DNA of 64,000 nt, taken from contig CAIMVD010000172.1 in NCBI GenBank assembly GCA_903844815.1, forward strand, positions 1 through 64,000, written 5' to 3'. This DNA comes from an uncultured Bacteroidota bacterium. GTDB lineage: Bacteria > Bacteroidota > Bacteroidia > Bacteroidales > VadinHA17. Position numbers and translations under genes: made by a program. Shown here in pieces: positions 1-64,000 of this stretch; the first letter of the stretch is position 1; each line of letters starts with the position of its first letter. Below the pieces are notes generated by a model. It did no database searches and was not told the DNA's origin. It saw only the letters and a list, made by a program, of their open reading frames with translations.

Positions 1-3000
1 AAGAGAAGTGAGGTGCCTGGCCAGCTGATTGGATCTCTCATTAAGCTCTCTGTAGGTCAACGATGAACTACCCGAAATAACGGCAGTCCTTTCAGACTGA
101 AGTACTGACTGCTCTTCAAAAGAGGTCTGTACAAAACCAGCTGGAACAGCTGTTACAGTGTCATTAAAATCCGAAAGCAGCTTCTTGTCTCCGGACGAAA
201 TCAGCGAGAGCTCCGATATCGAAAGTCCGGGATTGGCAACTGCTGACTGAACAAGATGTACAAAGTTATCCTTCAAACGGATGATGGTCTCACGTTTGAG
301 GATGTCTATATTAAATTCGATCTCTCCTTCAATCTCCCCGCTATTTTCCCATAAATTGATAGTGATGTCGAATGGAGATACACATTCATTGACATTCACA
401 CGTTCGCCCCTGCATCCTCTTAATTCAAATGGTTTTGCAGAATTTGCAAGCCATGCCACGGCAATCTGGAAGATAGGGTTAATATTTGGAGACCGCTCAG
501 GATTCACTATCTCAACAATTTTCTCAAATGGAAGTTCCTGATGTGCAATCGCCCTTAAAACAGCATTTTTAGTATAGTTAATAAAAGTACCTGTCTTCTC
601 GCTTTCGTCGATTTGAAGTCTGACGGGAATTGTATTAACGAACATTCCGAAGATGTTCTCAAGGCTGGAATGGTTCCTGTTCGACACATGGGTTCCTATG
701 CATATATCGTTCTCGCCGGAGTACTTCTGCAAAAGAATACCAAGGTAAGAAAGCAGTGTGGCAAAAAGTGTAGCATGCTCCTTTCTGGCAACTTCCTTAA
801 GCTTTACAGTATATTCTGCTGAAATCCTGAAGTCTTCCTTTTCTCCGAAACCCGACATGCTGTCCTTTCTTGGAAAATCGTACGGGAAGTTAAGTACGGG
901 AGAGGTATCTTTCAGATTTTCAGCCCAGAAACGGGATGATTCGGCTTCATTCTTCTTGGCATCTGCATCGTACAAACCTCCTGCGTAATCGAGGTAATAA
1001 TTTCTTACATCTTCTAGTTCTGCTTCCTTATTTTCTATCAGACTATTATAGATAGTCCTCAGATCCTGAAGAAAAACACTCCATGACCAACCGTCGAAAA
1101 TAAGATGATGAATTGTAACATGAAAAACAAAACTGTTGTTATTCTCTTTAAGCAGATACAGTCTGTACAGAGGACCGCTTTCAAGGTCAAATTGTTTACG
1201 TGAATCGTGTCCAATGAAAGAGAGTATTCTTTCTTCATTGTTACCTGAGCGATTATCGGAGAAGTCGTGTTGTTCAATGACAACCTCTTTCGGGATAATC
1301 TCACAATACGGGTTTCCGTCTTTTTGTTTAAAAAGCGAGAACATTATAAAATGTCTGTTGAAGAGCAGATTAATACTCTTCTGGAAGTCATCGGTATTCA
1401 GGTCACCTGTGAAACGGGTAGTGAAAGGGATGTTATAAGCAGGATTAGATCCGTCAAGCTGAGAAACAATCCAGATCCTGTTTTGGGTATAAGTCAGGGG
1501 GAAGTTTAAAAGATCTATTTTGCCGACGCTTTCGCCACCGGCTTCCTGTGCTGAAAATTCCCCTGCAAGTTTTGATGTTAATTTATTAATTGTTGAATTA
1601 TCCAGAAAATCCTGAAGGGAGATCCTGAATCCCAGTTCTTCCTTTATCCTTGTAAGAATCTGCAGTGCAAGGAGGGAATGTCCTCCTATCTCAAAGAAAT
1701 CCTCATCGGGTCCAATTTCATCACGTCCGGTGAGCGACTTCCAGATCCCGGTAATTCTCCCTGATGTTTTGTCTGAAACTTTTCCCCTTTCAGTTCCGGC
1801 ATCAGGCGGTGAAATTTCACCCTTAGCCCTGTCATCGCTATAATCAATAAAAGAAGGTCCCTCATATTCCAGCCAGTGGCGCTTCTTATCAAATGGGTAT
1901 CCCGGAAGAGTAATTTTCACAGGACTGCTTCCATTTCTCAGCGCGCCGTGGTTTATTTTGATCCCCAGATTATGAATATTACCCAGGGCTGCAACCAGTT
2001 TATGCCTTTCATCGGTGCTATCTGATTTGCCTAAAGTACTTATTATCCTTTTTTTATTCGTGACATCCTTATTCTGCCTTATCATCGAACTAAGGTGGGT
2101 ATCGGGACCCACTTCGAGGAAAACAGTTTCTTCGCTCTTAGCAATAGCAGAAACGCCTCTCCCAAACATAACAGTATTTCGTAATTGCTTTGCCCAGTAG
2201 TCACCTGATACAGCCTGACCGGGGGTGATAAAATCACCTGTTACACAGGAGATGAATGGCAGTACAGGTGCAGATAAACGGAAACTGTTAACGTAGGCAG
2301 TAAATTCGGCAAGAATCGGGTCAAAGGCAGCAGAGTGGAAGGCATGAGAGGTATTCAGGGGAATAAACGCAATATTATGCTCCCCGAGAAGGGTTTTCAC
2401 CTTTTCTGAATCATCAGTTTTAAAAGAGATCGTGCAGGAGGCATCGGAGTTTTCGGCTGCTATCTCGAAAAGGTGGCTGTTGAGGCTTTTCAGTTTGTCA
2501 ATTCCGGTCCTTACTGCCATCATACTGCCCGAAGGCATCGAACGCATCAGCTGCCCTCTCTTTATTACTATCCTTAAGGCGGTTTGCATATCAAATACCC
2601 CGGCAATTGTGGCAGCTGTATATTCTCCTATACTGTGACCAATAAGGTAATCGGGTTTAATATCAAGATCTTCAAGAACTCTGGCAAGCGCATACTCAAT
2701 TATGAACAGGGCAGGCTGTGTCATTTCTGTGCTTGCAAGTCTCCTGCCGGCTTCTTCTGAATTATCTGAGTTAAATAGAATTGAACGAAGGTCAGTTCCT
2801 GTTTCCGCCTTAACAATAGCAAGGCAATCATCAACAATGCTCCTGAATTTGTCATTTCTCCTGTAGAGACCGGCACCCATATTGACATACTGAGCACCCT
2901 GGCCGGGAAACATGAAAGCGATTTTGGAAGCGAGATTATCTTTTTTCCCGTCGTTAAATACAGAATTAACCGATACAATATCTTCTGTTCCCTCTGAAAC

Positions 3001-4515
3001 AATAAAGCTTCGGAATGGCATATGATTACGGCCGGCCTCAAGAGTATAGACCACATCTCCGAAGTTTACCGAAGGATTTGATTTCAAAAAATCAATAAGA
3101 TCCTGTTTTCTCTTTCCAAGCGAGAATTCCGATTTTGCCGAGAGTATTGCAAGGTAAGGCCAGTCTGATTTGTCTTCTGGTGAAGAATCAACAACGGGAG
3201 GTTCCTCTACAATAACATGAGAATTGGTCCCCCCGATACCGAAGGAACTTACGCCCATAATCAGTGGTTTATCCTCATTCCACTCTCTCATATCCTTCTG
3301 AACAAAGAATGGTGAATTCTCAAGATCAATATGAGGATTGGGTTTTGTAAAATAAAGACTGGCAGGTATTCTCTTATGATATGCAGCCAGACAGGTTTTT
3401 ATGAACCCAGCCACTCCGGCAGCTGAATCGGTATGTCCGATATTGCTTTTTACCGATCCGATGCCGCAAAATTGCTTTTTTTCTGTTTTCGCGGTGAAGA
3501 CCTTTGTAAGGGCGCCTATTTCGATTGGATCACCAAGAGAAGTAGCTGTTCCATGTGCCTCAATATAACTAATTTCCTCTGGTGATACCTCTGCGAACGA
3601 TTGAGCCATCATTATTACTTCTGCCTGTCCGTCTACACTTGGCGCGGTATAGCTTACTTTCTGACTACCGTCATTATTTAGTGCCCAGCCGCTTACAACA
3701 GCATATATAGTATCATGATCTTCAATGGCATCGTCGAGCCTTTTAAGAATAACAGCTCCAACTCCGTTACTGCCTACAGTACCTCCTGACTCAGCATCAA
3801 ATGGCCGGCACTTTCCGTCGGGTGACAGGATCGCTCCTTCCTGATATACATACCCCTTTTCCTGAGGTACTAGAATCCTTACACCCCCGGCCAGGCAAAC
3901 ATCCGATTCGAAGCTGTAAAGACTCTGACAAGCCTGTGCTATGGCAACAAGTGATGTTGAACATGCAGTCTGAACAAAAATTGCCGGTCCTTTAAGATTA
4001 AAGTTATAGGCAGTTCTCGACGACATGAATGAAATATCATTCCCAATCATTATCTGGGCATCATCGGCAAAACCGGGCTTCCTGAAACTTTCCATTTTTC
4101 TTGGATCGCTCAGGATATTATTGAAAAGATAGGAGCTCATGGTACCTCCGGCAAAAACGCCTATTGCACCTTTATAACCGACAGGATCACAACCTGCATT
4201 CTCAAATGCTTCCCAGGCTGTTTCGAGCCATAGCCGAAGCTGGGGATCAGTACCCTCAGCATCCTTTGGTGTCATACCAAAAAAACCTGCATCGAATTTA
4301 TCCACATCATTCAATACCCCTCTGACCCTTACATAATCGCTGTTTCCAGTCTGATTAATATAGTCACGTTCACTCTTTGCGAGTTCATCGTCGTTGAAGT
4401 GTTTCATCGTATCCCTTCCGGATACAAGATTTTTCCAAAACTCGTCGAGGTTATCTGAGCCCGGAAATTTGCAGGCCATACCTATGACGGCTATCTTAGT
4501 ATTAGTTGTATTCAT
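1..4515 (-). CDS. Hybrid type I PKS/NRPS megasynthase, KS-AT-carrier-C-A(partial)
   Basis: An open frame starts at ATG 4515 and runs without a stop off the left edge (1505 residues visible). Order: ketosynthase (about 1-430; active-site Cys185 in TACSTS, His321 in EAHGT, His361 in NIGHTD), acyltransferase (about 520-820; Ser628 in GHSIGEY and a downstream HAFH motif, the malonyl-type signature), carrier domain (Ser947 in GGHSLL), condensation domain (His1136, His1137, Asp1141 in HHLIFDG), then the first ~60 residues of an adenylation domain. No ketoreductase or dehydratase lies between AT and carrier, so the added C2 unit should stay a beta-keto group (inference). The preceding NRPS gene ends 36 bp upstream, so the two are probably cotranscribed and act in series: amino acid, malonate, then another amino acid. 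The product is unknown and the total length cannot be seen. Confidence 0.95.
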   Translation of the reverse strand, partial: MNTTNTKIAVIGMACKFPGSDNLDEFWKNLVSGRDTMKHFNDDELAKSERDYINQTGNSDYVRVRGVLNDVDKFDAGFFGMTPKDAEGTDPQLRLWLETAWEAFENAGCDPVGYKGAIGVFAGGTMSSYLFNNILSDPRKMESFRKPGFADDAQIMIGNDISFMSSRTAYNFNLKGPAIFVQTACSTSLVAIAQACQSLYSFESDVCLAGGVRILVPQEKGYVYQEGAILSPDGKCRPFDAESGGTVGSNGVGAVILKRLDDAIEDHDTIYAVVSGWALNNDGSQKVSYTAPSVDGQAEVIMMAQSFAEVSPEEISYIEAHGTATSLGDPIEIGALTKVFTAKTEKKQFCGIGSVKSNIGHTDSAAGVAGFIKTCLAAYHKRIPASLYFTKPNPHIDLENSPFFVQKDMREWNEDKPLIMGVSSFGIGGTNSHVIVEEPPVVDSSPEDKSDWPYLAILSAKSEFSLGKRKQDLIDFLKSNPSVNFGDVVYTLEAGRNHMPFRSFIVSEGTEDIVSVNSVFNDGKKDNLASKIAFMFPGQGAQYVNMGAGLYRRNDKFRSIVDDCLAIVKAETGTDLRSILFNSDNSEEAGRRLASTEMTQPALFIIEYALARVLEDLDIKPDYLIGHSIGEYTAATIAGVFDMQTALRIVIKRGQLMRSMPSGSMMAVRTGIDKLKSLNSHLFEIAAENSDASCTISFKTDDSEKVKTLLGEHNIAFIPLNTSHAFHSAAFDPILAEFTAYVNSFRLSAPVLPFISCVTGDFITPGQAVSGDYWAKQLRNTVMFGRGVSAIAKSEETVFLEVGPDTHLSSMIRQNKDVTNKKRIISTLGKSDSTDERHKLVAALGNIHNLGIKINHGALRNGSSPVKITLPGYPFDKKRHWLEYEGPSFIDYSDDRAKGEISPPDAGTERGKVSDKTSGRITGIWKSLTGRDEIGPDEDFFEIGGHSLLALQILTRIKEELGFRISLQDFLDNSTINKLTSKLAGEFSAQEAGGESVGKIDLLNFPLTYTQNRIWIVSQLDGSNPAYNIPFTTRFTGDLNTDDFQKSINLLFNRHFIMFSLFKQKDGNPYCEIIPKEVVIEQHDFSDNRSGNNEERILSFIGHDSRKQFDLESGPLYRLYLLKENNNSFVFHVTIHHLIFDGWSWSVFLQDLRTIYNSLIENKEAELEDVRNYYLDYAGGLYDADAKKNEAESSRFWAENLKDTSPVLNFPYDFPRKDSMSGFGEKEDFRISAEYTVKLKEVARKEHATLFATLLSYLGILLQKYSGENDICIGTHVSNRNHSSLENIFGMFVNTIPVRLQIDESEKTGTFINYTKNAVLRAIAHQELPFEKIVEIVNPERSPNINPIFQIAVAWLANSAKPFELRGCRGERVNVNECVSPFDITINLWENSGEIEGEIEFNIDILKRETIIRLKDNFVHLVQSAVANPGLSISELSLISSGDKKLLSDFNDTVTAVPAGFVQTSFEEQSVLQSERTAVISGSSSLTYRELNERSNQLARHLTSL

Positions 4516-4551
4516 ATATGGGGCGATATATTATTTAGCAAATACTATTAT

Positions 4552-7500
4552 TTAACCACGTAATTTTCTGAAGTTCGCACTTTTTTTATTTCGTGTCTTA
4601 TCGTCTATTTCCATATTTTTCTGAACCAGACTGTCGTCTTTCCTGCCTGATAAAAATTCAGCCTGATCGCGTACAGTGGGAAGCTCAAATACCTTAAGGG
4701 CTTTCAATACAATATTGAATTCCTTTGAAATTTTGTTAGTAAGACTTATTGCAAGCAATGAATTGCCTCCGATATCAAAGAAATTATCGCTTAAACTTAT
4801 GTCAGCGGTTTTCAAAATATCACTCCAGATCCTTATAAGTGCTCTTTCGGTCTGGGAGGATTTTGTCAGGTCTGTTTTCTCCCTGATACTAAGTTCCCCG
4901 GTGTCGTAAACAAGAGCTTTTCTGTCGGTTTTGCCATTTATTGTAGTAGGAAATCCATTCATGCGCTTAATTGCGGAAGGCACCATATAGGAAGGAAGTT
5001 TTGCTTTTATTATGGCAAGCAAATCCTCTTTTTCCATATTAAATGTCTCGGGTACATTAATAAATGCTACAAGCTTGTAATCCCCTTCCTCAACCTTTAA
5101 GGCACTGACGACAGTTTCTATTATCCCGTCTATTTCATTCAAAGCGGTTTCTATTTCTCCAAGCTCTACCCTGAAACCCCTTATCTTTAGCTGATTATCT
5201 GCTCTGCCCCTGAAATCGATATTCCAGTCGGGTAACCACTTTGCAAGGTCGCCGGTACGGTAAAGCCTCTCTCCGGGTTTATGGGGGTTCTCCAGAAAGA
5301 ACTTGCTGTTTAAATCATCCCTGTTAAGATAACCCGTTGAAACTCCATCACCTCCTACATATAATTCCCCAACAACACCGACAGGAAGATAGTTCATATC
5401 CCTGTCAAAAATATAAGCGGTAGAATTACTGATAGGTTTTCCGATCGGTATATTATGATTAAAATCCGTATCAATAACATAATAAGTCGAATTACACGAA
5501 TTCTCTGTTGGCCCGTAAGTATTTATCAGCTTCATTCCGGGATTATCCCTTCTTACCTTATTGGAATGAACCACAGAAACAACATCACCTCCAAGTACTA
5601 GTGTCTTAACATTCCGGAATATATCGGTCCGTGCCTCGGCAATCTGGGTAAAGAGAGCAGATGTAAGATCTACATATGAGATTCTGTTGGCCGCCAGAAA
5701 ATCGCCAAGGCTGGCAGGATCAAGGAGGGTTTCTTTATCAATTACATATAGTGTAGCGCCATTGAGCAGGGCCCCGTAAATTTCTTCAACGGATGCGTCA
5801 AAAACAATTGCGCTGCTTTGCATAACATTGTCGTCGGGCTTTATATCAATGTAGTTGGTGTTCCTTACAAGCCTTACAACTCCTCTCTGATGAATTATTG
5901 TCCCCTTGGGAATTCCGGTGGTGCCTGATGTATATATAATATATGCCAGATCGGAAGGCGAATTGACAATATCGGGATCCGATTTATTTATATGATAGGT
6001 GCTTTCCGATTCAAGTCTAAGTACTGTTACCTCCGGAGTATCTGCCTTTACTGATTTGTCGGAATTGGTCAGTATTATTCTGCATCCAGAATCGCTGATC
6101 ATAAAGGCTATCCTTTGTTCGGGATATTCGGGGTCGATTGGAACATAACCGCTGCCTGCCTTTAGAATACCGAGGATAGCAACAATCATTTCGGCCGATT
6201 TTTCAATTATAAGTCCGACCGGAGTATTCTTATCAGATCCGAGCTCTCTCAATTTCCAGGCAATCTGGTTAGCCCTCTCATTTAATTCAGTGTAGGTAAA
6301 TGTTTTTTCCCTGAAGACCAAAGCAGTTTTATGGGGAAATATCTTTACCTGCTCTTCGAAGAGTTGTGCAACTGTTTTTTCACGCGGATAGTCGGTTGTG
6401 GTATCGTTCACGGATTCTATCATACGCTTATCCTCATCCGACAAAAGGGATACCGAACTTAGAGGCATTTCTGAATCCTTAAGGAGATTATCGATAAGTG
6501 TAAGAAAATAGTTCTTTACCCTGACCGCTGTTTCATGTTTAATAATATCAACATCATATTCGATCTCTCCGTCAATACAATCCCCGTTTTCCCACATGAA
6601 AAAAGTAAAGTCAAACGAGGATATTCCATTTTCGACTGTGGTCATCTCGCCTGGAATGCCACCGAAATTCATTGGTATGGTAAGGTTGTTATACCACGAA
6701 AACGAGATTTGAAAAAAGGGATTAACCCCGGGAATTCTCTCAGGATTAACAGCTTTTACAATCTTTTCAAAAGGAAGTTCTGCGCGGGCAATAGCATCCA
6801 TGGAAGAGCGCCTCGACAACCCAACCTGATCCCTGAATCTGTTTATACCTCCTATCTTAAGTCTGACACCAACAGTATTTACAAACAAACCAAATAGTCT
6901 TTGAGCAAGGATGCCTTTTCTTGTGGAGACCGGTACCCCGATACAGATATCATTGTTACCGGTATATTTCTGAAAAAGAATACCCAGAGCAGTTAGTAAG
7001 GTATTGAACAGTGTTACATTGCTCTCCCTGCTGATTTCCCTCAGCTTAAGAGTATTATTCGGGGAAATTCTAAAAGGAACCCTGACCCCTAGCCCCGATG
7101 GTTCTGATCTCCTGTGATTATCGTAGGGGAATTTCAACTCAGGCGGACATTCCTTCAGGTACTCCTTCCAGAAAGCAAGATGCCTCTGTTCCTTTTCGGC
7201 ATTCATTGTTTCCTGTTCCATGTACGAACAATCGTAGCTGAAATACCTGATTGGCTCCAGCGGATCGCCCGCCCCCTGTAAGATATCAGTATAGATCTTA
7301 CTGAGTTCCTGAACAAAAATGCGGCGGGAGAAGCCATCGAAAATAAGATGGTGAATTGCTGCATGGAAGAAGTAGTTCCTGTCATCCTCCTTAAGCAGGT
7401 AAAGCCGGTATAATGGTCCGTTTTCCAGATCGAAAATCCTTCTTGTATTTTCCCCGGCAAATAATAAAAGTTTCTCTCTCCTGACAGAAACAGGGAATTC

Positions 7501-7782
7501 AGAGAAATCGACGAGTTCAACATCGACAGGACGCTTCTCTATTACGATATATGGAACTCCCTCATTCTGCCTGAAAACAGAGAACATTGTATGCTGCCTT
7601 TCAAAAAGAACCGACAGGCTTTGACGAAGAATTTCCAGACTTATTTCATCACTGAAATGATATGTAAGCTGCATGTTGTATGCCGGGCTTGCAAGATCCT
7701 GCTGGGCAACTATCCATAAACCCATCTGATTTGTTGACAAGGGCAAACTACTCTGATCTGTAAGATGTGTAAGTCTCTGCAT
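4552..7782 (-). CDS. Non-ribosomal peptide synthetase module, C-A-PCP
   Basis: 1076 residues form one elongation module. The condensation domain (about 10-440) has an intact HHxxxDG motif (His144, His145, Asp149). The adenylation domain (about 460-960) has A3 YTSGTTGIPKG, the A4 FDAS motif, YGPTE, YRTGDLAKW and the terminal NGKTDRKAL lysine motif. The PCP carries Ser1008 in GGNSLL, followed by a basic tail of about 50 residues that could be a docking region. Because the protein begins with a C domain and no loading module, it probably accepts an acyl group made by the ligase and carrier protein just upstream. By-eye alignment to GrsA gives the specificity residues D-A-E-D-V-G-T-C-N-K, which I cannot assign. 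It hands on to the KS-first protein that starts 36 bp downstream. Confidence 0.95.
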   Translation of the reverse strand: MQRLTHLTDQSSLPLSTNQMGLWIVAQQDLASPAYNMQLTYHFSDEISLEILRQSLSVLFERQHTMFSVFRQNEGVPYIVIEKRPVDVELVDFSEFPVSVRREKLLLFAGENTRRIFDLENGPLYRLYLLKEDDRNYFFHAAIHHLIFDGFSRRIFVQELSKIYTDILQGAGDPLEPIRYFSYDCSYMEQETMNAEKEQRHLAFWKEYLKECPPELKFPYDNHRRSEPSGLGVRVPFRISPNNTLKLREISRESNVTLFNTLLTALGILFQKYTGNNDICIGVPVSTRKGILAQRLFGLFVNTVGVRLKIGGINRFRDQVGLSRRSSMDAIARAELPFEKIVKAVNPERIPGVNPFFQISFSWYNNLTIPMNFGGIPGEMTTVENGISSFDFTFFMWENGDCIDGEIEYDVDIIKHETAVRVKNYFLTLIDNLLKDSEMPLSSVSLLSDEDKRMIESVNDTTTDYPREKTVAQLFEEQVKIFPHKTALVFREKTFTYTELNERANQIAWKLRELGSDKNTPVGLIIEKSAEMIVAILGILKAGSGYVPIDPEYPEQRIAFMISDSGCRIILTNSDKSVKADTPEVTVLRLESESTYHINKSDPDIVNSPSDLAYIIYTSGTTGIPKGTIIHQRGVVRLVRNTNYIDIKPDDNVMQSSAIVFDASVEEIYGALLNGATLYVIDKETLLDPASLGDFLAANRISYVDLTSALFTQIAEARTDIFRNVKTLVLGGDVVSVVHSNKVRRDNPGMKLINTYGPTENSCNSTYYVIDTDFNHNIPIGKPISNSTAYIFDRDMNYLPVGVVGELYVGGDGVSTGYLNRDDLNSKFFLENPHKPGERLYRTGDLAKWLPDWNIDFRGRADNQLKIRGFRVELGEIETALNEIDGIIETVVSALKVEEGDYKLVAFINVPETFNMEKEDLLAIIKAKLPSYMVPSAIKRMNGFPTTINGKTDRKALVYDTGELSIREKTDLTKSSQTERALIRIWSDILKTADISLSDNFFDIGGNSLLAISLTNKISKEFNIVLKALKVFELPTVRDQAEFLSGRKDDSLVQKNMEIDDKTRNKKSANFRKLRG

Positions 7783-7903
7783 TTTAACTTGTTTATCTAT
7801 TCATGCAATAATATCTCAAATAGCAAGCCTGCATATAATTTACCAGCCGGCGTGGTGACAGGCTTCAAATTTTTAAAAAAGATACCGGAGCCACTACCGT
7901 TTA

Positions 7904-9310
7904 TTAGCGAATAGGCAGATTTGCATAAATAGTCTTCCCTGAAGTATTTTTAGGAATCTTGTCGATATACCTGATAGAAAATCCTCTGATATTAATTCCT
8001 GTTTTCAATGCCAGATACTCTCTTATTTCCTGTTCCCGGGAAATGTCGCTGATATATACTATCATATGATCATCCTCTCCCGTACAGGCGCAGTCGGATA
8101 TTATGTTTTTCAGGAGACGTTCGGTCTCATCAAGATTAACCCTGTTTCCGAAAAGTTTGATGAACCTTTTTTTCCTTCCCACAATATAGTAAAAGTTGTC
8201 ACTGTCCCTCTTTGCGATGTCACCGGTAATCAGGATTCCTTTGTTTTCATCTTCTTTTTTCAGATCGTCACCGCATTCGGCATATCCGTGCGACACATTT
8301 CCTCCTTTATAAACAAGTTCCCCGACGATTTCAGCTCCTTCAACAGGATTATTTTTGTCATCAATTATGCTAAACACACCACCGGGGATAGCGATTCCCA
8401 TACTTCCAAGCTTTGAAATGGCAAATTGGTGGGGAAGATAACTCATCCTTGCTGTGGCCTCGGTTTGTCCGTACATTACATAAAACCTTTTGTTACTCTT
8501 TAATGCCCACTCGGCGAATTCCCTGTTCAGATCGGGATTAAGCTTGCCGCCGGCCTGGGTCATGTATTTTATTGAAGGAATCTCCATTTTGAAGATATGG
8601 AGCTTTTTCAGGATTTCGTAAGTATATGGCACACCCGACATTGTTGTAGCTTCTCCCCTTTTCAGAAAAGCCCAGAATTCCTTTTCCATCAGGGTTTTAT
8701 TTGTTAAAAGGACGGTAGCACCGACAAGGAAATGACTATTTATAATTGACAGGCCAAAGGAATAATTCATCGGCATAGTCGTAATCGGACGATCTGAATC
8801 ACTTATCGCAAGGTATTCAGCAATCGAACGTGCATTGGCTTCGATGTTTGCATAGGTCAGTCGCACAAGTTTAGGACTTCCTGTGCTTCCCGATGTGGTC
8901 AGCAGAAGTGCCAGTTCGTCGTGAAGCGGGAATTGAATCTCATGACTGAGCCTTATCAAAGAATACTCATTGGAAGAAAATACGACTGTTTCATCGGAAA
9001 ATTCATGGAGTCGCGATACCGGTATCCACAGATACTCCGGCTTGTAAGTTTCGATGAGATTGAAAAGCAATTCCTTATCCAGAGAATCGTCGAGGAGTAA
9101 TGGAACAACTCTGTTTGAAATAAATGAGATGTATGCGCAGAGCGAATCAGGCCGGTTCTGGCATAATGCAAAAATCAGGCATCGGTGCCCGATCTTGCTG
9201 TACAGCAAATCAGAGAAATCAAGGATATCTCCATATTTAACTGTAATGCCGTCATCTGTTATGGCAGCAATATTGTCCCTGTGAGTTAGGAGAAGGCTAC
9301 GGTTATACAT
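7904..9310 (-). CDS. AMP-dependent acyl ligase (adenylation of a starter acid)
   Basis: A 468-residue stand-alone adenylate-forming enzyme. It has the P-loop-like motif TTSGSTGSPK (about 138-147), the MYGQTEA motif, the TGDIAKRD hinge region and the C-terminal catalytic lysine in NTSGKT (Lys459). Family members activate a carboxylic acid as an acyl-AMP and transfer it to a thiol, either CoA or a carrier protein. It lies between the C-first NRPS gene (121 bp downstream) and a stand-alone carrier protein gene upstream, so loading a fatty or other acyl starter onto that carrier protein is the simplest role (inference). It is shorter than typical fatty-acyl-AMP ligases (about 580 residues), so the substrate could be a short or aromatic acid. 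Confidence 0.85.
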   Translation of the reverse strand: MYNRSLLLTHRDNIAAITDDGITVKYGDILDFSDLLYSKIGHRCLIFALCQNRPDSLCAYISFISNRVVPLLLDDSLDKELLFNLIETYKPEYLWIPVSRLHEFSDETVVFSSNEYSLIRLSHEIQFPLHDELALLLTTSGSTGSPKLVRLTYANIEANARSIAEYLAISDSDRPITTMPMNYSFGLSIINSHFLVGATVLLTNKTLMEKEFWAFLKRGEATTMSGVPYTYEILKKLHIFKMEIPSIKYMTQAGGKLNPDLNREFAEWALKSNKRFYVMYGQTEATARMSYLPHQFAISKLGSMGIAIPGGVFSIIDDKNNPVEGAEIVGELVYKGGNVSHGYAECGDDLKKEDENKGILITGDIAKRDSDNFYYIVGRKKRFIKLFGNRVNLDETERLLKNIISDCACTGEDDHMIVYISDISREQEIREYLALKTGINIRGFSIRYIDKIPKNTSGKTIYANLPIR

Positions 9311-9407
9311 AATAAAATTAGTATTTTAATTATCTCATTCGTATATCATAATTTGCCAAGAATCAGGACGAGAACAGAAAAAACTCAGAATAAACCGGCA
9401 TAAATTC

Positions 9408-10055
9408 TCATTCTGATTTAGTTACAAAATATGCTGTTCTTAAAAAATATGAAAACCAACTCACTATCCCAATGAACTTCAGCATGTCCTCGATTACCTG
9501 GGAATAGGAATTAGTGAATCCAATAACTATTAAATAATCGGATATGGCTGAAGCTCCAAGAAAACCAAAAGCAAGGATTAAGAGTATATAATCCGTTTGA
9601 AGTAAGAATTTCCAGAAGAAATAAACCAAAGCAATTACGGATAATCCGTAAAAAACGAAGAACACATTTTCATCGACATGAAGATATTCCGGGAATATCA
9701 TGTCGTGAAGCAAAAACTGATCATCAATCAACATCATCAGTGTAATAAATCCGGCATAAACAAGAAAGTTCGTTTGTATTTTTGGCTTTCCTGCCATTGA
9801 TGAAAGTTTTGATGAATAGAAAAGAATTGCTGCCGTTGAACACCACATTAAAATTCCAATATTCGACACAAGCCCTATATATGGCTTTGTCTCCATTAAC
9901 TGGACGGGATCTCTTGACAGATATGAAAAATGAAAGTCATTTAGAAGTGAGAATATCCCCATTGCAATCATAAAGAGCACGCCGGGAATGAAAATTTTTA
10001 CCATAGTCAGTAGGGAATCTTTCCGGAATACATTTTTTAAAGTAATAAATTCCAT
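9408..10055 (-). CDS. Polytopic membrane protein of unknown function in the NRPS operon
   Basis: About 215 residues from the preferred ATG at 10055. An in-frame ATG at 10115 would add 20 polar residues that look like leader rather than protein. The sequence contains about six or seven hydrophobic segments and a conserved-looking acidic/His stretch (LIDDQFLLHD) at the edge of one segment. I do not recognise a named family; similar LDDxFLLHE-type stretches occur in uncharacterised membrane proteins. It sits between the carrier protein and the acyl ligase, so it may be a membrane enzyme acting on an acyl chain or precursor, or an export or immunity protein. All of these are inference. Confidence 0.7.
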   Translation of the reverse strand: MEFITLKNVFRKDSLLTMVKIFIPGVLFMIAMGIFSLLNDFHFSYLSRDPVQLMETKPYIGLVSNIGILMWCSTAAILFYSSKLSSMAGKPKIQTNFLVYAGFITLMMLIDDQFLLHDMIFPEYLHVDENVFFVFYGLSVIALVYFFWKFLLQTDYILLILAFGFLGASAISDYLIVIGFTNSYSQVIEDMLKFIGIVSWFSYFLRTAYFVTKSE

Positions 10056-10143
10056 AGTTTTTGTTTTTAACCTATTCAAGTTACAATTCCGACTAAAATA
10101 AAAATCCCAGCCCACTTCCAGGATGGCCTTTCTTATAACAGTT

Positions 10144-10380
10144 TTAAATATCTATCTTATACTTGTTAAGAATTTGCTTGCCATTCTCATATGAAGAAAA
10201 ATCAATTATATCGTCTGTTTCCAGAGTAAGATCAAAAGTCTCTTCCATTGCAGCAATCAATCCCATGTGACCGACAGAGTCCCAAACAGAGACAGATCCT
10301 AATGACATACCGGGTAACTGCTCTTCCTTTACCAGAAAGTTTAAAATAAACACCTGGTTGTACTTTTCTAAATTGGTCAT
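10144..10380 (-). CDS. Stand-alone acyl/peptidyl carrier protein
   Basis: 78 residues with the phosphopantetheine attachment site WDSVGHM (Ser35), followed by the acidic helix AAMEETFDLTLETDDIIDF that typifies carrier proteins. It is the first gene of the NRPS/PKS set in the direction of transcription, 88 bp before the membrane protein gene. It probably holds the acyl group activated by the ligase at 7904-9310 and presents it to the first condensation domain. It differs from a housekeeping AcpP, which has a DSLDxV motif, so a pathway-specific role is likely. Confidence in the fold is high; the partner assignment is inference. Confidence 0.9.
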   Translation of the reverse strand: MTNLEKYNQVFILNFLVKEEQLPGMSLGSVSVWDSVGHMGLIAAMEETFDLTLETDDIIDFSSYENGKQILNKYKIDI

Positions 10381-10434
10381 TGTTATTATTTTAGTTTTGA
10401 CTATTAATACTTATTTAAGTTAGCCATAATCCGC

Positions 10435-11178
10435 TTAATCTTTTACGCAACGTACAGATACGCCTGTATCTTTGGTATAATTTCTTTCCTGAAGTGTTGA
10501 CAGATCGAAATAAACGAGCCAGCATGAAGCCAGAAGAGGAATATCTGCAGTTGTACTCCAGTAATAGGCTCCAAGTCCTGCACTGGAATAAGTACCTGCC
10601 GGCTGACGGATTCCTCCGGGCATAGCAGAAAATCCTGACTTGTTGTTGCTTGCCATATCCTGCCCGGGATTACCGGTGATACCATATAATACCCACCCGG
10701 TGGTTGATGCAAGAGCTTTGGCGCTGGAATTCGGACCAACAATCTCACCGAACGCGCCCGAATTAACGTAATCATCAAGAACCTTCCAGTCAACATCACT
10801 GGGAACATGCCATCCGGCAGGACAAACGTTCCTTGAATCGGCAGCTGCATACCAGGTATAAAGTCGGCCATAAATTGCGGCATAACTCTCATTGCCCATA
10901 TATGCCCAGTTATATTTCGGCGAAGTAGCATCAGCAATTGACAAGGAATTAGGAACGGTTGATCCTATCTGATCTCCGTTATTGTATTTTGTTGCCTTGA
11001 GATTATCAGCCATCCACCACTGAGTTCCGATTTTTACGGTACCGTAAACATTACCTTCAAAATCCGTCACCTTTCCTTTTTCAATTACGTTATCTGACGG
11101 CTTGTTGCATCCCTGGGGCAAGGTAATAAGAGCCGCTGTAACAATCAGTATCATAAAGTATTTTAATCGCTTCATCAC
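10435..11178 (-). CDS. FISUMP-domain lipoprotein
   Basis: 247 residues. An N-terminal hydrophobic segment ends in a lipobox-like LPQGC (Cys about 24), so the protein is probably a lipoprotein. The rest matches the Fibrobacter succinogenes major paralogous domain: DFEGNVYGTVKIGTQWWMADNL, the YGRLYTWYAA block, CPAGWHVPSDVDW, and the C-terminal YYWSTT and VSVRCVKD blocks. The domain is common and multi-copy in Bacteroidota surface proteins; its biochemical role is not established. The gene lies 27 bp after wecB and 54 bp before the carrier protein gene, on the same strand, so it may be cotranscribed without sharing their function. ATG 11178 is followed directly by a second Met codon, either of which could start. 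Confidence 0.9.
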   Translation of the reverse strand: MMKRLKYFMILIVTAALITLPQGCNKPSDNVIEKGKVTDFEGNVYGTVKIGTQWWMADNLKATKYNNGDQIGSTVPNSLSIADATSPKYNWAYMGNESYAAIYGRLYTWYAAADSRNVCPAGWHVPSDVDWKVLDDYVNSGAFGEIVGPNSSAKALASTTGWVLYGITGNPGQDMASNNKSGFSAMPGGIRQPAGTYSSAGLGAYYWSTTADIPLLASCWLVYFDLSTLQERNYTKDTGVSVRCVKD

Positions 11179-11205
11179 TATAATTTTAAAATTAAAAAAT
11201 ACTTG

Positions 11206-12363
11206 CTAGATGGCTTTGTAATCAATAATTTCCTTCAGGCATCTTTCAGCAGTTTTTCCATCCCAAAGTTCGGGACGAATTGGAATACGAGGTTTTTTAA
11301 CTGCTTCGAGGAACTCTTCACGTATGGTTTTAATACTATTTCCTACAAGTACGCTGGCTCCGCCATGTTCACGCAGGGTGATTGGACGTTCAGTATTCCA
11401 CCGGAGAGTGAGGCAGGGTGTACCAAGAACGGTGCATTCTTCCTGTAATCCGCCGCTGTCGGTAAGAATAACCCTTGCCTGCATGTTCAGTTTGAGCATC
11501 TCGAGATAACCCAGAGGCTCAAGCAGGAGTAGATTCTTGTGGCTCATAACTTCTTCCAGCAGTCCGAAGTTGTCGAGCATCTTGCGTGTCCTGGGATGAA
11601 CTGTCCAGATAAGAGGCATTTCGGGACATACCTCATCGATCATAAACCTTACGATCGGCTCAAGTATCTCCTTCCTGTCGACATTCGATGGACGGTGAAG
11701 AGTCATCAGCGCAAATTTATCAGGAGTTATCTTTCCTATACTTTTCCATGTTTCGTTAACTGAATTATCCCTAAGAATTTCTTCAATGCTGATTTCTGAA
11801 GCTTTTTCCCTGTTGTTTTCGAGGGTATCGATCATTATATTCCCGGTAAACTTCACCTTATTGTCGGGAACACCCTCTTTTTTCAGGTTTTCTGAAGACA
11901 TCCTGTCGGGGGTTAAAAGCAAGTCGGAGAGCCTGTCGGCAACAAGCCGGTTAACCTCTTCAGGCATTGCCATGTCGCCTGAACGTAAACCAGCCTCAAT
12001 ATGGCAACAGAGAATGTTCTCTTTCTTAGCAGTCACAGAACAGGCAAGTATTGCATTTACATCACCAACAACAACTACCCAGTCGGGCTTGTTTTCGCGC
12101 AAGACTTTTTCAAATTCGATCATTGTGTTACCCACCTGCTCGGCATGGCTTCCAGAGCCAACACCCAGGTTAATGTCAGCGTCAGGTATTTCAAGCTGTT
12201 CAAAGAAAGCCCTTGACATACGGTCATCATAATGCTGTCCTGTATGTACAAGAATATGTTCGACTTTATTGCCGTTATTCTCATTGTGTTTCTTAATAGC
12301 CTTTATGAAAGGAGCTATTTTCATAAAATTCGGACGAGCGCCAACTACTGAGATAATCTTCAT
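11206..12363 (-). CDS. wecB: UDP-N-acetylglucosamine 2-epimerase (non-hydrolysing)
   Basis: 385 residues, the usual length. It has the N-terminal VVGARPNFMKIAPF motif, HTGQHYDDRMS, the VVGDVNA and HIEAGLRSGD motifs, TLHRPSNVD, and the UDP-binding TDSGGLQEECTVLGTPCLTLR region. The enzyme interconverts UDP-GlcNAc and UDP-ManNAc in the cytoplasm, supplying ManNAc or ManNAcA for surface polysaccharides. No other polysaccharide genes are nearby. It stands between the OmpA-like protein gene (84 bp upstream) and the FISUMP gene (27 bp downstream), so the location is unusual for this enzyme. Function is confident; why it sits here is unknown. Confidence 0.95.
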   Translation of the reverse strand: MKIISVVGARPNFMKIAPFIKAIKKHNENNGNKVEHILVHTGQHYDDRMSRAFFEQLEIPDADINLGVGSGSHAEQVGNTMIEFEKVLRENKPDWVVVVGDVNAILACSVTAKKENILCCHIEAGLRSGDMAMPEEVNRLVADRLSDLLLTPDRMSSENLKKEGVPDNKVKFTGNIMIDTLENNREKASEISIEEILRDNSVNETWKSIGKITPDKFALMTLHRPSNVDRKEILEPIVRFMIDEVCPEMPLIWTVHPRTRKMLDNFGLLEEVMSHKNLLLLEPLGYLEMLKLNMQARVILTDSGGLQEECTVLGTPCLTLRWNTERPITLREHGGASVLVGNSIKTIREEFLEAVKKPRIPIRPELWDGKTAERCLKEIIDYKAI

Positions 12364-12447
12364 AATGTCTGTTTATAATCTTTAAATAATAACTACTTAC
12401 TTTTTTTATCAAAGGGGAACTAATAAAGAAGAATCCCCGGTATTAAA

Positions 12448-14598
12448 TCATTCGCTCTTTATCGAAAGGTCCACACGTCTGTTAAGTGCCCTGTCCTCAT
12501 CAATAAAGTTGGGAGCAATCGGCCTGCTGCTGCCATAACCAATAGAGCGAAGCCTTTTGGAGTCAATGCCTTTGGTTATTAAATAATTGGAAATTATTCG
12601 TGCCTGGCTTTTCGACAATGAGAGTTTATCCTCTGGCGACCCGGTGTTATCAGTATGGATTGCAATTTCGAGTTTCTTATCGGGATACCTGCCCAGAATT
12701 TTAACAACCTGATCAAGCAACAGGTATGACGTTGATGTCAGCCTGCTATTACTGTCAAAATACGAATCAGCTGATATTCCGAATATTTTTTTGACGTTAT
12801 AAAGTTCCTTTTCAGCCGGATCGGTAATCAGTTTAATTTTAGTTGTTACATTTCCGAATCCCTTATGAACAAGATCCATAAATGGTAAATAAGATGCCAT
12901 GAGGCCCATCTGCCTGTCAACAACGTAGCTGTAGTTGCCGGAAACACTGTCGTAGATCTCTTCCACTTTAAAATTAGCAGGAAGGTTTTTGAACAAAACA
13001 TCTTCAGTACTCAATTTATTCCGTGACGAAATGAGCTCAATCAGAAAAAGCGCTCCGGCAGAAAAATCTGATTCAGCTGAATATAGAGTCTTTACTCTGA
13101 CATTGACAAAACTTCTGATATCCGGAAAATCTGTTATCGCTACGGATTTCTGATTAAGGTAACTATTTTTTTCCTTAAGATCAGTTGTCACATGTATCTT
13201 CTTTGAGGATCCTGTTCTTAGAATTATTCCGGATGAATCGGATTTGATAGTTAGTCCAAGATTAACAAGATAGTCGCCCTTTTCGGCAAAGGCATGTTTT
13301 ACCTTTTCGCCCTGTCCACGGGTACCGTCTCCGAAATCCCAGGAATATGAAAGAATTTTATATCCGGGAAGATAAGATTTTCTTCCGTCAAAGAATAGTG
13401 AATCATCCATTACAAGCACATCCTCAGAACTGATATATGCCTGTTCATAGTCTTTTATTTCAAGATCATAGGCAAGCTTCGAAAAGAAAAGCTTTCCTGT
13501 AACCTTATCGATAATATCGAACCTTACTTTATATTTTCCGGGACCAGGGAAACGATGTGTCACCGACACTCCGGGTCTCTTCACTCCTCCTCCAAAATCC
13601 CAAACATATGCAAGGTTTAGTGTATCAATAATAATGCGACCCGTATCAATGAAAGTGAAGCCATATTGGTTTTCCTTTTGTGCGGCAGTATAGAGATTTT
13701 GAGGGATTTTGGTCTTGAAATGGAAGATGTCATACTGGTTGTCCCTGTTTGATGAGAAATATCCTTCGTTCATCAGCGAATCCGTAACAATCCCAAAATC
13801 ATCTTTCGTGGAATTAACAGGACGATCGAGATGCACGGGTGTGCTCCACTCATTTTCTGAAAAATGTGAGAAGAAAATATCCTTGCCTCCAAGGCCTGCA
13901 TGACCGTCAGATGAGAAGAAAAGTTCTCCGGTATGATTAATGTAAGGATAAATCTCATTCCCTTTTGAATTTATTACCGGGCCCAGATTAACGGGATCAT
14001 TCCAGTATCCATCCCTCCAGAGACTGTAGTAGAGATCAAGGCCACCGAATCCGCCAGGCTTATCAGATGCAAAATAGAGTTTTTTACCATCAGGGGACAG
14101 GCATGGAAAGGAAACATTGTACCATTCATTATTAATTCTGAACTCTCTTAGTTTTGACCATCTGGTACCGTCCCAGACGGCAGAAAAAATTCCGAGTTTA
14201 TTCCTTGGGCTGGAAATCTGGCCAATCTTACTTTTTACATCAAGATTTCGCGAGAAATAGATTGTATCATACCTGCTGTTGAAAACAGCCGGACCATCAT
14301 TCAGCCTTGAAGTAAGATCCTTCGATAGCACCCTCGCATTTTGCCATATTACCTTTCCGGTGGTGTCAATGTAGTTGATCTTATAGAGTCCTTTATCGTC
14401 GGCAGTCGAATAATTAATCAGGTTAAGATTCCTGTTTGTCGAAAATACTATTCCTTTTTTGTAAAAAACAGGCGCGAACTCGTCATATTTATCTGAACTG
14501 AACAGTGTTTTCTTGACAGTATATGTCTCTGACTGTCCCAATAATGATGCCTGAAAAAGAACAGCTACAAGGGTAAATACCGACAGTTTGTAATTCAT
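12448..14598 (-). CDS. OmpA-family protein with PD40 propeller and PKD domains (T9SS-associated)
   Basis: 716 residues with an N-terminal signal peptide (about 1-22, ending LLGQ). Residues about 40-280 contain PD40/WD40-like propeller motifs (SFPCLSPDGKKLYFASDKPGG, LFFSSDGHAGLGGKDIFFS). Two PKD-type domains follow (about 330-470, YVWDFGGG and YSWDFGDG). The C-terminal OmpA domain (about 600-716) has the AIHTDNTG, LSKSQARIISNYL and IGYGSSRPI motifs and should bind peptidoglycan. This layout resembles the OmpA/propeller proteins found beside SprF and large adhesins in T9SS organisms. It follows the porP gene by 43 bp. The likely role is a periplasmic, peptidoglycan-anchored partner of the adhesin export or attachment complex (inference). 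Confidence 0.88.
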   Translation of the reverse strand: MNYKLSVFTLVAVLFQASLLGQSETYTVKKTLFSSDKYDEFAPVFYKKGIVFSTNRNLNLINYSTADDKGLYKINYIDTTGKVIWQNARVLSKDLTSRLNDGPAVFNSRYDTIYFSRNLDVKSKIGQISSPRNKLGIFSAVWDGTRWSKLREFRINNEWYNVSFPCLSPDGKKLYFASDKPGGFGGLDLYYSLWRDGYWNDPVNLGPVINSKGNEIYPYINHTGELFFSSDGHAGLGGKDIFFSHFSENEWSTPVHLDRPVNSTKDDFGIVTDSLMNEGYFSSNRDNQYDIFHFKTKIPQNLYTAAQKENQYGFTFIDTGRIIIDTLNLAYVWDFGGGVKRPGVSVTHRFPGPGKYKVRFDIIDKVTGKLFFSKLAYDLEIKDYEQAYISSEDVLVMDDSLFFDGRKSYLPGYKILSYSWDFGDGTRGQGEKVKHAFAEKGDYLVNLGLTIKSDSSGIILRTGSSKKIHVTTDLKEKNSYLNQKSVAITDFPDIRSFVNVRVKTLYSAESDFSAGALFLIELISSRNKLSTEDVLFKNLPANFKVEEIYDSVSGNYSYVVDRQMGLMASYLPFMDLVHKGFGNVTTKIKLITDPAEKELYNVKKIFGISADSYFDSNSRLTSTSYLLLDQVVKILGRYPDKKLEIAIHTDNTGSPEDKLSLSKSQARIISNYLITKGIDSKRLRSIGYGSSRPIAPNFIDEDRALNRRVDLSIKSE

Positions 14599-14641
14599 AT
14601 TGTATATTATGTTAAATAAAAACCTGTTTAACCTGCTGCAA

Positions 14642-15559
14642 TCAGAAAATCAGAGGACTGGGGACCTCGACCTTATAACGGAATTCATATCTTAGCATGA
14701 TCTCATGTGAGCCGTTACTGTAGCTCCCCAGTTTACCAAAATCATAATCATAGGTATAGGCAACTCTTAACTGGTTATTGATCTGGAACTGAAATAATCC
14801 TGCAAATGACTGGCTGGTTTTGTAGGAAGCTCCTACCCAGAACCTGTCGTTAAATGTGAAATAGCCATTTAAATCCATCAGAAACTTACCACCCGTTGTT
14901 AAGGTAATGAGGGTGGAAGGAATGAAATTAACCTTTTCCGATATATCAAAAAGATATCCGTACATGAGCATATAACTGTACTGACTCGGATCAACCTGAA
15001 CGGTATACTTATTCTTGTCAGAACTGAAATTATAGCTCAAAAACCTGGGTATTGAAAAACCTCCAAATTGTCTTCCTGATTTGTAATATACCCCGAAGCT
15101 GAAATTAGGAATGACAAAAAGACGTGAATCAATAAGATATGCTTCATCTCCGGGATCCAGCACAATAAGATCAGACCAGGCCGTATTGGTAGTAGTTAAA
15201 CCTGCGCCCAGGCCGAGTGACAGGATCCCTTTTCCGAGATTAAGTCTGTATGCATAATTTGTAACCATCTGTGTCTCCTTGGTAACTCCAATCCTGTCGC
15301 TTATAAGGCTGAATCCAACCCCAACCTTGTTATCCATGATAGGTGCGTCAGCGATGAATGAGGTAGTTTCAGGAGCGCCGGGGATACCAACCCATTGTTT
15401 TCTGAAAAAGGCTGAGACATTAAGGGCACCTCTGTTTCCTGCAAAAGCAGGATTAATTGTTAGAGGATTAAGAATATACTGACTTGTCACAGGAACCAGT
15501 TGTCCAAATGCACCTATAGGAATCAGCAGGATAGAAAGTACTTTAATAATTTTTTTCAT
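14642..15559 (-). CDS. PorP/SprF-family type IX secretion outer-membrane protein
   Basis: 305 residues with a signal peptide (MKKIIKVLSILLIPIGAFGQ). It then shows the family N-terminus: SQYILNPLTINPAFAGNRG, the FFRKQWVGIPGAPET segment, and a C-terminal series of alternating hydrophobic beta strands ending near YDYDFGKLGSYSNGSHEIMLRYEF. PorP/SprF proteins are outer-membrane beta-barrels that associate with the T9SS and hold or export type B CTD adhesins. The gene begins 4 bp after the stop of the giant adhesin gene, so translational coupling is likely, and the OmpA gene follows. SprF itself serves SprB, so this copy probably serves the neighbouring adhesin. Confidence 0.93.
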   Translation of the reverse strand: MKKIIKVLSILLIPIGAFGQLVPVTSQYILNPLTINPAFAGNRGALNVSAFFRKQWVGIPGAPETTSFIADAPIMDNKVGVGFSLISDRIGVTKETQMVTNYAYRLNLGKGILSLGLGAGLTTTNTAWSDLIVLDPGDEAYLIDSRLFVIPNFSFGVYYKSGRQFGGFSIPRFLSYNFSSDKNKYTVQVDPSQYSYMLMYGYLFDISEKVNFIPSTLITLTTGGKFLMDLNGYFTFNDRFWVGASYKTSQSFAGLFQFQINNQLRVAYTYDYDFGKLGSYSNGSHEIMLRYEFRYKVEVPSPLIF

Positions 15560-15563
15560 TCTG

Positions 15564-18500
15564 TCATCTAATTACTATATAACCACTTTTTGATACTCCG
15601 TTTTCAGCTTTCAGAGTATAGAAATAAGTGTCATTGGGAAGCTGATCCCCGTTCTTGTCTACTCCGTTCCACTTATTATCATAGTTGTTGTTGCTGAAGA
15701 CCTGAATTCCCTTTCTGTCAAAAACCGTGAGTTTTGTTTTTCCAAGAGTCGCCAATCCCGGAAGGACAAAATAGTCGTTTTTACCATCCATATTCGGAGT
15801 AATAAGGGTGGGAACAACAAAGTCGTTAACGATTATCGTCACAAAATCAAGTGAAGGAGGACAAACATCATTTGAAACCGTCCAAAGGACTCTGTTTTCT
15901 CCGGGAGCAAGGCCTGTCAGATTAGTAGTAGTGTTCGAAGGACTTGCAATTTTAGCCGATCCGAGCACAAGGGACCAGAATCCTGTTTCGTTTACACCAG
16001 GCGGCTGTGCCGATACTGAAGTATTAAAGACATAGTTCAATGTCTGGTCGGGACCTGCAACAGCAACCGGGATTTCAATAACTGCAACCTCCATTGAGTC
16101 TGCATTAGTACATCCTCTGTCATCAGTAATAGTTGCTTTAAAAATTGTTGTTCCCAAAGGAGTGGCAACAGGATTACTGATATAGGGATCATTCAGAAGT
16201 GAAACTGGCGACCAGTTAAACAGACCGATTCCTGTAGCTGCCAATTGAACGAAGCTTCCTTTGCAGATAACAGTGTCCCTTCCTGCCGAAATAGGAGGCT
16301 TATCATAGAAAAGGGCTATAACTTTGTCACTCGACTGGCATGAACTGTTGGTTTCAGTCCATAAAAATTCATATAAACCGGGAAGGGTTACTGTAACTTT
16401 TGAATTCGCCTTGTTTGCATCAGGAGTAAATGAAGCATTACCTGGTCCTGTGAATTTAGTCCATATTCCGCCTCCTGCTCCGGCTCCCGGGATTGCAGCT
16501 AAAGTTAACTCAAGACCACACAGCGTAGTGTCCCTTCCGGCATTGGCCGACGGAACCTTGAAGAAGTTTACATTTATGGAGGCGCTGTTTGAACAGGTTC
16601 CGTTAACTTCTGTCCAGGTAAAAGTATATTGCCCGAAAGCCGACACTGTAACAGTAGCGTTCGGAGTATTGGAATTAGGGTTGAATGAAACAGTTCCTGT
16701 ACCTGCCGTTTTTGTCCAGGTACCTATACCAACACTCGGAACAGCATTTAGCAAAAAGCCAGGACCACAGTTATTTCCTCCTGTACCCGGATTCGCTATA
16801 GGCCTCTCATAGAAGTTCACAGTTACGTTTGAGCTGCTGGAACACCCACTATTCAATTCTGTCCAGGTAAAAGAATAATTACCATATTCTGACACTGTTA
16901 CAGTTGCTGTTGGAGAGCTGGCATTTGGAGTAAATACCGCTGTACCTGACCCTGCAGCCTTTGTCCAGGTCCCGGCTCCGATACTCGGTAACGCAACGAG
17001 GCTGAAGTTAAGGTCACATTCATTTCCACCCCTTCCTGCATTGGCCACCGGTACTGCATTTACTGTATTTGTAATTGGAGCAGTAATAACATTACATCCG
17101 TTCAGTCCTGTAATCCTCACATCTACCTTGTCGCCGTTAACAAGAGTGTTTACTGAGTATGTCGGCAGGGAACCACCCTGTTTACTATCGCCATTAATCC
17201 TATAGTCATAGTTGATACCGCCCGATGATGTAAATATGATAACCGACCCGGAGCAAAAAATGTTATCACTATCAGAACTTGTCAGAATAGCGGCGGGAAC
17301 CGGAAGAACACTATTGGTGATAGCCGGTGATGTAGACACGCATCCATTGGAAGTAACAATAACATCAATCGCCTGCCCGTCAGTAAGAGTATTTGTGGTA
17401 TATGAATTCTGCAAACCGTTCTGGACACTAATACCGTCTATCCTGAAGTTATAATCACTCCCTCCTGACCCATAGAATGTCACAGCCGAGCCTGCACATA
17501 TTTTATTATCACTGTCAGTGCTTGAAATTCTGGCTACCGGATTTGGGACAACATTATTTGTAATCACGGAAGAAACCGCAGTACATCCATTATCATTGGA
17601 AACAATTACATCCACTGTCTGTCCATAGGTAAGCGAACTGGTCGTGAAGGTAGCTGACAGGCCGTTTTGAACGCTTATGCCACCAACCCTGAAGTTGAAA
17701 CCTGTTCCCCCCCCTGCAGTAAAAGTAACGCTGGTGCCTGCGCAGAAACTGTTATCGGGATCGGTACTGACCAGAGTCGGAACCGGTAAGACATACATAG
17801 TAACTTTTATTGCAGTGCGTGTACTGCTTACACAGCCTGTAGTTGCATTTCTTGCAAGTGCATAATATGTACCCTGCGTGGAAGGATTGTACGATAAACT
17901 TGAGCTTCTAAGGACGGAACCACCTGATGCATCATTATACCAGTCGATTGTCTCACCTGATTGAACTGTTGCACTCAGCACCGGTACCGATCCGCCTTCG
18001 CAGTATGATTTATCTCCACTGCTGACGGGAGCCTGAATTACAGGACAGGTACAATTGGGAGCAGTCACGGCGAGCGTATTTTCGCAAGTGTTCCCATCAG
18101 TCACACTTACTGTAATATTTGTACCTGCCGGAACACCGGTTATAGCCCAAGCATTTCCTCCTGTATTGGAAACTGTACCTGAAGTGCTTGTAACAGTCCC
18201 TGAACTAACAGCGACTGCCAGAGAATAAGTGAGCAGGCTGGCGGAACACACCGGGGCCGAGGAGATGAATATGAATGGCAACGGATCTACAAAATTTATA
18301 ATTGAAGATGAAACAGCTGTGCAGGAGTTTATGTTTGTAACTATAACGTCAACAGCCTTTCCATTACTTAGCGAAGTTGTAGTATAGGTATTTGATACTC
18401 CTGACTGCACACTCGATCCTGCTACCCTGAAATTATAAAGAGTCCCCCCTCCTGCTGTAAATGTAACGCTGGTTCCCGAACAGAAGCTATTGTCAGGATC

Positions 18501-21443
18501 GGAACTTATAAGGGTAGGTGTAGGTAAACTATTTACAACGACAGGAAATAAAGAGACAGCACCATCGCCACAGTTATTATTCCCCTTAACACTTATATTT
18601 CCCGAAACTGCTGAATTGCTGAAATTTACAGTAATAGTATTTGTGATACTTGTTCCTGTTGCACCCGAGGGCAGGGCCCAGATATAGGATGTAGCATTTG
18701 TAATTATAGGAACGGTATAAGTTACAGCGGATTGCCCCTGACAGACGGGAGTACTGCCTGTAATTGCACCTGCAGGCAGTGGTAACGGATTTACCGTTAC
18801 GAACAGCAAAGAAGCTGTTCCATCGCCACAGGTGTTGCTCCCGGCGACTGTAACATTTCCTGAAACGGAAGAACTTCCATAGGTTACTGAAATGCTGTTA
18901 GTACTACTTGTTCCGGTTGCTCCTGCCGGAAGGGTCCAGATATAGCTTGTGGCATTATCGATAGCAGGAACTGTATATACTACGGAAGCCTGTCCCTGGC
19001 ATACTGTTGTACTCCCAATTATTGTCCCAGCGGCTCCCGTCAAAGGATTAACTGTTATTGGAAGAGACGAAAACGTACCATCGCCACATGTATTATTACC
19101 TTTCACTGTTATAGTCCCTGAAACTGCCGTGAGTCCGTAATTAACTATTATTGTGTTGGTTGTGCTTGTTCCGGTCGATCCAAGCGGAAGTGTCCAGATG
19201 TATGAAGTAGCATTTGAAATTACAGGAACATTATAGGTTACAGATACCTGTCCCTGGCACACAGTAGCGCTTCCTGTGATTATACCTGCGGCAGCCGGAA
19301 GAGGATTAACAGTTATACCCAATGATGATGCTATTCCCTCACCACAGGCATTAAGGCCCTTAACAGTGACAGCTCCTGAGGCAGAAGATGTTCCATAACT
19401 TACTGTGATGCTGTTGGTTGTGCTGGTTCCTGTGGTTCCTGAGGGAAGTGACCAGATATATGAAACAGCATTTGTGATAGCGGGGACAGAATAAATTACA
19501 GATGCTTGCCCCTGGCATACAGTGGCAAGTCCGGCAATTGTACCGGCAGCCAAAGGTAATGGATTGACAGTGATGCCATGAGTGGAAGGTATCCCATCAC
19601 CGCAGGCATTGGTACCTTTAACCGATATGTTTCCTGAAACTGCGGTTGCACCGTAATTAACGGTGATGCTGTTGGTTGTACTTATCCCAGTTGCTCCGCT
19701 GGGAAGTGTCCAGGTATAGCTCGTTGCATTTGTTATAGACGGAACAGAATAGACTACGGATGACTGACCCTGACAAACGGTAGAATTTCCTGTAATAGTC
19801 CCGGCAGCAACAGGTAAAAGATCGACTGAAACAGGCAGAGTTGAAACAGGCCCGTCGCCACAGGTATTATTTCCTTTCACAGTAATAGACCCTGAAACAG
19901 CAGAATTACTGTAAGATACTGTAATTGTATTATTTGTACTCGACCCACTGGCCCCTGTAGGGAGGGTCCAGATATAGGAAGTTGCATATGAAACCGGAAG
20001 TACTGAATAGGAGACAGAAGCCTCTCCCTGACACACTGCGGCCTTACCGGTGATTGATCCGGGGGTTGAAGGCAAAGGATTAATCGTTATTGCATGAATT
20101 GATGCAGTTCCAAAACCACATGAATTACTGCCTTTAACCGTAATATTACCTGTAACTGCTGTGTTATCAAAGTTTACTGAAATGCTGTTGGTTATACTTG
20201 TGCCTGTTGCACCGGATGGAAGAGTCCAGATATATGATGATGCATTTCCTATTGTCGGGACTGTATAAATTACTGATGACTGGCCCTGGCATACAACCGG
20301 GGCACCAGTTATAGTACCTGCCGCATCAGGTAAAGGATTTACAGTTATGGGAAGAGTCGATACCACCCCATCGCCACAACTATTATTGCCCTTTACTGTA
20401 ATATTTCCTGAAATGGCAGAAACACCGTAATTTACAGTTATGCTGCTGGTGGTACTGGTCCCGGTGGCTCCTGCAGGAAGTGTCCAGACATAGGTAGAAG
20501 CGCCTGTTATTGCAGGTACAGAATAGACTACTGATGACTGACTCTGGCAGACAGTTGAAATCCCGGTAATTGTTCCGGCAGCCACAGGCAATGGATTAAC
20601 GGTAACGCTCAGAGTTGAAGCAGTACCTTCTCCACATGAATTAACCGCTTTGACACTCACCAGTCCAGATACCGCTGAGGTACCGAAATCAACTGAAATG
20701 GTATTGGTTACACTACTGCCGGTAGCACCTGAGGGTAAGGTCCATGAATATGTTGAGACGTGCAGGACATCAGTAACCGTATAAATAACCGACGATTGTC
20801 CCTGGCAAACTGACAGAGGCCCTGATAACGTTCCCGGAGGCCCAACAAGAGGATTTACTGTTACAGGAAGGGAGGAGATTGCACCTGTACCACAAATATT
20901 ACTCCCCTGGACGGTGATGCTGCCTGACAAAGCAGAAGCGCTGTAATCTGCGGTTATGCTGTTTGTTGTACCTGATCCTGTTGCGCCTGAAGGAAATGTC
21001 CAGATGTATGATGTTGCAGAGCTAATAGCAGCAACATCATAGGCAACAGCGGTCTGGCCCTGACAAACTACGGCACTTCCTGTAATGGCTGTGGCATCTG
21101 CAGGCACTGAAATTACCTCTACTGTAACAGTGGCTGTTGTAGCAGGGGTGCCGTTTATTTCCAGAGTATAAACTCCTGCCATTGCCAGGGTTGCGGATAA
21201 TGAAACCGTTGGACTCTGCTCTAAGGAGGAATAACCATTCGGACCTGTCCAGGAATACGAAGTTTGCGCACCTGGTCCGCCGGTGAGCTGAAGTGACGAA
21301 CCAACACAAACAGGCCCGTTGTATGTAGCAGTCTGCGACCACCCAGTAACGGAGATATGCAAAAAAACGGTCATCAGCAATAAAGCAGCTGACAATCTGA
21401 ATGCAGTCAAATTATTTGTTTTCAATTGAAAAACAGCTTTCAT
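15564..21443 (-). CDS. Giant repetitive cell-surface adhesin with T9SS type B C-terminal domain
   Basis: 1959 residues. A signal peptide (about 1-36, ending VTGWSQ) is followed by an Ig-like domain (about 40-110), then ten tandem repeats of about 86 residues (about 111-970). Each repeat contains a VCQGQ core, a SYIWTLPSGATG strand and a GDG turn near its end. Further beta-sandwich blocks of a different type (DSDNxFCxGTSVTFT, about 970-1480), CxxxFxLxAxPSxGxGTWTK repeats and PKD-like units follow. The last ~85 residues are the gliding-motility-associated C-terminal domain (VPTLITPNMDGKND ... TYFYTL), a type B T9SS sorting signal. Cysteines are regularly placed in each repeat. It is the first gene of the adhesin-PorP-OmpA unit. 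A role in adhesion or gliding is inferred; the ligand is unknown. Confidence 0.93.
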   Translation of the reverse strand: MKAVFQLKTNNLTAFRLSAALLLMTVFLHISVTGWSQTATYNGPVCVGSSLQLTGGPGAQTSYSWTGPNGYSSLEQSPTVSLSATLAMAGVYTLEINGTPATTATVTVEVISVPADATAITGSAVVCQGQTAVAYDVAAISSATSYIWTFPSGATGSGTTNSITADYSASALSGSITVQGSNICGTGAISSLPVTVNPLVGPPGTLSGPLSVCQGQSSVIYTVTDVLHVSTYSWTLPSGATGSSVTNTISVDFGTSAVSGLVSVKAVNSCGEGTASTLSVTVNPLPVAAGTITGISTVCQSQSSVVYSVPAITGASTYVWTLPAGATGTSTTSSITVNYGVSAISGNITVKGNNSCGDGVVSTLPITVNPLPDAAGTITGAPVVCQGQSSVIYTVPTIGNASSYIWTLPSGATGTSITNSISVNFDNTAVTGNITVKGSNSCGFGTASIHAITINPLPSTPGSITGKAAVCQGEASVSYSVLPVSYATSYIWTLPTGASGSSTNNTITVSYSNSAVSGSITVKGNNTCGDGPVSTLPVSVDLLPVAAGTITGNSTVCQGQSSVVYSVPSITNATSYTWTLPSGATGISTTNSITVNYGATAVSGNISVKGTNACGDGIPSTHGITVNPLPLAAGTIAGLATVCQGQASVIYSVPAITNAVSYIWSLPSGTTGTSTTNSITVSYGTSSASGAVTVKGLNACGEGIASSLGITVNPLPAAAGIITGSATVCQGQVSVTYNVPVISNATSYIWTLPLGSTGTSTTNTIIVNYGLTAVSGTITVKGNNTCGDGTFSSLPITVNPLTGAAGTIIGSTTVCQGQASVVYTVPAIDNATSYIWTLPAGATGTSSTNSISVTYGSSSVSGNVTVAGSNTCGDGTASLLFVTVNPLPLPAGAITGSTPVCQGQSAVTYTVPIITNATSYIWALPSGATGTSITNTITVNFSNSAVSGNISVKGNNNCGDGAVSLFPVVVNSLPTPTLISSDPDNSFCSGTSVTFTAGGGTLYNFRVAGSSVQSGVSNTYTTTSLSNGKAVDVIVTNINSCTAVSSSIINFVDPLPFIFISSAPVCSASLLTYSLAVAVSSGTVTSTSGTVSNTGGNAWAITGVPAGTNITVSVTDGNTCENTLAVTAPNCTCPVIQAPVSSGDKSYCEGGSVPVLSATVQSGETIDWYNDASGGSVLRSSSLSYNPSTQGTYYALARNATTGCVSSTRTAIKVTMYVLPVPTLVSTDPDNSFCAGTSVTFTAGGGTGFNFRVGGISVQNGLSATFTTSSLTYGQTVDVIVSNDNGCTAVSSVITNNVVPNPVARISSTDSDNKICAGSAVTFYGSGGSDYNFRIDGISVQNGLQNSYTTNTLTDGQAIDVIVTSNGCVSTSPAITNSVLPVPAAILTSSDSDNIFCSGSVIIFTSSGGINYDYRINGDSKQGGSLPTYSVNTLVNGDKVDVRITGLNGCNVITAPITNTVNAVPVANAGRGGNECDLNFSLVALPSIGAGTWTKAAGSGTAVFTPNASSPTATVTVSEYGNYSFTWTELNSGCSSSSNVTVNFYERPIANPGTGGNNCGPGFLLNAVPSVGIGTWTKTAGTGTVSFNPNSNTPNATVTVSAFGQYTFTWTEVNGTCSNSASINVNFFKVPSANAGRDTTLCGLELTLAAIPGAGAGGGIWTKFTGPGNASFTPDANKANSKVTVTLPGLYEFLWTETNSSCQSSDKVIALFYDKPPISAGRDTVICKGSFVQLAATGIGLFNWSPVSLLNDPYISNPVATPLGTTIFKATITDDRGCTNADSMEVAVIEIPVAVAGPDQTLNYVFNTSVSAQPPGVNETGFWSLVLGSAKIASPSNTTTNLTGLAPGENRVLWTVSNDVCPPSLDFVTIIVNDFVVPTLITPNMDGKNDYFVLPGLATLGKTKLTVFDRKGIQVFSNNNYDNKWNGVDKNGDQLPNDTYFYTLKAENGVSKSGYIVIR
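18534..21113 (-). repeat. Ten tandem ~258-bp coding repeats of the adhesin
   Basis: Residues about 111-970 of the adhesin consist of ten units of about 86 residues. Each unit starts near NPLPxAAGTITG and contains VCQGQ, a SYIWTLPSGATGTS stretch, NSITVNYG, AVSGNITVKG and a CGDG motif. The units vary throughout, so they are diverged repeats rather than recent perfect duplications. The DNA period is about 258 bp. Confidence 0.9.
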
Positions 21444-21897
21444 ATAAGTGTTAATGTCTTTATTTTCCCGGTTTGTTTAATTCCCAATACGTAAAAACTC
21501 TGAACAGCCTGTAAGCCCTTAAAACTAATTGTTACCGCAATTTAAAGAAAATCTTTAGCATAGCAGGGCTTCTAAAATGTAAAAAAGAGCAAAGAGTCTG
21601 AATTACTCATTTTATCTTTAAAATCTCCATCTCATCAGTCATATACGAATAACTTATAAAATGGATCTTTGTTCATTTTTTTCAGGCTCCGCAGGCACAC
21701 TTAAATCCGAAAGTTAAACGATATGTTTTAACAAACATCCCGGTAAAACCAGGATGTTTCGAAATAGCGTTAAGCATAGCCTGAATAAATACAGACCTCA
21801 AATATACTGATTATGCGTAAAAATCCGTTTTACTTTTTGACTAACTGATGTAAACCATACATTAATAGAGCAATTCCGGTGAAAATAGAAACTTTAG
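21444..21897. other. 454-bp intergenic region upstream of the adhesin operon
   Basis: AT-rich stretch between the adhesin start (minus strand, 21443) and the stop of the SGNH hydrolase gene (21898). No coding frame or RNA gene is visible. It should contain the adhesin promoter. A possible minus-strand TAnnTTTG box (CAAATATA on the plus strand, 21799-21806) lacks a clear upstream TTTG partner, so I do not call a promoter. Confidence 0.6.
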
Positions 21898-22656
21898 CTA
21901 CCTAACGGCGTCGAGCCATGCAGAGGCCATTAACTGTGCACCTGCGAGTGATGGGTGCACACCATCGCCTGTCCAGTAAACACCCGGGGCTTTCTTCTGT
22001 GCCTCATCAAAAATTTTCTGATAAGGAATGAAAACAGCATCAAACATATCAGCAATCTCACGGGCTGCCTTCTGATAACCGTAAAATTCAGGATACCACT
22101 TGTCATCGACGGCCTTAACGCCGGGAACTGCAAATGGTTCGCAAATGATAAGTTTTACATCGGGGAGGGCTGCCTTAGTTCTTTCAAGCAGCACTATATA
22201 ATCCTTCCTGTATACTTCTACTGTACCATTGTACTTTCCGTCCAGTTTATGCCAGATATCATTTACTCCGATAAGAATACTCAACACATCAGGCTTTAGT
22301 GCGAGACAATCTGTATCCCAGCGCTCAGCGAGCTGGTATACCTTATTGCCGGAAATCCCCTTATTATAAATTTTAAGATTTAGTGCCGCCCGGGTCTCAA
22401 GAAGAGCTGCTGCTGCAAGCATGGAGTATCCTGATCCCAGTATACGCGGATTATTGAAAGAGTTATCTTCCTTGTTTCTTCCGGCATCAGTTATTGAATC
22501 ACCCTGAAAAAGAATCACATTATCCTTAACCAGTTCTATTTTTTTTTGCTTTTTCGATGCAGAAGCAGCCGATAATATTTCAGGAATACTAATCGCCATC
22601 ATCCCTCCTATTGCCGCCTTTCTGATAAAACTTCTCCTGCTACTATTATTTTCCAT
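21898..22656 (-). CDS. Exported SGNH/GDSL hydrolase (esterase)
   Basis: 252 residues with a Tat-like signal (SRRSFIRKAAIGG, then a hydrophobic stretch). SGNH signatures: block I GDSITD with nucleophile Ser54, block III GVND (130-133), and block V DGVHP with Asp231 and His234. Family members remove acyl groups from carbohydrates, for example acetyl groups on plant polysaccharides. It is the last gene of the glycan-utilisation cluster, 64 bp after the Gfo/Idh/MocA gene, so it probably deacetylates a glycan or oligosaccharide in the periplasm. The exact substrate cannot be read from the sequence. Rhamnogalacturonan or xylan acetylesterase activity are both possible. Confidence 0.9.
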   Translation of the reverse strand: MENNSSRRSFIRKAAIGGMMAISIPEILSAASASKKQKKIELVKDNVILFQGDSITDAGRNKEDNSFNNPRILGSGYSMLAAAALLETRAALNLKIYNKGISGNKVYQLAERWDTDCLALKPDVLSILIGVNDIWHKLDGKYNGTVEVYRKDYIVLLERTKAALPDVKLIICEPFAVPGVKAVDDKWYPEFYGYQKAAREIADMFDAVFIPYQKIFDEAQKKAPGVYWTGDGVHPSLAGAQLMASAWLDAVR

Positions 22657-22720
22657 AAGTTGTCTTTCTGTTTTGAAATTTCCGAAATATATTTTTTACA
22701 CGAAAAATAAGTATTGACCA

Positions 22721-24091
22721 CTAAATTTCATTTCCAATAACAAATGGTTTCCTGTATTCCCGTGTAAGCATCCTATCTGCTTCATTATCGCTGATGAATT
22801 TTTCCTTCGAGCCGTCAAACCTCAGCTCCCTGCCAAGCCTGTATGATATATTGGCAAGAATGGGCAGGGATGAAGAGAGAAATCCTTCGCTTATATCGCA
22901 ATGGAGGCTTTCATTTTTTCCCGACCGTATGGCATCAAGGAAATTAGCATAATGATCAGCTCCTCCCGGAGCAGCCAGATAAGTTGCGTCGGCTGGTTTA
23001 TTAGCACTGGTTGCCGAACCTGCAAAAGGCTCTTTCTCTCTCTTGCGGAAGGCTTTCCATTTATCTCCATCGATTTCCACATACCCTTCAGTTCCGTAGA
23101 AAATATTTCCGATCCTGATGCCCAGGCTCGATTCATCATTGGTATACCTTCCCCTTGTCTCAAACTCCAGCATTTTGCCGTCACTGTACTTGAATAATGA
23201 AGTTTGAGTATTTGGGGTCTCCTGTTCACATTCAGCAGGGTTTATGCCGTAAAGCCCACCCATAGAGAAGACAGAGACTGGATGCTCATGCTTATTCAGC
23301 CCCCAGCGTGCAATATCAAACTGGTGAGGCCCCTGGTTACCAGTGTCGCCGTTGCCTGTTTCCCAGAACCAGTGCCAGTTGTAATGAACTCTTTTTTCAT
23401 TATAAGGTCGAATAGGAGCGGGTCCTCTCCACTGGTCATAATGCAGACTTGCAGGCGGTGTCGAGTCTTTTGCAATTCCGAAGGAGTCGCGCGGCTTGTA
23501 GCATAGTCCCTTAGCCATGTAAATATCTCCGATACCTCCCTCATGAATAAACTTTATCGCCTCCATGACATTGGCTATTGACCGGTTCTGGCAACCGGTC
23601 TGTACCCTGACGTTGTACTTCCTTGAGGCTTCAACCATTTTCCTTCCCTCAAAAATATTATGACAGGCAGGTTTTTCCACATAAACATGTTTCCCGGCCT
23701 GGCAGGCCCATATTGTGCCAAGGGCATGCCAGTGGTTGGGAATTGCAAATGAAACGGCATGTATATCCTTGTCATCAAACACTTTGCGCATATCCCATTC
23801 CGTGACTGGTTTTTCTCCTGTAGCTTCAGAAATTATTTTTGATTTCTCGGCATAATACTGTTCATCAACATCGCAGATTGTTTTCAACCTTACATTACGG
23901 TTGTCCTTAAGGGCAATCCAGCTGTTTATATGTGTTCCTCCCTGGCCGCGTATCCCGATAACTGCAATGTTTATACGGTCGTTTGCACCCTGAATGGACC
24001 CATATGATCTGGCGCTGAAACCCATACCCCCAATTGCTATTCCAGCTGTTCCCAGTGCACTTTTTTTTATAAATTCTCTTCGGTTTGTCAT
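22721..24091 (-). CDS. Tat-exported Gfo/Idh/MocA-family oxidoreductase
   Basis: 456 residues. The N-terminus has a twin-arginine signal (NRREFIKKSALG) and a hydrophobic stretch. A Rossmann NAD(P)-binding domain follows (INIAVIGIRGQGGTH, near residue 40) with the catalytic-loop motif HVYVEKPACHN containing the family EKP lysine. The C-terminal alpha/beta domain is complete. Such secreted members oxidise sugar hydroxyls, often at C3, with a tightly bound cofactor, or act as glycosidases by an oxidation-elimination route. It sits between the SGNH hydrolase and GH109-like genes in the fucosidase cluster. Substrate not determinable. Confidence 0.92.
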   Translation of the reverse strand: MTNRREFIKKSALGTAGIAIGGMGFSARSYGSIQGANDRINIAVIGIRGQGGTHINSWIALKDNRNVRLKTICDVDEQYYAEKSKIISEATGEKPVTEWDMRKVFDDKDIHAVSFAIPNHWHALGTIWACQAGKHVYVEKPACHNIFEGRKMVEASRKYNVRVQTGCQNRSIANVMEAIKFIHEGGIGDIYMAKGLCYKPRDSFGIAKDSTPPASLHYDQWRGPAPIRPYNEKRVHYNWHWFWETGNGDTGNQGPHQFDIARWGLNKHEHPVSVFSMGGLYGINPAECEQETPNTQTSLFKYSDGKMLEFETRGRYTNDESSLGIRIGNIFYGTEGYVEIDGDKWKAFRKREKEPFAGSATSANKPADATYLAAPGGADHYANFLDAIRSGKNESLHCDISEGFLSSSLPILANISYRLGRELRFDGSKEKFISDNEADRMLTREYRKPFVIGNEI

Positions 24092-24162
24092 TTTTGGTTA
24101 AGCTTAAAATGTTGTTAATAATATATATATCAATTATTTATACCTAATAAATCAGAGAATTA

Positions 24163-25611
24163 TCATTTGGTCCTGGGAGGCAGAGAGCGTATTGCTTTTG
24201 TAGTTCCACCTTTCTCCAGCAAGATATCAACGGGCAGGTTTGTTTTCCAGTTTCCTCCTGTAAAATCGGGCACCTCAACTGAAACCGAATTGCTGGCAAC
24301 TGATTTCTCGCTTAGCGGGGCAATGGCACTCCACAATGCGGCATCATAACAATCCTGATCGAGGGGCAGTCCGTTTCGGAGGCAGTCAATCAATCTCCAA
24401 TCTTCCAGAAAGTCCATCCCACCGTGCCCGCCTACCTGTTTCGCCAGTTCACCAACCTTGGTTACGATGGCCGGTTTGTATTTTTCCTCGAGGGCCTTAA
24501 ATTCTTCATCAGATACCCACTTGTCACCGATTGAGATCTTTGCAGGTTCAGGATACTTAAGTGCTGCAGCCTTTGTACCGCTTATCTTATGAATTCGTGA
24601 ATAAACATTTGGCGAGGTGACATCGTGCTGAACCATAATAGTACGACCCCTGTTTGTAAGAATTGTGGTGGTAGTCATGTTGCCACGATAGGGATTATTT
24701 ACAAAGGGCTTATAAAAGTCATCATTTGCAGCCATCTCCTTTGCAGTTTCATTCATCTGGAAATCACGGCTCATCATCGATACAAGGAGGTCCATTTTGT
24801 CCCCCCTGTTGATATCCATTACCTGACAAATTGGACCAAGACCATGAGTAGGATAGAGATTTCCTCTCCTGCTGGCATTTTCCCTGAGCCGCCACATATT
24901 CCAGTAACCGGTTTTACTAAAATTGCTTTCCAGAAGATTATGAATATAAGCGCCTTCTCCATGTATTATTTCACCAAAAAATCCTTGCCGGGCCATATTA
25001 AGAGTAAGCAGCTCAAAAAAGTCATAGCAGCAGTTTTCCATCATCATGCAATGCATTTTTGTCTTCTCTGAAGTCTCAACCAACTGCCAGCATTCCTCAA
25101 GAGTATTGGCTGCGGGAACCTCAATGGCAACATGCTTGCCATGCTCCATAGCATAAACCGCCATAGATGCATGCAGGTTCCATGGTGTGCAGATATAAAC
25201 GAGGTCAATATCAGGCCTGTCGCATAACTTTTTCCAGGCATCGGCATCTCCTGAATAAAGAGTCGGATTGAAACCTGTGAATTCCAGACGTTTCCTTACT
25301 TTCTCAGTATTGGAAGGAACAATATCGCAGAGGGCTTTTATTTCAACCCCTTCCAGAAGAGCCATGTTCATGACATGCCCCGGTCCCCTGCTGCCAAGGC
25401 CGATAAAGCCAATCCTGACTGTTTCAGTTTTAGGCGCGCAATATCCTGACATATTAAATCTTCCTGACCGTGATTTATGCCCGGTAAGATAGTCGTCTGA
25501 TGTGTCAGTTGTACGCTTTCCTGATCCAAATGCAGGAATGAGACTGGAACCGGCAACACTTAACCCTGCCAATCCCGCCCATTTTAAAAAATCCCTACGG
25601 TTATTTTTCAT
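24163..25611 (-). CDS. GH109-like Gfo/Idh/MocA protein (NAD-dependent glycosidase)
   Basis: 482 residues with a Tat signal (NNRRDFLKWAGLAG). The nucleotide-binding motif IGFIGLGSRGPGHV is followed by the pattern characteristic of family GH109: HVAIEVPAANT in place of EKP, MMMENCCYD, HGEGAYIH, and YPTHGLGPICQVMDINRGD. GH109 enzymes cleave alpha-N-acetylgalactosaminides by transient oxidation at C3 with NAD+. The gene follows the GH29 fucosidase (start 27231) by 111 bp and precedes the second oxidoreductase by 71 bp, so it likely acts in the periplasm on the same fucosylated or GalNAc-bearing glycan. GH109 placement is good; the precise specificity is inference. Confidence 0.85.
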   Translation of the reverse strand: MKNNRRDFLKWAGLAGLSVAGSSLIPAFGSGKRTTDTSDDYLTGHKSRSGRFNMSGYCAPKTETVRIGFIGLGSRGPGHVMNMALLEGVEIKALCDIVPSNTEKVRKRLEFTGFNPTLYSGDADAWKKLCDRPDIDLVYICTPWNLHASMAVYAMEHGKHVAIEVPAANTLEECWQLVETSEKTKMHCMMMENCCYDFFELLTLNMARQGFFGEIIHGEGAYIHNLLESNFSKTGYWNMWRLRENASRRGNLYPTHGLGPICQVMDINRGDKMDLLVSMMSRDFQMNETAKEMAANDDFYKPFVNNPYRGNMTTTTILTNRGRTIMVQHDVTSPNVYSRIHKISGTKAAALKYPEPAKISIGDKWVSDEEFKALEEKYKPAIVTKVGELAKQVGGHGGMDFLEDWRLIDCLRNGLPLDQDCYDAALWSAIAPLSEKSVASNSVSVEVPDFTGGNWKTNLPVDILLEKGGTTKAIRSLPPRTK

Positions 25612-25722
25612 CCGGTTAAAATTTAATAATTGTAAATAAAGTAATAGCCTAAAAATAATCTTTTTAATCCATTGAAGTCAATTAAGACGTTAGATTTTAA
25701 GAACTTTTATTGTTTCATGGAT

Positions 25723-27231
25723 TCATTTTTTAAAATCGATCTTAAAACCTGTAACCTGCCAGTCAGGCATCTTTTCGGGCTTCTTAATCACAAGGGCTTC
25801 TGCTGTCTGTTTCCATCTTAGCCTTTCTGAACTACCTACCAGTGTGACGGATACGATTGGTTTGCCTGCAAGTTTCGAAGATTTGGAAAGAGATCTGATC
25901 ATAATATCAGCCTCCGGCTTGCCCAGGCAGAAAGCGTAAAGGGTTGCTCCCTTTGTAGTAAATCTGATATCTTTTGAACTATACCCAAAGTTCTCATCGA
26001 AACGGCCGAGCTTTTTTACTTGCTTATCCGCAGGTTTCTCTCCATATATCTTCCAGGGACGGGAACCATAAATTCCTTCACCATTCGCTGAAGTCCAGAC
26101 TCCGATCTCATCAAGTATCTTAAGCATATCGGGTTCGAGATCTCCCTCCGGTGTCTGAACAACATTCAGAAGAAGGTTGCCATTCTTGCTTACAATATCA
26201 ACAAGCATCTGGATTATCTCAGTTGATGTTTTATACTTCTGCCCTGTCCTGTAATACCAGTCACCTATCGATGTGTCGGTCTGCCATGGATATTGGATAA
26301 GAGTATCCTTCACCCCCCTTTCGACATCCTCCACCCATAATCCACCCGAGGGCTGTTTGCAGGTATATACAACCTGAGGGCCTCCTTTGTTATTTGCCAT
26401 ATCCTGATTATAAAAATGTGCAATCAGGGTCCTGCCAACATCTTCAAAGGGCATTTTACTGTCGGAATAGAGCAGATCGGGCTTATAGTTGTCAATAAGT
26501 TCTGTAATGCTGCGATACCATTCAAGCTGAAAGGCAGGATTATTGGTGAGCCAATCCTTATCGCCGGGCATGGCAGTCGCATGATACAGATCCTGATTAT
26601 CGAGGTTTGAGCCGTCATAAGGTATTCCGGCCCTGGGGCCTGATTTGTCTGATCCGTGAGCCGACTGGTACCAGGTAAAACTTGCACCCAGATGCTCCGA
26701 CACTCCGAATTTCAGTCCCTGCTTTTTTGCAGCCGCCTGCCATGTTGCAACCACATCCTTTTTAGGTCCCATATTTACAGAATTCCATCTGTTAATCTTT
26801 GAATTCCACAGGAAGAAGTTATCATGATGCGTACCCATGCTGACAAAATATTTTGCACCTGCCTTTTTATAAAGCTCCATAAGTTTGTCAGGATCCCATT
26901 TTTCTGCCTTCCAGAGAGGTATTATGTCTTTAAACCCAAATTCCGACGGATGGCCATAATGTTCCAGATGATATTTGTATGCAGAATTATCCTCCTGATA
27001 CATCCTTTTTGCATACCAGTCACCCTGACGCGGAACGGCCTGTGGTCCCCAATGCGACCAGATACCAAATTTGGCATCACGGAACCATTCGGGATACTGA
27101 TATTGCCGCAACGATTCATCAGAGGGTTTGAACTTACCCCCGGAGCCCGAACCAGCATTCTGTGCTCCACTTTCAGTGGATAAGCATACAAAAAATACTA
27201 AAAAAAGGAGGGTGATTTTTTTTGTACTCAT
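25723..27231 (-). CDS. Alpha-L-fucosidase, family GH29 (first copy)
   Basis: 502 residues from the preferred ATG at 27231, which gives a clean signal peptide (STKKITLLFLVFFVCLSTESGAQ region). A longer start at 27285 would overlap the upstream gene by 32 bp and add 18 non-signal residues. GH29 motifs: GIWSHWGPQAVPRQGDWY, the VSMGTHHDNFFLWNS block with the substrate-binding HH pair, and PDLLYSDSKMPF holding the likely nucleophile Asp. The C-terminal ~120 residues form a beta domain. It would remove L-fucose from glycans in the periplasm or at the surface. It differs strongly from the second GH29 copy at 29321, so the two probably have different linkage preferences. Confidence 0.92.
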   Translation of the reverse strand: MSTKKITLLFLVFFVCLSTESGAQNAGSGSGGKFKPSDESLRQYQYPEWFRDAKFGIWSHWGPQAVPRQGDWYAKRMYQEDNSAYKYHLEHYGHPSEFGFKDIIPLWKAEKWDPDKLMELYKKAGAKYFVSMGTHHDNFFLWNSKINRWNSVNMGPKKDVVATWQAAAKKQGLKFGVSEHLGASFTWYQSAHGSDKSGPRAGIPYDGSNLDNQDLYHATAMPGDKDWLTNNPAFQLEWYRSITELIDNYKPDLLYSDSKMPFEDVGRTLIAHFYNQDMANNKGGPQVVYTCKQPSGGLWVEDVERGVKDTLIQYPWQTDTSIGDWYYRTGQKYKTSTEIIQMLVDIVSKNGNLLLNVVQTPEGDLEPDMLKILDEIGVWTSANGEGIYGSRPWKIYGEKPADKQVKKLGRFDENFGYSSKDIRFTTKGATLYAFCLGKPEADIMIRSLSKSSKLAGKPIVSVTLVGSSERLRWKQTAEALVIKKPEKMPDWQVTGFKIDFKK

Positions 27232-27253
27232 ATTGTCAAAGTTTAAAATATTT

Positions 27254-29308
27254 TTATCGTGAAAGAACAGGAACAGCAAAGACAACCTTTTTTGAGATTG
27301 CTTTCAATGCGGGTGAATAAACTCCGAAATTATCCATATCAAAGTTCAGGAAACCGCACATAAGTGCAGCAGAGTCATCAGGAACATTGAAATTGCCCGA
27401 TTCAGGATCTGCAAAAACAAGACTACCCGAAATTGAATTCTGGTCTGTATTATTTTTCTGCGACATAGCCAGAGCAAGAGAATCGGAGAAGAAGTTATGA
27501 TTAACAAACTTACCCCAGTAGGGTACCCTGATCGGAAAATAGGGAGCTGTTACAATATTATGCATGAATACATCCCTGCTATCCTTAAACCAGACATGAG
27601 GATGAAAAGAGTTATTTATCATGATATTATTATATACTATCCTGTAAAATCCCTCGCGCAGTTTAAGACCTCCATTGAGGCAAAGATTATCGTAAATCTC
27701 ATAGTTCGAGGATCCGTCATCGAGATCAATATCCCAGCCATGGTCACATCTGAAGCGATTATTGCGGATAGTTGTTGTTTTTACAGCGTCGAGAAGAATT
27801 AATTCGGGGTGAACAGCAGCCAGACTGTCCATTATCCGTCTGTCAGGGTGCCAGTACCTGTCGCGTCCCCAGGAATTAAACGACCCGTGATCGCCCGTTT
27901 CGAGAACCGTATTGAACACATCGTTATATTCAATCAGGTGACCACCCCATGTACCGTCATTAATATTGATACCTGCGCGTGGAACATCATAGATGGTATT
28001 ATGCGATACAGTTATTTCCTGTGACATTGAAATCTGCACTCCGGCGCTCTGCTTCTCTGTATATCCCGTATTGTGAATCAGGTTATTGCTTACAATGCAC
28101 CGGGCCGGGAAATTATTGGTTTCAGGGCCGGGAACAAGATCGAGAGAATCAAAGGGGACAAACTCATTGTACTCGAAACTTGGCGAGCGAACAGCATCCG
28201 GGTCTCCCACAAAACTTATGGCACTTGCTCCTGAAAAAGCAAAATGACAACCCGATACTTCATTGTTTCTGTTATAGTTGTTAAAATAGACAGCATTTCC
28301 TCCCACCTGATTGAAATAACATCCCTGCACCTTACAGTTCTCGCCTCCTTCAATCAATACTGTTCCACCCCTGTAAGTAGTCCAGTCACTCCTAAGAAGA
28401 GGTTCTTTATTCTCCATGAAGGTGCGAAGCGTCTGGGTAAGTTCCACACTATCAACAGAAATATTCCTTACCGGATTCTTTTCATTTCCTCTGAACTCAA
28501 TCAATGAGGCAATCTGAGGAACTTCGATTCTTGCCGATTTAAGATTTTCGTTTTGAGGAGGGTAGAAAAAAATTGTCCTTGAAGCCTTGTCAAAATACCA
28601 CTCACCGACCGTATCCAGTTCTTCAAAAACATTTTCAATAAAACGGTAATCCTTGTGCATCCCCATACGCCTGTTATTCTGCCAGCCACCCTCGAGCAGC
28701 AGTTCGCCCTTTTCATCCCTCCCTTTTACTATGTAATGAAAATCGCCCCATTCAGCAACATGAAGGGCATGTACGTATGCTCCTTCCGTATTAAGATACT
28801 TACCGGTTCTTTCCTTACTTATTGCATCTGCGGCTGTGCCTCCAAGAAATTTTGCCTTCGCATCATAATTTGGATATCTTGCCATCCTTTGCAGCCTGCC
28901 ATTAACAAAAAGCTGATCGAAAATCAGAACTTTACCGACCTTCGCCTGCCATATACCATTTTTATATTCACTCCATTTTAGTTTCAGGGGAACAGATCCA
29001 CTGATCACAACATTCTCCCGCGGGTAAGATTTTAGTGTAAGACCACAGTTATCGGGTCTCGAATCATCCTGACTGAAAACAATTGGCTCAGTTAAATAAT
29101 AGGTCCCTTTCCTGAGAAGAATGCTGACTCGTCCGGGTATCGAGCGGGCAAGGTCCTGTGCTTTAATAATTGAGGCAACAGGCCGTTCAATGGTTCCCGG
29201 ATTTGTGTCCTTGCCTTCAGGCGATACGTAAATGTTTATCTGAGCATTAATAGATAAATTGAAGCCCAGAGAAAAAACTAATAATATCTGCCTGAGTTTT
29301 TTCATCAC
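27254..29308 (-). CDS. Secreted right-handed parallel beta-helix glycan hydrolase, GH141-like
   Basis: 684 residues with a signal peptide (MKKLRQILLVFSLGFNLSINA region). The N-terminal block INIYVSPEGKDTNPGTIERP and VSILLRKGTYYLTEPI is typical of the parallel beta-helix proteins annotated as DUF1565/pectate-lyase-like. The FVNGRLQRMARYPN segment (about residue 133) and the later series of short N-rich beta-helix coils (HNTGYTEKQSAGVQISMS, VSHNTIYDVPRAGININDG) resemble family GH141, which includes alpha-L-fucosidases and xylanases. It lies between two GH29 fucosidase genes, with 22 bp to the next start and 12 bp from the previous stop, implying one operon. GH141 is my best guess by eye; another beta-helix family is possible. 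Confidence 0.7.
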   Translation of the reverse strand: MMKKLRQILLVFSLGFNLSINAQINIYVSPEGKDTNPGTIERPVASIIKAQDLARSIPGRVSILLRKGTYYLTEPIVFSQDDSRPDNCGLTLKSYPRENVVISGSVPLKLKWSEYKNGIWQAKVGKVLIFDQLFVNGRLQRMARYPNYDAKAKFLGGTAADAISKERTGKYLNTEGAYVHALHVAEWGDFHYIVKGRDEKGELLLEGGWQNNRRMGMHKDYRFIENVFEELDTVGEWYFDKASRTIFFYPPQNENLKSARIEVPQIASLIEFRGNEKNPVRNISVDSVELTQTLRTFMENKEPLLRSDWTTYRGGTVLIEGGENCKVQGCYFNQVGGNAVYFNNYNRNNEVSGCHFAFSGASAISFVGDPDAVRSPSFEYNEFVPFDSLDLVPGPETNNFPARCIVSNNLIHNTGYTEKQSAGVQISMSQEITVSHNTIYDVPRAGININDGTWGGHLIEYNDVFNTVLETGDHGSFNSWGRDRYWHPDRRIMDSLAAVHPELILLDAVKTTTIRNNRFRCDHGWDIDLDDGSSNYEIYDNLCLNGGLKLREGFYRIVYNNIMINNSFHPHVWFKDSRDVFMHNIVTAPYFPIRVPYWGKFVNHNFFSDSLALAMSQKNNTDQNSISGSLVFADPESGNFNVPDDSAALMCGFLNFDMDNFGVYSPALKAISKKVVFAVPVLSR

Positions 29309-29320
29309 ATTAAAATGATA

Positions 29321-31123
29321 TTATTTCAACCATAACCACTGAAAATTTATCTCCTCATTTTCTTCAGGATCAATTTCAAGTATAATTTCATAGAACCCTG
29401 TCCCGGGAAAATCAATACTGCCAATCCTGTTTGATTTGTAATTGTCTGCAAGGTAATTCTCCCCGGGTTCAACCACAGTTTTCCCTGTTGGCAAAATACT
29501 ATAATTAATAGTTTTCTGCCCGGCTTTCAGGACAATCATGTTTTTTAACTTAGCCCCCTGGTAACTGTATGAAACGTCAAAGGCCCTGATTCCTGGCTTA
29601 TCTGCAAAAATCTTCCATTTGAAGATCGTTTTTTCTTTTACTATGCAATGAGGTGGTACGGTTCCAAGACGATTCCTCTCTGATATTTTTAAATTTTCTG
29701 AAGGTACATTAAGGTTGTATGGAGTAAGTGAAAACCCTCCTTCAATATTTTTTGCTGCCAAACCTTCTGACACATCCGGAAAAGCAGAATATTCCATTAC
29801 AATTACAGGGTCATAGGGATCCGGGCTGTTTGAGGGTAGTTTAATTGTAGTTAAGGCTGTAATATGGTTTAATGAAAGTGGTGTTTTATTTTTATCAGAA
29901 AGAAAATAAACTTTGGCAGGCTTTGATAGTATTCCAGTGATATTAAGCTGTTTATCAAGAGGGTAATTAAAAATATGGAGATATAGGCATGCACCTGATC
30001 CTGTTTTTTTGAAGGTTATTTTACCCCAGTCGTGCTGATCCTTTGGCAGAGTAAATGCACCACATCCATAGACCGATTCACCGTTAACTTTAAGCCAATC
30101 GCCAATCTCAAGCAAACGCTGTGAAATTTCATAAGGAACTTCACCATTTGCCCTGGGACCAATATTCAGCAAAAAGTTTCCGTTGAGGCTTACATTTCCT
30201 ATCAGTGACTGAAGAAGGGTACTGGTCGATTTCCATTCTGTGTCCAGCCTGTTGAAACCCCACGAATCTGCCACAGTTGCAGGCGACTGCCATGGAAAAT
30301 TCCTGCTCATGTTCCCGAGCTGATTATCGCCCAGTTCTTCAAAATCGATATCGCTGTCTTCCTGCAGCGAGAGTCCGAGACGCGAATTGATGAGACAACC
30401 CGGCTGTAATTCCCTGATCAGTCCCTTGAGCTGCATCAGTTGGTCCTTCGATACTACGGTCTGTGAATGGTTTATCCACATGTCGAACCAGATAATACTT
30501 ATGGGACCGTAACCTGTAAGCAGTTCGCGCATCTGGGGAATTACCTTTTCCTGCCAGTAACGATCATAATTTTCATTCGACAATCCGGTGATCTCTTTCG
30601 TATGATCCCAACCGTATTTGTGTTCCCAGTCAATCCAGTGTGAATAGTACAATCCAAGTTTCAATCCATGTTTTTTACATGCAGCGGCCAGTTCCCTTAT
30701 TATATCCCTTTGGGGGTTTGTAAACTGAGCCACGTTATAACTGTTCGCCTTACTGTCCCACAATGCAAAACCATCGTGGTGCTTAGCTGTTATTACCACG
30801 TATTTCATGCCTGCATTTTTTGCCAGGATCACCCATTTTTCAGGATCGATGCGATCCCATTCAAAGCGGTCAAGCAGAGTCAGGTACTCCTTCTGATCAA
30901 TCCTGTTCCGGTACTGAATCCACTCTGCATAATTATTGCCATCACGGTGCCTCTCACCCTTCCAGACTCCTTCTGCCCCGCTGTAAACTCCCCAGTGAAT
31001 AAACATTCCATAGCGGGCATCTGTAAACCATTTCGCCCGTTCATTAGTCAGTTCCTGCGCCAAAGAGCATACAGAAGTTGCAGAAAATATCGCCCACAAA
31101 AGGCATATTTTGATTATTTTCAT
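29321..31123 (-). CDS. Alpha-L-fucosidase, family GH29 (second copy)
   Basis: 600 residues with a signal peptide (MKIIKICLLWAIFSATSVCSLAQ region). Core GH29 motifs: WFTDARYGMFIHWGVYS, YVVITAKHHDGFALWDS, KLGLYYSHWIDW, and ISIIWFDMW with the probable nucleophile Asp. The C-terminal ~270 residues are beta-rich; the tail includes a possible carbohydrate-binding region. It starts 26 bp after the amidohydrolase stop and ends 12 bp before the beta-helix enzyme gene. With the first GH29 copy and the GH141-like gene it makes three candidate fucose-releasing enzymes in one cluster. That supports L-fucose as a component of the target glycan. Confidence 0.93.
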   Translation of the reverse strand: MKIIKICLLWAIFSATSVCSLAQELTNERAKWFTDARYGMFIHWGVYSGAEGVWKGERHRDGNNYAEWIQYRNRIDQKEYLTLLDRFEWDRIDPEKWVILAKNAGMKYVVITAKHHDGFALWDSKANSYNVAQFTNPQRDIIRELAAACKKHGLKLGLYYSHWIDWEHKYGWDHTKEITGLSNENYDRYWQEKVIPQMRELLTGYGPISIIWFDMWINHSQTVVSKDQLMQLKGLIRELQPGCLINSRLGLSLQEDSDIDFEELGDNQLGNMSRNFPWQSPATVADSWGFNRLDTEWKSTSTLLQSLIGNVSLNGNFLLNIGPRANGEVPYEISQRLLEIGDWLKVNGESVYGCGAFTLPKDQHDWGKITFKKTGSGACLYLHIFNYPLDKQLNITGILSKPAKVYFLSDKNKTPLSLNHITALTTIKLPSNSPDPYDPVIVMEYSAFPDVSEGLAAKNIEGGFSLTPYNLNVPSENLKISERNRLGTVPPHCIVKEKTIFKWKIFADKPGIRAFDVSYSYQGAKLKNMIVLKAGQKTINYSILPTGKTVVEPGENYLADNYKSNRIGSIDFPGTGFYEIILEIDPEENEEINFQWLWLK

Positions 31124-31149
31124 TTATTCAGATTCAGCCTCACAACAAA

Positions 31150-32229
31150 CTATTTTAACGCGAGTTTGTACCATCGGATTGCATTTTCGCTGTAAATCTT
31201 CCGTACAACCTCAGCCGGAAGTTTAAGCCCGGTGAACTTTCCTTTAAAAAGATCTGAAGTCATTTCATCGTCCGAAGTAAAGTAATTCCAGTCGCCGAGC
31301 CATGTCTCATGAACACCCTTTTTGAATCGGGCAGGGTCATTGCTCCCGCTATAACCTGTATCGGTACCGTAAAGCAGCCTGTCCTGATATTTAATGCAGA
31401 AATTCCTGATCCTTTCGCGGTCCAGTGAGGATTGGTACTGCAGATGACAAATTCGTGCCGACATGTCGACAGCAAGATTTGGAAACCTGTCAAGCCTTGA
31501 TGCCAGAGAATCAACATTCCACTCGAAGCTTGCAAGGTGGCATCCTATGAAAACCAGGTCGGGGTTCTTCTTTAAGAGGTTATCACGTGCCTTCATCTGA
31601 TCTTCATATGAAGGATATTCAGGATGGAGGAACATATGATATTGCGGATTTTCAGCGAAGTAACTGCTATCGCTTGTAACCGTCATCTCACTTAGCGGAA
31701 GCCAGCAGTTTCTGGGCTCTCCCAGATGGCCTGCAATTGGCAGGTTCTTACTTTTTATGAAATCAATTACCTTTGCCAGACCGGGATCATCAACCATAAT
31801 GAATTTGCCATTCCGGTCGCGAACGGTCATTCCTACGTTCTTCCATATCTTAACGGCAATAGCCCCCTGACTGATATCACTCTCAAGCTGTTTGATTATT
31901 TTTGAGCTCCAAAGATCAGTACTCCAGCCGGTTGTATCGAACAGAAAAGTAGGCGCGTAAAAAACCTTTCCCGGATGTTTTTTCGCCGTTGATACTGAAT
32001 GGTTAAATTGCTCCCTTATGGTTGCCGAATCGGAATGATCGACATTAAGCGTGATTAGCAAAAAATTGTCGCTTGATGCCTGTTCCTCAAAAGCCCCGTC
32101 ATCGCTGCCAATATGTACATGGGTATCGATCTTCAGAACCTTGCTGAAATCTTCGGATGAATAGTAATTATTTTTGCACCCGGCAAAGGCTGCTGCAATT
32201 AAAAATAGTGATAGAAATGTGTTTTTCAT
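31150..32229 (-). CDS. Lipoprotein amidohydrolase (Amidohydro_2 / lactonase-like TIM barrel)
   Basis: 359 residues with a lipobox ending AAFAGC (Cys about 18). Metal-binding signatures of the amidohydrolase superfamily: THVH (HxH) near residue 36, then IAGHLGEP, FIGCHLAS and LLYGTDTGY further along. Family 2 members include lactonases and decarboxylases, and the L-fuconolactonase type is a tempting idea beside fucosidases, but that enzyme is normally cytoplasmic. A lipid-anchored location suggests action on an oligosaccharide or sugar product in the periplasm. The start ATG at 32229 lies 18 bp past the stop of the GH92 remnant on the same strand. Specific reaction unknown. Confidence 0.82.
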   Translation of the reverse strand: MKNTFLSLFLIAAAFAGCKNNYYSSEDFSKVLKIDTHVHIGSDDGAFEEQASSDNFLLITLNVDHSDSATIREQFNHSVSTAKKHPGKVFYAPTFLFDTTGWSTDLWSSKIIKQLESDISQGAIAVKIWKNVGMTVRDRNGKFIMVDDPGLAKVIDFIKSKNLPIAGHLGEPRNCWLPLSEMTVTSDSSYFAENPQYHMFLHPEYPSYEDQMKARDNLLKKNPDLVFIGCHLASFEWNVDSLASRLDRFPNLAVDMSARICHLQYQSSLDRERIRNFCIKYQDRLLYGTDTGYSGSNDPARFKKGVHETWLGDWNYFTSDDEMTSDLFKGKFTGLKLPAEVVRKIYSENAIRWYKLALK

Positions 32230-32246
32230 AGTTATCAGGTTAGATG

Positions 32247-32423
32247 CTAAAGGTGAAGATAAGCGGCTCCCGGAAATGTATGACCGTGATATCCGGTCCC
32301 TATGAAAGGATTTACAAATTCCGTAAGCCGCCCATCGTTTGACTTGTCAGATGCCTGTTGGCCACTTCCTGCCAGTATGATGATCGTCCCGGCCAGAAAT
32401 GAGAGAAATCTGAACATTGACAT
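32247..32423 (-). pseudogene. GH92 alpha-mannosidase N-terminal remnant
   Basis: A 58-codon minus-strand frame from ATG 32423 to TAG 32247-32249. It reads as a signal-like segment, then TEFVNPFIGTGYHGHTFPGA before ending AAYLHL and stop. The VNPFIGTxxHGHTFPGA block is the characteristic N-terminus of GH92 alpha-mannosidases, in which PFGM normally follows directly. The remaining ~700 codons are absent; the amidohydrolase gene starts 18 bp later. This looks like a gene that lost its body by an internal deletion. It could be a chance annotation of a very short secreted peptide, but the match to the GH92 block is long. Confidence 0.75.
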
Positions 32424-32442
32424 ATTTGTTGTTAAAGCCTTG

Positions 32443-33318
32443 TTATTGAGGCATTACAACATATTCGGCCGTGTTCAGAAAATCGTTGCTCATCTTGCAA
32501 CTTGTAAACTGATCGAAGTTGTATCTTTCAACCTCAACTATGCCGTATTTCATTCCTGATGTTGCAACCCCTGCCCATATAGCCTTAAAATCAATCATCC
32601 CGCTGGCACCAATCTCTTCTTTATCCTTTATATGCCATAACTCAAAACGGCCAGGGTACTTATTGAAATAATCAACCGGATTTGCTCCGCCAATAACTGT
32701 CCAGTACAGATCCATCTCGAACATTACTTTTGAAGGATCGGTATTCTGCAGCATATAGTCGTAAACAATAATGGTGCTGTCAAGCTTTGTGGAAAACTCC
32801 TTGTCATGATTATGATAGCCGAAACGGATTCCTTTTGCATTGCATTTTTCACCTACTGCATTGAAATAATCGACATAAGCCTTGAGACCTTTAACACTTT
32901 CATAGGCGGTTCCACCCATAAAGGGCTGAACAATATATTTAGCTCCTGCTGTTACGTGTGCATCTATGCAAGTGTCCCACCATGCCATTGTGGCTGCCAG
33001 ATTTGCCGAGTCCGGAACAGCTTGTCCTGAATGCGAACTCAGCATTGAAAGGTGGTTTTTCGCAAGTAACGCCTTAAAAGCTACCGGTTCCATTCCATAG
33101 AACTTGCCATTTGAATAGCCTGCCGGTTCCACAAAGGTATAACCCATTTCGGAAACCTTTGCAATTGCTGCCGGAACATCCCTGCCAATTGAATCCCGGA
33201 TTGAATAAAGCTGCAACCCGATATTTTTCTTTGCCGGCTTGCAGGAATAAAAAGTTGAAAATAAAAGGCCGGTAACAGCCATTAGTAAAACAATTGAAAT
33301 AATGCTTCTTTTTTTCAT
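32443..33318 (-). CDS. Lipoprotein sugar isomerase/epimerase-like TIM barrel
   Basis: 291 residues with a lipoprotein signal (TFYSC, Cys about 26). The rest matches the xylose-isomerase-like TIM barrel family: IGLQLYSIRDSIG, VSEMGYTFVEPAGYSNG, FGYHNHDKEF, VMFEMDLYW with metal-binding Glu and Asp, and FELWHIKDKE. Cytoplasmic relatives isomerise sugars or sugar phosphates, but Bacteroidota encode many exported ones close to Gfo/Idh/MocA genes, where they may act on 3-keto-sugar products. It is the first gene of the minus-strand glycan cluster. Substrate unknown. Confidence 0.85.
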   Translation of the reverse strand: MKKRSIISIVLLMAVTGLLFSTFYSCKPAKKNIGLQLYSIRDSIGRDVPAAIAKVSEMGYTFVEPAGYSNGKFYGMEPVAFKALLAKNHLSMLSSHSGQAVPDSANLAATMAWWDTCIDAHVTAGAKYIVQPFMGGTAYESVKGLKAYVDYFNAVGEKCNAKGIRFGYHNHDKEFSTKLDSTIIVYDYMLQNTDPSKVMFEMDLYWTVIGGANPVDYFNKYPGRFELWHIKDKEEIGASGMIDFKAIWAGVATSGMKYGIVEVERYNFDQFTSCKMSNDFLNTAEYVVMPQ

Positions 33319-33673
33319 TTTAGATCAGGTTTAAAATTTTGTACAATATACAATATTAATTTAAAGATTTGGCAGCCGTACTGCAACATAAAAGTGAGGT
33401 AAATTCATGGATGTAAACTCAATGACTGATTTTCTGCCTCAGCATATCCGAATTGTATTAAAGGAACTGATTCTTCATCAAGAGTGAGGCTTCAGAAATA
33501 AAGTTAAAAATAATTAAAGTCAGTAATCCAGTCTGAATTAGAGCTAAATTGCACTAAATTTTCCCGGTTTGGAACCGCATTTTTCTACTACGGATTTATT
33601 TATTATCTGCGTATTTTCTAAATCATAATTTAACCATTTTCATAAGCATAGTATTCTTCTCATTAATCTAATC
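33319..33673. other. 355-bp divergent intergenic region
   Basis: AT-rich region between the minus-strand isomerase-like gene and the plus-strand amidohydrolase gene. It must carry the promoters of both. I could not find a convincing TTTG / TAnnTTTG pair on either strand, nor any RNA gene or repeat. Confidence 0.6.
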
Positions 33674-35053
33674 ATGAAATTCCAGCCTTCAATTATCATT
33701 CTTTACCTGTTTCTGTTTCCTTATCTTATTCCTGCTAATGCCAATCCCGGGCCTAAATGTTCTGCTTTACCGGGTTACAGGGAAAGAATTGAGGAATATG
33801 TAGATTCTCTTGCGGTTTTTGATACACATGAGCATCTCTTCAACCCCGAAGAACTAAAGAATACATATTTTCTTGATTTCACCCTATTGCTTCATCAAAA
33901 TATGTACGACGATCTGGTCTCGTCGGGTATGCCAAACTCGGTTTATAATCAATTGTTCAATCAACCTCTTAAGGCTACCGAGAAGTGGAAAATAATAGAA
34001 CCCTACTGGAACAAATCTTTCAACACTGCAAGCTGCAGAGTTATTCTCCTTTCTATAAAAGAGCTCTATGGTATTGATTCATTGAATGGTTCCACTGTGG
34101 ATAGCCTTTCATACAGGATCAAACAGGCCTATTCGGGTGACTGGTTCAATCATGTTATTAAAGATCTGTGCAAAATCGATAATGTAATCCAGGAGACGGA
34201 TTTTATCGGAGTTAACAGACCCTATGTTAGCTATACTGACAAGTTCTCAGATTGGATAACAGCTACCCGTAAATACCGGATTGACTCCCTGTCAGTGGCA
34301 CAAATGGAACCCATTAACAACCTCGAGGATTATGTAAGGTCGATGAGCATTGCCTTTGAAGAGGCAATAAAAATGGGAATGGTGGCAGTCAAGATCAACG
34401 TGGCTTACAGCAGGTCTTTGAATTTCGAGAAGGTATCACATGAAATTGCAGAAAAAGTTTTCACTCAGATTAAAAACGGGAATGAATCGCATTCAGTTTC
34501 ATTTAAGGATGCAAAGCCTCTTCAGGATTATATGCTTCGAAGACTTCTCGACATGGCCGGCAGGTATAAGCTGCCGGTTACCTTCCACACAGGACTTCAG
34601 GCAGGCAAAGGGAATATGATAGAAAACTCAAATCCTGCTCTGCTTTCAAACCTGTTTTTCGATTACCCCAATCTTAAATTTATCCTTTATCACGGAAGTT
34701 ATCCTTTCGGGGGAATCCTCTCGTCGCTGGCTAAGATTTTCTCGAATGTGTATCTTGATATGAATTGGTTATATGCTATCTCACCATCCTACGCAAAACA
34801 ATATCTGAATGAATGTCTCGAAACTGTTCCCGTTTCAAAGATTATGGCTTTCGGAGGTGATCAGAGATGTGTGGAAAATACCTACGGTCAATTGATGATT
34901 GCGAAAAAAATTATTTCAGAAGTGCTCTCTGATAAGGTTCATGAAGGATATATAACTGAATATGAAGCAAAAACTATTGCCAGACTGATCCTCCATGACA
35001 ATGGAATACAAGTCTACAAAATCAAAAATACTCCGCCGGTTACTCGGCAATAA
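33674..35053 (+). CDS. Exported amidohydrolase-superfamily TIM barrel
   Basis: 459 residues with a signal peptide (MKFQPSIIILYLFLFPYLIPANA). The metal-binding motif FDTHEHLF (HxH) is near residue 51, a likely second metal ligand is in LPVTFHTGLQ, and KFILYHGSYPFGG and KIMAFGGDQR follow. The barrel is of the Amidohydro_2 / uronate isomerase-like type; the specific reaction is unknown. It is the only plus-strand gene of the glycan region, diverging from the isomerase-like gene and converging on the GH2-like gene. Its last 14 bases overlap the 3' end of that gene. Confidence 0.82.
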   Translation: MKFQPSIIILYLFLFPYLIPANANPGPKCSALPGYRERIEEYVDSLAVFDTHEHLFNPEELKNTYFLDFTLLLHQNMYDDLVSSGMPNSVYNQLFNQPLKATEKWKIIEPYWNKSFNTASCRVILLSIKELYGIDSLNGSTVDSLSYRIKQAYSGDWFNHVIKDLCKIDNVIQETDFIGVNRPYVSYTDKFSDWITATRKYRIDSLSVAQMEPINNLEDYVRSMSIAFEEAIKMGMVAVKINVAYSRSLNFEKVSHEIAEKVFTQIKNGNESHSVSFKDAKPLQDYMLRRLLDMAGRYKLPVTFHTGLQAGKGNMIENSNPALLSNLFFDYPNLKFILYHGSYPFGGILSSLAKIFSNVYLDMNWLYAISPSYAKQYLNECLETVPVSKIMAFGGDQRCVENTYGQLMIAKKIISEVLSDKVHEGYITEYEAKTIARLILHDNGIQVYKIKNTPPVTRQ

Positions 35054-38000
35054 ACTTCATCAGAGGAATCAATATTGGTTGGCCGGGTTCGACAGAAAGT
35101 GTAACTACAGTAGTGAAATTATTGTCATTGCTGCTCTTCTTTTCACTTACTGTGTGTGTTTTCACATAAGGATTCATTTTGCTTATAAAGGAGATAGCGC
35201 GTTCCTTTCCTTCTGCAGAGAAATTAGCGAATGAAGGATGAACGGCAGTTATTATGTCAGACAGATCATGTTTGTCAGTAAAAATTGTTCCCCGTACAGT
35301 GATGGTCTTAGAATCAGCCTGAGATATGACAACGGTACCTCCCGTAGGTATCCAGTTAAGCCAGTTCATCTCGTCACCTGCATCTTTATCATTCGATTTC
35401 CTGATAATTTCATCTGCATAATACCTCTTTAAACCATCTGTGAAGACCGGGGGGAGCTTCACACTGCTCAGAAAACCGGTTATAAGCCTGCAATTATTGA
35501 AATTGTTGACATTGAAATTAAAGTCATCAGAAGGAAGATTACCATTGTTGTTTTTCAGATACCTTGTCAATACCGAAATAAGAGTTTTGAATTCGATGGA
35601 AGAAGAGTCAACAGAGGGATTGTTTTTTAATATATAGTCCTTAAGGGCTCCTGCAAATCCATTACCTCCCGTAGAGTTAGCTGAAAAATCGGCTCTGACA
35701 GGTTTTATCTCCCTATCCGTTTCATCCAGCCTCTCAGCCCTAAGTATCAGCCTTGTAACAGGTCTCCTTCCTGCATCATTAAGTACAGCCTCCGAGATTA
35801 TTGTATTATCAGGTTGAGGGCCGATGGCATCAATCTCCAGCCTCCCTGAAATGAGTCCTCCGGAAGAAGCTTTAACTGTAATCTTTCCTGTGGTGCCTGT
35901 CGACCTGATGATATTCGAAACGGGCATGTCGATATACCATACCCCGTTACTTTCGTGGTGATTATTAATATCAGAATCATACACCGGCGGGCCTGCAAAC
36001 TTTCCGGGTCCGCTAACGCTCCATTTTATTGAATTAGATGCCCCGTAAACATGATTCCCCTTTGCATCCTGTATGTCTGCAGTAATAACCGCCACTGCTC
36101 CCCGGTCGGCTGATATCTCAGTGTGCGAGGAGGTGAGAACTATTCTGGCAGGTACGTTTGCCATTGCAACATTTGCAGTTATTGATTCCCCTTTCCTTGT
36201 ACCTTCAGCTGTGAGAACAGCATCTTCAACTGTAATGTTCTTAAAAGTAACACTATGAAAATTCGTATCGGAAGGAAAAAGAAATCCTTTACTTATACCA
36301 TTGACTTTCAATTCAACACGATCGCAATTGGAATTTACAATTATATCCTCCTTCTTACCGAGATATTGTGACCTCCAGAAATGTGGCTGGATGAATATCA
36401 TTGCCTTAGCTGCATATGAGGCTTGCCAGAAATAATACCCATACTTGGGAATCCTGTAGGAATCAACGAATCCAAGTGAGCTGACATTGAAAATGGGTGA
36501 ATTCATAATCTCGCAATCGGCGCCGTGATCCTGGTAAACACCGGCAGAGAGGTTCCCTTTTCCAAACAAACCGCTTTCCTTCATAAATTTCTGCTGAAGC
36601 TCTTCGGTTCCGCATTGATTTGCATCGGCCGGTTCAACATCTTCTCCGTTACTATTGTACCACCCCCTGACCGAACTGAATAATAGATTCTCCATATTCA
36701 GATTTCTATCAGTGAGACTGATGAAATCACCGGCAGAGCCATTCGATACCTTCGGAGCCATTATAATACGGGTTGTATCTTCCGCAATAGCATATTTTGA
36801 ATCAACTGCATGATCTGTCATATCACCCATGCTCCAGAACATTATTGAAGGATGATTACGGTCGCGCCGGATCATCTCACGCATCTGCTGCTCCTGCACT
36901 TCAGGGGAGAAATTCTGGTTCCGGATGCTTGGAGATTCCTCATCTGTTACAATACCATATTTATCAGTCATATCGTAAACAAGCCTGTCATTCGGATATT
37001 GGGAGGTTCTCAGAAAATTGTAATTCAGCTTTTCGGCAATGTCAATAAGATCAATCATGGTTAGCCATTTTGGGACTGCATCACCAAGCCATGGAAAATC
37101 CTGTTGTCGGCTGCCTCCGTGTAAAATCTGCTTCTTGCCATTAATGTATAGGGAGTTATCATTCTGGTTCCAGCGAAACCAGCGAAACCCTAACGGACTT
37201 TTATAACTATCCACCACGTCATCACCTGTAATGACTTCAGAGATGACATTGTACATTGAAGGGCTCTCAGGTGACCAAAGGGACGGTTTTTTTATCGTTC
37301 CGCTCTGATCGAAAACGAATACCCTTCCCGGATTAATAGTTGTCTCCTTTTGCATTTTAAGTACAGTGTTTCCTGAACCATCAAGAATTGTCGTTCTGAG
37401 TATACATTTCTTTTGCTGACCATAATCATTCTGTACCCATGTCATCACCCGGACAGCACCTTCCTGGTCAGTTACCCGCGGAGTGGTGACAAAGGTTCCT
37501 CCTTCATGCAAGGCAGAGCCCTGCATTGGAATATAAAGCTTGTTCTTCAGCACTATGGAAACATCGCGGTAAATACCTCCATACACATTAAACTCTTCAG
37601 GCACCATCGGCGGTGTCCTGAAAATATCATTTTGCCTGTTATTAACTGCAACTGCAAGTACATTATCCACTCCAGGTTTGATATATTTTGTCAGATCGAA
37701 ATCAAATGAGCCATATCCTCCCTTGTGATCGCCTAGATAAACACCGTTAATCCATACCTTACAATATTTCTGAACCCCCTCGAATTCAATAAAGATCTTC
37801 CTGTCGCTGTTATCACCTTTGATTGTAAAGTGTTTGCGGTACCAGCCCCAGCCAGTCCACCAGTATGGGTTCTCTGGTTCCGAAGGATTCATAATAAAAG
37901 GATGAAGCTCCCCGGTGGTTTCATAAGTCATCCATGTGTGTGGCAGACTTATCGCGGCCCACCTGGAATCATCGAATCCGGCAGCTTCATAACCCTTATC

Positions 38001-38150
38001 TGCTGACTCATTAGGAAAATAGTTAAAAGTCCACTGCGAATTAATGATTTTTTCGATCCTGCCCAGGTTGTCTGCTCCGGAAGGCTTCACCTGGCCGGTC
38101 AGAACCAATGAAAACAGGAAACCAGTAAACAAAAAGGCAAAGTATTTCAT
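35040..38150 (-). CDS. GH2-like glycosidase with altered catalytic residues
   Basis: 1036 residues with a signal peptide (MKYFAFLFTGFLFSLVLTGQ). The GH2 sugar-binding domain (about 40-210: SLPHTWM, WGWYRKHF, VWINGVYLGDHKGGYGSF, NVYGGIYRDV), the Ig-like domain and a TIM-barrel region (LHGGSRQQDFPWLGDA, LRTSQYPND) are clear. The usual HPSIxxWSxGNE acid/base motif reads HPSIMFWSMGDM, with Asp443-Met444 in place of Asn-Glu. The region normally holding the nucleophile SEYG-like motif reads YQDHGAD (Asp541). The C-terminal ~350 residues are beta-rich with an Ig/BIG-like segment. It may be a diverged enzyme, a binding protein, or a GH2 with another mechanism. The fold assignment is good; activity is uncertain. 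Confidence 0.85.
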   Translation of the reverse strand: MKYFAFLFTGFLFSLVLTGQVKPSGADNLGRIEKIINSQWTFNYFPNESADKGYEAAGFDDSRWAAISLPHTWMTYETTGELHPFIMNPSEPENPYWWTGWGWYRKHFTIKGDNSDRKIFIEFEGVQKYCKVWINGVYLGDHKGGYGSFDFDLTKYIKPGVDNVLAVAVNNRQNDIFRTPPMVPEEFNVYGGIYRDVSIVLKNKLYIPMQGSALHEGGTFVTTPRVTDQEGAVRVMTWVQNDYGQQKKCILRTTILDGSGNTVLKMQKETTINPGRVFVFDQSGTIKKPSLWSPESPSMYNVISEVITGDDVVDSYKSPLGFRWFRWNQNDNSLYINGKKQILHGGSRQQDFPWLGDAVPKWLTMIDLIDIAEKLNYNFLRTSQYPNDRLVYDMTDKYGIVTDEESPSIRNQNFSPEVQEQQMREMIRRDRNHPSIMFWSMGDMTDHAVDSKYAIAEDTTRIIMAPKVSNGSAGDFISLTDRNLNMENLLFSSVRGWYNSNGEDVEPADANQCGTEELQQKFMKESGLFGKGNLSAGVYQDHGADCEIMNSPIFNVSSLGFVDSYRIPKYGYYFWQASYAAKAMIFIQPHFWRSQYLGKKEDIIVNSNCDRVELKVNGISKGFLFPSDTNFHSVTFKNITVEDAVLTAEGTRKGESITANVAMANVPARIVLTSSHTEISADRGAVAVITADIQDAKGNHVYGASNSIKWSVSGPGKFAGPPVYDSDINNHHESNGVWYIDMPVSNIIRSTGTTGKITVKASSGGLISGRLEIDAIGPQPDNTIISEAVLNDAGRRPVTRLILRAERLDETDREIKPVRADFSANSTGGNGFAGALKDYILKNNPSVDSSSIEFKTLISVLTRYLKNNNGNLPSDDFNFNVNNFNNCRLITGFLSSVKLPPVFTDGLKRYYADEIIRKSNDKDAGDEMNWLNWIPTGGTVVISQADSKTITVRGTIFTDKHDLSDIITAVHPSFANFSAEGKERAISFISKMNPYVKTHTVSEKKSSNDNNFTTVVTLSVEPGQPILIPLMKFIAE

Positions 38151-38331
38151 TTTAAATAACGAGCGCTAAGGAATAGGTTGCACAAGATAGTAAAATTCCT
38201 GAAAAATCTACCCAAATGCATATTAGAACTTCTGTTGACTATCTCATATATTTAATTTCCAACACACTAAAATTTTAGGTCTGCAAAAGGCCTTTCGGAT
38301 TCATGGTTCTTATTATAGACGCAAAGCTACA

Positions 38332-38361
38332 TCATAAGGGTCAAAAACTGCCGACGGACAA
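38332..38361 (-). promoter_or_regulatory. Candidate promoter of the GH2-like gene
   Basis: On the minus strand there is a TAGCTTTGC box (plus-strand 38331-38339) matching the Bacteroidota TAnnTTTGC -7 consensus. A TTG occurs 19 bp further upstream (plus-strand CAA at 38359-38361). This would give a leader of about 170 nt before the ATG at 38150. Confidence 0.5.
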
Positions 38362-38619
38362 TCCCTAAAATATTAAAATAAAGATATATCAATACTTTGA
38401 AATGCAATTGCGGATCTTTAGAAAACCCCTGTAAAAGCGACGGATTTCTTCTCGCAATATTAATTAATTATGATAGTATGACATATATCATATTTCTAAA
38501 CATCGGGAAAATAAGTCAATAACCCTATATTTATTTGATTATTAGTATTATATACTATTAAAGACCAGTCTGTACACCTGTCATTTATTAACAAAATCAA
38601 TGAAAAGTAGCAGTTTATG

Positions 38620-38649
38620 TTTGATATATTAAAAATTTAACTACTTTTG
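38620..38649 (+). promoter_or_regulatory. Promoter of the ilv-leu operon
   Basis: TTTG (38620-38623), an 18-bp spacer and TACTTTTG (38642-38649) match the Bacteroidota -33/-7 consensus (TTTG, TAnnTTTG). Transcription should start a few bases later, about 15-20 nt before the leader peptide ATG at 38672. Confidence 0.75.
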
Positions 38650-38671
38650 TGCTTCATTTTATAATGAAATA

Positions 38672-38722
38672 ATGAAAAATGCTTTAATCCATATTATTGT
38701 CCTACTAGTCCTCATTGCTTAA
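38672..38722 (+). CDS. ilv operon leader peptide (attenuator)
   Basis: A 16-codon frame, ATG 38672 to TAA 38720-38722, encoding [16 protein letters not shown]. Eleven of the 16 residues are Leu, Ile or Val (four each of Leu and Ile, three of Val counted roughly by eye). It is placed between a good promoter and a perfect intrinsic terminator, ahead of ilvD. This is the arrangement of ribosome-mediated transcription attenuation by branched-chain amino acid supply. When charged branched-chain tRNAs are scarce the ribosome should stall here and prevent terminator formation. I did not resolve the antiterminator pairing. Confidence 0.85.
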
Positions 38723-38766
38723 TGCTTATGAACCGGGAATAATATGTATTAATACGAAATATACAG

Positions 38767-38798
38767 AAGCTTTCCGGATATCCGGAAAGCTTTTTTTT
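38767..38798 (+). terminator. Attenuator terminator upstream of ilvD
   Basis: A perfect 26-nt inverted repeat (38767-38792; 11-bp stem beginning AAGCTTTCCGG, ATAT loop) runs straight into a tract of eight T (38791-38798). It lies 44 nt after the leader peptide stop and 15 nt before the ilvD ATG, so read-through is needed for operon expression. Confidence 0.88.
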
Positions 38799-38813
38799 AA
38801 TCTGACTTTCAAA

Positions 38814-40640
38814 ATGAAAAACGAACTCAGAAGCTCAAAAACAACTCTTGGAAGGAATATGGCAGGCGCCAGAAGCCTTTGGCGTGCCAACGGCATGACG
38901 GACAAACAGATGGGCAAGCCAATAATAGCCATTGTAAACTCATTTACCCAGTTTGTTCCGGGACATGTTCACCTGCACGAGATTGGACAGGTAGTAAAGA
39001 AAGAGATTGAGAAGAGGGGAATGTTTGCTGCCGAGTTCAATACAATTGCAATTGATGATGGTATTGCAATGGGGCACGACGGAATGTTATACTCACTGCC
39101 CTCGAGGGAATTGATTTCCGATAGCGTCGAATATATGTGCAATGCCCATCAGGCCGATGCGATGATATGCATCAGCAACTGCGACAAGATCACACCGGGA
39201 ATGCTTATGGCCGCCATGCGGCTCAATATTCCCGCCGTATTTGTTTCAGGCGGGCCAATGGAAGCAGGTCGCCTCAATAACAAAGACCTCGACCTCGTAG
39301 ATGCGATGGTTGCCGCCGCTGATTCAAAAATCAGCGATGCTGAGTTAAATGATATTGAAAGATCGGCATGTCCAACATGCGGATCATGTTCCGGGATGTT
39401 CACAGCCAACTCTATGAACTGCCTTAATGAAGCCCTTGGCCTGGCTCTCCCGGGAAACGGAACTATAGTTGCCACACACAGCAACAGGGTAAAACTGTTC
39501 ATTCAGGCCGCAGGTTTAATAGCCGACCTTGCAAACAGGTACTATTCCGAAGGCGATGATTCAGTTCTTCCGAGGTCGATTGCAACCAGGGAAGCATTTA
39601 TGAATGCTATGTCGCTCGATATCGCCATGGGAGGGTCAACCAATACCGTTCTCCATCTTCTGGCTATAGCCCATGAAGCCGGCGTCAATTTCACAATGAA
39701 GGATATTGACGAACTCTCCCGGAAAATTCCGAATATTTGCAAAGTCGCTCCCAGTTCCCATTACCATGTCCAGGATGTGAACCGCGCCGGAGGAGTACTT
39801 TCGATTATGGGCGAACTAAGCCGCAAAAACCTGATTGATACATCGGTAAAACGCATAGACTACCCAACACTTGGAGAGGCAATAACCGACTGGGATTTAC
39901 TCAGCGCATCTGTTAAACCACAGGCAAAGGAGATATTCAGCAGTGCACCGTCGATGCAAAGAAACCTTGTAATGGGCTCACAAAGCACCGTTTACAAAGA
40001 GCTAGATACTGACAGGGAAAAGGGATGTATCAGATCAGTAGACCATCCTTACAGCCTGGATGGCGGACTTGCTGTATTATACGGAAATATTGCATCGAAG
40101 GGTTGTATACTTAAGACAGCAGGTATCGATGCCTCCCTCAATACTTTTGCCGGTAATGCAGTTATCTTTGAATCACAGGATGATGCCGTAGAAGGCATTT
40201 TAAACGGAGCAATTAAAGCAGGTGACGTTGTTGTTATAAGATATGAAGGCCCGAAAGGTGGTCCGGGAATGCAGGAAATGCTCTATCCCACTTCATATAT
40301 CAAATCAATAGGCCTTGGCAAAGATTGCGCACTCATAACCGATGGCCGTTTTTCAGGCGGTACCTCCGGCCTGTCGATAGGTCACATTTCACCCGAAGCA
40401 GCTGCAGGCGGGGAACTGGCTCTTATCAGAACAGGCGATCGTATCGAGATTGATGTGCCAGGAAGAAAGCTTAATGTTATTCTTTCCGAAAAGGAAATGG
40501 AAACAAGAGCAGCAGAAGAGAGGAATAGAGGAGAAAAGGCTTATAAACCAGCGACACGCAACAGGGTAATATCAGGAGCGCTAAAAGCCTATTCATCGCT
40601 GGTAAGTTCTGCAGATACCGGTGCAGTAAGAATAATATAG
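38814..40640 (+). CDS. ilvD: Dihydroxy-acid dehydratase
   Basis: 608 residues from the preferred ATG at 38814. An in-frame upstream ATG (38715) lies inside the leader peptide and terminator and is rejected. Hallmarks: [13 protein letters not shown] and [20 protein letters not shown] with the Fe-S ligand cysteines, [13 protein letters not shown], and the C-terminal [22 protein letters not shown]. The enzyme dehydrates 2,3-dihydroxy-isovalerate and -3-methylvalerate to the 2-keto acids of valine and isoleucine. First structural gene of the operon and controlled by the leader/terminator just upstream. Confidence 0.97.
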
Positions 40641-40782
40641 TTTCAGATTCAATGCCTGATTATCCCGCACAGTTTACCAGGGATTCACAATAAGCAGATA
40701 TTCAGGTATTATGAAGTACCTGATGAACATAGGATAGATAAAGTTGTTTAAAACAGATACGAATAGTAAAGACAAATAATTT

Positions 40783-42522
40783 ATGAAGACTGAAAACGAA
40801 ATAGAACAACCAGCCGTTCAAGTCAGTGGACAAGAGCAACTTACGGGAGCAGATGCAGTTTTGAGAAGCCTTATCCATGAGGGCGTGAATACAGTTTTTG
40901 GTTACCCGGGCGGTGCCATAATGCCTATTTACGATAAACTACTCGATTATGAGGATCAAATCAGCCATTTCCTTACCCGTCATGAACAGGGTGCAGCTCA
41001 TGCAGCCCAGGCATACGCTATGGTAACAGGCAAGACCGGGGTATGCTTTGCAACCTCAGGACCGGGTGCGACGAACCTTGTCACGGGTATTGCAAATGCC
41101 TTTCTCGATTCTGTCCCGACAGTTTTTATTACGGCACAGGTAGTGTCTACCCTGATAGGTACTGATGCTTTCCAGGAAACCGATATTATAGGTATTTCGA
41201 TGCCTGTAACCAAATGGAACTGCCAGGTGAAGAAGGCAGCTGATATTCCGGAAACTCTGGCTAAAGCATTTTACATTGCAAAAACAGGAAGAAAAGGACC
41301 TGTTCTTGTCGACATTACAAAGGACGCTCAAAATGAGAAGATAGATTTCAAATATCAGAAATGCACTTCCCTGAGAAGTTACAACCCGCGCATACCTCTG
41401 AATATAAAAGCTATTGAGTCTGCTGCCATAATGATAAACCATGCCCAGCGTCCATTGATACTGGCCGGGCACGGCATATTGCTGTCAGGAGCCGAGAAAG
41501 AGCTGAAAGCCTTTGCAGAAAAGACCGGCATTCCCGTAGCTGTTACTCTGCTTGGAATATCATCGTTTCCTACAGCCCACAGGTTATATGCAGGTATGCT
41601 TGGAATGCATGGAAACTATGCCCCTAACCTGCTGACCAATCAGGCTGATGTAATTATTGCTGTTGGTATGCGGTTCGATGACCGTGTCACCGGAAACCTG
41701 AAGAAATATGCAAAAAATGCCACAATAATACACATTGAGATCGATCAGGCAGAAATTAACAAGAACGTTGCAGTTGATGTCGCAATTCACAACGATGCGA
41801 AAGAGGCACTCAATTACCTGACCGCTCACGTGAAAGAGAACACATTCGAAAAGTGGATCCGGGAGTTCCGTATTTGCGACAAGGAAGAATATGAGAAGGT
41901 TATCAAAGCCGAAACTAAACCTGAAGAAGGTCTGATAAGAATGGGTGAAGTTGTAAGGCATGTTTCTGAAATAACAGCTGGTGAAGCAATAATAGTGACT
42001 GATGTCGGGCAGAATCAGATGATAGCAGCCCGCTATTATAAATTCACTAAACCTAACAGTTGGGTCTCTTCAGGCGGTATGGGAACAATGGGTTTCGGAC
42101 TTCCCGCCGGAATAGGTGCTGTTCTTGGATGCCCCGACAAGCCTGTTATCTCATTCCTTGGTGACGGAGGATTTCAGATGACAATGCAGGAACTTGGTAC
42201 TATCATGCAGTACAACATTCCTGTTAAAGTTGTAATTCTAAATAACAATTACCTGGGAATGGTCCGACAGTGGCAGGATATGTTCTTCGACAAGAGATAC
42301 GCCTCTACCGCTCTTCCGAATCCCGATTTTGTGGCCATTGCCAAGGCGTACAGGATCGAGTCGAAAAAGATTGATAAGCGGGAAGATCTAAGGGCTGCGC
42401 TTGAGGAGATGATCTCATTCGAGGGTCCTTACCTTCTGGAAGTGACCGTGGAGAATGAGGCAAATGTATTCCCAATGGTTGAACCGGGTTCATCCGTTTC
42501 TGAAATCAGACTCACATATTAA
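40783..42522 (+). CDS. ilvB: Acetolactate synthase, large (catalytic) subunit
   Basis: 579 residues. ThDP enzyme signatures are complete: [14 protein letters not shown], the [15 protein letters not shown] glutamate motif, the [18 protein letters not shown] block, the FAD/domain-2 [15 protein letters not shown] region, and the ThDP-Mg motif [12 protein letters not shown] ... [11 protein letters not shown]. It condenses two pyruvates (or pyruvate and 2-ketobutyrate) to acetolactate or acetohydroxybutyrate. It follows ilvD by 142 bp and precedes its regulatory subunit gene. Confidence 0.97.
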
Positions 42523-42563
42523 GGAATGAAGCCGCATTACAACTGAAATAAAAATTTAAAACA

Positions 42564-43124
42564 ATGAAACAAGAATATACAATTTCGCTCTTCACCGAAG
42601 ACCATATAGGGATCCTGGGACAGGTAACTATCATCCTGACCAGAAGGCAGATAAACATAGAGAGTTTTACCGCTTCCGAATCGGCTGTTAAGGGAGTATA
42701 TCTTCTGACAATTGTTGTCACTACTACAAGTGAGCTGATTGACAAGGTTGCAAAACAAATGGAGAAGCTTGTTGACGTCCTGAAGGTTTTCGTTCATACT
42801 TCCGATCAGATTATTTATCAGGAGATAGCTCTCTTTAAGGTGCCTACAAAAGGAATGATGTCGGGTAATATTATCGACCATATAGTTCGCTCAAGTTATG
42901 CCCGTATACTTGAAGTGACCCCGGAATTCATTGTTATAGAAAAAACCGGCTCGAGAGAGGAAATAAATGAACTGCTTGGCAAGCTAGAGCCATATGGAGT
43001 TCTTCAGTTTGCCAAATCGGGAAGGGTTGCAATAACAAAACAGGTCAAAGAGCTTAATTCTTATCTTAAGGAGATGGATGAAGCCAACCTGAACGGCAGG
43101 AACGTATCAGAAGTACTTAATTAA
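42564..43124 (+). CDS. ilvN: Acetolactate synthase, small (regulatory) subunit
   Basis: 186 residues. An N-terminal ACT domain (ISLFTEDHIGILGQVTIIL, RRQINIESFTASES) and a C-terminal ACT-like domain (ALFKVPT, RILEVTPEFIVIEKTG). It binds the catalytic subunit encoded 41 bp upstream, raises its activity and gives valine feedback inhibition in the family. Length is typical of the IlvN/IlvH long small subunits. Either symbol could be used. Confidence 0.93.
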   Translation: MKQEYTISLFTEDHIGILGQVTIILTRRQINIESFTASESAVKGVYLLTIVVTTTSELIDKVAKQMEKLVDVLKVFVHTSDQIIYQEIALFKVPTKGMMSGNIIDHIVRSSYARILEVTPEFIVIEKTGSREEINELLGKLEPYGVLQFAKSGRVAITKQVKELNSYLKEMDEANLNGRNVSEVLN

Positions 43125-43174
43125 AAATAGATTGAAAAGGACCATTATTATTAACATAATTAATCTTTAGGAAC

Positions 43175-44221
43175 ATGGCAAAAATTGATTTTGGTGGAGT
43201 AGTAGAGAATGTAGTAACAAGAGAAGAGTTTACACTTTCAAAAGCCCGCGAAGTTTTAAAAAATGAAGTGATAGCAGTTATCGGATACGGTGTTCAGGGT
43301 CCTGCTCAGGCGTTGAATATGAAAGATAACGGCATTAATGTAATTATAGGACAGGCTCCTGAGTTCAAAGCTGACTGGGACAAGGCTCTTGCCGATGGTT
43401 TTATACCGGGTGAAACACTTTTTAATGTTGAGGAAGCTGCTAAAAAGGCTACTATTATTCAGTACCTGGTATCAGATGCCGCACAGCGTATACTATGGCC
43501 AAAAATCAAACCATGTCTCAACAAGGGAGATGCACTTTATTTCTCGCATGGTTTCTCTATAACCTACAAGGAGCATACAGGTGTTATACCTCCTGCTGAT
43601 GTTGACGTTATCCTGTGCGCACCGAAAGGATCCGGAACAAGCGTAAGGCGCAATTTCCTGGCCGGCGCAGGCATCAACTCAAGCTTTTCAGTATTTCAGG
43701 ATTTCACCGGAAGGGCTGAAGAGCGCACAATTGCCCTTGGTATTGCAATTGGCTCAGGTTATCTTTTCCCCACAACATTTGAACAGGAAGTATTCAGTGA
43801 CCTTACCGGCGAAAGGGGTGTCCTCATGGGAGCACTGGCCGGCATTATGGATGCTCAGTATCAGGTACTTCGCGAGCACGGTCACAGTCCTTCCGAAGCT
43901 TTCAACGAAACAGTGGAAGAACTGACACAGAGCCTTATCCGTCTTGTTGATGAAAAGGGAATGGACTGGATGTATGCCAACTGCAGCGCAACCGCTCAGC
44001 GAGGAGCTCTCGACTGGCGCCCGAAATTTATGGCAGCTACTCTTCCTGTATTCAATGAACTCTATAACAAGGTCAAATCAGGTGAGGAGTGTGTAAGGGT
44101 TCTTGAGTCAACAGGAGCAACAAACTATAAGGAAACTCTCAACGCTGAACTTAAAGAACTTGGCGAATCCGAAATGTGGAGAGCAGGAGCAGCAGTTAGA
44201 AAACTGAGACCGATAAAATAA
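43175..44221 (+). CDS. ilvC: Ketol-acid reductoisomerase
   Basis: 348 residues, class I-like length. The dinucleotide-binding motif VIAVIGYGVQGPAQALNM, ILCAPKGSGTSVRRNF, the TTFEQEVFSDLTGERGVLMG block with metal-binding acidic residues, and SATAQRGALDW are present. It isomerises and reduces acetolactate to dihydroxy-isovalerate with NADPH and Mg. 50 bp after ilvN and 21 bp before leuA. Confidence 0.96.
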   Translation: MAKIDFGGVVENVVTREEFTLSKAREVLKNEVIAVIGYGVQGPAQALNMKDNGINVIIGQAPEFKADWDKALADGFIPGETLFNVEEAAKKATIIQYLVSDAAQRILWPKIKPCLNKGDALYFSHGFSITYKEHTGVIPPADVDVILCAPKGSGTSVRRNFLAGAGINSSFSVFQDFTGRAEERTIALGIAIGSGYLFPTTFEQEVFSDLTGERGVLMGALAGIMDAQYQVLREHGHSPSEAFNETVEELTQSLIRLVDEKGMDWMYANCSATAQRGALDWRPKFMAATLPVFNELYNKVKSGEECVRVLESTGATNYKETLNAELKELGESEMWRAGAAVRKLRPIK

Positions 44222-44242
44222 TAATCGCGAAATACAATAACA

Positions 44243-45736
44243 ATGCAGGATAAGGTAATTATTTTCGACACTACCCTGAGAGACGGAGAGCAGGTTCCGG
44301 GGTGCCAGCTTAATACAATTGAGAAAATTGAGGTGGCCCAGGCTCTTGAAGCCCTTGGCGTCGATGTCATTGAAGCCGGCTTCCCGATTTCAAGTCCGGG
44401 TGATTTCAACTCGGTGGTTGAAATATCAAAGGCTATCTCTAATCCTATAATTTGTGCTCTTACCAGGGCCGTGAAAAAGGATATTGAGGTGGCTGCCGAA
44501 TCGCTTCAGTATGCCAAAAGAAAAAGGATACATACAGGAATTGGCACCTCTCCTTTTCATATTAAATACAAAATAAAAACAACTCCTGAAGAGATAATAA
44601 AACGGGCTGCCGATGCCGTTAAATATGCCAGGAAATTTGTCGATGACGTGGAATTCTATGCTGAAGATGCCGGCCGGAGCGAAAACGAATACCTTGCACG
44701 GGTAATCGAGGCCGTTATCAAGGCAGGTGCTACAGTTGTGAACATCCCCGATACAACCGGCTACTGCCTTCCTGAAGAGTACGGACGTAAAATCAAGTAT
44801 CTCATGGACAATGTTCCTAATATTGATAAAGCCATCATATCCACTCATTGCCATAACGATCTTGGAATGGCAACTGCAAATACAATGATGGGTATAATCA
44901 ATGGCGCCAGACAGGTCGAAGTTACAATTAACGGCATTGGAGAAAGAGCCGGAAATACAGCCCTTGAAGAGATTGCAATGATTATCAGGAGCCATCACGA
45001 CCTCAATCTCCGGACAGATATAAACACAAAGCTCCTGTATAGTACAAGCAGGCTTGTATCAACTCTGATGAGCATGCCCGTCCAGCCAAACAAGGCAATT
45101 GTAGGAAGGAATGCCTTTGCCCATTCGTCAGGAATCCACCAGGATGGCGTTCTGAAAAACAGGGAAAACTATGAAATTATCGACCCGGTTGAAGTTGGGA
45201 TAAGGGAATCATCAATAATTCTGACTGCGAGAAGCGGAAGAGCTGCTTTGAATCATCGCCTTGAATTGCTCGGATTCAAGTTTGGCAAGGAGGAGATCGA
45301 CGACATTTATCATCGTTTCCTTGTTCTGGCCGACAAGAAAAAAGAGATTAATGATGAGGATGTAAGGATCCTTGCCGGAGTAGTATTTCAGGGAGAAAAA
45401 TCCCTTAAGCTCGATCTGCTTCAGGTGTCCTGCGGTAAGTCGTTGATGCCGGTTGCTACAGTAGGATTGAAAATTAATGGTGAAGTCCATTTCTCAACAG
45501 CCACCGGAAATGGTCCGATCGATGCTGCCTTCACCGCAGTACGACAGCTGATAAGCAAAACTGTCCATCTTGAGGAGTTCCTTATTCAGGCCATTACAAA
45601 AGGCAGCGATGACCTTGGCAAAGTACATATCCAGGTTGAACACCAGGGAAGAATGTATTATGGTTTCTCAGCCCATACCGACATCATTACTGCTTCTGTT
45701 GAAGCCTTTATTGATGCACTTGCTAAGATTAACTAG
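44243..45736 (+). CDS. leuA: 2-isopropylmalate synthase
   Basis: 497 residues. Signature [15 protein letters not shown] at the N-terminus, [18 protein letters not shown] with metal-binding histidines, [30 protein letters not shown], and a C-terminal leucine-binding regulatory domain (about 365-497). It condenses acetyl-CoA with 2-ketoisovalerate, the first committed step to leucine. Its stop is followed by a repeat element before leuC. Confidence 0.95.
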
Positions 45737-45796
45737 ACTCTTTTCCATACACCCCCCCCGGGGTTGTTGAAAAAGTCGATTATTAAGTGTTCTTCC

Positions 45797-45892
45797 CTTT
45801 GTGTGCCTTTGTGCCATCCTTTGAGTCCTTTGTGGTTCAATTCTTTATGTTTTACCACGAAGGACACTAAGGGTTTCACGAAGGACACAAAG
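45797..45892. repeat. Imperfect inverted repeat between leuA and leuC
   Basis: Two roughly 40-bp arms of CTTTGTG / CACGAAG-rich sequence face each other: the left starts CTTTGTGTGCCTTTGTG (45797) and the right ends CACGAAGGACACAAAG (45892). They fit a long imperfect hairpin in the 224-bp leuA-leuC gap. Outer flanks also show weak inverted similarity (GGGGTTGTTGA and TCGACAGCCCC). This type of palindrome is dispersed in many bacterial genomes; here it breaks an otherwise compact operon. Confidence 0.75.
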
Positions 45893-45960
45893 ATTTTTTA
45901 AAAGTCTTTATCGACAGCCCCAAAGAGGTTGTATAATTCAAAGAACAAATTTTTTAATAA

Positions 45961-47367
45961 ATGACGCCAAAAACACTTTTTGACAAAATATGGGACAGCC
46001 ACGTTGTTCGCTCCATTCAGGAGGGACCCGATGTTCTTTATATAGACAGGCAGTATATTCATGAAGTAACAAGCCCCCAGGCATTCAATGGCCTGAAGCA
46101 GCGTGGAATAACTGTTTTCCGTCCCGGAAATACCCTGGCCACTGCCGATCATAATATTCCTACGAAGGACCAGCACCTCCAGATACGTGACGAATTTTCG
46201 AGAAATCAGGTTGAAAAGCTCTCGGAAAACTGCAATATCTATGGAATAGATTTGTTCGGACTGAACCATGCCAAAAATGGTATCGTGCATGTTATTGGGC
46301 CGGAACTTGGCTATACCCAGCCAGGAATGACAATAGTGTGCGGCGACAGTCATACGTCGACTCATGGCGCCTTTGGGACTATAGCCTTCGGAATCGGGAC
46401 CAGCGAAGTAGAAATGGTTCTTGCAACTCAGTGTATTCTCCAGCCCAAACCGAAGAAGATGAGGATAACCATCAACGGAGTTCTTGGAAAAGGCGTTACT
46501 TCCAAGGATATAATAATGTACATTATATCAGAAATCTCTACGGGCGGAGGAACTGGCTATTTTGCGGAATTCGCCGGTTCGGCCATCACTGCACTTTCAA
46601 TGGAAGCACGAATGACGATTTGCAACATGAGCATTGAGATGGGTGCACGCGGAGGACTTATTGCCCCTGATGAAATCACATTCAACTATCTCAGAAATCT
46701 TCCTGCGGTTCATGAAATAACCGATCTTGAATCTGCCATCTCAGTCTGGAGAGGTCTTTCCACCGACACTGATGCTGTTTTTGATAAAGAGCTCGTGTTC
46801 GATGCCCCTTCAATAAAACCAATGATAACTTATGGCACAAACCCGGGAATGGGCATGGCAATCGATTCATACATTCCTTTAACGGAAAAAAACAGTAAAG
46901 AAGCCTCTCCCTCCTTCCTTAAATCGCTCGATTACATGGGATTCAACCCGGGAGAGAAGCTCCTTGGCCATCCAATCGATTATGTATTTATTGGTAGTTG
47001 TACAAACGGGAGGATTGAGGACTTCAGGGCATTTGCAGATGTTATAAAGGGCAAAAAGAAAGCTCCAAGCGTTACTGCACTAATTGTCCCCGGCTCCAGG
47101 AGAGTTGAGGAACAGATGGTTTCGGAAGGATTGATAGAGATATATAATAATGCAGGTTTTGAAGTCAGACAACCAGGTTGTTCATCGTGCCTGGCAATGA
47201 ACGAAGACAAGATTCCCCAGGGAAAATACGCAGTATCCACCTCGAACAGAAACTTCGAAGGACGTCAGGGCCCCGGAGCACGAACATTGCTTGCCAGCCC
47301 GCTTACAGCAGCAGCAGCAGCCATAACCGGAACGATTTCAGACCCCCGGGAATTTATTAATGAATAA
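45961..47367 (+). CDS. leuC: 3-isopropylmalate dehydratase, large subunit
   Basis: 468 residues of the aconitase family. DKIWDSHVV at the start, [38 protein letters not shown] and [10 protein letters not shown] carry the three Fe-S cysteines. With LeuD it converts 2-isopropylmalate to 3-isopropylmalate. It starts 224 bp after leuA, beyond the inverted repeat, and is followed by leuD after 23 bp. Confidence 0.96.
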
Positions 47368-47390
47368 AAAGCGTAATAATTCAGACTGAA

Positions 47391-47993
47391 ATGGCCAAAG
47401 AAAAATTTGACAAACTTGAATCAACCTGTGTTCCTCTTCCTCTTGAAAATGTGGACACCGACCAGATAATCCCTGCCCGTTTCCTGAGCGCAACATCGAG
47501 GGAAGGATTCGGCGATAATCTTTTCCGCGACTGGAGATATAAGAAAAACGGTGAAAAAAACGGTGATTTTGTACTGAATAACTCCACTTACGGAGGTAAG
47601 GTACTTGTTGCCGGTAAGAATTTCGGCAGTGGCTCAAGCCGTGAACATGCAGTGTGGGCTATCTACGACTATGGATTCAGAGCCGTGATTTCAAGCTTCT
47701 TTGCCGATATTTTCATGGGGAACTCGCTGAACAACGGACTTCTGCCAATAGTAGTCCCCGAAGTGTTTTTGGCAAAACTGCTGAAAATGATTCGGGATGA
47801 TCCTTCGGCAAAAGTTAAAATTGATCTTGAAAAACAGTCTATAACTATCATGTCCACAGGCGATTCAGCTCATTTCGCGATCAATGCCTATAAAAAAGAG
47901 TGCATGATAAATGGGCTCGACGATATTGATTTTCTGCTTAGTATGAAGGATCAGATTGAAAGTTTTGAAAAAACCAAAAATGCAGCAAAATGA
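47391..47993 (+). CDS. leuD: 3-isopropylmalate dehydratase, small subunit
   Basis: 200 residues. NVDTDQIIPARFL and GKNFGSGSSREHAVWA are the small-subunit (swivel domain) signatures. The stop overlaps the start of the next gene by 4 bp (ATGA), indicating translational coupling with the IPMS homologue. Confidence 0.95.
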   Translation: MAKEKFDKLESTCVPLPLENVDTDQIIPARFLSATSREGFGDNLFRDWRYKKNGEKNGDFVLNNSTYGGKVLVAGKNFGSGSSREHAVWAIYDYGFRAVISSFFADIFMGNSLNNGLLPIVVPEVFLAKLLKMIRDDPSAKVKIDLEKQSITIMSTGDSAHFAINAYKKECMINGLDDIDFLLSMKDQIESFEKTKNAAK

Positions 47994-49531
47994 GAGTTGA
48001 ATTAATGGACACTACCCTGAGGGATGGAGAACAGACCCAGGGCGTATCATATTCACCCTTCGAAAAACTACATCTGGCAACACTTTTGCTGAGTGAAGTT
48101 AAAGTTGACCGAATAGAGGTAGCATCAGCCAGAGTTTCAAAAGGAGAATTTGAAGCCCTTAGCAAAATAACTGAATGGGCCCGTCACAATAACTTTCATG
48201 ATAAAGTTGAAGTACTCGGGTTTGTCGACGGCGATGTATCCCTGAACTGGATCAACGATGCCGGCGGAAAAGTAATTAACCTTCTCTGCAAGGGATCGCT
48301 CCGTCATCTTGAAAAACAGCTTCGCAAGACGCCCGAACAGCATGCAAATGATATCAAGGCAATAATAAGCAAGGCAGGATCGCTTGACATGCAAGTCAAC
48401 ATCTACCTCGAAGACTGGTCGAACGGTATGATCCATTCGCAGGATTACGTTCTCTATATGGTCGATACCCTGAAAGACGAAAACATTAAAAGATTCATGC
48501 TTCCCGATACACTCGGGATTCTCAATCCGGAGCAGACTTATCAGTTCTGCAAAATAATGGTCGACCGTTACCCAACCATACATTTCGATTTCCATGCTCA
48601 TAATGATTATGACCTGGCAGTTGCGAATGTGTTTTCATCAGTAAAAGCAGGAATTAAGGGAATACATACTACTGTCAACGGACTCGGGGAGCGCGCAGGC
48701 AATGCCCCTCTTTCGAGTGTTATTGGCCTTCTGCGCGACCAGTTGAAAGTTGAATCTGGCGTCGAAGAATACGCAATAACAAGTGTCAGCAAAATAGTTG
48801 AATCATTCAGTGGGATCCGCATACCCGTTAACAAACCTCTCATCGGTGAAAATGTGTTCACCCAGACCTCAGGCGTCCACGCCGACGGTGACAATAAGGA
48901 TAACCTCTATTTCAACAGTCTTCTTCCTGAACGCTTTGGAAGGAAACGGAAATATGCCCTGGGAAAACAGTCGGGAAAAGCTACAATCAAAAAGAACCTT
49001 GAAGAGTTTGGACTCGATCTGAGCCCCGAGGCTCTTTCGAAAGTTACACAGAGAGTCATTGAACTTGGCGACAAAAAGGAAAATGTAACTCTCGAGGATC
49101 TTCCTTTCATAATTGCCGACGTACTTGGTTATGAAAACATAAACTATAAGATCTTCATAAAGAATTATTCCCTCTCCCTCTCCTACGGTCTTAAACCATC
49201 GGCGAACATCCAGGTTGAAATTGACGGAAATATTTACCAGGAAACATCATCAGGCGACGGACAATATGATGCCTTCATGAAGGCCCTGAGAATTATCTAT
49301 GAGAAGCTCGGAAAACAGCTGCCCAACCTTATCGATTACCAGGTTTCAATACCCCCGGGCGGTGCAACGGATGCCCTTGTAGAAACTATCATCTCCTGGG
49401 AAATAAACGGGAAGGAATTTAACACCAAGGGGCTTGATGCTGACCAGACTGAATCGGCTATCAAGGCAACTGAAAGGATGCTGAATATTATTGAGAATAC
49501 TGAAATAAGCACACTAACAATCAACACTTAA
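47990..49531 (+). CDS. Second isopropylmalate/citramalate synthase homologue
   Basis: 513 residues of the DRE-TIM metallolyase family. [29 protein letters not shown] and [18 protein letters not shown] are the family catalytic motifs, followed by an [12 protein letters not shown] block and a C-terminal LeuA-type regulatory domain. It is clearly different from leuA in the same operon. It overlaps leuD by 4 bp and precedes leuB by 11 bp. Candidates are citramalate synthase (pyruvate + acetyl-CoA, giving 2-ketobutyrate for isoleucine through LeuCD and LeuB) or a second IPMS. No threonine deaminase gene is present in the window, which fits the citramalate idea weakly. Confidence 0.88.
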
Positions 49532-49542
49532 CAAACCAACTA

Positions 49543-50610
49543 ATGGATTTTAAGATAGCAGTTTTGGCCGGCGACGGCATCGGGCCAGAGATTATCGACC
49601 AGGCAAAAAAGGTAATTGAGGCTGCCGGGAAAAAATTTAATCATACTTTCAATTTTACTCATGCGCTGGTGGGTGCCATAGCCATTGATAAAACCGGCAA
49701 TCCGCTTCCGGAAGAAACACTTAATTTGTGTAAAGCGTCTGATGCGGTCCTTTTCGGCGCCATTGGAGATCCAAAATACGATAACGATCCTTCTGCAAAG
49801 GTACGTCCTGAACAGGGACTACTCGCTATGAGAAAAGAACTTGGCCTCTATGCAAACGTTCGTCCTGTTTCAACGTTCGCTTCCCTGATCGACAAATCAC
49901 CACTCAAAAAGGAAATTGTTCAGGGCGTCGACATAATGATGATTAGGGAACTCACAGGCGGTATTTATTTCGGCAAGCCTCAGGGCAGGTCGGAAGACGG
50001 AAATACAGCCTACGACTCATGCGTATACAGCAAATATGAAGTGGAGCGAGTTGTAAGGCTTGCCTGCGAATACGCTATGAAACGCTCTAAAAGATTGACC
50101 GTTGTAGACAAGGCAAACGTACTTGCAACCTCACGTCTCTGGCGCGAAACTGCTGTTGCCATTGCGAAAGATTTTCCTGAGATCACAATGGACTTCATGT
50201 TCGTCGACAACGCTGCAATGCAGCTAATCCAGTGGCCCGCCAAATTTGATGTAATTGTCACCGAGAATATGTTTGGAGATATTTTATCTGATGAAGCAAG
50301 TGTTCTTACAGGCTCACTTGGTCTTCTTCCTTCAGCATCAGTCGGTCTTCTGACATCTGTTTTCGAACCTATTCACGGGTCATATCCTCAGGCAGCAGGA
50401 AAAAACATTGCCAATCCGCTTGGTACAATTTTATCGGTAGCCATGATGTTCGATCTTGCCTTCAATCTTAAAAAGGAAGCCGAAGTAATCAGGACAGCAG
50501 TTGAAAAATCAATTGAAGCCGACTTTGTTACCGAGGACCTTAACAAAGCCAATCCAAAGTCTACATCACAGGTTGGCGACTGGATTGCAGATTATGTTCT
50601 GAAAAGTTAG
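49543..50610 (+). CDS. leuB: 3-isopropylmalate dehydrogenase
   Basis: 355 residues. [38 protein letters not shown] and the [24 protein letters not shown] metal/substrate loop are diagnostic. NAD-dependent oxidative decarboxylation of 3-isopropylmalate to 2-ketoisocaproate. It is the last gene of the ilv-leu operon and is followed by a strong terminator. Confidence 0.96.
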
Positions 50611-50633
50611 TTGAAAAAATAAAAACTATTTTA

Positions 50634-50671
50634 ACCCTGCAAATACTAATAATTTGCGGGGTATTTTTTTT
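50634..50671 (+). terminator. Intrinsic terminator after leuB
   Basis: Stem ACCCTGCAAAT / ATTTGCGGGGT (one G-T wobble) with an ACTAATA-type loop, directly followed by an eight-T tract (50664-50671), 24 bp after the leuB stop. Confidence 0.88.
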
Positions 50672-50799
50672 GACAAATATTGACAATGAAGTATTCAATT
50701 TACAGGTTTATTGAATGCTCCGGTTGATCAGGTATTAAAATTATATGATTGTCGGGAATGATTAATAAATATTGGAGATGGGAATTATGATGGGATTTT

Positions 50800-50989
50800 A
50801 AGATTCCTCCCTCATCCGCCTATCGCAACTTTCTATTTAATAATACTTTATACAAGGCGGCTTCGGTCGGAATGACAGGGCGTTTTTAAGGCGCTGGCGG
50901 TGAAGAAACCAAAACCTGTCATCCCGAATTAATCCGACTGGATAACATCCATATAATAAGCAATATAGAACGGATTAATGAGGGATCTT
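50800..50989. repeat. Nested imperfect inverted repeat, MITE/REP-like
   Basis: Outer arms AAGATTCCTCCCTCAT (from 50800) and ATGAGGGATCTT (to 50989) face each other, and inner arms TCGGAATGACAGG and CCTGTCATCCCGA (one mismatch) do too. The 190-bp element has no coding frame. It fills much of the 498-bp gap between the leuB terminator and the restriction-modification genes. The CGGAATGACAGG word is a common dispersed repeat in Bacteroidota; transposase-mobilised origin is inference. Confidence 0.7.
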
Positions 50990-51136
50990 AATAATAATCC
51001 TGAATTAATCTGAAGAAAGATTTATTGGGAATATCTCATGCTTGTCTCACGATACTTTTATGAAACTACAATATTTTTGTAGTACAGGTACTTAATATTT
51101 TTTATCTCTATATTAAGATTTTAGAAATATTCTGGC

Positions 51137-51144
51137 TATATTTG
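51137..51144 (+). promoter_or_regulatory. Possible -7 box of the type I RM operon
   Basis: TATATTTG (51137-51144) fits the Bacteroidota TAnnTTTG box, 26 bp before the TTG start of the first gene. No clear TTTG lies 18-19 bp upstream. A second TATTTTTG at 51072-51079 is an alternative. Confidence 0.4.
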
Positions 51145-51169
51145 TATTCGTTGTACTTAGATATTTATT

Positions 51170-51736
51170 TTGAATATAGCTTTAAAACATATCGCACTAA
51201 TTCAAACCGGGATCTTCGCAAAGCCAAGCATTGAAGGTCAGATTGTATACCTGCAGGCTAAGCATTTTGATGAAACCGGCATTCTTAAAAGCTCCTTATT
51301 CCCTGATTTAAAAACTGAAGACATCTCCGAAAAACATCTGTTGAAGAATGGTGATATAATATTTGCAGCTAAAGGGATGAAGAATTTTGCAGCTCTTTAT
51401 GAAAACAAAAATCAACCTGCTGTTGCTTCCACATCGTTCTTTGTGATTAGGTTAAATGAGGATTTTCAAGATAGAATACTTTCAGAGTATCTGACATGGT
51501 TTCTCAACAGCGCCTCCTCTCAGAATTACCTTAAAAGTCAGGCGGTAGGAAGTTCTTTAGTTTCAATCTCAAAATCGGTTCTGGATGAAATGGAAGTATC
51601 CATCCCGGATATGAATACGCAAAAAGCGATTTTAAGAATTACTCATCTCCGAAGAACAGAAAGAAAACTGCAACAGCAAATTGATTTGTTGCGGGAAAAA
51701 CAAATTCAACAACAGATAATCAACGCTTTAAAATAG
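51170..51736 (+). CDS. Half-size type I restriction specificity (S) subunit
   Basis: 188 residues from a TTG start; an in-frame TAG at 51158-51160 lies just upstream, so no earlier ATG is possible. It contains a single target recognition domain, with an S-subunit C-terminal helix (RRTERKLQQQIDLLREKQIQQQI). Full S subunits, such as the one at 54348, have two such units and about 390 residues. Half S subunits may pair as dimers to recognise a palindromic or split site. It is 5 bp before hsdM, so translation is probably coupled. It could alternatively be a decayed full S gene, but its termini look complete. Confidence 0.8.
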   Translation: MNIALKHIALIQTGIFAKPSIEGQIVYLQAKHFDETGILKSSLFPDLKTEDISEKHLLKNGDIIFAAKGMKNFAALYENKNQPAVASTSFFVIRLNEDFQDRILSEYLTWFLNSASSQNYLKSQAVGSSLVSISKSVLDEMEVSIPDMNTQKAILRITHLRRTERKLQQQIDLLREKQIQQQIINALK

Positions 51737-51741
51737 GTACC

Positions 51742-53316
51742 ATGACTAAAAAAATAACACAAAAAGATATTAACGATGCCGTCTGGAAGGCATGTGATAC
51801 GTTTCGCGGGAGCATAGACCCCAGTGTTTATAAGGATTATGTGCTTACCATGCTATTTGTAAAATATCTGAGTGATGTTCATGATGATAAATATGAAGCG
51901 TATTTGAAGAAATACAGCGACGACAAAGAACGCGCCGACCGGGCAATGAAGCACGAACGCTTTGTGGTACCCGAACACAGTCATTTTAACTATTTGTTCG
52001 ACCATCGTAACGAACTTAATATAGGTGAGTTAATAGATATTGCATTGGAAGATCTGGTAGAAGCTAACCGTGACAAACTTTACAGCGAAGATGGCGCAGG
52101 GATATTCCAGAACATTAATTTCAACAGCAGTGTATTGGGCGATACAAGGGATAAGAATACAAGGTTGAAAAACCTTCTGCTCGATTTTAAGAAAGATACT
52201 TTAAATCTCAAGCCATCGCATCTGGAAGGCACTGATATTATTGGAGGCGCCTACATGTTCCTGATTGAAAACTTTGCAAGCGATGCCGGGAAAAAAGCAG
52301 GAGAATTCTTTACTCCGAAAGAAGTATCAACCCTTATTGCAAAACTTACCAGATCCTTACCCGGATCACGTATCTGCGACCCTACCTGTGGTTCAGCCTC
52401 TTTGCTGATTAAAGCCGGAGAAGAAGTTGGTTCAGATAATTTTTCACTCTATGGACAGGAAGCTAATGGTAGCACATGGGCGCTGGCAGTTATGAATATG
52501 TTTTTACATGGTTTTGATAATGCCACTATCCGATGGGGAGATACAATCCGAAACCCGAAACTAAAAGAAGGTGATGCTCTGATGAAGTTTGATACTGTAG
52601 TTGCTAATCCTCCTTTCTCCTTAGACAAGTGGGGAAAGAGTGACGATAAAGAGGAAAACAAATCCAGTGACAGCTTTGACCCGGAAACCGACAAGTATAA
52701 TCGCTTTTGGAGAGGCACACCATCTAAAAGCAAAGGAAACTGGGCATTTATCAGCCACATGATTGAAACAGCATACGAGGGCAAAGGTAAAGTTGGAGTA
52801 GTTGTACCACATGGAGTTTTATTCCGGGGTGCAAGCGAAGGGAAGATCAGGCAGAAGACGATCGAGGAAAATCTCCTTGAAGCAGTCATTGGATTACCTG
52901 CAAACCTGTTTTTTGGAACCGGTATCCCGGCAGCGATCCTGATTTTCAACAGGGCACGAAAAGGTAAAGGGCAGGAACCTGTTCTGTTTATCGATGCCAG
53001 TAAACATTATGAGTCGGCAAAGAACCAAAACAGACTACGACCATCCGATATTGACCACATTGTGGATACTTACCGGAGATTTAATGAAGGGAAACTGGCT
53101 ACCGGAATTATCGAGGATAAATTCAGCTTTGTTGCAACTTTCAATGAAATAAAGGAAAACGAATTCAACCTCAACATCCCCCGCTATGTGGATACTTTTG
53201 AAGAAGAAGAGGAAGTTGATATTGCAGGTGTCCAGACAGAGATTGAAAGGCTGGAGGTAGAATTGAAAACTGTGCAAGTGGAACTGAATGAGTATTTAAA
53301 AGAACTGCAGCAATGA
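51742..53316 (+). CDS. hsdM: Type I restriction-modification methyltransferase (M) subunit
   Basis: 524 residues. An N-terminal HsdM helical domain (DAVWKACDTFRG, TMLFVKYLSD), then GKKAGEFFTPKEVS, the SAM-binding CDPTCGSASLLI motif and the catalytic NPPF motif for N6-adenine methylation (VVANPPFSLDKW). The C-terminus is a coiled coil that would bind S and R. Its stop overlaps the RhuM gene start by 4 bp. Confidence 0.96.
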   Translation: MTKKITQKDINDAVWKACDTFRGSIDPSVYKDYVLTMLFVKYLSDVHDDKYEAYLKKYSDDKERADRAMKHERFVVPEHSHFNYLFDHRNELNIGELIDIALEDLVEANRDKLYSEDGAGIFQNINFNSSVLGDTRDKNTRLKNLLLDFKKDTLNLKPSHLEGTDIIGGAYMFLIENFASDAGKKAGEFFTPKEVSTLIAKLTRSLPGSRICDPTCGSASLLIKAGEEVGSDNFSLYGQEANGSTWALAVMNMFLHGFDNATIRWGDTIRNPKLKEGDALMKFDTVVANPPFSLDKWGKSDDKEENKSSDSFDPETDKYNRFWRGTPSKSKGNWAFISHMIETAYEGKGKVGVVVPHGVLFRGASEGKIRQKTIEENLLEAVIGLPANLFFGTGIPAAILIFNRARKGKGQEPVLFIDASKHYESAKNQNRLRPSDIDHIVDTYRRFNEGKLATGIIEDKFSFVATFNEIKENEFNLNIPRYVDTFEEEEEVDIAGVQTEIERLEVELKTVQVELNEYLKELQQ

Positions 53317-54314
53317 AAAATCAAAAAGCTGAAATACTGATTTATCAATCCAAGGACGGAACAACAAAGATTGATGTAAAACTGGAAAATGAAACTATAT
53401 GGCTCAGTCAATATCAGATGGCTGAGTTGTTTCAAACAGACAGGACTTCGATAGCTAAACACATAAAAAACATCATTGAAACAGGCGAATTGACAGAAGA
53501 AGCAACTTGTGCAAAAATTGCACAAGTTCAAAAAGAAGGTAATCGCAAAGTAACAAGGGAAATACTTTATTACAATCTCGATATGATTATTTCAGTAGGT
53601 TATCGTGTGAAATCACATGTAGCTACACATTTCAGGATATGGGCAACACAACGATTGAAGGAGTATATCATAAAAGGATTTGTGATGGATGATGAACGGT
53701 TAAAAGAAGCAAGAAACTATTATTTTGATGAACTTCTTGCCCGTATCCGTGACATTCGCAGCAGCGAAAAGGTCTTTTACCGTAAAGTATGCGAAATATA
53801 TGCTACCAGTATTGACTATGAACCAACCACAGAAATGACTCAACAATTTTTTGCCACTGTCCAGAATAAATTTCACTGGGCAATTCATGCACACACTGCC
53901 GCTGACCTGATTATACTTAGGGCAAACGCCGCAAGTCCATTAATGGGTTTAACCAATTTCCCGGGCAGTGAAATAAAAAAGCAGGATGTGGTTATTGCGA
54001 AAAATTATTTAAATGAAGATGAATTGAACCAACTAAACCGCATTGTAAACCAATACCTGGAATTTGCCGAACTTCAGGCTCTGCAACGCAAACCCATGTA
54101 CATGAAAGATTGGGTAGCCAAACTGGATGCGTTTCTCACTTTAAACGACCGTGATATTTTAAATCACACCGGAAAAACCTCACACGAAGCGGCAGAAACA
54201 TTTGCTTTTGGTGAATATGAAAAATACAAAGCAGCAGAAATAACAAGACTGGAACAATCCGAAGACCATTTAGATAAAGCGATTAAACAGTTAGATGCAA
54301 AAAAGAAAAAATGA
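53313..54314 (+). CDS. RhuM-family protein in the RM operon
   Basis: 333 residues. The N-terminal pattern ILIYQSKDGTTKIDVKLE, TIWLSQYQMAELFQTDRTSIAKHI and SVGYRVKSHVATHFRIWAT is the virulence RhuM family, often embedded in type I RM operons. It resembles a winged-helix/KilA-type DNA-binding start with a downstream helical region and a C-terminal basic coiled coil (RLEQSEDHLDKAIKQLDAKKKK region). ATGA overlap with hsdM shows one translational unit. Function in restriction is not established. Confidence 0.9.
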   Translation: MKNQKAEILIYQSKDGTTKIDVKLENETIWLSQYQMAELFQTDRTSIAKHIKNIIETGELTEEATCAKIAQVQKEGNRKVTREILYYNLDMIISVGYRVKSHVATHFRIWATQRLKEYIIKGFVMDDERLKEARNYYFDELLARIRDIRSSEKVFYRKVCEIYATSIDYEPTTEMTQQFFATVQNKFHWAIHAHTAADLIILRANAASPLMGLTNFPGSEIKKQDVVIAKNYLNEDELNQLNRIVNQYLEFAELQALQRKPMYMKDWVAKLDAFLTLNDRDILNHTGKTSHEAAETFAFGEYEKYKAAEITRLEQSEDHLDKAIKQLDAKKKK

Positions 54315-54347
54315 AATTACAATATGCCTCCGACTTTTAAAACATGA

Positions 54348-55511
54348 ATGATGAACACTAACAAAACAACATATAAAGACTCGCCACTCGGCAAAATTCC
54401 TGGTGATTGGGAGGTGAAACGCTTAGGAGAAATATGCACAACATTTAAGAGTGGATATGGAATTACGTCAGAAGAAATAAATGCAATTGGGGAGTATGCA
54501 GTATATGGCGGAAATGGCTTAAGAGGGTACACTAATAAATTTACTCATGAAGGAAATTACTTCCTTATCGGTAGACAGGGTGCATTGTGTGGAAATATAG
54601 TAAGTGTTATAGGAAGAAACTATATTTCAGAGCATGCAATTGCTGTCCAGACAAATGATAAAAATTATAATTCATTCCTTGCCTACAAACTTGATTTTCT
54701 GAATTTAAATAGACTATCTGAATCTTCAGCCCAGCCTGGGTTGTCTGTGGAAAAACTGATTAGGATTAAAATAACGCTTCCCCCCCTCCCCGAACAAAAA
54801 GCCATTGCCCATGTCCTTGGTCTGATTGACTCGGCCATCAACACAAACAACCAGCTAGTCGCGAAAAAAGAATTGCAAAAAAAATGGCTGATGCAGGTTT
54901 TATTGACTCGGGAAAAAAGGTTGAAAGGGTTCGGTTCTGAGTGGGAAGAACATAAAATTTCTCAATTAGGTCAAATTGTTACTGGAAATACACCTAGTAT
55001 GTCAAAACCTGAATATTATGGAGACAAATATTGTTGGGCAACGGCATTTGATTTTAAGGGTGTTTATATTGATGAAACAGACATTAAACTATCAGAGGAA
55101 GGGAAAAATGTTGCACGTATTGTTCCCAGAGGTTCAATACTCGTTACATGTATTGCTTCAATTGGGAAAAATGCCATAGCAAATGTTGAAATGGCATTCA
55201 ATCAGCAAATAAATGCAATTGTTCCAAATGAAAATTTCTATTCTGAATTCATTTATTATATGATTGAAAATTCATTACATAAGTTAAAAGAAGTTGCAGG
55301 TGCTGGGGCTGTAACAATAATAAATAAATCCAATTTTGAAACCATAAAATTGAAATTTCCATTGATTGAAGAGCAAACCGCAATTGCCCGGGTGTTACAA
55401 ACAGCCGACAAAGAAATCCTACTACTCAAAACCAAAACAGAAAGACTCAGGGAGCAGAAAAAGGGGTTGATGCAGGTGTTGCTGACGGGGAAGAAGAGAT
55501 TGGCGATATAG
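54348..55511 (+). CDS. hsdS: Type I restriction specificity (S) subunit, two recognition domains
   Basis: 387 residues. The first unit begins YKDSPLGKIPGDWEVKRLGE and ends at the conserved helix LPEQKAIAHVLGLID; the second begins GFGSEWEEHKISQLGQ and ends at the helix EEQTAIARVLQTAD, RLREQKKGLMQVLLTGKKRL. Each holds one variable target domain that reads half of a bipartite site. Its stop (55509-55511) touches the start of the RAYT remnant, so the transposase sequence abuts the gene directly. With the half S gene at 51170 the operon encodes two specificity proteins. Confidence 0.93.
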   Translation: MMNTNKTTYKDSPLGKIPGDWEVKRLGEICTTFKSGYGITSEEINAIGEYAVYGGNGLRGYTNKFTHEGNYFLIGRQGALCGNIVSVIGRNYISEHAIAVQTNDKNYNSFLAYKLDFLNLNRLSESSAQPGLSVEKLIRIKITLPPLPEQKAIAHVLGLIDSAINTNNQLVAKKELQKKWLMQVLLTREKRLKGFGSEWEEHKISQLGQIVTGNTPSMSKPEYYGDKYCWATAFDFKGVYIDETDIKLSEEGKNVARIVPRGSILVTCIASIGKNAIANVEMAFNQQINAIVPNENFYSEFIYYMIENSLHKLKEVAGAGAVTIINKSNFETIKLKFPLIEEQTAIARVLQTADKEILLLKTKTERLREQKKGLMQVLLTGKKRLAI

Positions 55512-55515
55512 AATA

Positions 55516-55806
55516 GATGTTGTTTTAAATGAACATATTATTATGCCAAATCATTTTCATGGTATAATCGAATTAAACCAGGTTGATCCCATATCCAACC
55601 TGGTTGCGACGATTGTAGGGACACGACATGTCGTGTCCCTAAATGATAATGCCGGTATATCCGTAGGGACACGACATGTCGTGTCCCTACCCGATAATTC
55701 GGAATCGTCCGTAGGGCCATCACATGTGATGGCCCCAACCGATAATCCCGAAACACGCGTACGGCCATCACATGTGATGGCCCAACAATGGATCTTATGC
55801 AGGTAA
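55516..55806 (+). pseudogene. Truncated RAYT transposase copy with four in-frame palindromes
   Basis: The sequence from 55516 closely matches the middle of the intact RAYT gene (56069 onward, GTTGTTTTA ... TTATTATGCC) and reads in frame as IIMPNHFHGIIELNQ, the HUH region. It has lost the N-terminal half and the catalytic C-terminus. Four palindromes of 20-28 bp with a 48-bp period lie within it (55616-55641, 55663-55690, 55714-55735, 55763-55782) and are read as GTRHVVSL or GPSHVMA repeats. The frame ends at TAA 55804-55806. It starts 4 bp after hsdS, so it is a duplication-derived remnant. Confidence 0.85.
55616..55782. repeat. REP-like palindrome array in the RAYT remnant
   Basis: Four palindromes spaced about 48 bp apart. 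The first two contain GACACGACATGTCGTGTC, the last two contain GCCATCACATGTGATGGC. All centre on an ACATGT core, flanked by CGATAAT-type spacers. Confidence 0.88.
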
Positions 55807-55825
55807 TATTATAAACAAGAATAAT

Positions 55826-56491
55826 ATGAATAATTACAATCCAAATTTACACCACCGTAAATCAATCCGCCTGAAAGGATATGATTATTCTCAGGAAGGA
55901 TTGTATTTCATTACCGTATGCATTCATAATCGAAAATGTCTGTTTGGGGAAATTTTTGGCGCTGACATGGTATGGGTTAAAAATTTTCAACCCCCACAGG
56001 AAATGATATTGAATGACGTAGGGAAAATTGCAAACGACTGCTGGTTGGAAATCCCAAAACATTTCCCTAATGTTGTTTTACATGAATATATTATTATGCC
56101 AAATCATGTACATGGGATAATCGAATTAAATCGGGTTGAATCTGTAGGGACACGACATGTCGTGTCCCTACCCGATAATTCGGAAACATCCGTAGGGCCA
56201 TCACATGTGATGTCCCTACCCGATGATACCGATAATATAATACGACCATCACATGTGATGGCCCGACAAAACCAATTTTCAAAACCAATTCCGGGTTCCA
56301 TTTCTGTCATAATTCAACAATACAAATCATCTGTTACACGATTTGTCAAAAAAAACAATATTTCGCATTTCAAATGGCAATCACGATTTTATGAACATAT
56401 TATTCGAAATGAACAATCCCGTCAACAGATTACTGATTACATAATCAATAACCCAAAGAATTGGCAAGATGATGATTTTTTCAACTACTGA
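55826..56491 (+). CDS. REP-associated tyrosine transposase (RAYT) with in-frame palindromes
   Basis: 221 residues. The N-terminus (RLKGYDYSQEGLYFITVCIHNR), the HUH motif IIMPNHVHGII and a C-terminal FYEHIIRNEQSRQQITDYI, with the probable catalytic Tyr, are typical of the Y1/RAYT family. Between the HUH motif and the catalytic region about 48 residues are encoded by three palindromes of 16-28 bp (56144-56171, 56192-56219, 56246-56261), read as VGTRHVVSL, VGPSHVMSL and IRPSHVMA. RAYTs nick and mobilise REP palindromes. The gene interrupts the type I RM operon between hsdS and the SEC-C gene. Whether the expanded protein stays active is unknown. Confidence 0.9.
   Translation: MNNYNPNLHHRKSIRLKGYDYSQEGLYFITVCIHNRKCLFGEIFGADMVWVKNFQPPQEMILNDVGKIANDCWLEIPKHFPNVVLHEYIIMPNHVHGIIELNRVESVGTRHVVSLPDNSETSVGPSHVMSLPDDTDNIIRPSHVMARQNQFSKPIPGSISVIIQQYKSSVTRFVKKNNISHFKWQSRFYEHIIRNEQSRQQITDYIINNPKNWQDDDFFNY
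56144..56261. repeat. Palindrome array inside the RAYT coding sequence
   Basis: Three palindromes with a 48-51-bp period inside the frame: a perfect 28-mer with the core GACACGACATGTCGTGTC (56144-56171), a 28-mer with one mismatch (56192-56219) and a 16-mer CCATCACATGTGATGG (56246-56261). The same classes recur in the remnant copy about 530 bp upstream. Confidence 0.88.
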
Positions 56492-56537
56492 TAACCATAA
56501 TAAAAAAACGTAAAATCACCTTCAAATAGTTCAAATC

Positions 56538-57962
56538 ATGGTGCAAACAATTAACTGGTACGAGAAAGATTCAGACGAAATTTATGATCATTTCAACAGT
56601 CTGAGGTGGGAAGATGCATATCTCTTCCTCAGCGATATGTTGAAAAATAACCCGGATGCTCCTATTTTCTGGATAGATTTATTAGCTGATCTTGAGGAAT
56701 ATATGCTCGGAAACGGGATGGCCAAGGAGGTGATTGAATTTATTGACCTCTACAGAATCACTTTCCCGGGTGCATATGAAAACGAATACCAGTACATAGA
56801 ACTGGAACTGATCCCACATTTGTTTTATCTTGAGGATATTGATACTTTAAAAAAGAGAATTGAGATTTTAAAATGTAATCCGGTGGAAGGAATCGACACC
56901 GTTTCAAAGGAGCTGCTGTTTAAACTGATTTATCATGGTTTTTCTGACCTCGCCGTAGAATATTCACAGGTAGTGTGGAAACCCCTGTCTGAAGCAGAGG
57001 ACCTTATTGGTCATCCGGAGAATGACTTTTGCATTTCAATCTATCTCAATGAGCTCGAAAACCGCTATCATAGCATTCAAAAAGGAGAAACTATAAACGC
57101 GGAGCTTCTCAGAAAGGAGATGGAGGTATATGGCTTTGATGATGATATTGAGGTTTTTCAGGATGTCATTTCCAGATTATCTGAAGATATCAATATGTCT
57201 AAGACAATGCACGCTGATTTCAGGAATATAAAGGATTATCTCTTGTTCCTTAATATTCAATTTGTTAAATATATGAAGGATGAATATAATTTGCCTTTCA
57301 TACTCTCAGACAGATTCTTCAATCTTCTTCAGAAACCTGAATTATTCGGTAGGGTTGATACAGAAAAGGGATTCCTCTATATTCCTTATCCGGTGCTATC
57401 AGAACATTATGATCGCCAGTATGATAATATATTCCATATGAATCTGGTTGAAATTTTCGGAAAAGTTTTCGGATTAAAATATGTATACCATTTTTTCCAT
57501 GTTCACAATTTTATTGATGATAACTTCTACAAAAAAATGAGTGAAAACATCCATTTTCTGGAATACGAGTTCATGGTTAACAGCAGGGAATCGCTGTGGC
57601 AAATGATGTTTGTTTTTGATTGGCCTCGGCTTTTTGCTAAGGATATTTACCGGATGCAAATATTTTCAGATACTTACAGGTATAACATTGATGAAAAGGT
57701 TGCAGAAAACCTCAAAAATTACCTGAAAATATTCATTGTTCCGGAAAGGATTCAATCCGAAATAGATATTCATAATAATTTGAAAAAAGAATCGGGTTTA
57801 GATTATGTTCCTGAAAATGATGTTGAATCTGATTATGGGTTTCCAGATCCCGAACTACCAATAGTGAATCCCGGTCCTAAAATTGGCAGAAATGATCCCT
57901 GTCCATGCGGTAGTGGTAAAAAATATAAGAAATGTTGTCTTGATAAGCCAGTTAATCAATAA
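56538..57962 (+). CDS. Helical protein with C-terminal SEC-C zinc motif
   Basis: 474 residues. The last ~25 residues ([20 protein letters not shown]) are a SEC-C metal-binding motif as in SecA. The long N-terminal part is alpha-helical, TPR-like, and rich in Asp, Glu, Tyr and Phe; I recognise no enzyme motif. It begins 46 bp after the RAYT gene and ends 8 bp before hsdR, so it is probably read with the restriction subunit. SEC-C proteins are recurrent in defence loci, but the role here is unknown. Confidence 0.8.
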
Positions 57963-57970
57963 AAAATAGT

Positions 57971-60900
57971 ATGGAAACTCCCAGTTTCAAAGAAGACCAT
58001 ATAAGCCAGATCCCCGCCCTGCAAATGCTTCAAAAGCTGGGTTATAAATATTTGAGTCCGACAGAAACGGAGAAACTACGTGGAGGTAAAACCAGTAACG
58101 TTCTGCTTGATGATATTCTGCGGAAACAGCTGAAAGAGATCAACTCAGATAAAAGAATCAGCTCAACAAAGACAACTTACATAAGCGATGCCAACATCGA
58201 AAACGGAATTAGGGCACTTAAGGAATTGCCAATGAACGAAGGTTATATCGCTGCCTGCGAAACTGTTTACGACCTTATTACACTGGGAAAAGCCTTTGAA
58301 CAGAATTTCGACGGAGACAAAAAAAGCATCACACTTCAATACATTGACTGGAACCCTGATACCTTTTTAACCAATAACGTTTTTCATGTAACCGAAGAAT
58401 ACAGCGTAATGCGCAGTGCCAGCAAAGAGCATTATCGTCCCGATCTGGTATTGTTCGTGAATGGCATTCCTGTTTGTGTAATTGAGTGCAAACGGCCTGA
58501 TATAAAAGAGCCACTGTCGCAGGCAATCAGCCAGCATCTTCGCAGCCAACAGGAGGATGGAATTCGTGCTCTTTATGTTTATACTCAGGTTATTATGAGT
58601 GTTGCTACTCAGGAAGCCTCTTATGCAACCAACGCTACACCTGATAAATTCTGGTCGAAATGGGAAGAAAAATTTACAATTGCCGCAGAGGAGGAAAAAT
58701 ACATAAGCGAATTACAGGAAATTAAGAACAGGCCGTTAAGTACAGATCAGAAAGAGAAGCTGTTCAGTGAACGGTTCAAATATGTACGGCAATATTTTGA
58801 TAATCTGGAAACAGAAAATGTTCTTCCGACTATTCAGGATAAATATCTGTTCGGGTTATGCCGGCCCGAAAGGTTGATGGATATTATTTTCAACTTCATC
58901 CTGTTCGATGATGGCGAGAAAAAAATTGCCCGTTACCAGCAGTTTTTTGCAATAAAAAAATCAATGAAACGTGTACTTCTGTTTAAGGATGGAAGAAGAC
59001 AAGGCGGAGTTATCTGGCACACTCAGGGCAGTGGAAAATCACTTACAATGGTATTACTTGCCCAGGCAATAGCAATGGAAAAATCAATACGAAATCCTAA
59101 AATAGTACTTGTTACCGACAGAACTGATCTTGACGATCAGATTACAGGCACATTCAGGAAGTGCGGGAAGTTCGTTGAGAATGCGACAACCGGACAAAGA
59201 TTGGTTGAACTGTTGGAAAGTAAAAGTGATGCAGTCGTTACCACAATCATAAATAAGTTTGTGGCTGCAATGAAAAAAATAACCATGCCACTACAGAGCC
59301 ACGATATTTTCGTTCTTGTGGATGAAGGTCACCGGACCCAGCATGGAACGTTTAACATCGAGATGCAAAAGACTTTACCCAATGCCTGCTTCATTGCAAT
59401 GACCGGAACCCCGCTTTTTAAAAGAGATAAAAGTACTGCTGCAAAATTCGGGGGTATTATTGACGCTTACACAGTCGATCAGGCTGTTAAGGACAAGGCT
59501 GTGGTGCCATTATTATACGAAGGAAGGTTGCCAAGGCAAATTGTGAATGCAAGTCCGCTGGATACTTTCTTTGAGATGGTTTCAGAACCCTTAACTGATT
59601 ATCAAAAAGCAGATTTCAAGAAGAAATTCAGTCGGGCAGACCAGCTTAACGGGGCTGAACAAAAAATATATGCAACAGCATGGAACATAAGTCTACATTT
59701 CAGGGATAACTGGCAGGGTACTCCTTTCAAGGCACAACTTGTTTGCGACAAGAAAATAAATGCAATACGCTATAAGGAATTTCTGGATGAAATTGGAATT
59801 GTATCCACCGAGGTTCTGATATCTCCACTAGATGAAAGGGAGGGAGAAGATAGCGCCTACGAAAAATCTACAGAAAGAGAAAATCGCTTCTGGAAAAAGA
59901 TGATGGACGAACATGGTAATCCAAAAAAGTACGAAAAAAATATAATAAGCCGCTTCAAAAAACAGGATCATCCTGAAATAATCATTGTTGTAGATAAGTT
60001 GCTTACCGGTTTTGATGTGCCAAGGAATACTATTCTTTACCTGACGCGAAATCTGACAGGACATAAACTTCTACAGGCAATTGCCAGGGTGAACAGGATA
60101 TATTCCGATAAAGAATTCGGATATATTATAGACTATTATGGTGTTATTGAAAATCTTGACGATGCTTTGCAAATATATTCTTCATTTGAGGATTTTGACG
60201 ATGATGATCTGAAAGGAACACTCACAATAATCGCTGATGAGATTAGGAAATTACCTCAGAAACATTCAGAGTTGTGGGATCTTTTCAAAACCGTAAAAAA
60301 CAAACGTGATGCAGAAGCATACCAGTTATTGCTGAAGGATGAGGCTGTCAGGGTTCTGTTTTATGAAAAGCTGGCTGCATTCGCAAAGAGTCTGAAACTT
60401 GCTCTGTCATCTGTTCAGTTTTATAAAGTGGTTGATGTAAAAACGGTCGCCCGGTATAAGGAAGATCTTACAATGTTTCTTAAACTTCGTAAGGCAGTTG
60501 TTGAAAGGTATTCTGATGAAATTGACTACAAACAATTCGAAGGGCAGATCCAGAAACTTATTGATGCACATATCACAACTGACAAGGTTGAAGTGATTAC
60601 TGAATTGGTAAATATTTTCGAAAAGGATAAATTTCAGGAAGAGGTAGAAAGAACAACAGGTAAAGCTGCAAAAGCAGATAAGATTGCGAGCAGAACTGCA
60701 AAACACATCTCAGAGAAAATGGAGGAAGACCCGGCTTTTTATAAAAAGTTTTCACAGATGTTGCAGGAAACAATTTCCGAATATGAAGCCAATCGCATCA
60801 ATGAAACAATTTACTTAAACAGGGTAAAGGAAATCATGAACAATGTTTTGGATCACACCGATAGTGATATTCCTGAAGCCTTAAAAGATAAAGATGTAGC

Positions 60901-61210
60901 AAAAGCATTTTATGGTCTCTGTGTAGAGTCTCTGAGTGATAAAATTCAGGATGAAATTGTACGGAGAGAAATTTCGGCCAGGGCTGCCCTGAATATTGAT
61001 GAGCTTATTCAAAAAGCTGTTATGGATAATAAAAAACCTATAATTGACTGGCAGTATAAAACAAATATTACCGGAAAACTGCAAATCGAAATAGGCGACT
61101 ATTTAATTGATGAGGTGAGAGACAAATATCATCTCAGCCTTACATTTGGAGACATGGATGAAATTGCAAACAGGTGCATTGAAGTTGCTAAAATCAGATA
61201 CAGGCAATGA
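57971..61210 (+). CDS. hsdR: Type I restriction endonuclease (R) subunit
   Basis: 1079 residues. The N-terminal nuclease domain has the PD-ExK-type motif (Asp158, Glu172, Lys174 in DLVLFVNGIPVCVIECK). A superfamily 2 motor follows: Walker A TQGSGKS (351-357), VTDRTDLDDQ, DEGH (451-454), AMTGTP, and LLTGFDVPRN with QAIARVNR (motif VI). The C-terminal ~250 residues are helical for assembly with HsdM/HsdS. All elements appear complete, so the enzyme is probably functional. Its stop overlaps the next gene by 4 bp. Confidence 0.97.
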   Translation: METPSFKEDHISQIPALQMLQKLGYKYLSPTETEKLRGGKTSNVLLDDILRKQLKEINSDKRISSTKTTYISDANIENGIRALKELPMNEGYIAACETVYDLITLGKAFEQNFDGDKKSITLQYIDWNPDTFLTNNVFHVTEEYSVMRSASKEHYRPDLVLFVNGIPVCVIECKRPDIKEPLSQAISQHLRSQQEDGIRALYVYTQVIMSVATQEASYATNATPDKFWSKWEEKFTIAAEEEKYISELQEIKNRPLSTDQKEKLFSERFKYVRQYFDNLETENVLPTIQDKYLFGLCRPERLMDIIFNFILFDDGEKKIARYQQFFAIKKSMKRVLLFKDGRRQGGVIWHTQGSGKSLTMVLLAQAIAMEKSIRNPKIVLVTDRTDLDDQITGTFRKCGKFVENATTGQRLVELLESKSDAVVTTIINKFVAAMKKITMPLQSHDIFVLVDEGHRTQHGTFNIEMQKTLPNACFIAMTGTPLFKRDKSTAAKFGGIIDAYTVDQAVKDKAVVPLLYEGRLPRQIVNASPLDTFFEMVSEPLTDYQKADFKKKFSRADQLNGAEQKIYATAWNISLHFRDNWQGTPFKAQLVCDKKINAIRYKEFLDEIGIVSTEVLISPLDEREGEDSAYEKSTERENRFWKKMMDEHGNPKKYEKNIISRFKKQDHPEIIIVVDKLLTGFDVPRNTILYLTRNLTGHKLLQAIARVNRIYSDKEFGYIIDYYGVIENLDDALQIYSSFEDFDDDDLKGTLTIIADEIRKLPQKHSELWDLFKTVKNKRDAEAYQLLLKDEAVRVLFYEKLAAFAKSLKLALSSVQFYKVVDVKTVARYKEDLTMFLKLRKAVVERYSDEIDYKQFEGQIQKLIDAHITTDKVEVITELVNIFEKDKFQEEVERTTGKAAKADKIASRTAKHISEKMEEDPAFYKKFSQMLQETISEYEANRINETIYLNRVKEIMNNVLDHTDSDIPEALKDKDVAKAFYGLCVESLSDKIQDEIVRREISARAALNIDELIQKAVMDNKKPIIDWQYKTNITGKLQIEIGDYLIDEVRDKYHLSLTFGDMDEIANRCIEVAKIRYRQ

Positions 61211-61923
61211 CATCAGCTATTCAATTTGGTTCGAAACAGATAGATTTTCAATTGGAGTATTCCAATCGGAAATCATTAGGAATTACTGTAAAACCCGACT
61301 TATCAGTATTAGTAAAAGCCCCGGTTGACACTTCACTTGAAAAAGTTCAGGAAAAACTCAGCAAGAGAGCGGCCTGGATAATAAAACAGCAAAGTTTCTT
61401 TCTCTGTTTTCATCCTAAAACTCCGGCAAGAAGATATATTTCAGGAGAATCTCACCTCTATCTTGGAAGGCAATACCAATTGAAAGTGAAAAGTGAAAAG
61501 TCAAAAGTGAAAAGTGAAGAGGCTAAACTGCATGGCAGGTTTTTAGAAATATATACAATGGATAAAAGCAAGGTTAAAAATATTGTTGAGGAATGGTACT
61601 TTTTAAAAGCCAGTGACAAATTACATTTGATAGCAAAACCTCTTTTCGAAGAGTTTGTAAAAAGACATAACTTATCACTTTTCACTTTTAGTTTTTCACT
61701 TAAAAATATGCCAACCCGATGGGGAAGCTGCACACCAAAAGGTAAAATTATTTTAAATCCGGAATTGATTAAAGCGCCAAAAAGATGTATTGAATATGTA
61801 ATCATTCACGAACTATGTCATTTGGTTTATCATGATCACACACAGAGGTTTATTGATTTACAGACTAAAGAAATGCCCGACTGGGAAAAATGGAAAACAA
61901 AACTGGAAAAACTGCTTGCATGA
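61207..61923 (+). CDS. YgjP/DUF45-type zinc metallopeptidase
   Basis: 238 residues. The C-terminal half has RWGSCTPKGKIILNPELI and IIHELCHLVYHDHTQRF, with the HExxH zinc motif at 201-205, characteristic of the YgjP/DUF45 (M48-like) family. A short low-complexity lysine/serine stretch (KVKSEKSKVKSEE, about 93-105) is encoded by AAAGTG-type repeats and is atypical. It is translationally coupled to hsdR (ATGA overlap); members are often found beside type I R genes. Its role there is unestablished. Confidence 0.9.
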   Translation: MTSAIQFGSKQIDFQLEYSNRKSLGITVKPDLSVLVKAPVDTSLEKVQEKLSKRAAWIIKQQSFFLCFHPKTPARRYISGESHLYLGRQYQLKVKSEKSKVKSEEAKLHGRFLEIYTMDKSKVKNIVEEWYFLKASDKLHLIAKPLFEEFVKRHNLSLFTFSFSLKNMPTRWGSCTPKGKIILNPELIKAPKRCIEYVIIHELCHLVYHDHTQRFIDLQTKEMPDWEKWKTKLEKLLA

Positions 61924-61962
61924 ATAACCGATTTATAAATTTAAAATAGTTTTTTGTGTCAT

Positions 61963-61996
61963 TTGGTTGTGTTTTTTAAAAATATACTATCTTTGC
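61963..61996 (+). promoter_or_regulatory. Promoter of the his operon
   Basis: TATCTTTGC (61988-61996) is a near-perfect Bacteroidota -7 box, with TTTG (61962-61965) or TTG (61967-61969) about 18-22 bp upstream. It is 18 nt before the leader peptide ATG. Confidence 0.75.
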
Positions 61997-62013
61997 ATTC
62001 ATATTTTTAACAA

Positions 62014-62067
62014 ATGAATTTCAAATCATCACATCATCATTTTCATACTTGCCCTCAGGCGAGGTGA
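62014..62067 (+). CDS. his operon leader peptide (attenuator)
   Basis: A 17-codon frame, ATG 62014 to TGA 62065-62067, encoding MNFKSSHHHFHTCPQAR, with four His codons in a five-residue span. It lies between a good promoter and an intrinsic terminator ahead of hisG. This is the same logic as enterobacterial hisL: scarcity of charged tRNA-His would stall the ribosome and relieve termination. The antiterminator is not resolved. Confidence 0.88.
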   Translation: MNFKSSHHHFHTCPQAR

Positions 62068-62095
62068 TAATGATATGTGTTTACTAAAATATCAT

Positions 62096-62128
62096 AAACC
62101 CGTCAGAGCAGATCAGGCGGGTTTTTTT
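62096..62128 (+). terminator. Attenuator terminator upstream of hisG
   Basis: AAACCCGT (62096-62103) pairs with GCGGGTTT (62117-62124), followed by a T tract to 62128. It ends 40 nt before the hisG ATG. Confidence 0.82.
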
Positions 62129-62168
62129 ATTACCGGCAGACTGAACTGACATAAAGTAAGATTTTAAA

Positions 62169-63026
62169 ATGGGAGTACTCAAAATTGCAATACAGAAGAG
62201 CGGAAGACTAAGTGAAAATTCAAAAAAATTACTTGAGGAGTGCGGAATAAAATTCTCAAACGGAACAGGTGTTCTGAAAACAACGGCAAAGAACTTTCCT
62301 GTTGAACTGCTCTTTCTAAGGGATGACGATATCCCTCAGTATGTAGAACAGCAGGTTGCCGATATTGGCATCCTTGGAGAAAATGTTGTTTTTGAGAAGA
62401 ATAAGGATATCAACATTATTGAACAGCTTGGTTTTGCAGGATGCAGGCTTAGTATGGCCATACCGAGGGAAGAGTTATATACAGGGCCACAGTATTTCCA
62501 GAATAAAAAAATTGCTACCAGCTATCCCCGGATACTTGGAGAATTTCTGAAAGAACACAACATATCAGCGGAAATAGAGGAGATCAGTGGCAGCGTTGAA
62601 ATTGCCCCTGGAATTGGTCTCGCCGATGCGGTTTGTGATATTGTGAGCTCAGGCAGTACCCTTCTCACCAATGGCCTGCACGAGGTAGAGACGATACTTA
62701 AAAGCCAGGCAGTCATCGTTGGAAACAAAAACCTTGACACCGAAAAACAGGCTATTCTTGAGAAACTGCTGTTCAGGATCAGGTCGGTGAAAAGCGCAAA
62801 TGAGAATAAATATATCCTCCTGAACGCGCCTGTGTCAGCCATCGATGATATTTGTAAGATTCTCCCCGGCATGAAGAGTCCGACAATCGTGCCCCTGGTT
62901 GAAAAGGGCTGGTGCAGCCTCCACTCGGTGGTGAAAGAGGATGAGTTCTGGGTAAGGATCGACCAGTTAAGGGAAGCAGGAGCCCAGGGAATACTCGTAA
63001 TACCAATCGAAAAAATGATACTCTGA
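62169..63026 (+). CDS. hisG: ATP phosphoribosyltransferase, long form
   Basis: 285 residues. KIAIQKSGRLSENSKKLLEECG at the start, the PRPP-binding ADAVCDIVSSGSTL loop, and a C-terminal regulatory ACT-like domain (about 210-285) of the HisG long form, which is inhibited by histidine without HisZ. It catalyses the first step of histidine synthesis. It follows the his attenuator and is the first gene of the operon. Confidence 0.96.
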   Translation: MGVLKIAIQKSGRLSENSKKLLEECGIKFSNGTGVLKTTAKNFPVELLFLRDDDIPQYVEQQVADIGILGENVVFEKNKDINIIEQLGFAGCRLSMAIPREELYTGPQYFQNKKIATSYPRILGEFLKEHNISAEIEEISGSVEIAPGIGLADAVCDIVSSGSTLLTNGLHEVETILKSQAVIVGNKNLDTEKQAILEKLLFRIRSVKSANENKYILLNAPVSAIDDICKILPGMKSPTIVPLVEKGWCSLHSVVKEDEFWVRIDQLREAGAQGILVIPIEKMIL

Positions 63027-63121
63027 TGAAACCCTCATGATTGGTCACAATCATAAACACAAGTGAAAATGAATTATTCATGTGCGGTTCCAACATTACT
63101 ATAAATTCAAAATTATATACG

Positions 63122-64000
63122 ATGAAAATAATCTTAAATCCTTCAAAAGAGAGATGGTATGACCTCTCAAAAAGACCCAGAATGGACAAGTCAGAACTTG
63201 AGGAAACCGTCAGGGAAATTATTTACAGCATACAGGCCGGTAAGGACAATGCTGTCAGAAGTTTGTCGGCAAAATACGATAATGTAATTCATCGCGACTT
63301 CAAGGTATCTGAGAAAGAGATAACGGAAGCCAAAAACCTGATATCTGAGGAACTGAAAGAGGCAATAGACCTCGCAAAAGCGAATATATGGAAATTCCAT
63401 TCCGGAAGGATTCCTGAAGAACATGTAATTGAAACGACAGCCGGAGTGAAATGCTGGAGGAAAAGCGTTCCGATCGAAAGGGTCGGGTTATATATTCCAG
63501 GAGGCAGCGCTCCTCTCTTTTCAACCCTTCTGATGCTTGGCATTCCTGCAAAAATTGCCGGATGCAGGGAAATAATACTTTGCACGCCTCCCGATAAAGA
63601 TGGCAATGTAAATCCTTTAATCCTCTATACTGCAGGTCTGATAGGCATTACAGACATCTATACAATTGGCGGGGCACAGGCAATTGCTGCAATGGCATAC
63701 GGAACTGAAACCATACCCAGGGTATACAAGATTTTCGGCCCAGGTAACCAGTACGTTACAAAAGCCAAGGAGATGATACAGCAGGACGGGATTGCTATTG
63801 ACCTGCCGGCAGGACCCAGCGAGGTGCTAGTCATTGCAGACAAGACTGCCAATCCCGAGTTTATCGCTGCAGACCTCCTGTCACAGGCAGAGCATGGCCC
63901 CGATAGCCAGGTGGTTCTCCTTACCGATGACCCTGATCTTATCTCAACTGTGAAAGCCGAAACTGACAAACAGCTGCAGGTACTTCCCAGAAAAGAAATT
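63122..64000 (+). CDS. hisD: Histidinol dehydrogenase (partial, runs off the edge)
   Basis: 293 residues visible from ATG 63122, open to the right edge. ERVGLYIPGGSAPLFSTLLML, TIGGAQAIAAMAYGTETIP, KIFGPGNQYVTKAKEM and the DLPAGPSEVLVIAD and LLSQAEHGPDSQV motifs (zinc/NAD site) are diagnostic. It oxidises histidinol to histidine. It begins 95 bp after hisG. Confidence 0.96.
   Translation, partial: MKIILNPSKERWYDLSKRPRMDKSELEETVREIIYSIQAGKDNAVRSLSAKYDNVIHRDFKVSEKEITEAKNLISEELKEAIDLAKANIWKFHSGRIPEEHVIETTAGVKCWRKSVPIERVGLYIPGGSAPLFSTLLMLGIPAKIAGCREIILCTPPDKDGNVNPLILYTAGLIGITDIYTIGGAQAIAAMAYGTETIPRVYKIFGPGNQYVTKAKEMIQQDGIAIDLPAGPSEVLVIADKTANPEFIAADLLSQAEHGPDSQVVLLTDDPDLISTVKAETDKQLQVLPRKEI

Follow-up and report, generated by a model that had tools for sequence, protein, structure and literature searches.

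The window, by which we mean the whole stretch of 64,000 nt that was analysed, contains an intact RAYT (TnpA_REP) gene encoding 221 aa at 55826..56491 on the forward strand, identified by its open reading frame, by NCBIfam family NF047646 and by profile and Foldseek matches to 4ER8, the structure of E. coli TnpA_REP. Directly upstream lies hsdS, the specificity subunit gene of a type I restriction-modification system (54348..55511, forward strand, Pfam Methylase_S), and downstream follow a gene for a SEC-C protein (56538-57962, Pfam) and then hsdR, encoding the type I restriction subunit (57971..61210, forward strand, Pfam). With a RhuM-like gene at the front, the order over 53313-61210 is RhuM-like gene, hsdS, RAYT, SEC-C protein, hsdR. 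Three palindromes are embedded in the RAYT reading frame, and a truncated twin of the gene with four more stands just ahead of it.

The RAYT protein and its palindromic linker

The key residues of a RAYT are all present in the protein: H94 and H96 of the HUH motif MPNHVHG (aa 91-97; 56096..56116, forward strand), both invariant in a 46-sequence alignment, the guide-contact residues W184, Q185, E190, H191 and R194, and the catalytic tyrosine Y205 (codon 56438..56440, forward strand), which is invariant in the same 46 rows and aligns to Y115 of 4ER8, which we take to be the catalytic tyrosine there. In the sequence-profile search, 4ER8 was the sole solved structure matched at E up to 0.01 (E 1.2e-7), its residues W94, Q95, E100, H101, R104 and Y115 being aligned with W184, Q185, E190, H191, R194 and Y205 of the window protein, and Foldseek with the predicted model also ranked 4ER8 first (E 7.8e-6). 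Family scores are lower than this correspondence would suggest. The equivalog NF047646 (REP_Tyr_transpos) gave 56.6 bits (E 2.5e-15, best stretch aa 158-210), under its curated cut-off of 80 bits, Pfam Y1_Tnp scored 17.8, under its cut-off of 23, and a Pfam scan of the protein at E 0.001 returned no family; both shortfalls probably arise because an insert splits the domain. Only 16 residues follow Y205, so that there is no conserved C-terminal extension past the core, and a plasmid search found four records, each under 60% identity.

The insert is the palindrome array. The AlphaFold2 model has a mean pLDDT of 79.6, with residues 108-118 and 121-150 under 50, and the array is thus, by prediction, an unstructured linker (aa 108-150; 56147..56275, forward strand) between the HUH strand (94-101) and helix alphaC (159-176); the concern that it might break the folded domain is eased by this model. 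The segment that follows, comprising alphaC (aa 159-176), the beta4 region and the W box (56294..56410, forward strand), is the one whose sequence best predicts the palindrome.

Within the linker, palindrome 1 (56144..56171, centre 56157.5) is a perfect 28-mer, GTAGGGACACGACATGTCGTGTCCCTAC, with the double foot GTAG...CTAC, and encodes VGTRHVVSLP; palindrome 2 (56192..56219, centre 56205.5) is a 28-mer with one mismatched pair and encodes VGPSHVMSLP; palindrome 3 (56244..56263, centre 56253.5) is a 20-mer encoding RPSHVMA, with one mismatched pair outside a perfect 16-nt core. All three are in frame at aa 107-146, between the HUH motif and the W184/Y205 region, and leave the frame open. A unit of the array combines a palindrome of 28 bp, footed GTAG...CTAC, with a spacer of 20 bp, and two palindrome classes occur, GACACGACATGTCGTGTC (class 1) and CATCACATGTGATG (class 2). 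The original prediction of an intact 221-residue RAYT with three in-frame palindromes between HUH and the tyrosine is therefore upheld by the ORF and repeat analyses, but the period of 48-51 bp that it gave has to be replaced, since the centres are exactly 48 bp (16 codons) apart throughout the gene and its twin, which is also the period reported by TRF.

The twin (55516..55787, forward strand) comprises the HUH strand and the linker array only, and is 90% identical to the neighbouring RAYT over its first 70 nt and 87% over 130 nt. Its open frame, 55543-55806, agrees with the predicted frame-keeping truncated copy, and lacks the first ~80 codons and everything past the linker. It has two class 1 palindromes, at 55615..55642 (centre 55628.5) and, perfect, at 55663..55690 (centre 55676.5), and two of class 2, at 55711..55738 (centre 55724.5) and 55759..55786 (centre 55772.5), and its RAYT homology stops just past the last of these. 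A fresh tandem duplication is rejected as its origin despite that 90% identity, because part of the twin's linker has a counterpart in the orthologous gene of genome G031 and none in the neighbouring RAYT. Instead, the twin may be what is left of a RAYT sequence caught between palindromes; it resembles the rayt 3' ends captured between REPs that are described in the available part of PMC2817692.

The palindromes are confined to this locus. The genome, a draft of 6.37 Mb in 411 contigs, was searched for both classes as had been proposed, and it holds three copies of class 1 and four of class 2, all seven in the gene and its twin and none elsewhere, so that dispersed extragenic copies of the two classes are absent from it. 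Within 1000 nt upstream of the RAYT gene, the GT[AG]G-footed palindromes are those of the twin (55615-55786), and downstream, to 57600, there is no palindrome of this kind. In line with the suggestion of a probable target inside the transposase gene itself, they are REP-like, with a GTAG foot, and in frame. A looser pattern found one more perfect GTAG...CTAC palindrome of different sequence in the same genome (G000:C70:7958-7985, L005), between two long same-strand reading frames on a contig without RAYT match.

Among 60 genomes, class 1 is present, at up to three mismatches, in five including this one, and all places are at RAYT loci except two in G015, on contigs without RAYT match. Double-foot GTAG palindromes in general number 25 to 37 per genome in G045, G031, G018, G026 and G005, and 0 to 19 in the remaining genomes searched for them, apart from G034 (21); some genomes may harbour dispersing double-foot palindrome families.

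These properties are those of a known group. As described in the available text of Quentin et al. 2018 (PMC6006769), TnpA_REP subclass 2.4, which is there equated with RAYT group 4 of Bertels et al. 2017, has a HuH-Y1 core, GTAG-foot REPs nearby, double-foot GTAG...CTAC REPs, and REPs in frame inside the gene between HuH and Y; it is abundant in Bacteroidetes and Cyanobacteria, and its variable region was modelled as peripheral. The window RAYT fits this subclass by its HuH and tyrosine motifs, guide residues, nearby REPs, double feet, in-frame REPs and missing C-terminal extension. A novel system is accordingly rejected: the in-gene target had been presented as a departure from normal RAYTs, of which the in-frame location stands and the novelty falls, being a published trait of the subclass in that text. 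What sets the window apart from the description there is the confinement of the palindromes to the RAYT locus (seven copies), the 48-bp in-frame array, the truncated twin and the type I restriction operon. E. coli TnpA_REP (4ER8), our top structural match, shares the guide-contact residues, the tyrosine and the GTAG foot. In that system and in the REPtrons of groups 2 and 3, unlike in the window, REPs are extragenic, present in many copies and footed by GTAG at a single end, and the parts of PMC8266576 and PMC2817692 available to us mention no in-gene array. Intragenic REPs have also been reported (PMC3733652), and the accessible part of that work describes intragenic GTAG/CGTC repeats and Rickettsia palindromic elements that are likewise short in-frame palindromes, which loops or linkers are proposed to tolerate; those elements lie in varied genes and mostly at different sites, whereas the palindromes of the window sit at a recurrent site in the gene of the enzyme that presumably processes them.

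Recurrence, reading phase and turnover of the linker palindromes

A RAYT homologue was found in 40 of the 60 genomes, this one included. We assembled 150 RAYT loci (L013-L162), 70 from this genome and its relatives and 80 from many phyla, the latter being the best 80 of at least 575 confirmed relatives, and a strict motif rule retained 100 open genes, 37 from the first set and 63 from the second. With a linker palindrome defined by arms of 10 or more and at most one mismatch, 65 of the 100 carry one, the window gene among them (27/37 and 38/63), where synonymous-codon shuffles (20 rounds) expect 1.6 of the 37 and 1.1 of the 63, about three in total; under this rule the other 35 have none. Related RAYTs had been proposed as a check on the palindromes, and many do carry such palindromes in the same linker. 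Entry to the sample required an open frame from the HUH to the W motif. Of the 50 loci that did not enter, a looser motif rule finds 23 open, 15 of which have a palindrome between the motifs; in two the motifs lie in separate frames or come with a stop (a palindrome is present in one), and the motif pair is missing from 25. That the array is a product of chance or of low-complexity assembly has a practically negligible probability: apart from the draft state of the assembly, in 411 contigs, nothing in its favour was found, and it is refuted by recurrence, with 27 and 38 genes against one to two in each set of codon shuffles, the same linker palindrome in the G031 orthologue (L014) and symmetrical variants in L017 and L203.

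A loose rule places a GTAG-like foot in 68 linker palindromes (eight more were unassignable), and it falls in phase 0 in 53, in phase 1 in 15 and in phase 2 in none. A literal GT[AG]G is seen in 42 of the phase 0 cases and in 12 of those in phase 1. Phase 0 reads VGxxHxxSLP, phase 1 starts mostly with xRG or xRD, and phase 2 would read TAG. Hence, two of the three phases are used because the third puts TAG in frame, and since the encoded peptide differs in both sequence and phase, it is the stop that is excluded and not a peptide that is conserved; a conserved functional peptide is rejected on this ground. All 11 internal spacings are multiples of 3, as are 12 of the 22 external ones, an open frame having been the entry condition.

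The internal palindromes tend to match those around their own gene. In the 31 genes with both internal palindromes and palindromes in flanks within 800 bp, arm identity to the own flanks averages 0.78 vs 0.49 to other loci, and reaches 0.9 or more in 20 of the 31 vs 4% of cross pairs (maximum of 10,000 permutations, 0.61). In the other 11 genes, the flanking hairpins match the internal palindrome below 0.9 and are mostly unrelated hairpins.

Several linkers depart from a simple array. In L022, L028, L107 and L109, left arms seem to be repeated ahead of one complete copy (VETLHAVETLHAVETLHATSLQ, VGTQNVGTQNVASL and similar), which suggests from the pattern of repeats that arrays may have grown by arm-wise slippage. 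The linkers of L085, L086 and L088 hold long tandem peptide repeats, of NELHSPENA type in L085 and similar in the other two, with little perfect palindrome left, and these are perhaps decayed arrays. In L071 (G008) the usual linker is without palindromes, and two in-frame palindromes 48 bp apart lie at a different site, at aa about 60-80, ahead of the HUH motif.

Palindromes are also gained and lost between close orthologues. As had been proposed, palindrome number was compared, and the linker has two in G031 (L014), three in the window and none in G022 (L015), whose ORF is open; since the G022 linker keeps spacer-like codons, the palindromes were probably lost there. Compared by eye with G031, class 2 of the window shows a two-sided A-T to C-G change, which has reached one side in palindrome 2 and both sides in palindrome 3 and in the twin, so that pairing was restored although the peptide changed.

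These data bear on the idea that hairpins of the array, in mRNA or DNA, are bound by RAYT to control expression, or that array length tunes the enzyme. The original prediction had inferred that array growth could alter or regulate the enzyme, which found no direct support. The array region does fold at -64.3 kcal/mol vs -35.9 in shuffles (z -7.0), and palindromes occur in 65 of 100 parsed genes, but any perfect palindrome folds well, so the folding follows from the palindromes and is not independent evidence. Moreover, the number, class and phase of the palindromes vary, the array is mid-gene, away from the start codon, and the open gene of L015 has no linker palindrome at all, on which ground hairpin autoregulation is rejected as the main function; we regard any such control as improbable.

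The alphaC-beta4 segment goes with the palindrome sequence

Coevolution of RAYTs and REPs has been reported (Nunvar et al. 2010, PMC2817692, in the part available), and genes that carry both allow one to ask which part of the protein tracks the palindrome. Over 64 genes, the C-terminal half (C-half) predicts palindrome similarity with the N-terminal half (N-half) held constant (partial r 0.31, 0/2000 permutations, kinship ignored), and the reverse relation is weaker (partial r 0.11, p 0.01, kinship again ignored). When the protein is split into five segments in a joint model (62 genes), alphaC-beta4 has the largest effect (beta 0.35), followed by the W box (beta 0.17) and N2, from alphaB to the HUH strand (beta 0.16), each with 0/2000 permutations and kinship ignored; neither N1 nor the Tyr helix contributes to this model, and N1 correlates only when taken alone. 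It is therefore the alphaC-beta4 segment, rather than the helix of the catalytic tyrosine, that goes with the palindrome sequence.

The centre of the palindrome behaves in the same manner. A CATG centre occurs with 0 of 20 type-I C-halves vs 21 of 42 of type II (Fisher 3.4e-5), and requires eight changes on the C-half tree (shuffles mean 17.7, min 13) vs 15 on the N-half tree (mean 17.6, min 14). C-half type itself changes twice on the C-half tree and 15 times on the N-half tree (shuffles mean 26.4, min 21), and thus the halves are linked, though loosely; the poor resolution of the N-half tree (58 of 93 inner branches open) inflates this last count. Multi-state parsimony of the palindrome centres separates the two trees weakly, with 31 vs 26 changes. 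For E. coli TnpA_REP, a contact between K82, on helix alpha3, and the bulged base of the REP stem has been described, with the suggestion that stems may be bound by this helix and the region downstream of it (PMC8266576, as far as its text was available).

Taken together, we consider it likely that this RAYT, like others of TnpA_REP subclass 2.4, has double-foot REPs cognate to itself within the frame of a tolerant linker, and that these are substrate copies which match the recognition segment and matter little to the protein. The predicted disorder between the HUH strand and alphaC would let the linker tolerate inserts, each repeat of the 48-bp unit adding 16 codons. The enzyme would most likely nick and rejoin single-stranded hairpins of its own gene and flanks, the GTAG foot being read by the region around W184 and the stem by alphaC and the residues after it. 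Given such action in cis, the palindromes would be substrate copies that travel with the recognition segment and stay matched to it. The comparison with relatives suggests, at least, that a palindrome and the part of the enzyme expected to recognise it are passed on or exchanged jointly.

A possible mosaic origin of the window RAYT and two orthologues

The window gene and its orthologues L014 (G031) and L015 (G022), hereafter the trio, differ between halves in their closest relatives. Identity in N-half and C-half is 79% and 48% between window and L020, 84% and 45% between L014 and L020, and 75% and 80% between window and L014. Nucleotide similarity to L020 and to L043 ends in both cases at 56127, 17 nt ahead of the array, and returns at about 56387 (69% and 72%, respectively). 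A second in-frame site in the N-half, between LFGEI and MILND (55974..55993), holds a decayed palindrome, GGGTTAAAAATTTTCAACCC, of the linker class of L020 and L043: by blastn, 55970-55998 is 89.7% identical to the linker palindrome of L020 over 29 nt, and 55970-56004 is 82.9% identical to that of L043 over 35 nt. Moreover, similar N-halves go with the same position in a restriction operon, the order being hsdS-RAYT-hsdR in G031 (L014) and G022 (L015), and hsdS-RAYT-SEC-C in G001 (L020).

Trees of 26 rows give the same picture. On the N-half the trio falls within an 11-row clade (98/96), and on the C-half the other eight rows form a clade without the trio (100/100). In AU tests on these rows, the grouping of the trio with L020, L043 and L084 was rejected on the C-half (0.0074) and unrejected on the N-half (0.073), that of the trio with L017, L093, L094 and L099 was rejected on the N-half (0.0425) and unrejected on the C-half (0.22), and the eight-row C-half clade was rejected on the N-half (0.0116); as the 26 rows were picked after the 97-row trees had been seen, these p-values differ from those for groups named beforehand. 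On the 97-row trees themselves the AU tests were not significant (0.25, 0.096). The 11-row N-half clade was unrejected on the C-half (p 0.48), because both splits fit one unrooted tree, and the half alignments are short, with 86 (N) and 68 (C) columns.

We then have two readings to weigh. In the first, the palindromes and the adjacent alphaC-beta4 were swapped between RAYT genes as a unit at the linker, the trio being a mosaic of an N-half lineage of GTTGAAAATTTTCAAC type and of a C-half with CATG palindromes from another lineage; we put this reading close to an even chance, if slightly short of it. The contrast of identities between halves, in window and L014 alike, the end of similarity to L020 and L043 just before the array, the differing clades with their three AU rejections, the decayed palindrome still present in the N-half and the shared operon place of L020 all argue for it. 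Against it stand the 97-row AU tests and the later choice of the 26 rows, the survival of the 11-row clade on the C-half and the brevity of the halves. Since similarity to L020 and L043 is back at about 56387 and the Tyr helix takes no clear side between the two lineages, an exchanged stretch would also have to stop near the W box.

The second reading does without recombination: in the trio, rapid divergence of the recognition segment was accompanied by change of the palindrome. RAYT genes are reported to evolve fast (PMC2817692, available part), and the unrejected 11-row clade would be expected in that case, but alphaC-beta4 of the window gene, which we take for the trio, is 50-62% identical to L017, L093, L094 and L099, while its identity to the eight RAYTs that join the trio in the N-half clade is 15-40%, a contrast that resembles common descent with a second lineage more than simple divergence. 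Fast divergence by itself therefore appears rather unlikely.

A wider set of 393 genomes of the order was then compared with the exchange of palindromes and alphaC-beta4 in mind. The N-half was matched at 1e-33 in 10 genomes, this genome and G022 included, and of the eight other loci (L165-L172, of which L167, L170 and L171 are the earlier-sampled L018, L025 and L027), six have a RAYT-associated palindrome, L167 and L172 have none, and not one of the eight has a CATG centre, as the exchange would have it. The C-half was matched at 1e-14 in 57 genomes, and among the matches listed there are 30 loci, 28 besides those of this genome and G022. By our reading, a CATG-centred palindrome is found in 12 of these 28, in the linker or, at L176, L184 and L194, where the N-half was not found, beside the C-half; two more (L186, L201) have one only in the flanks, and the rest have other centres or none. 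The nearest C-halves outside the trio, among the matches listed, are those of G075 (64%, 59%) and G319 (62%). Both G075 genes, at loci new to the sample, carry GGGACACGCCATGGCGTGTCCC in the frame from HUH to Y, which is the window class with one symmetrical change and again favours the exchange, one of the two genes having an upstream stop; the G319 locus is a fragment near a contig start and is without CATG palindrome. G125 speaks against the exchange, for with identities of 66% (N) and 51% (C) it carries a ATAATTAT palindrome, not the class expected from its C-half.

A mosaic make-up of the window gene and its two orthologues, with N-halves that go with RAYTs of other palindromes and C-halves that go with RAYTs of the same class, is thus moderately supported by sequence comparison. 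Among the papers listed by literature searches on recombination or chimeric RAYTs and on intragenic TnpA_REP, there was none on mosaic RAYTs. The exchange of palindromes with alphaC-beta4 adds to our preferred explanation of cognate REPs in a tolerant linker and does not exclude it. Combining the two, we propose tentatively, and with somewhat more doubt than for the exchange itself, that a RAYT of this subclass may be a self-contained specificity cassette, in which the palindrome and the alphaC-beta4 segment that would recognise it are neighbours in one reading frame and would move together between genes by recombination in the linker, and that the window gene may be such a recombinant, with a fossil palindrome of its former specificity in the N-half. 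In the papers listed by the searches and the available part of PMC6006769, we found no earlier description of the phase rule, the tie of alphaC-beta4 to the palindrome or the mosaic origin.

RAYT-REP recognition, and how enzyme and target change jointly, are still being worked out, and genes that hold enzyme and target in one frame provide many natural matched pairs. These pairs point to alphaC-beta4 as the segment that reads the stem, and to a swap of the cassette as one route to new specificity. If that is true, a RAYT could change its target and gain the new target in one step.
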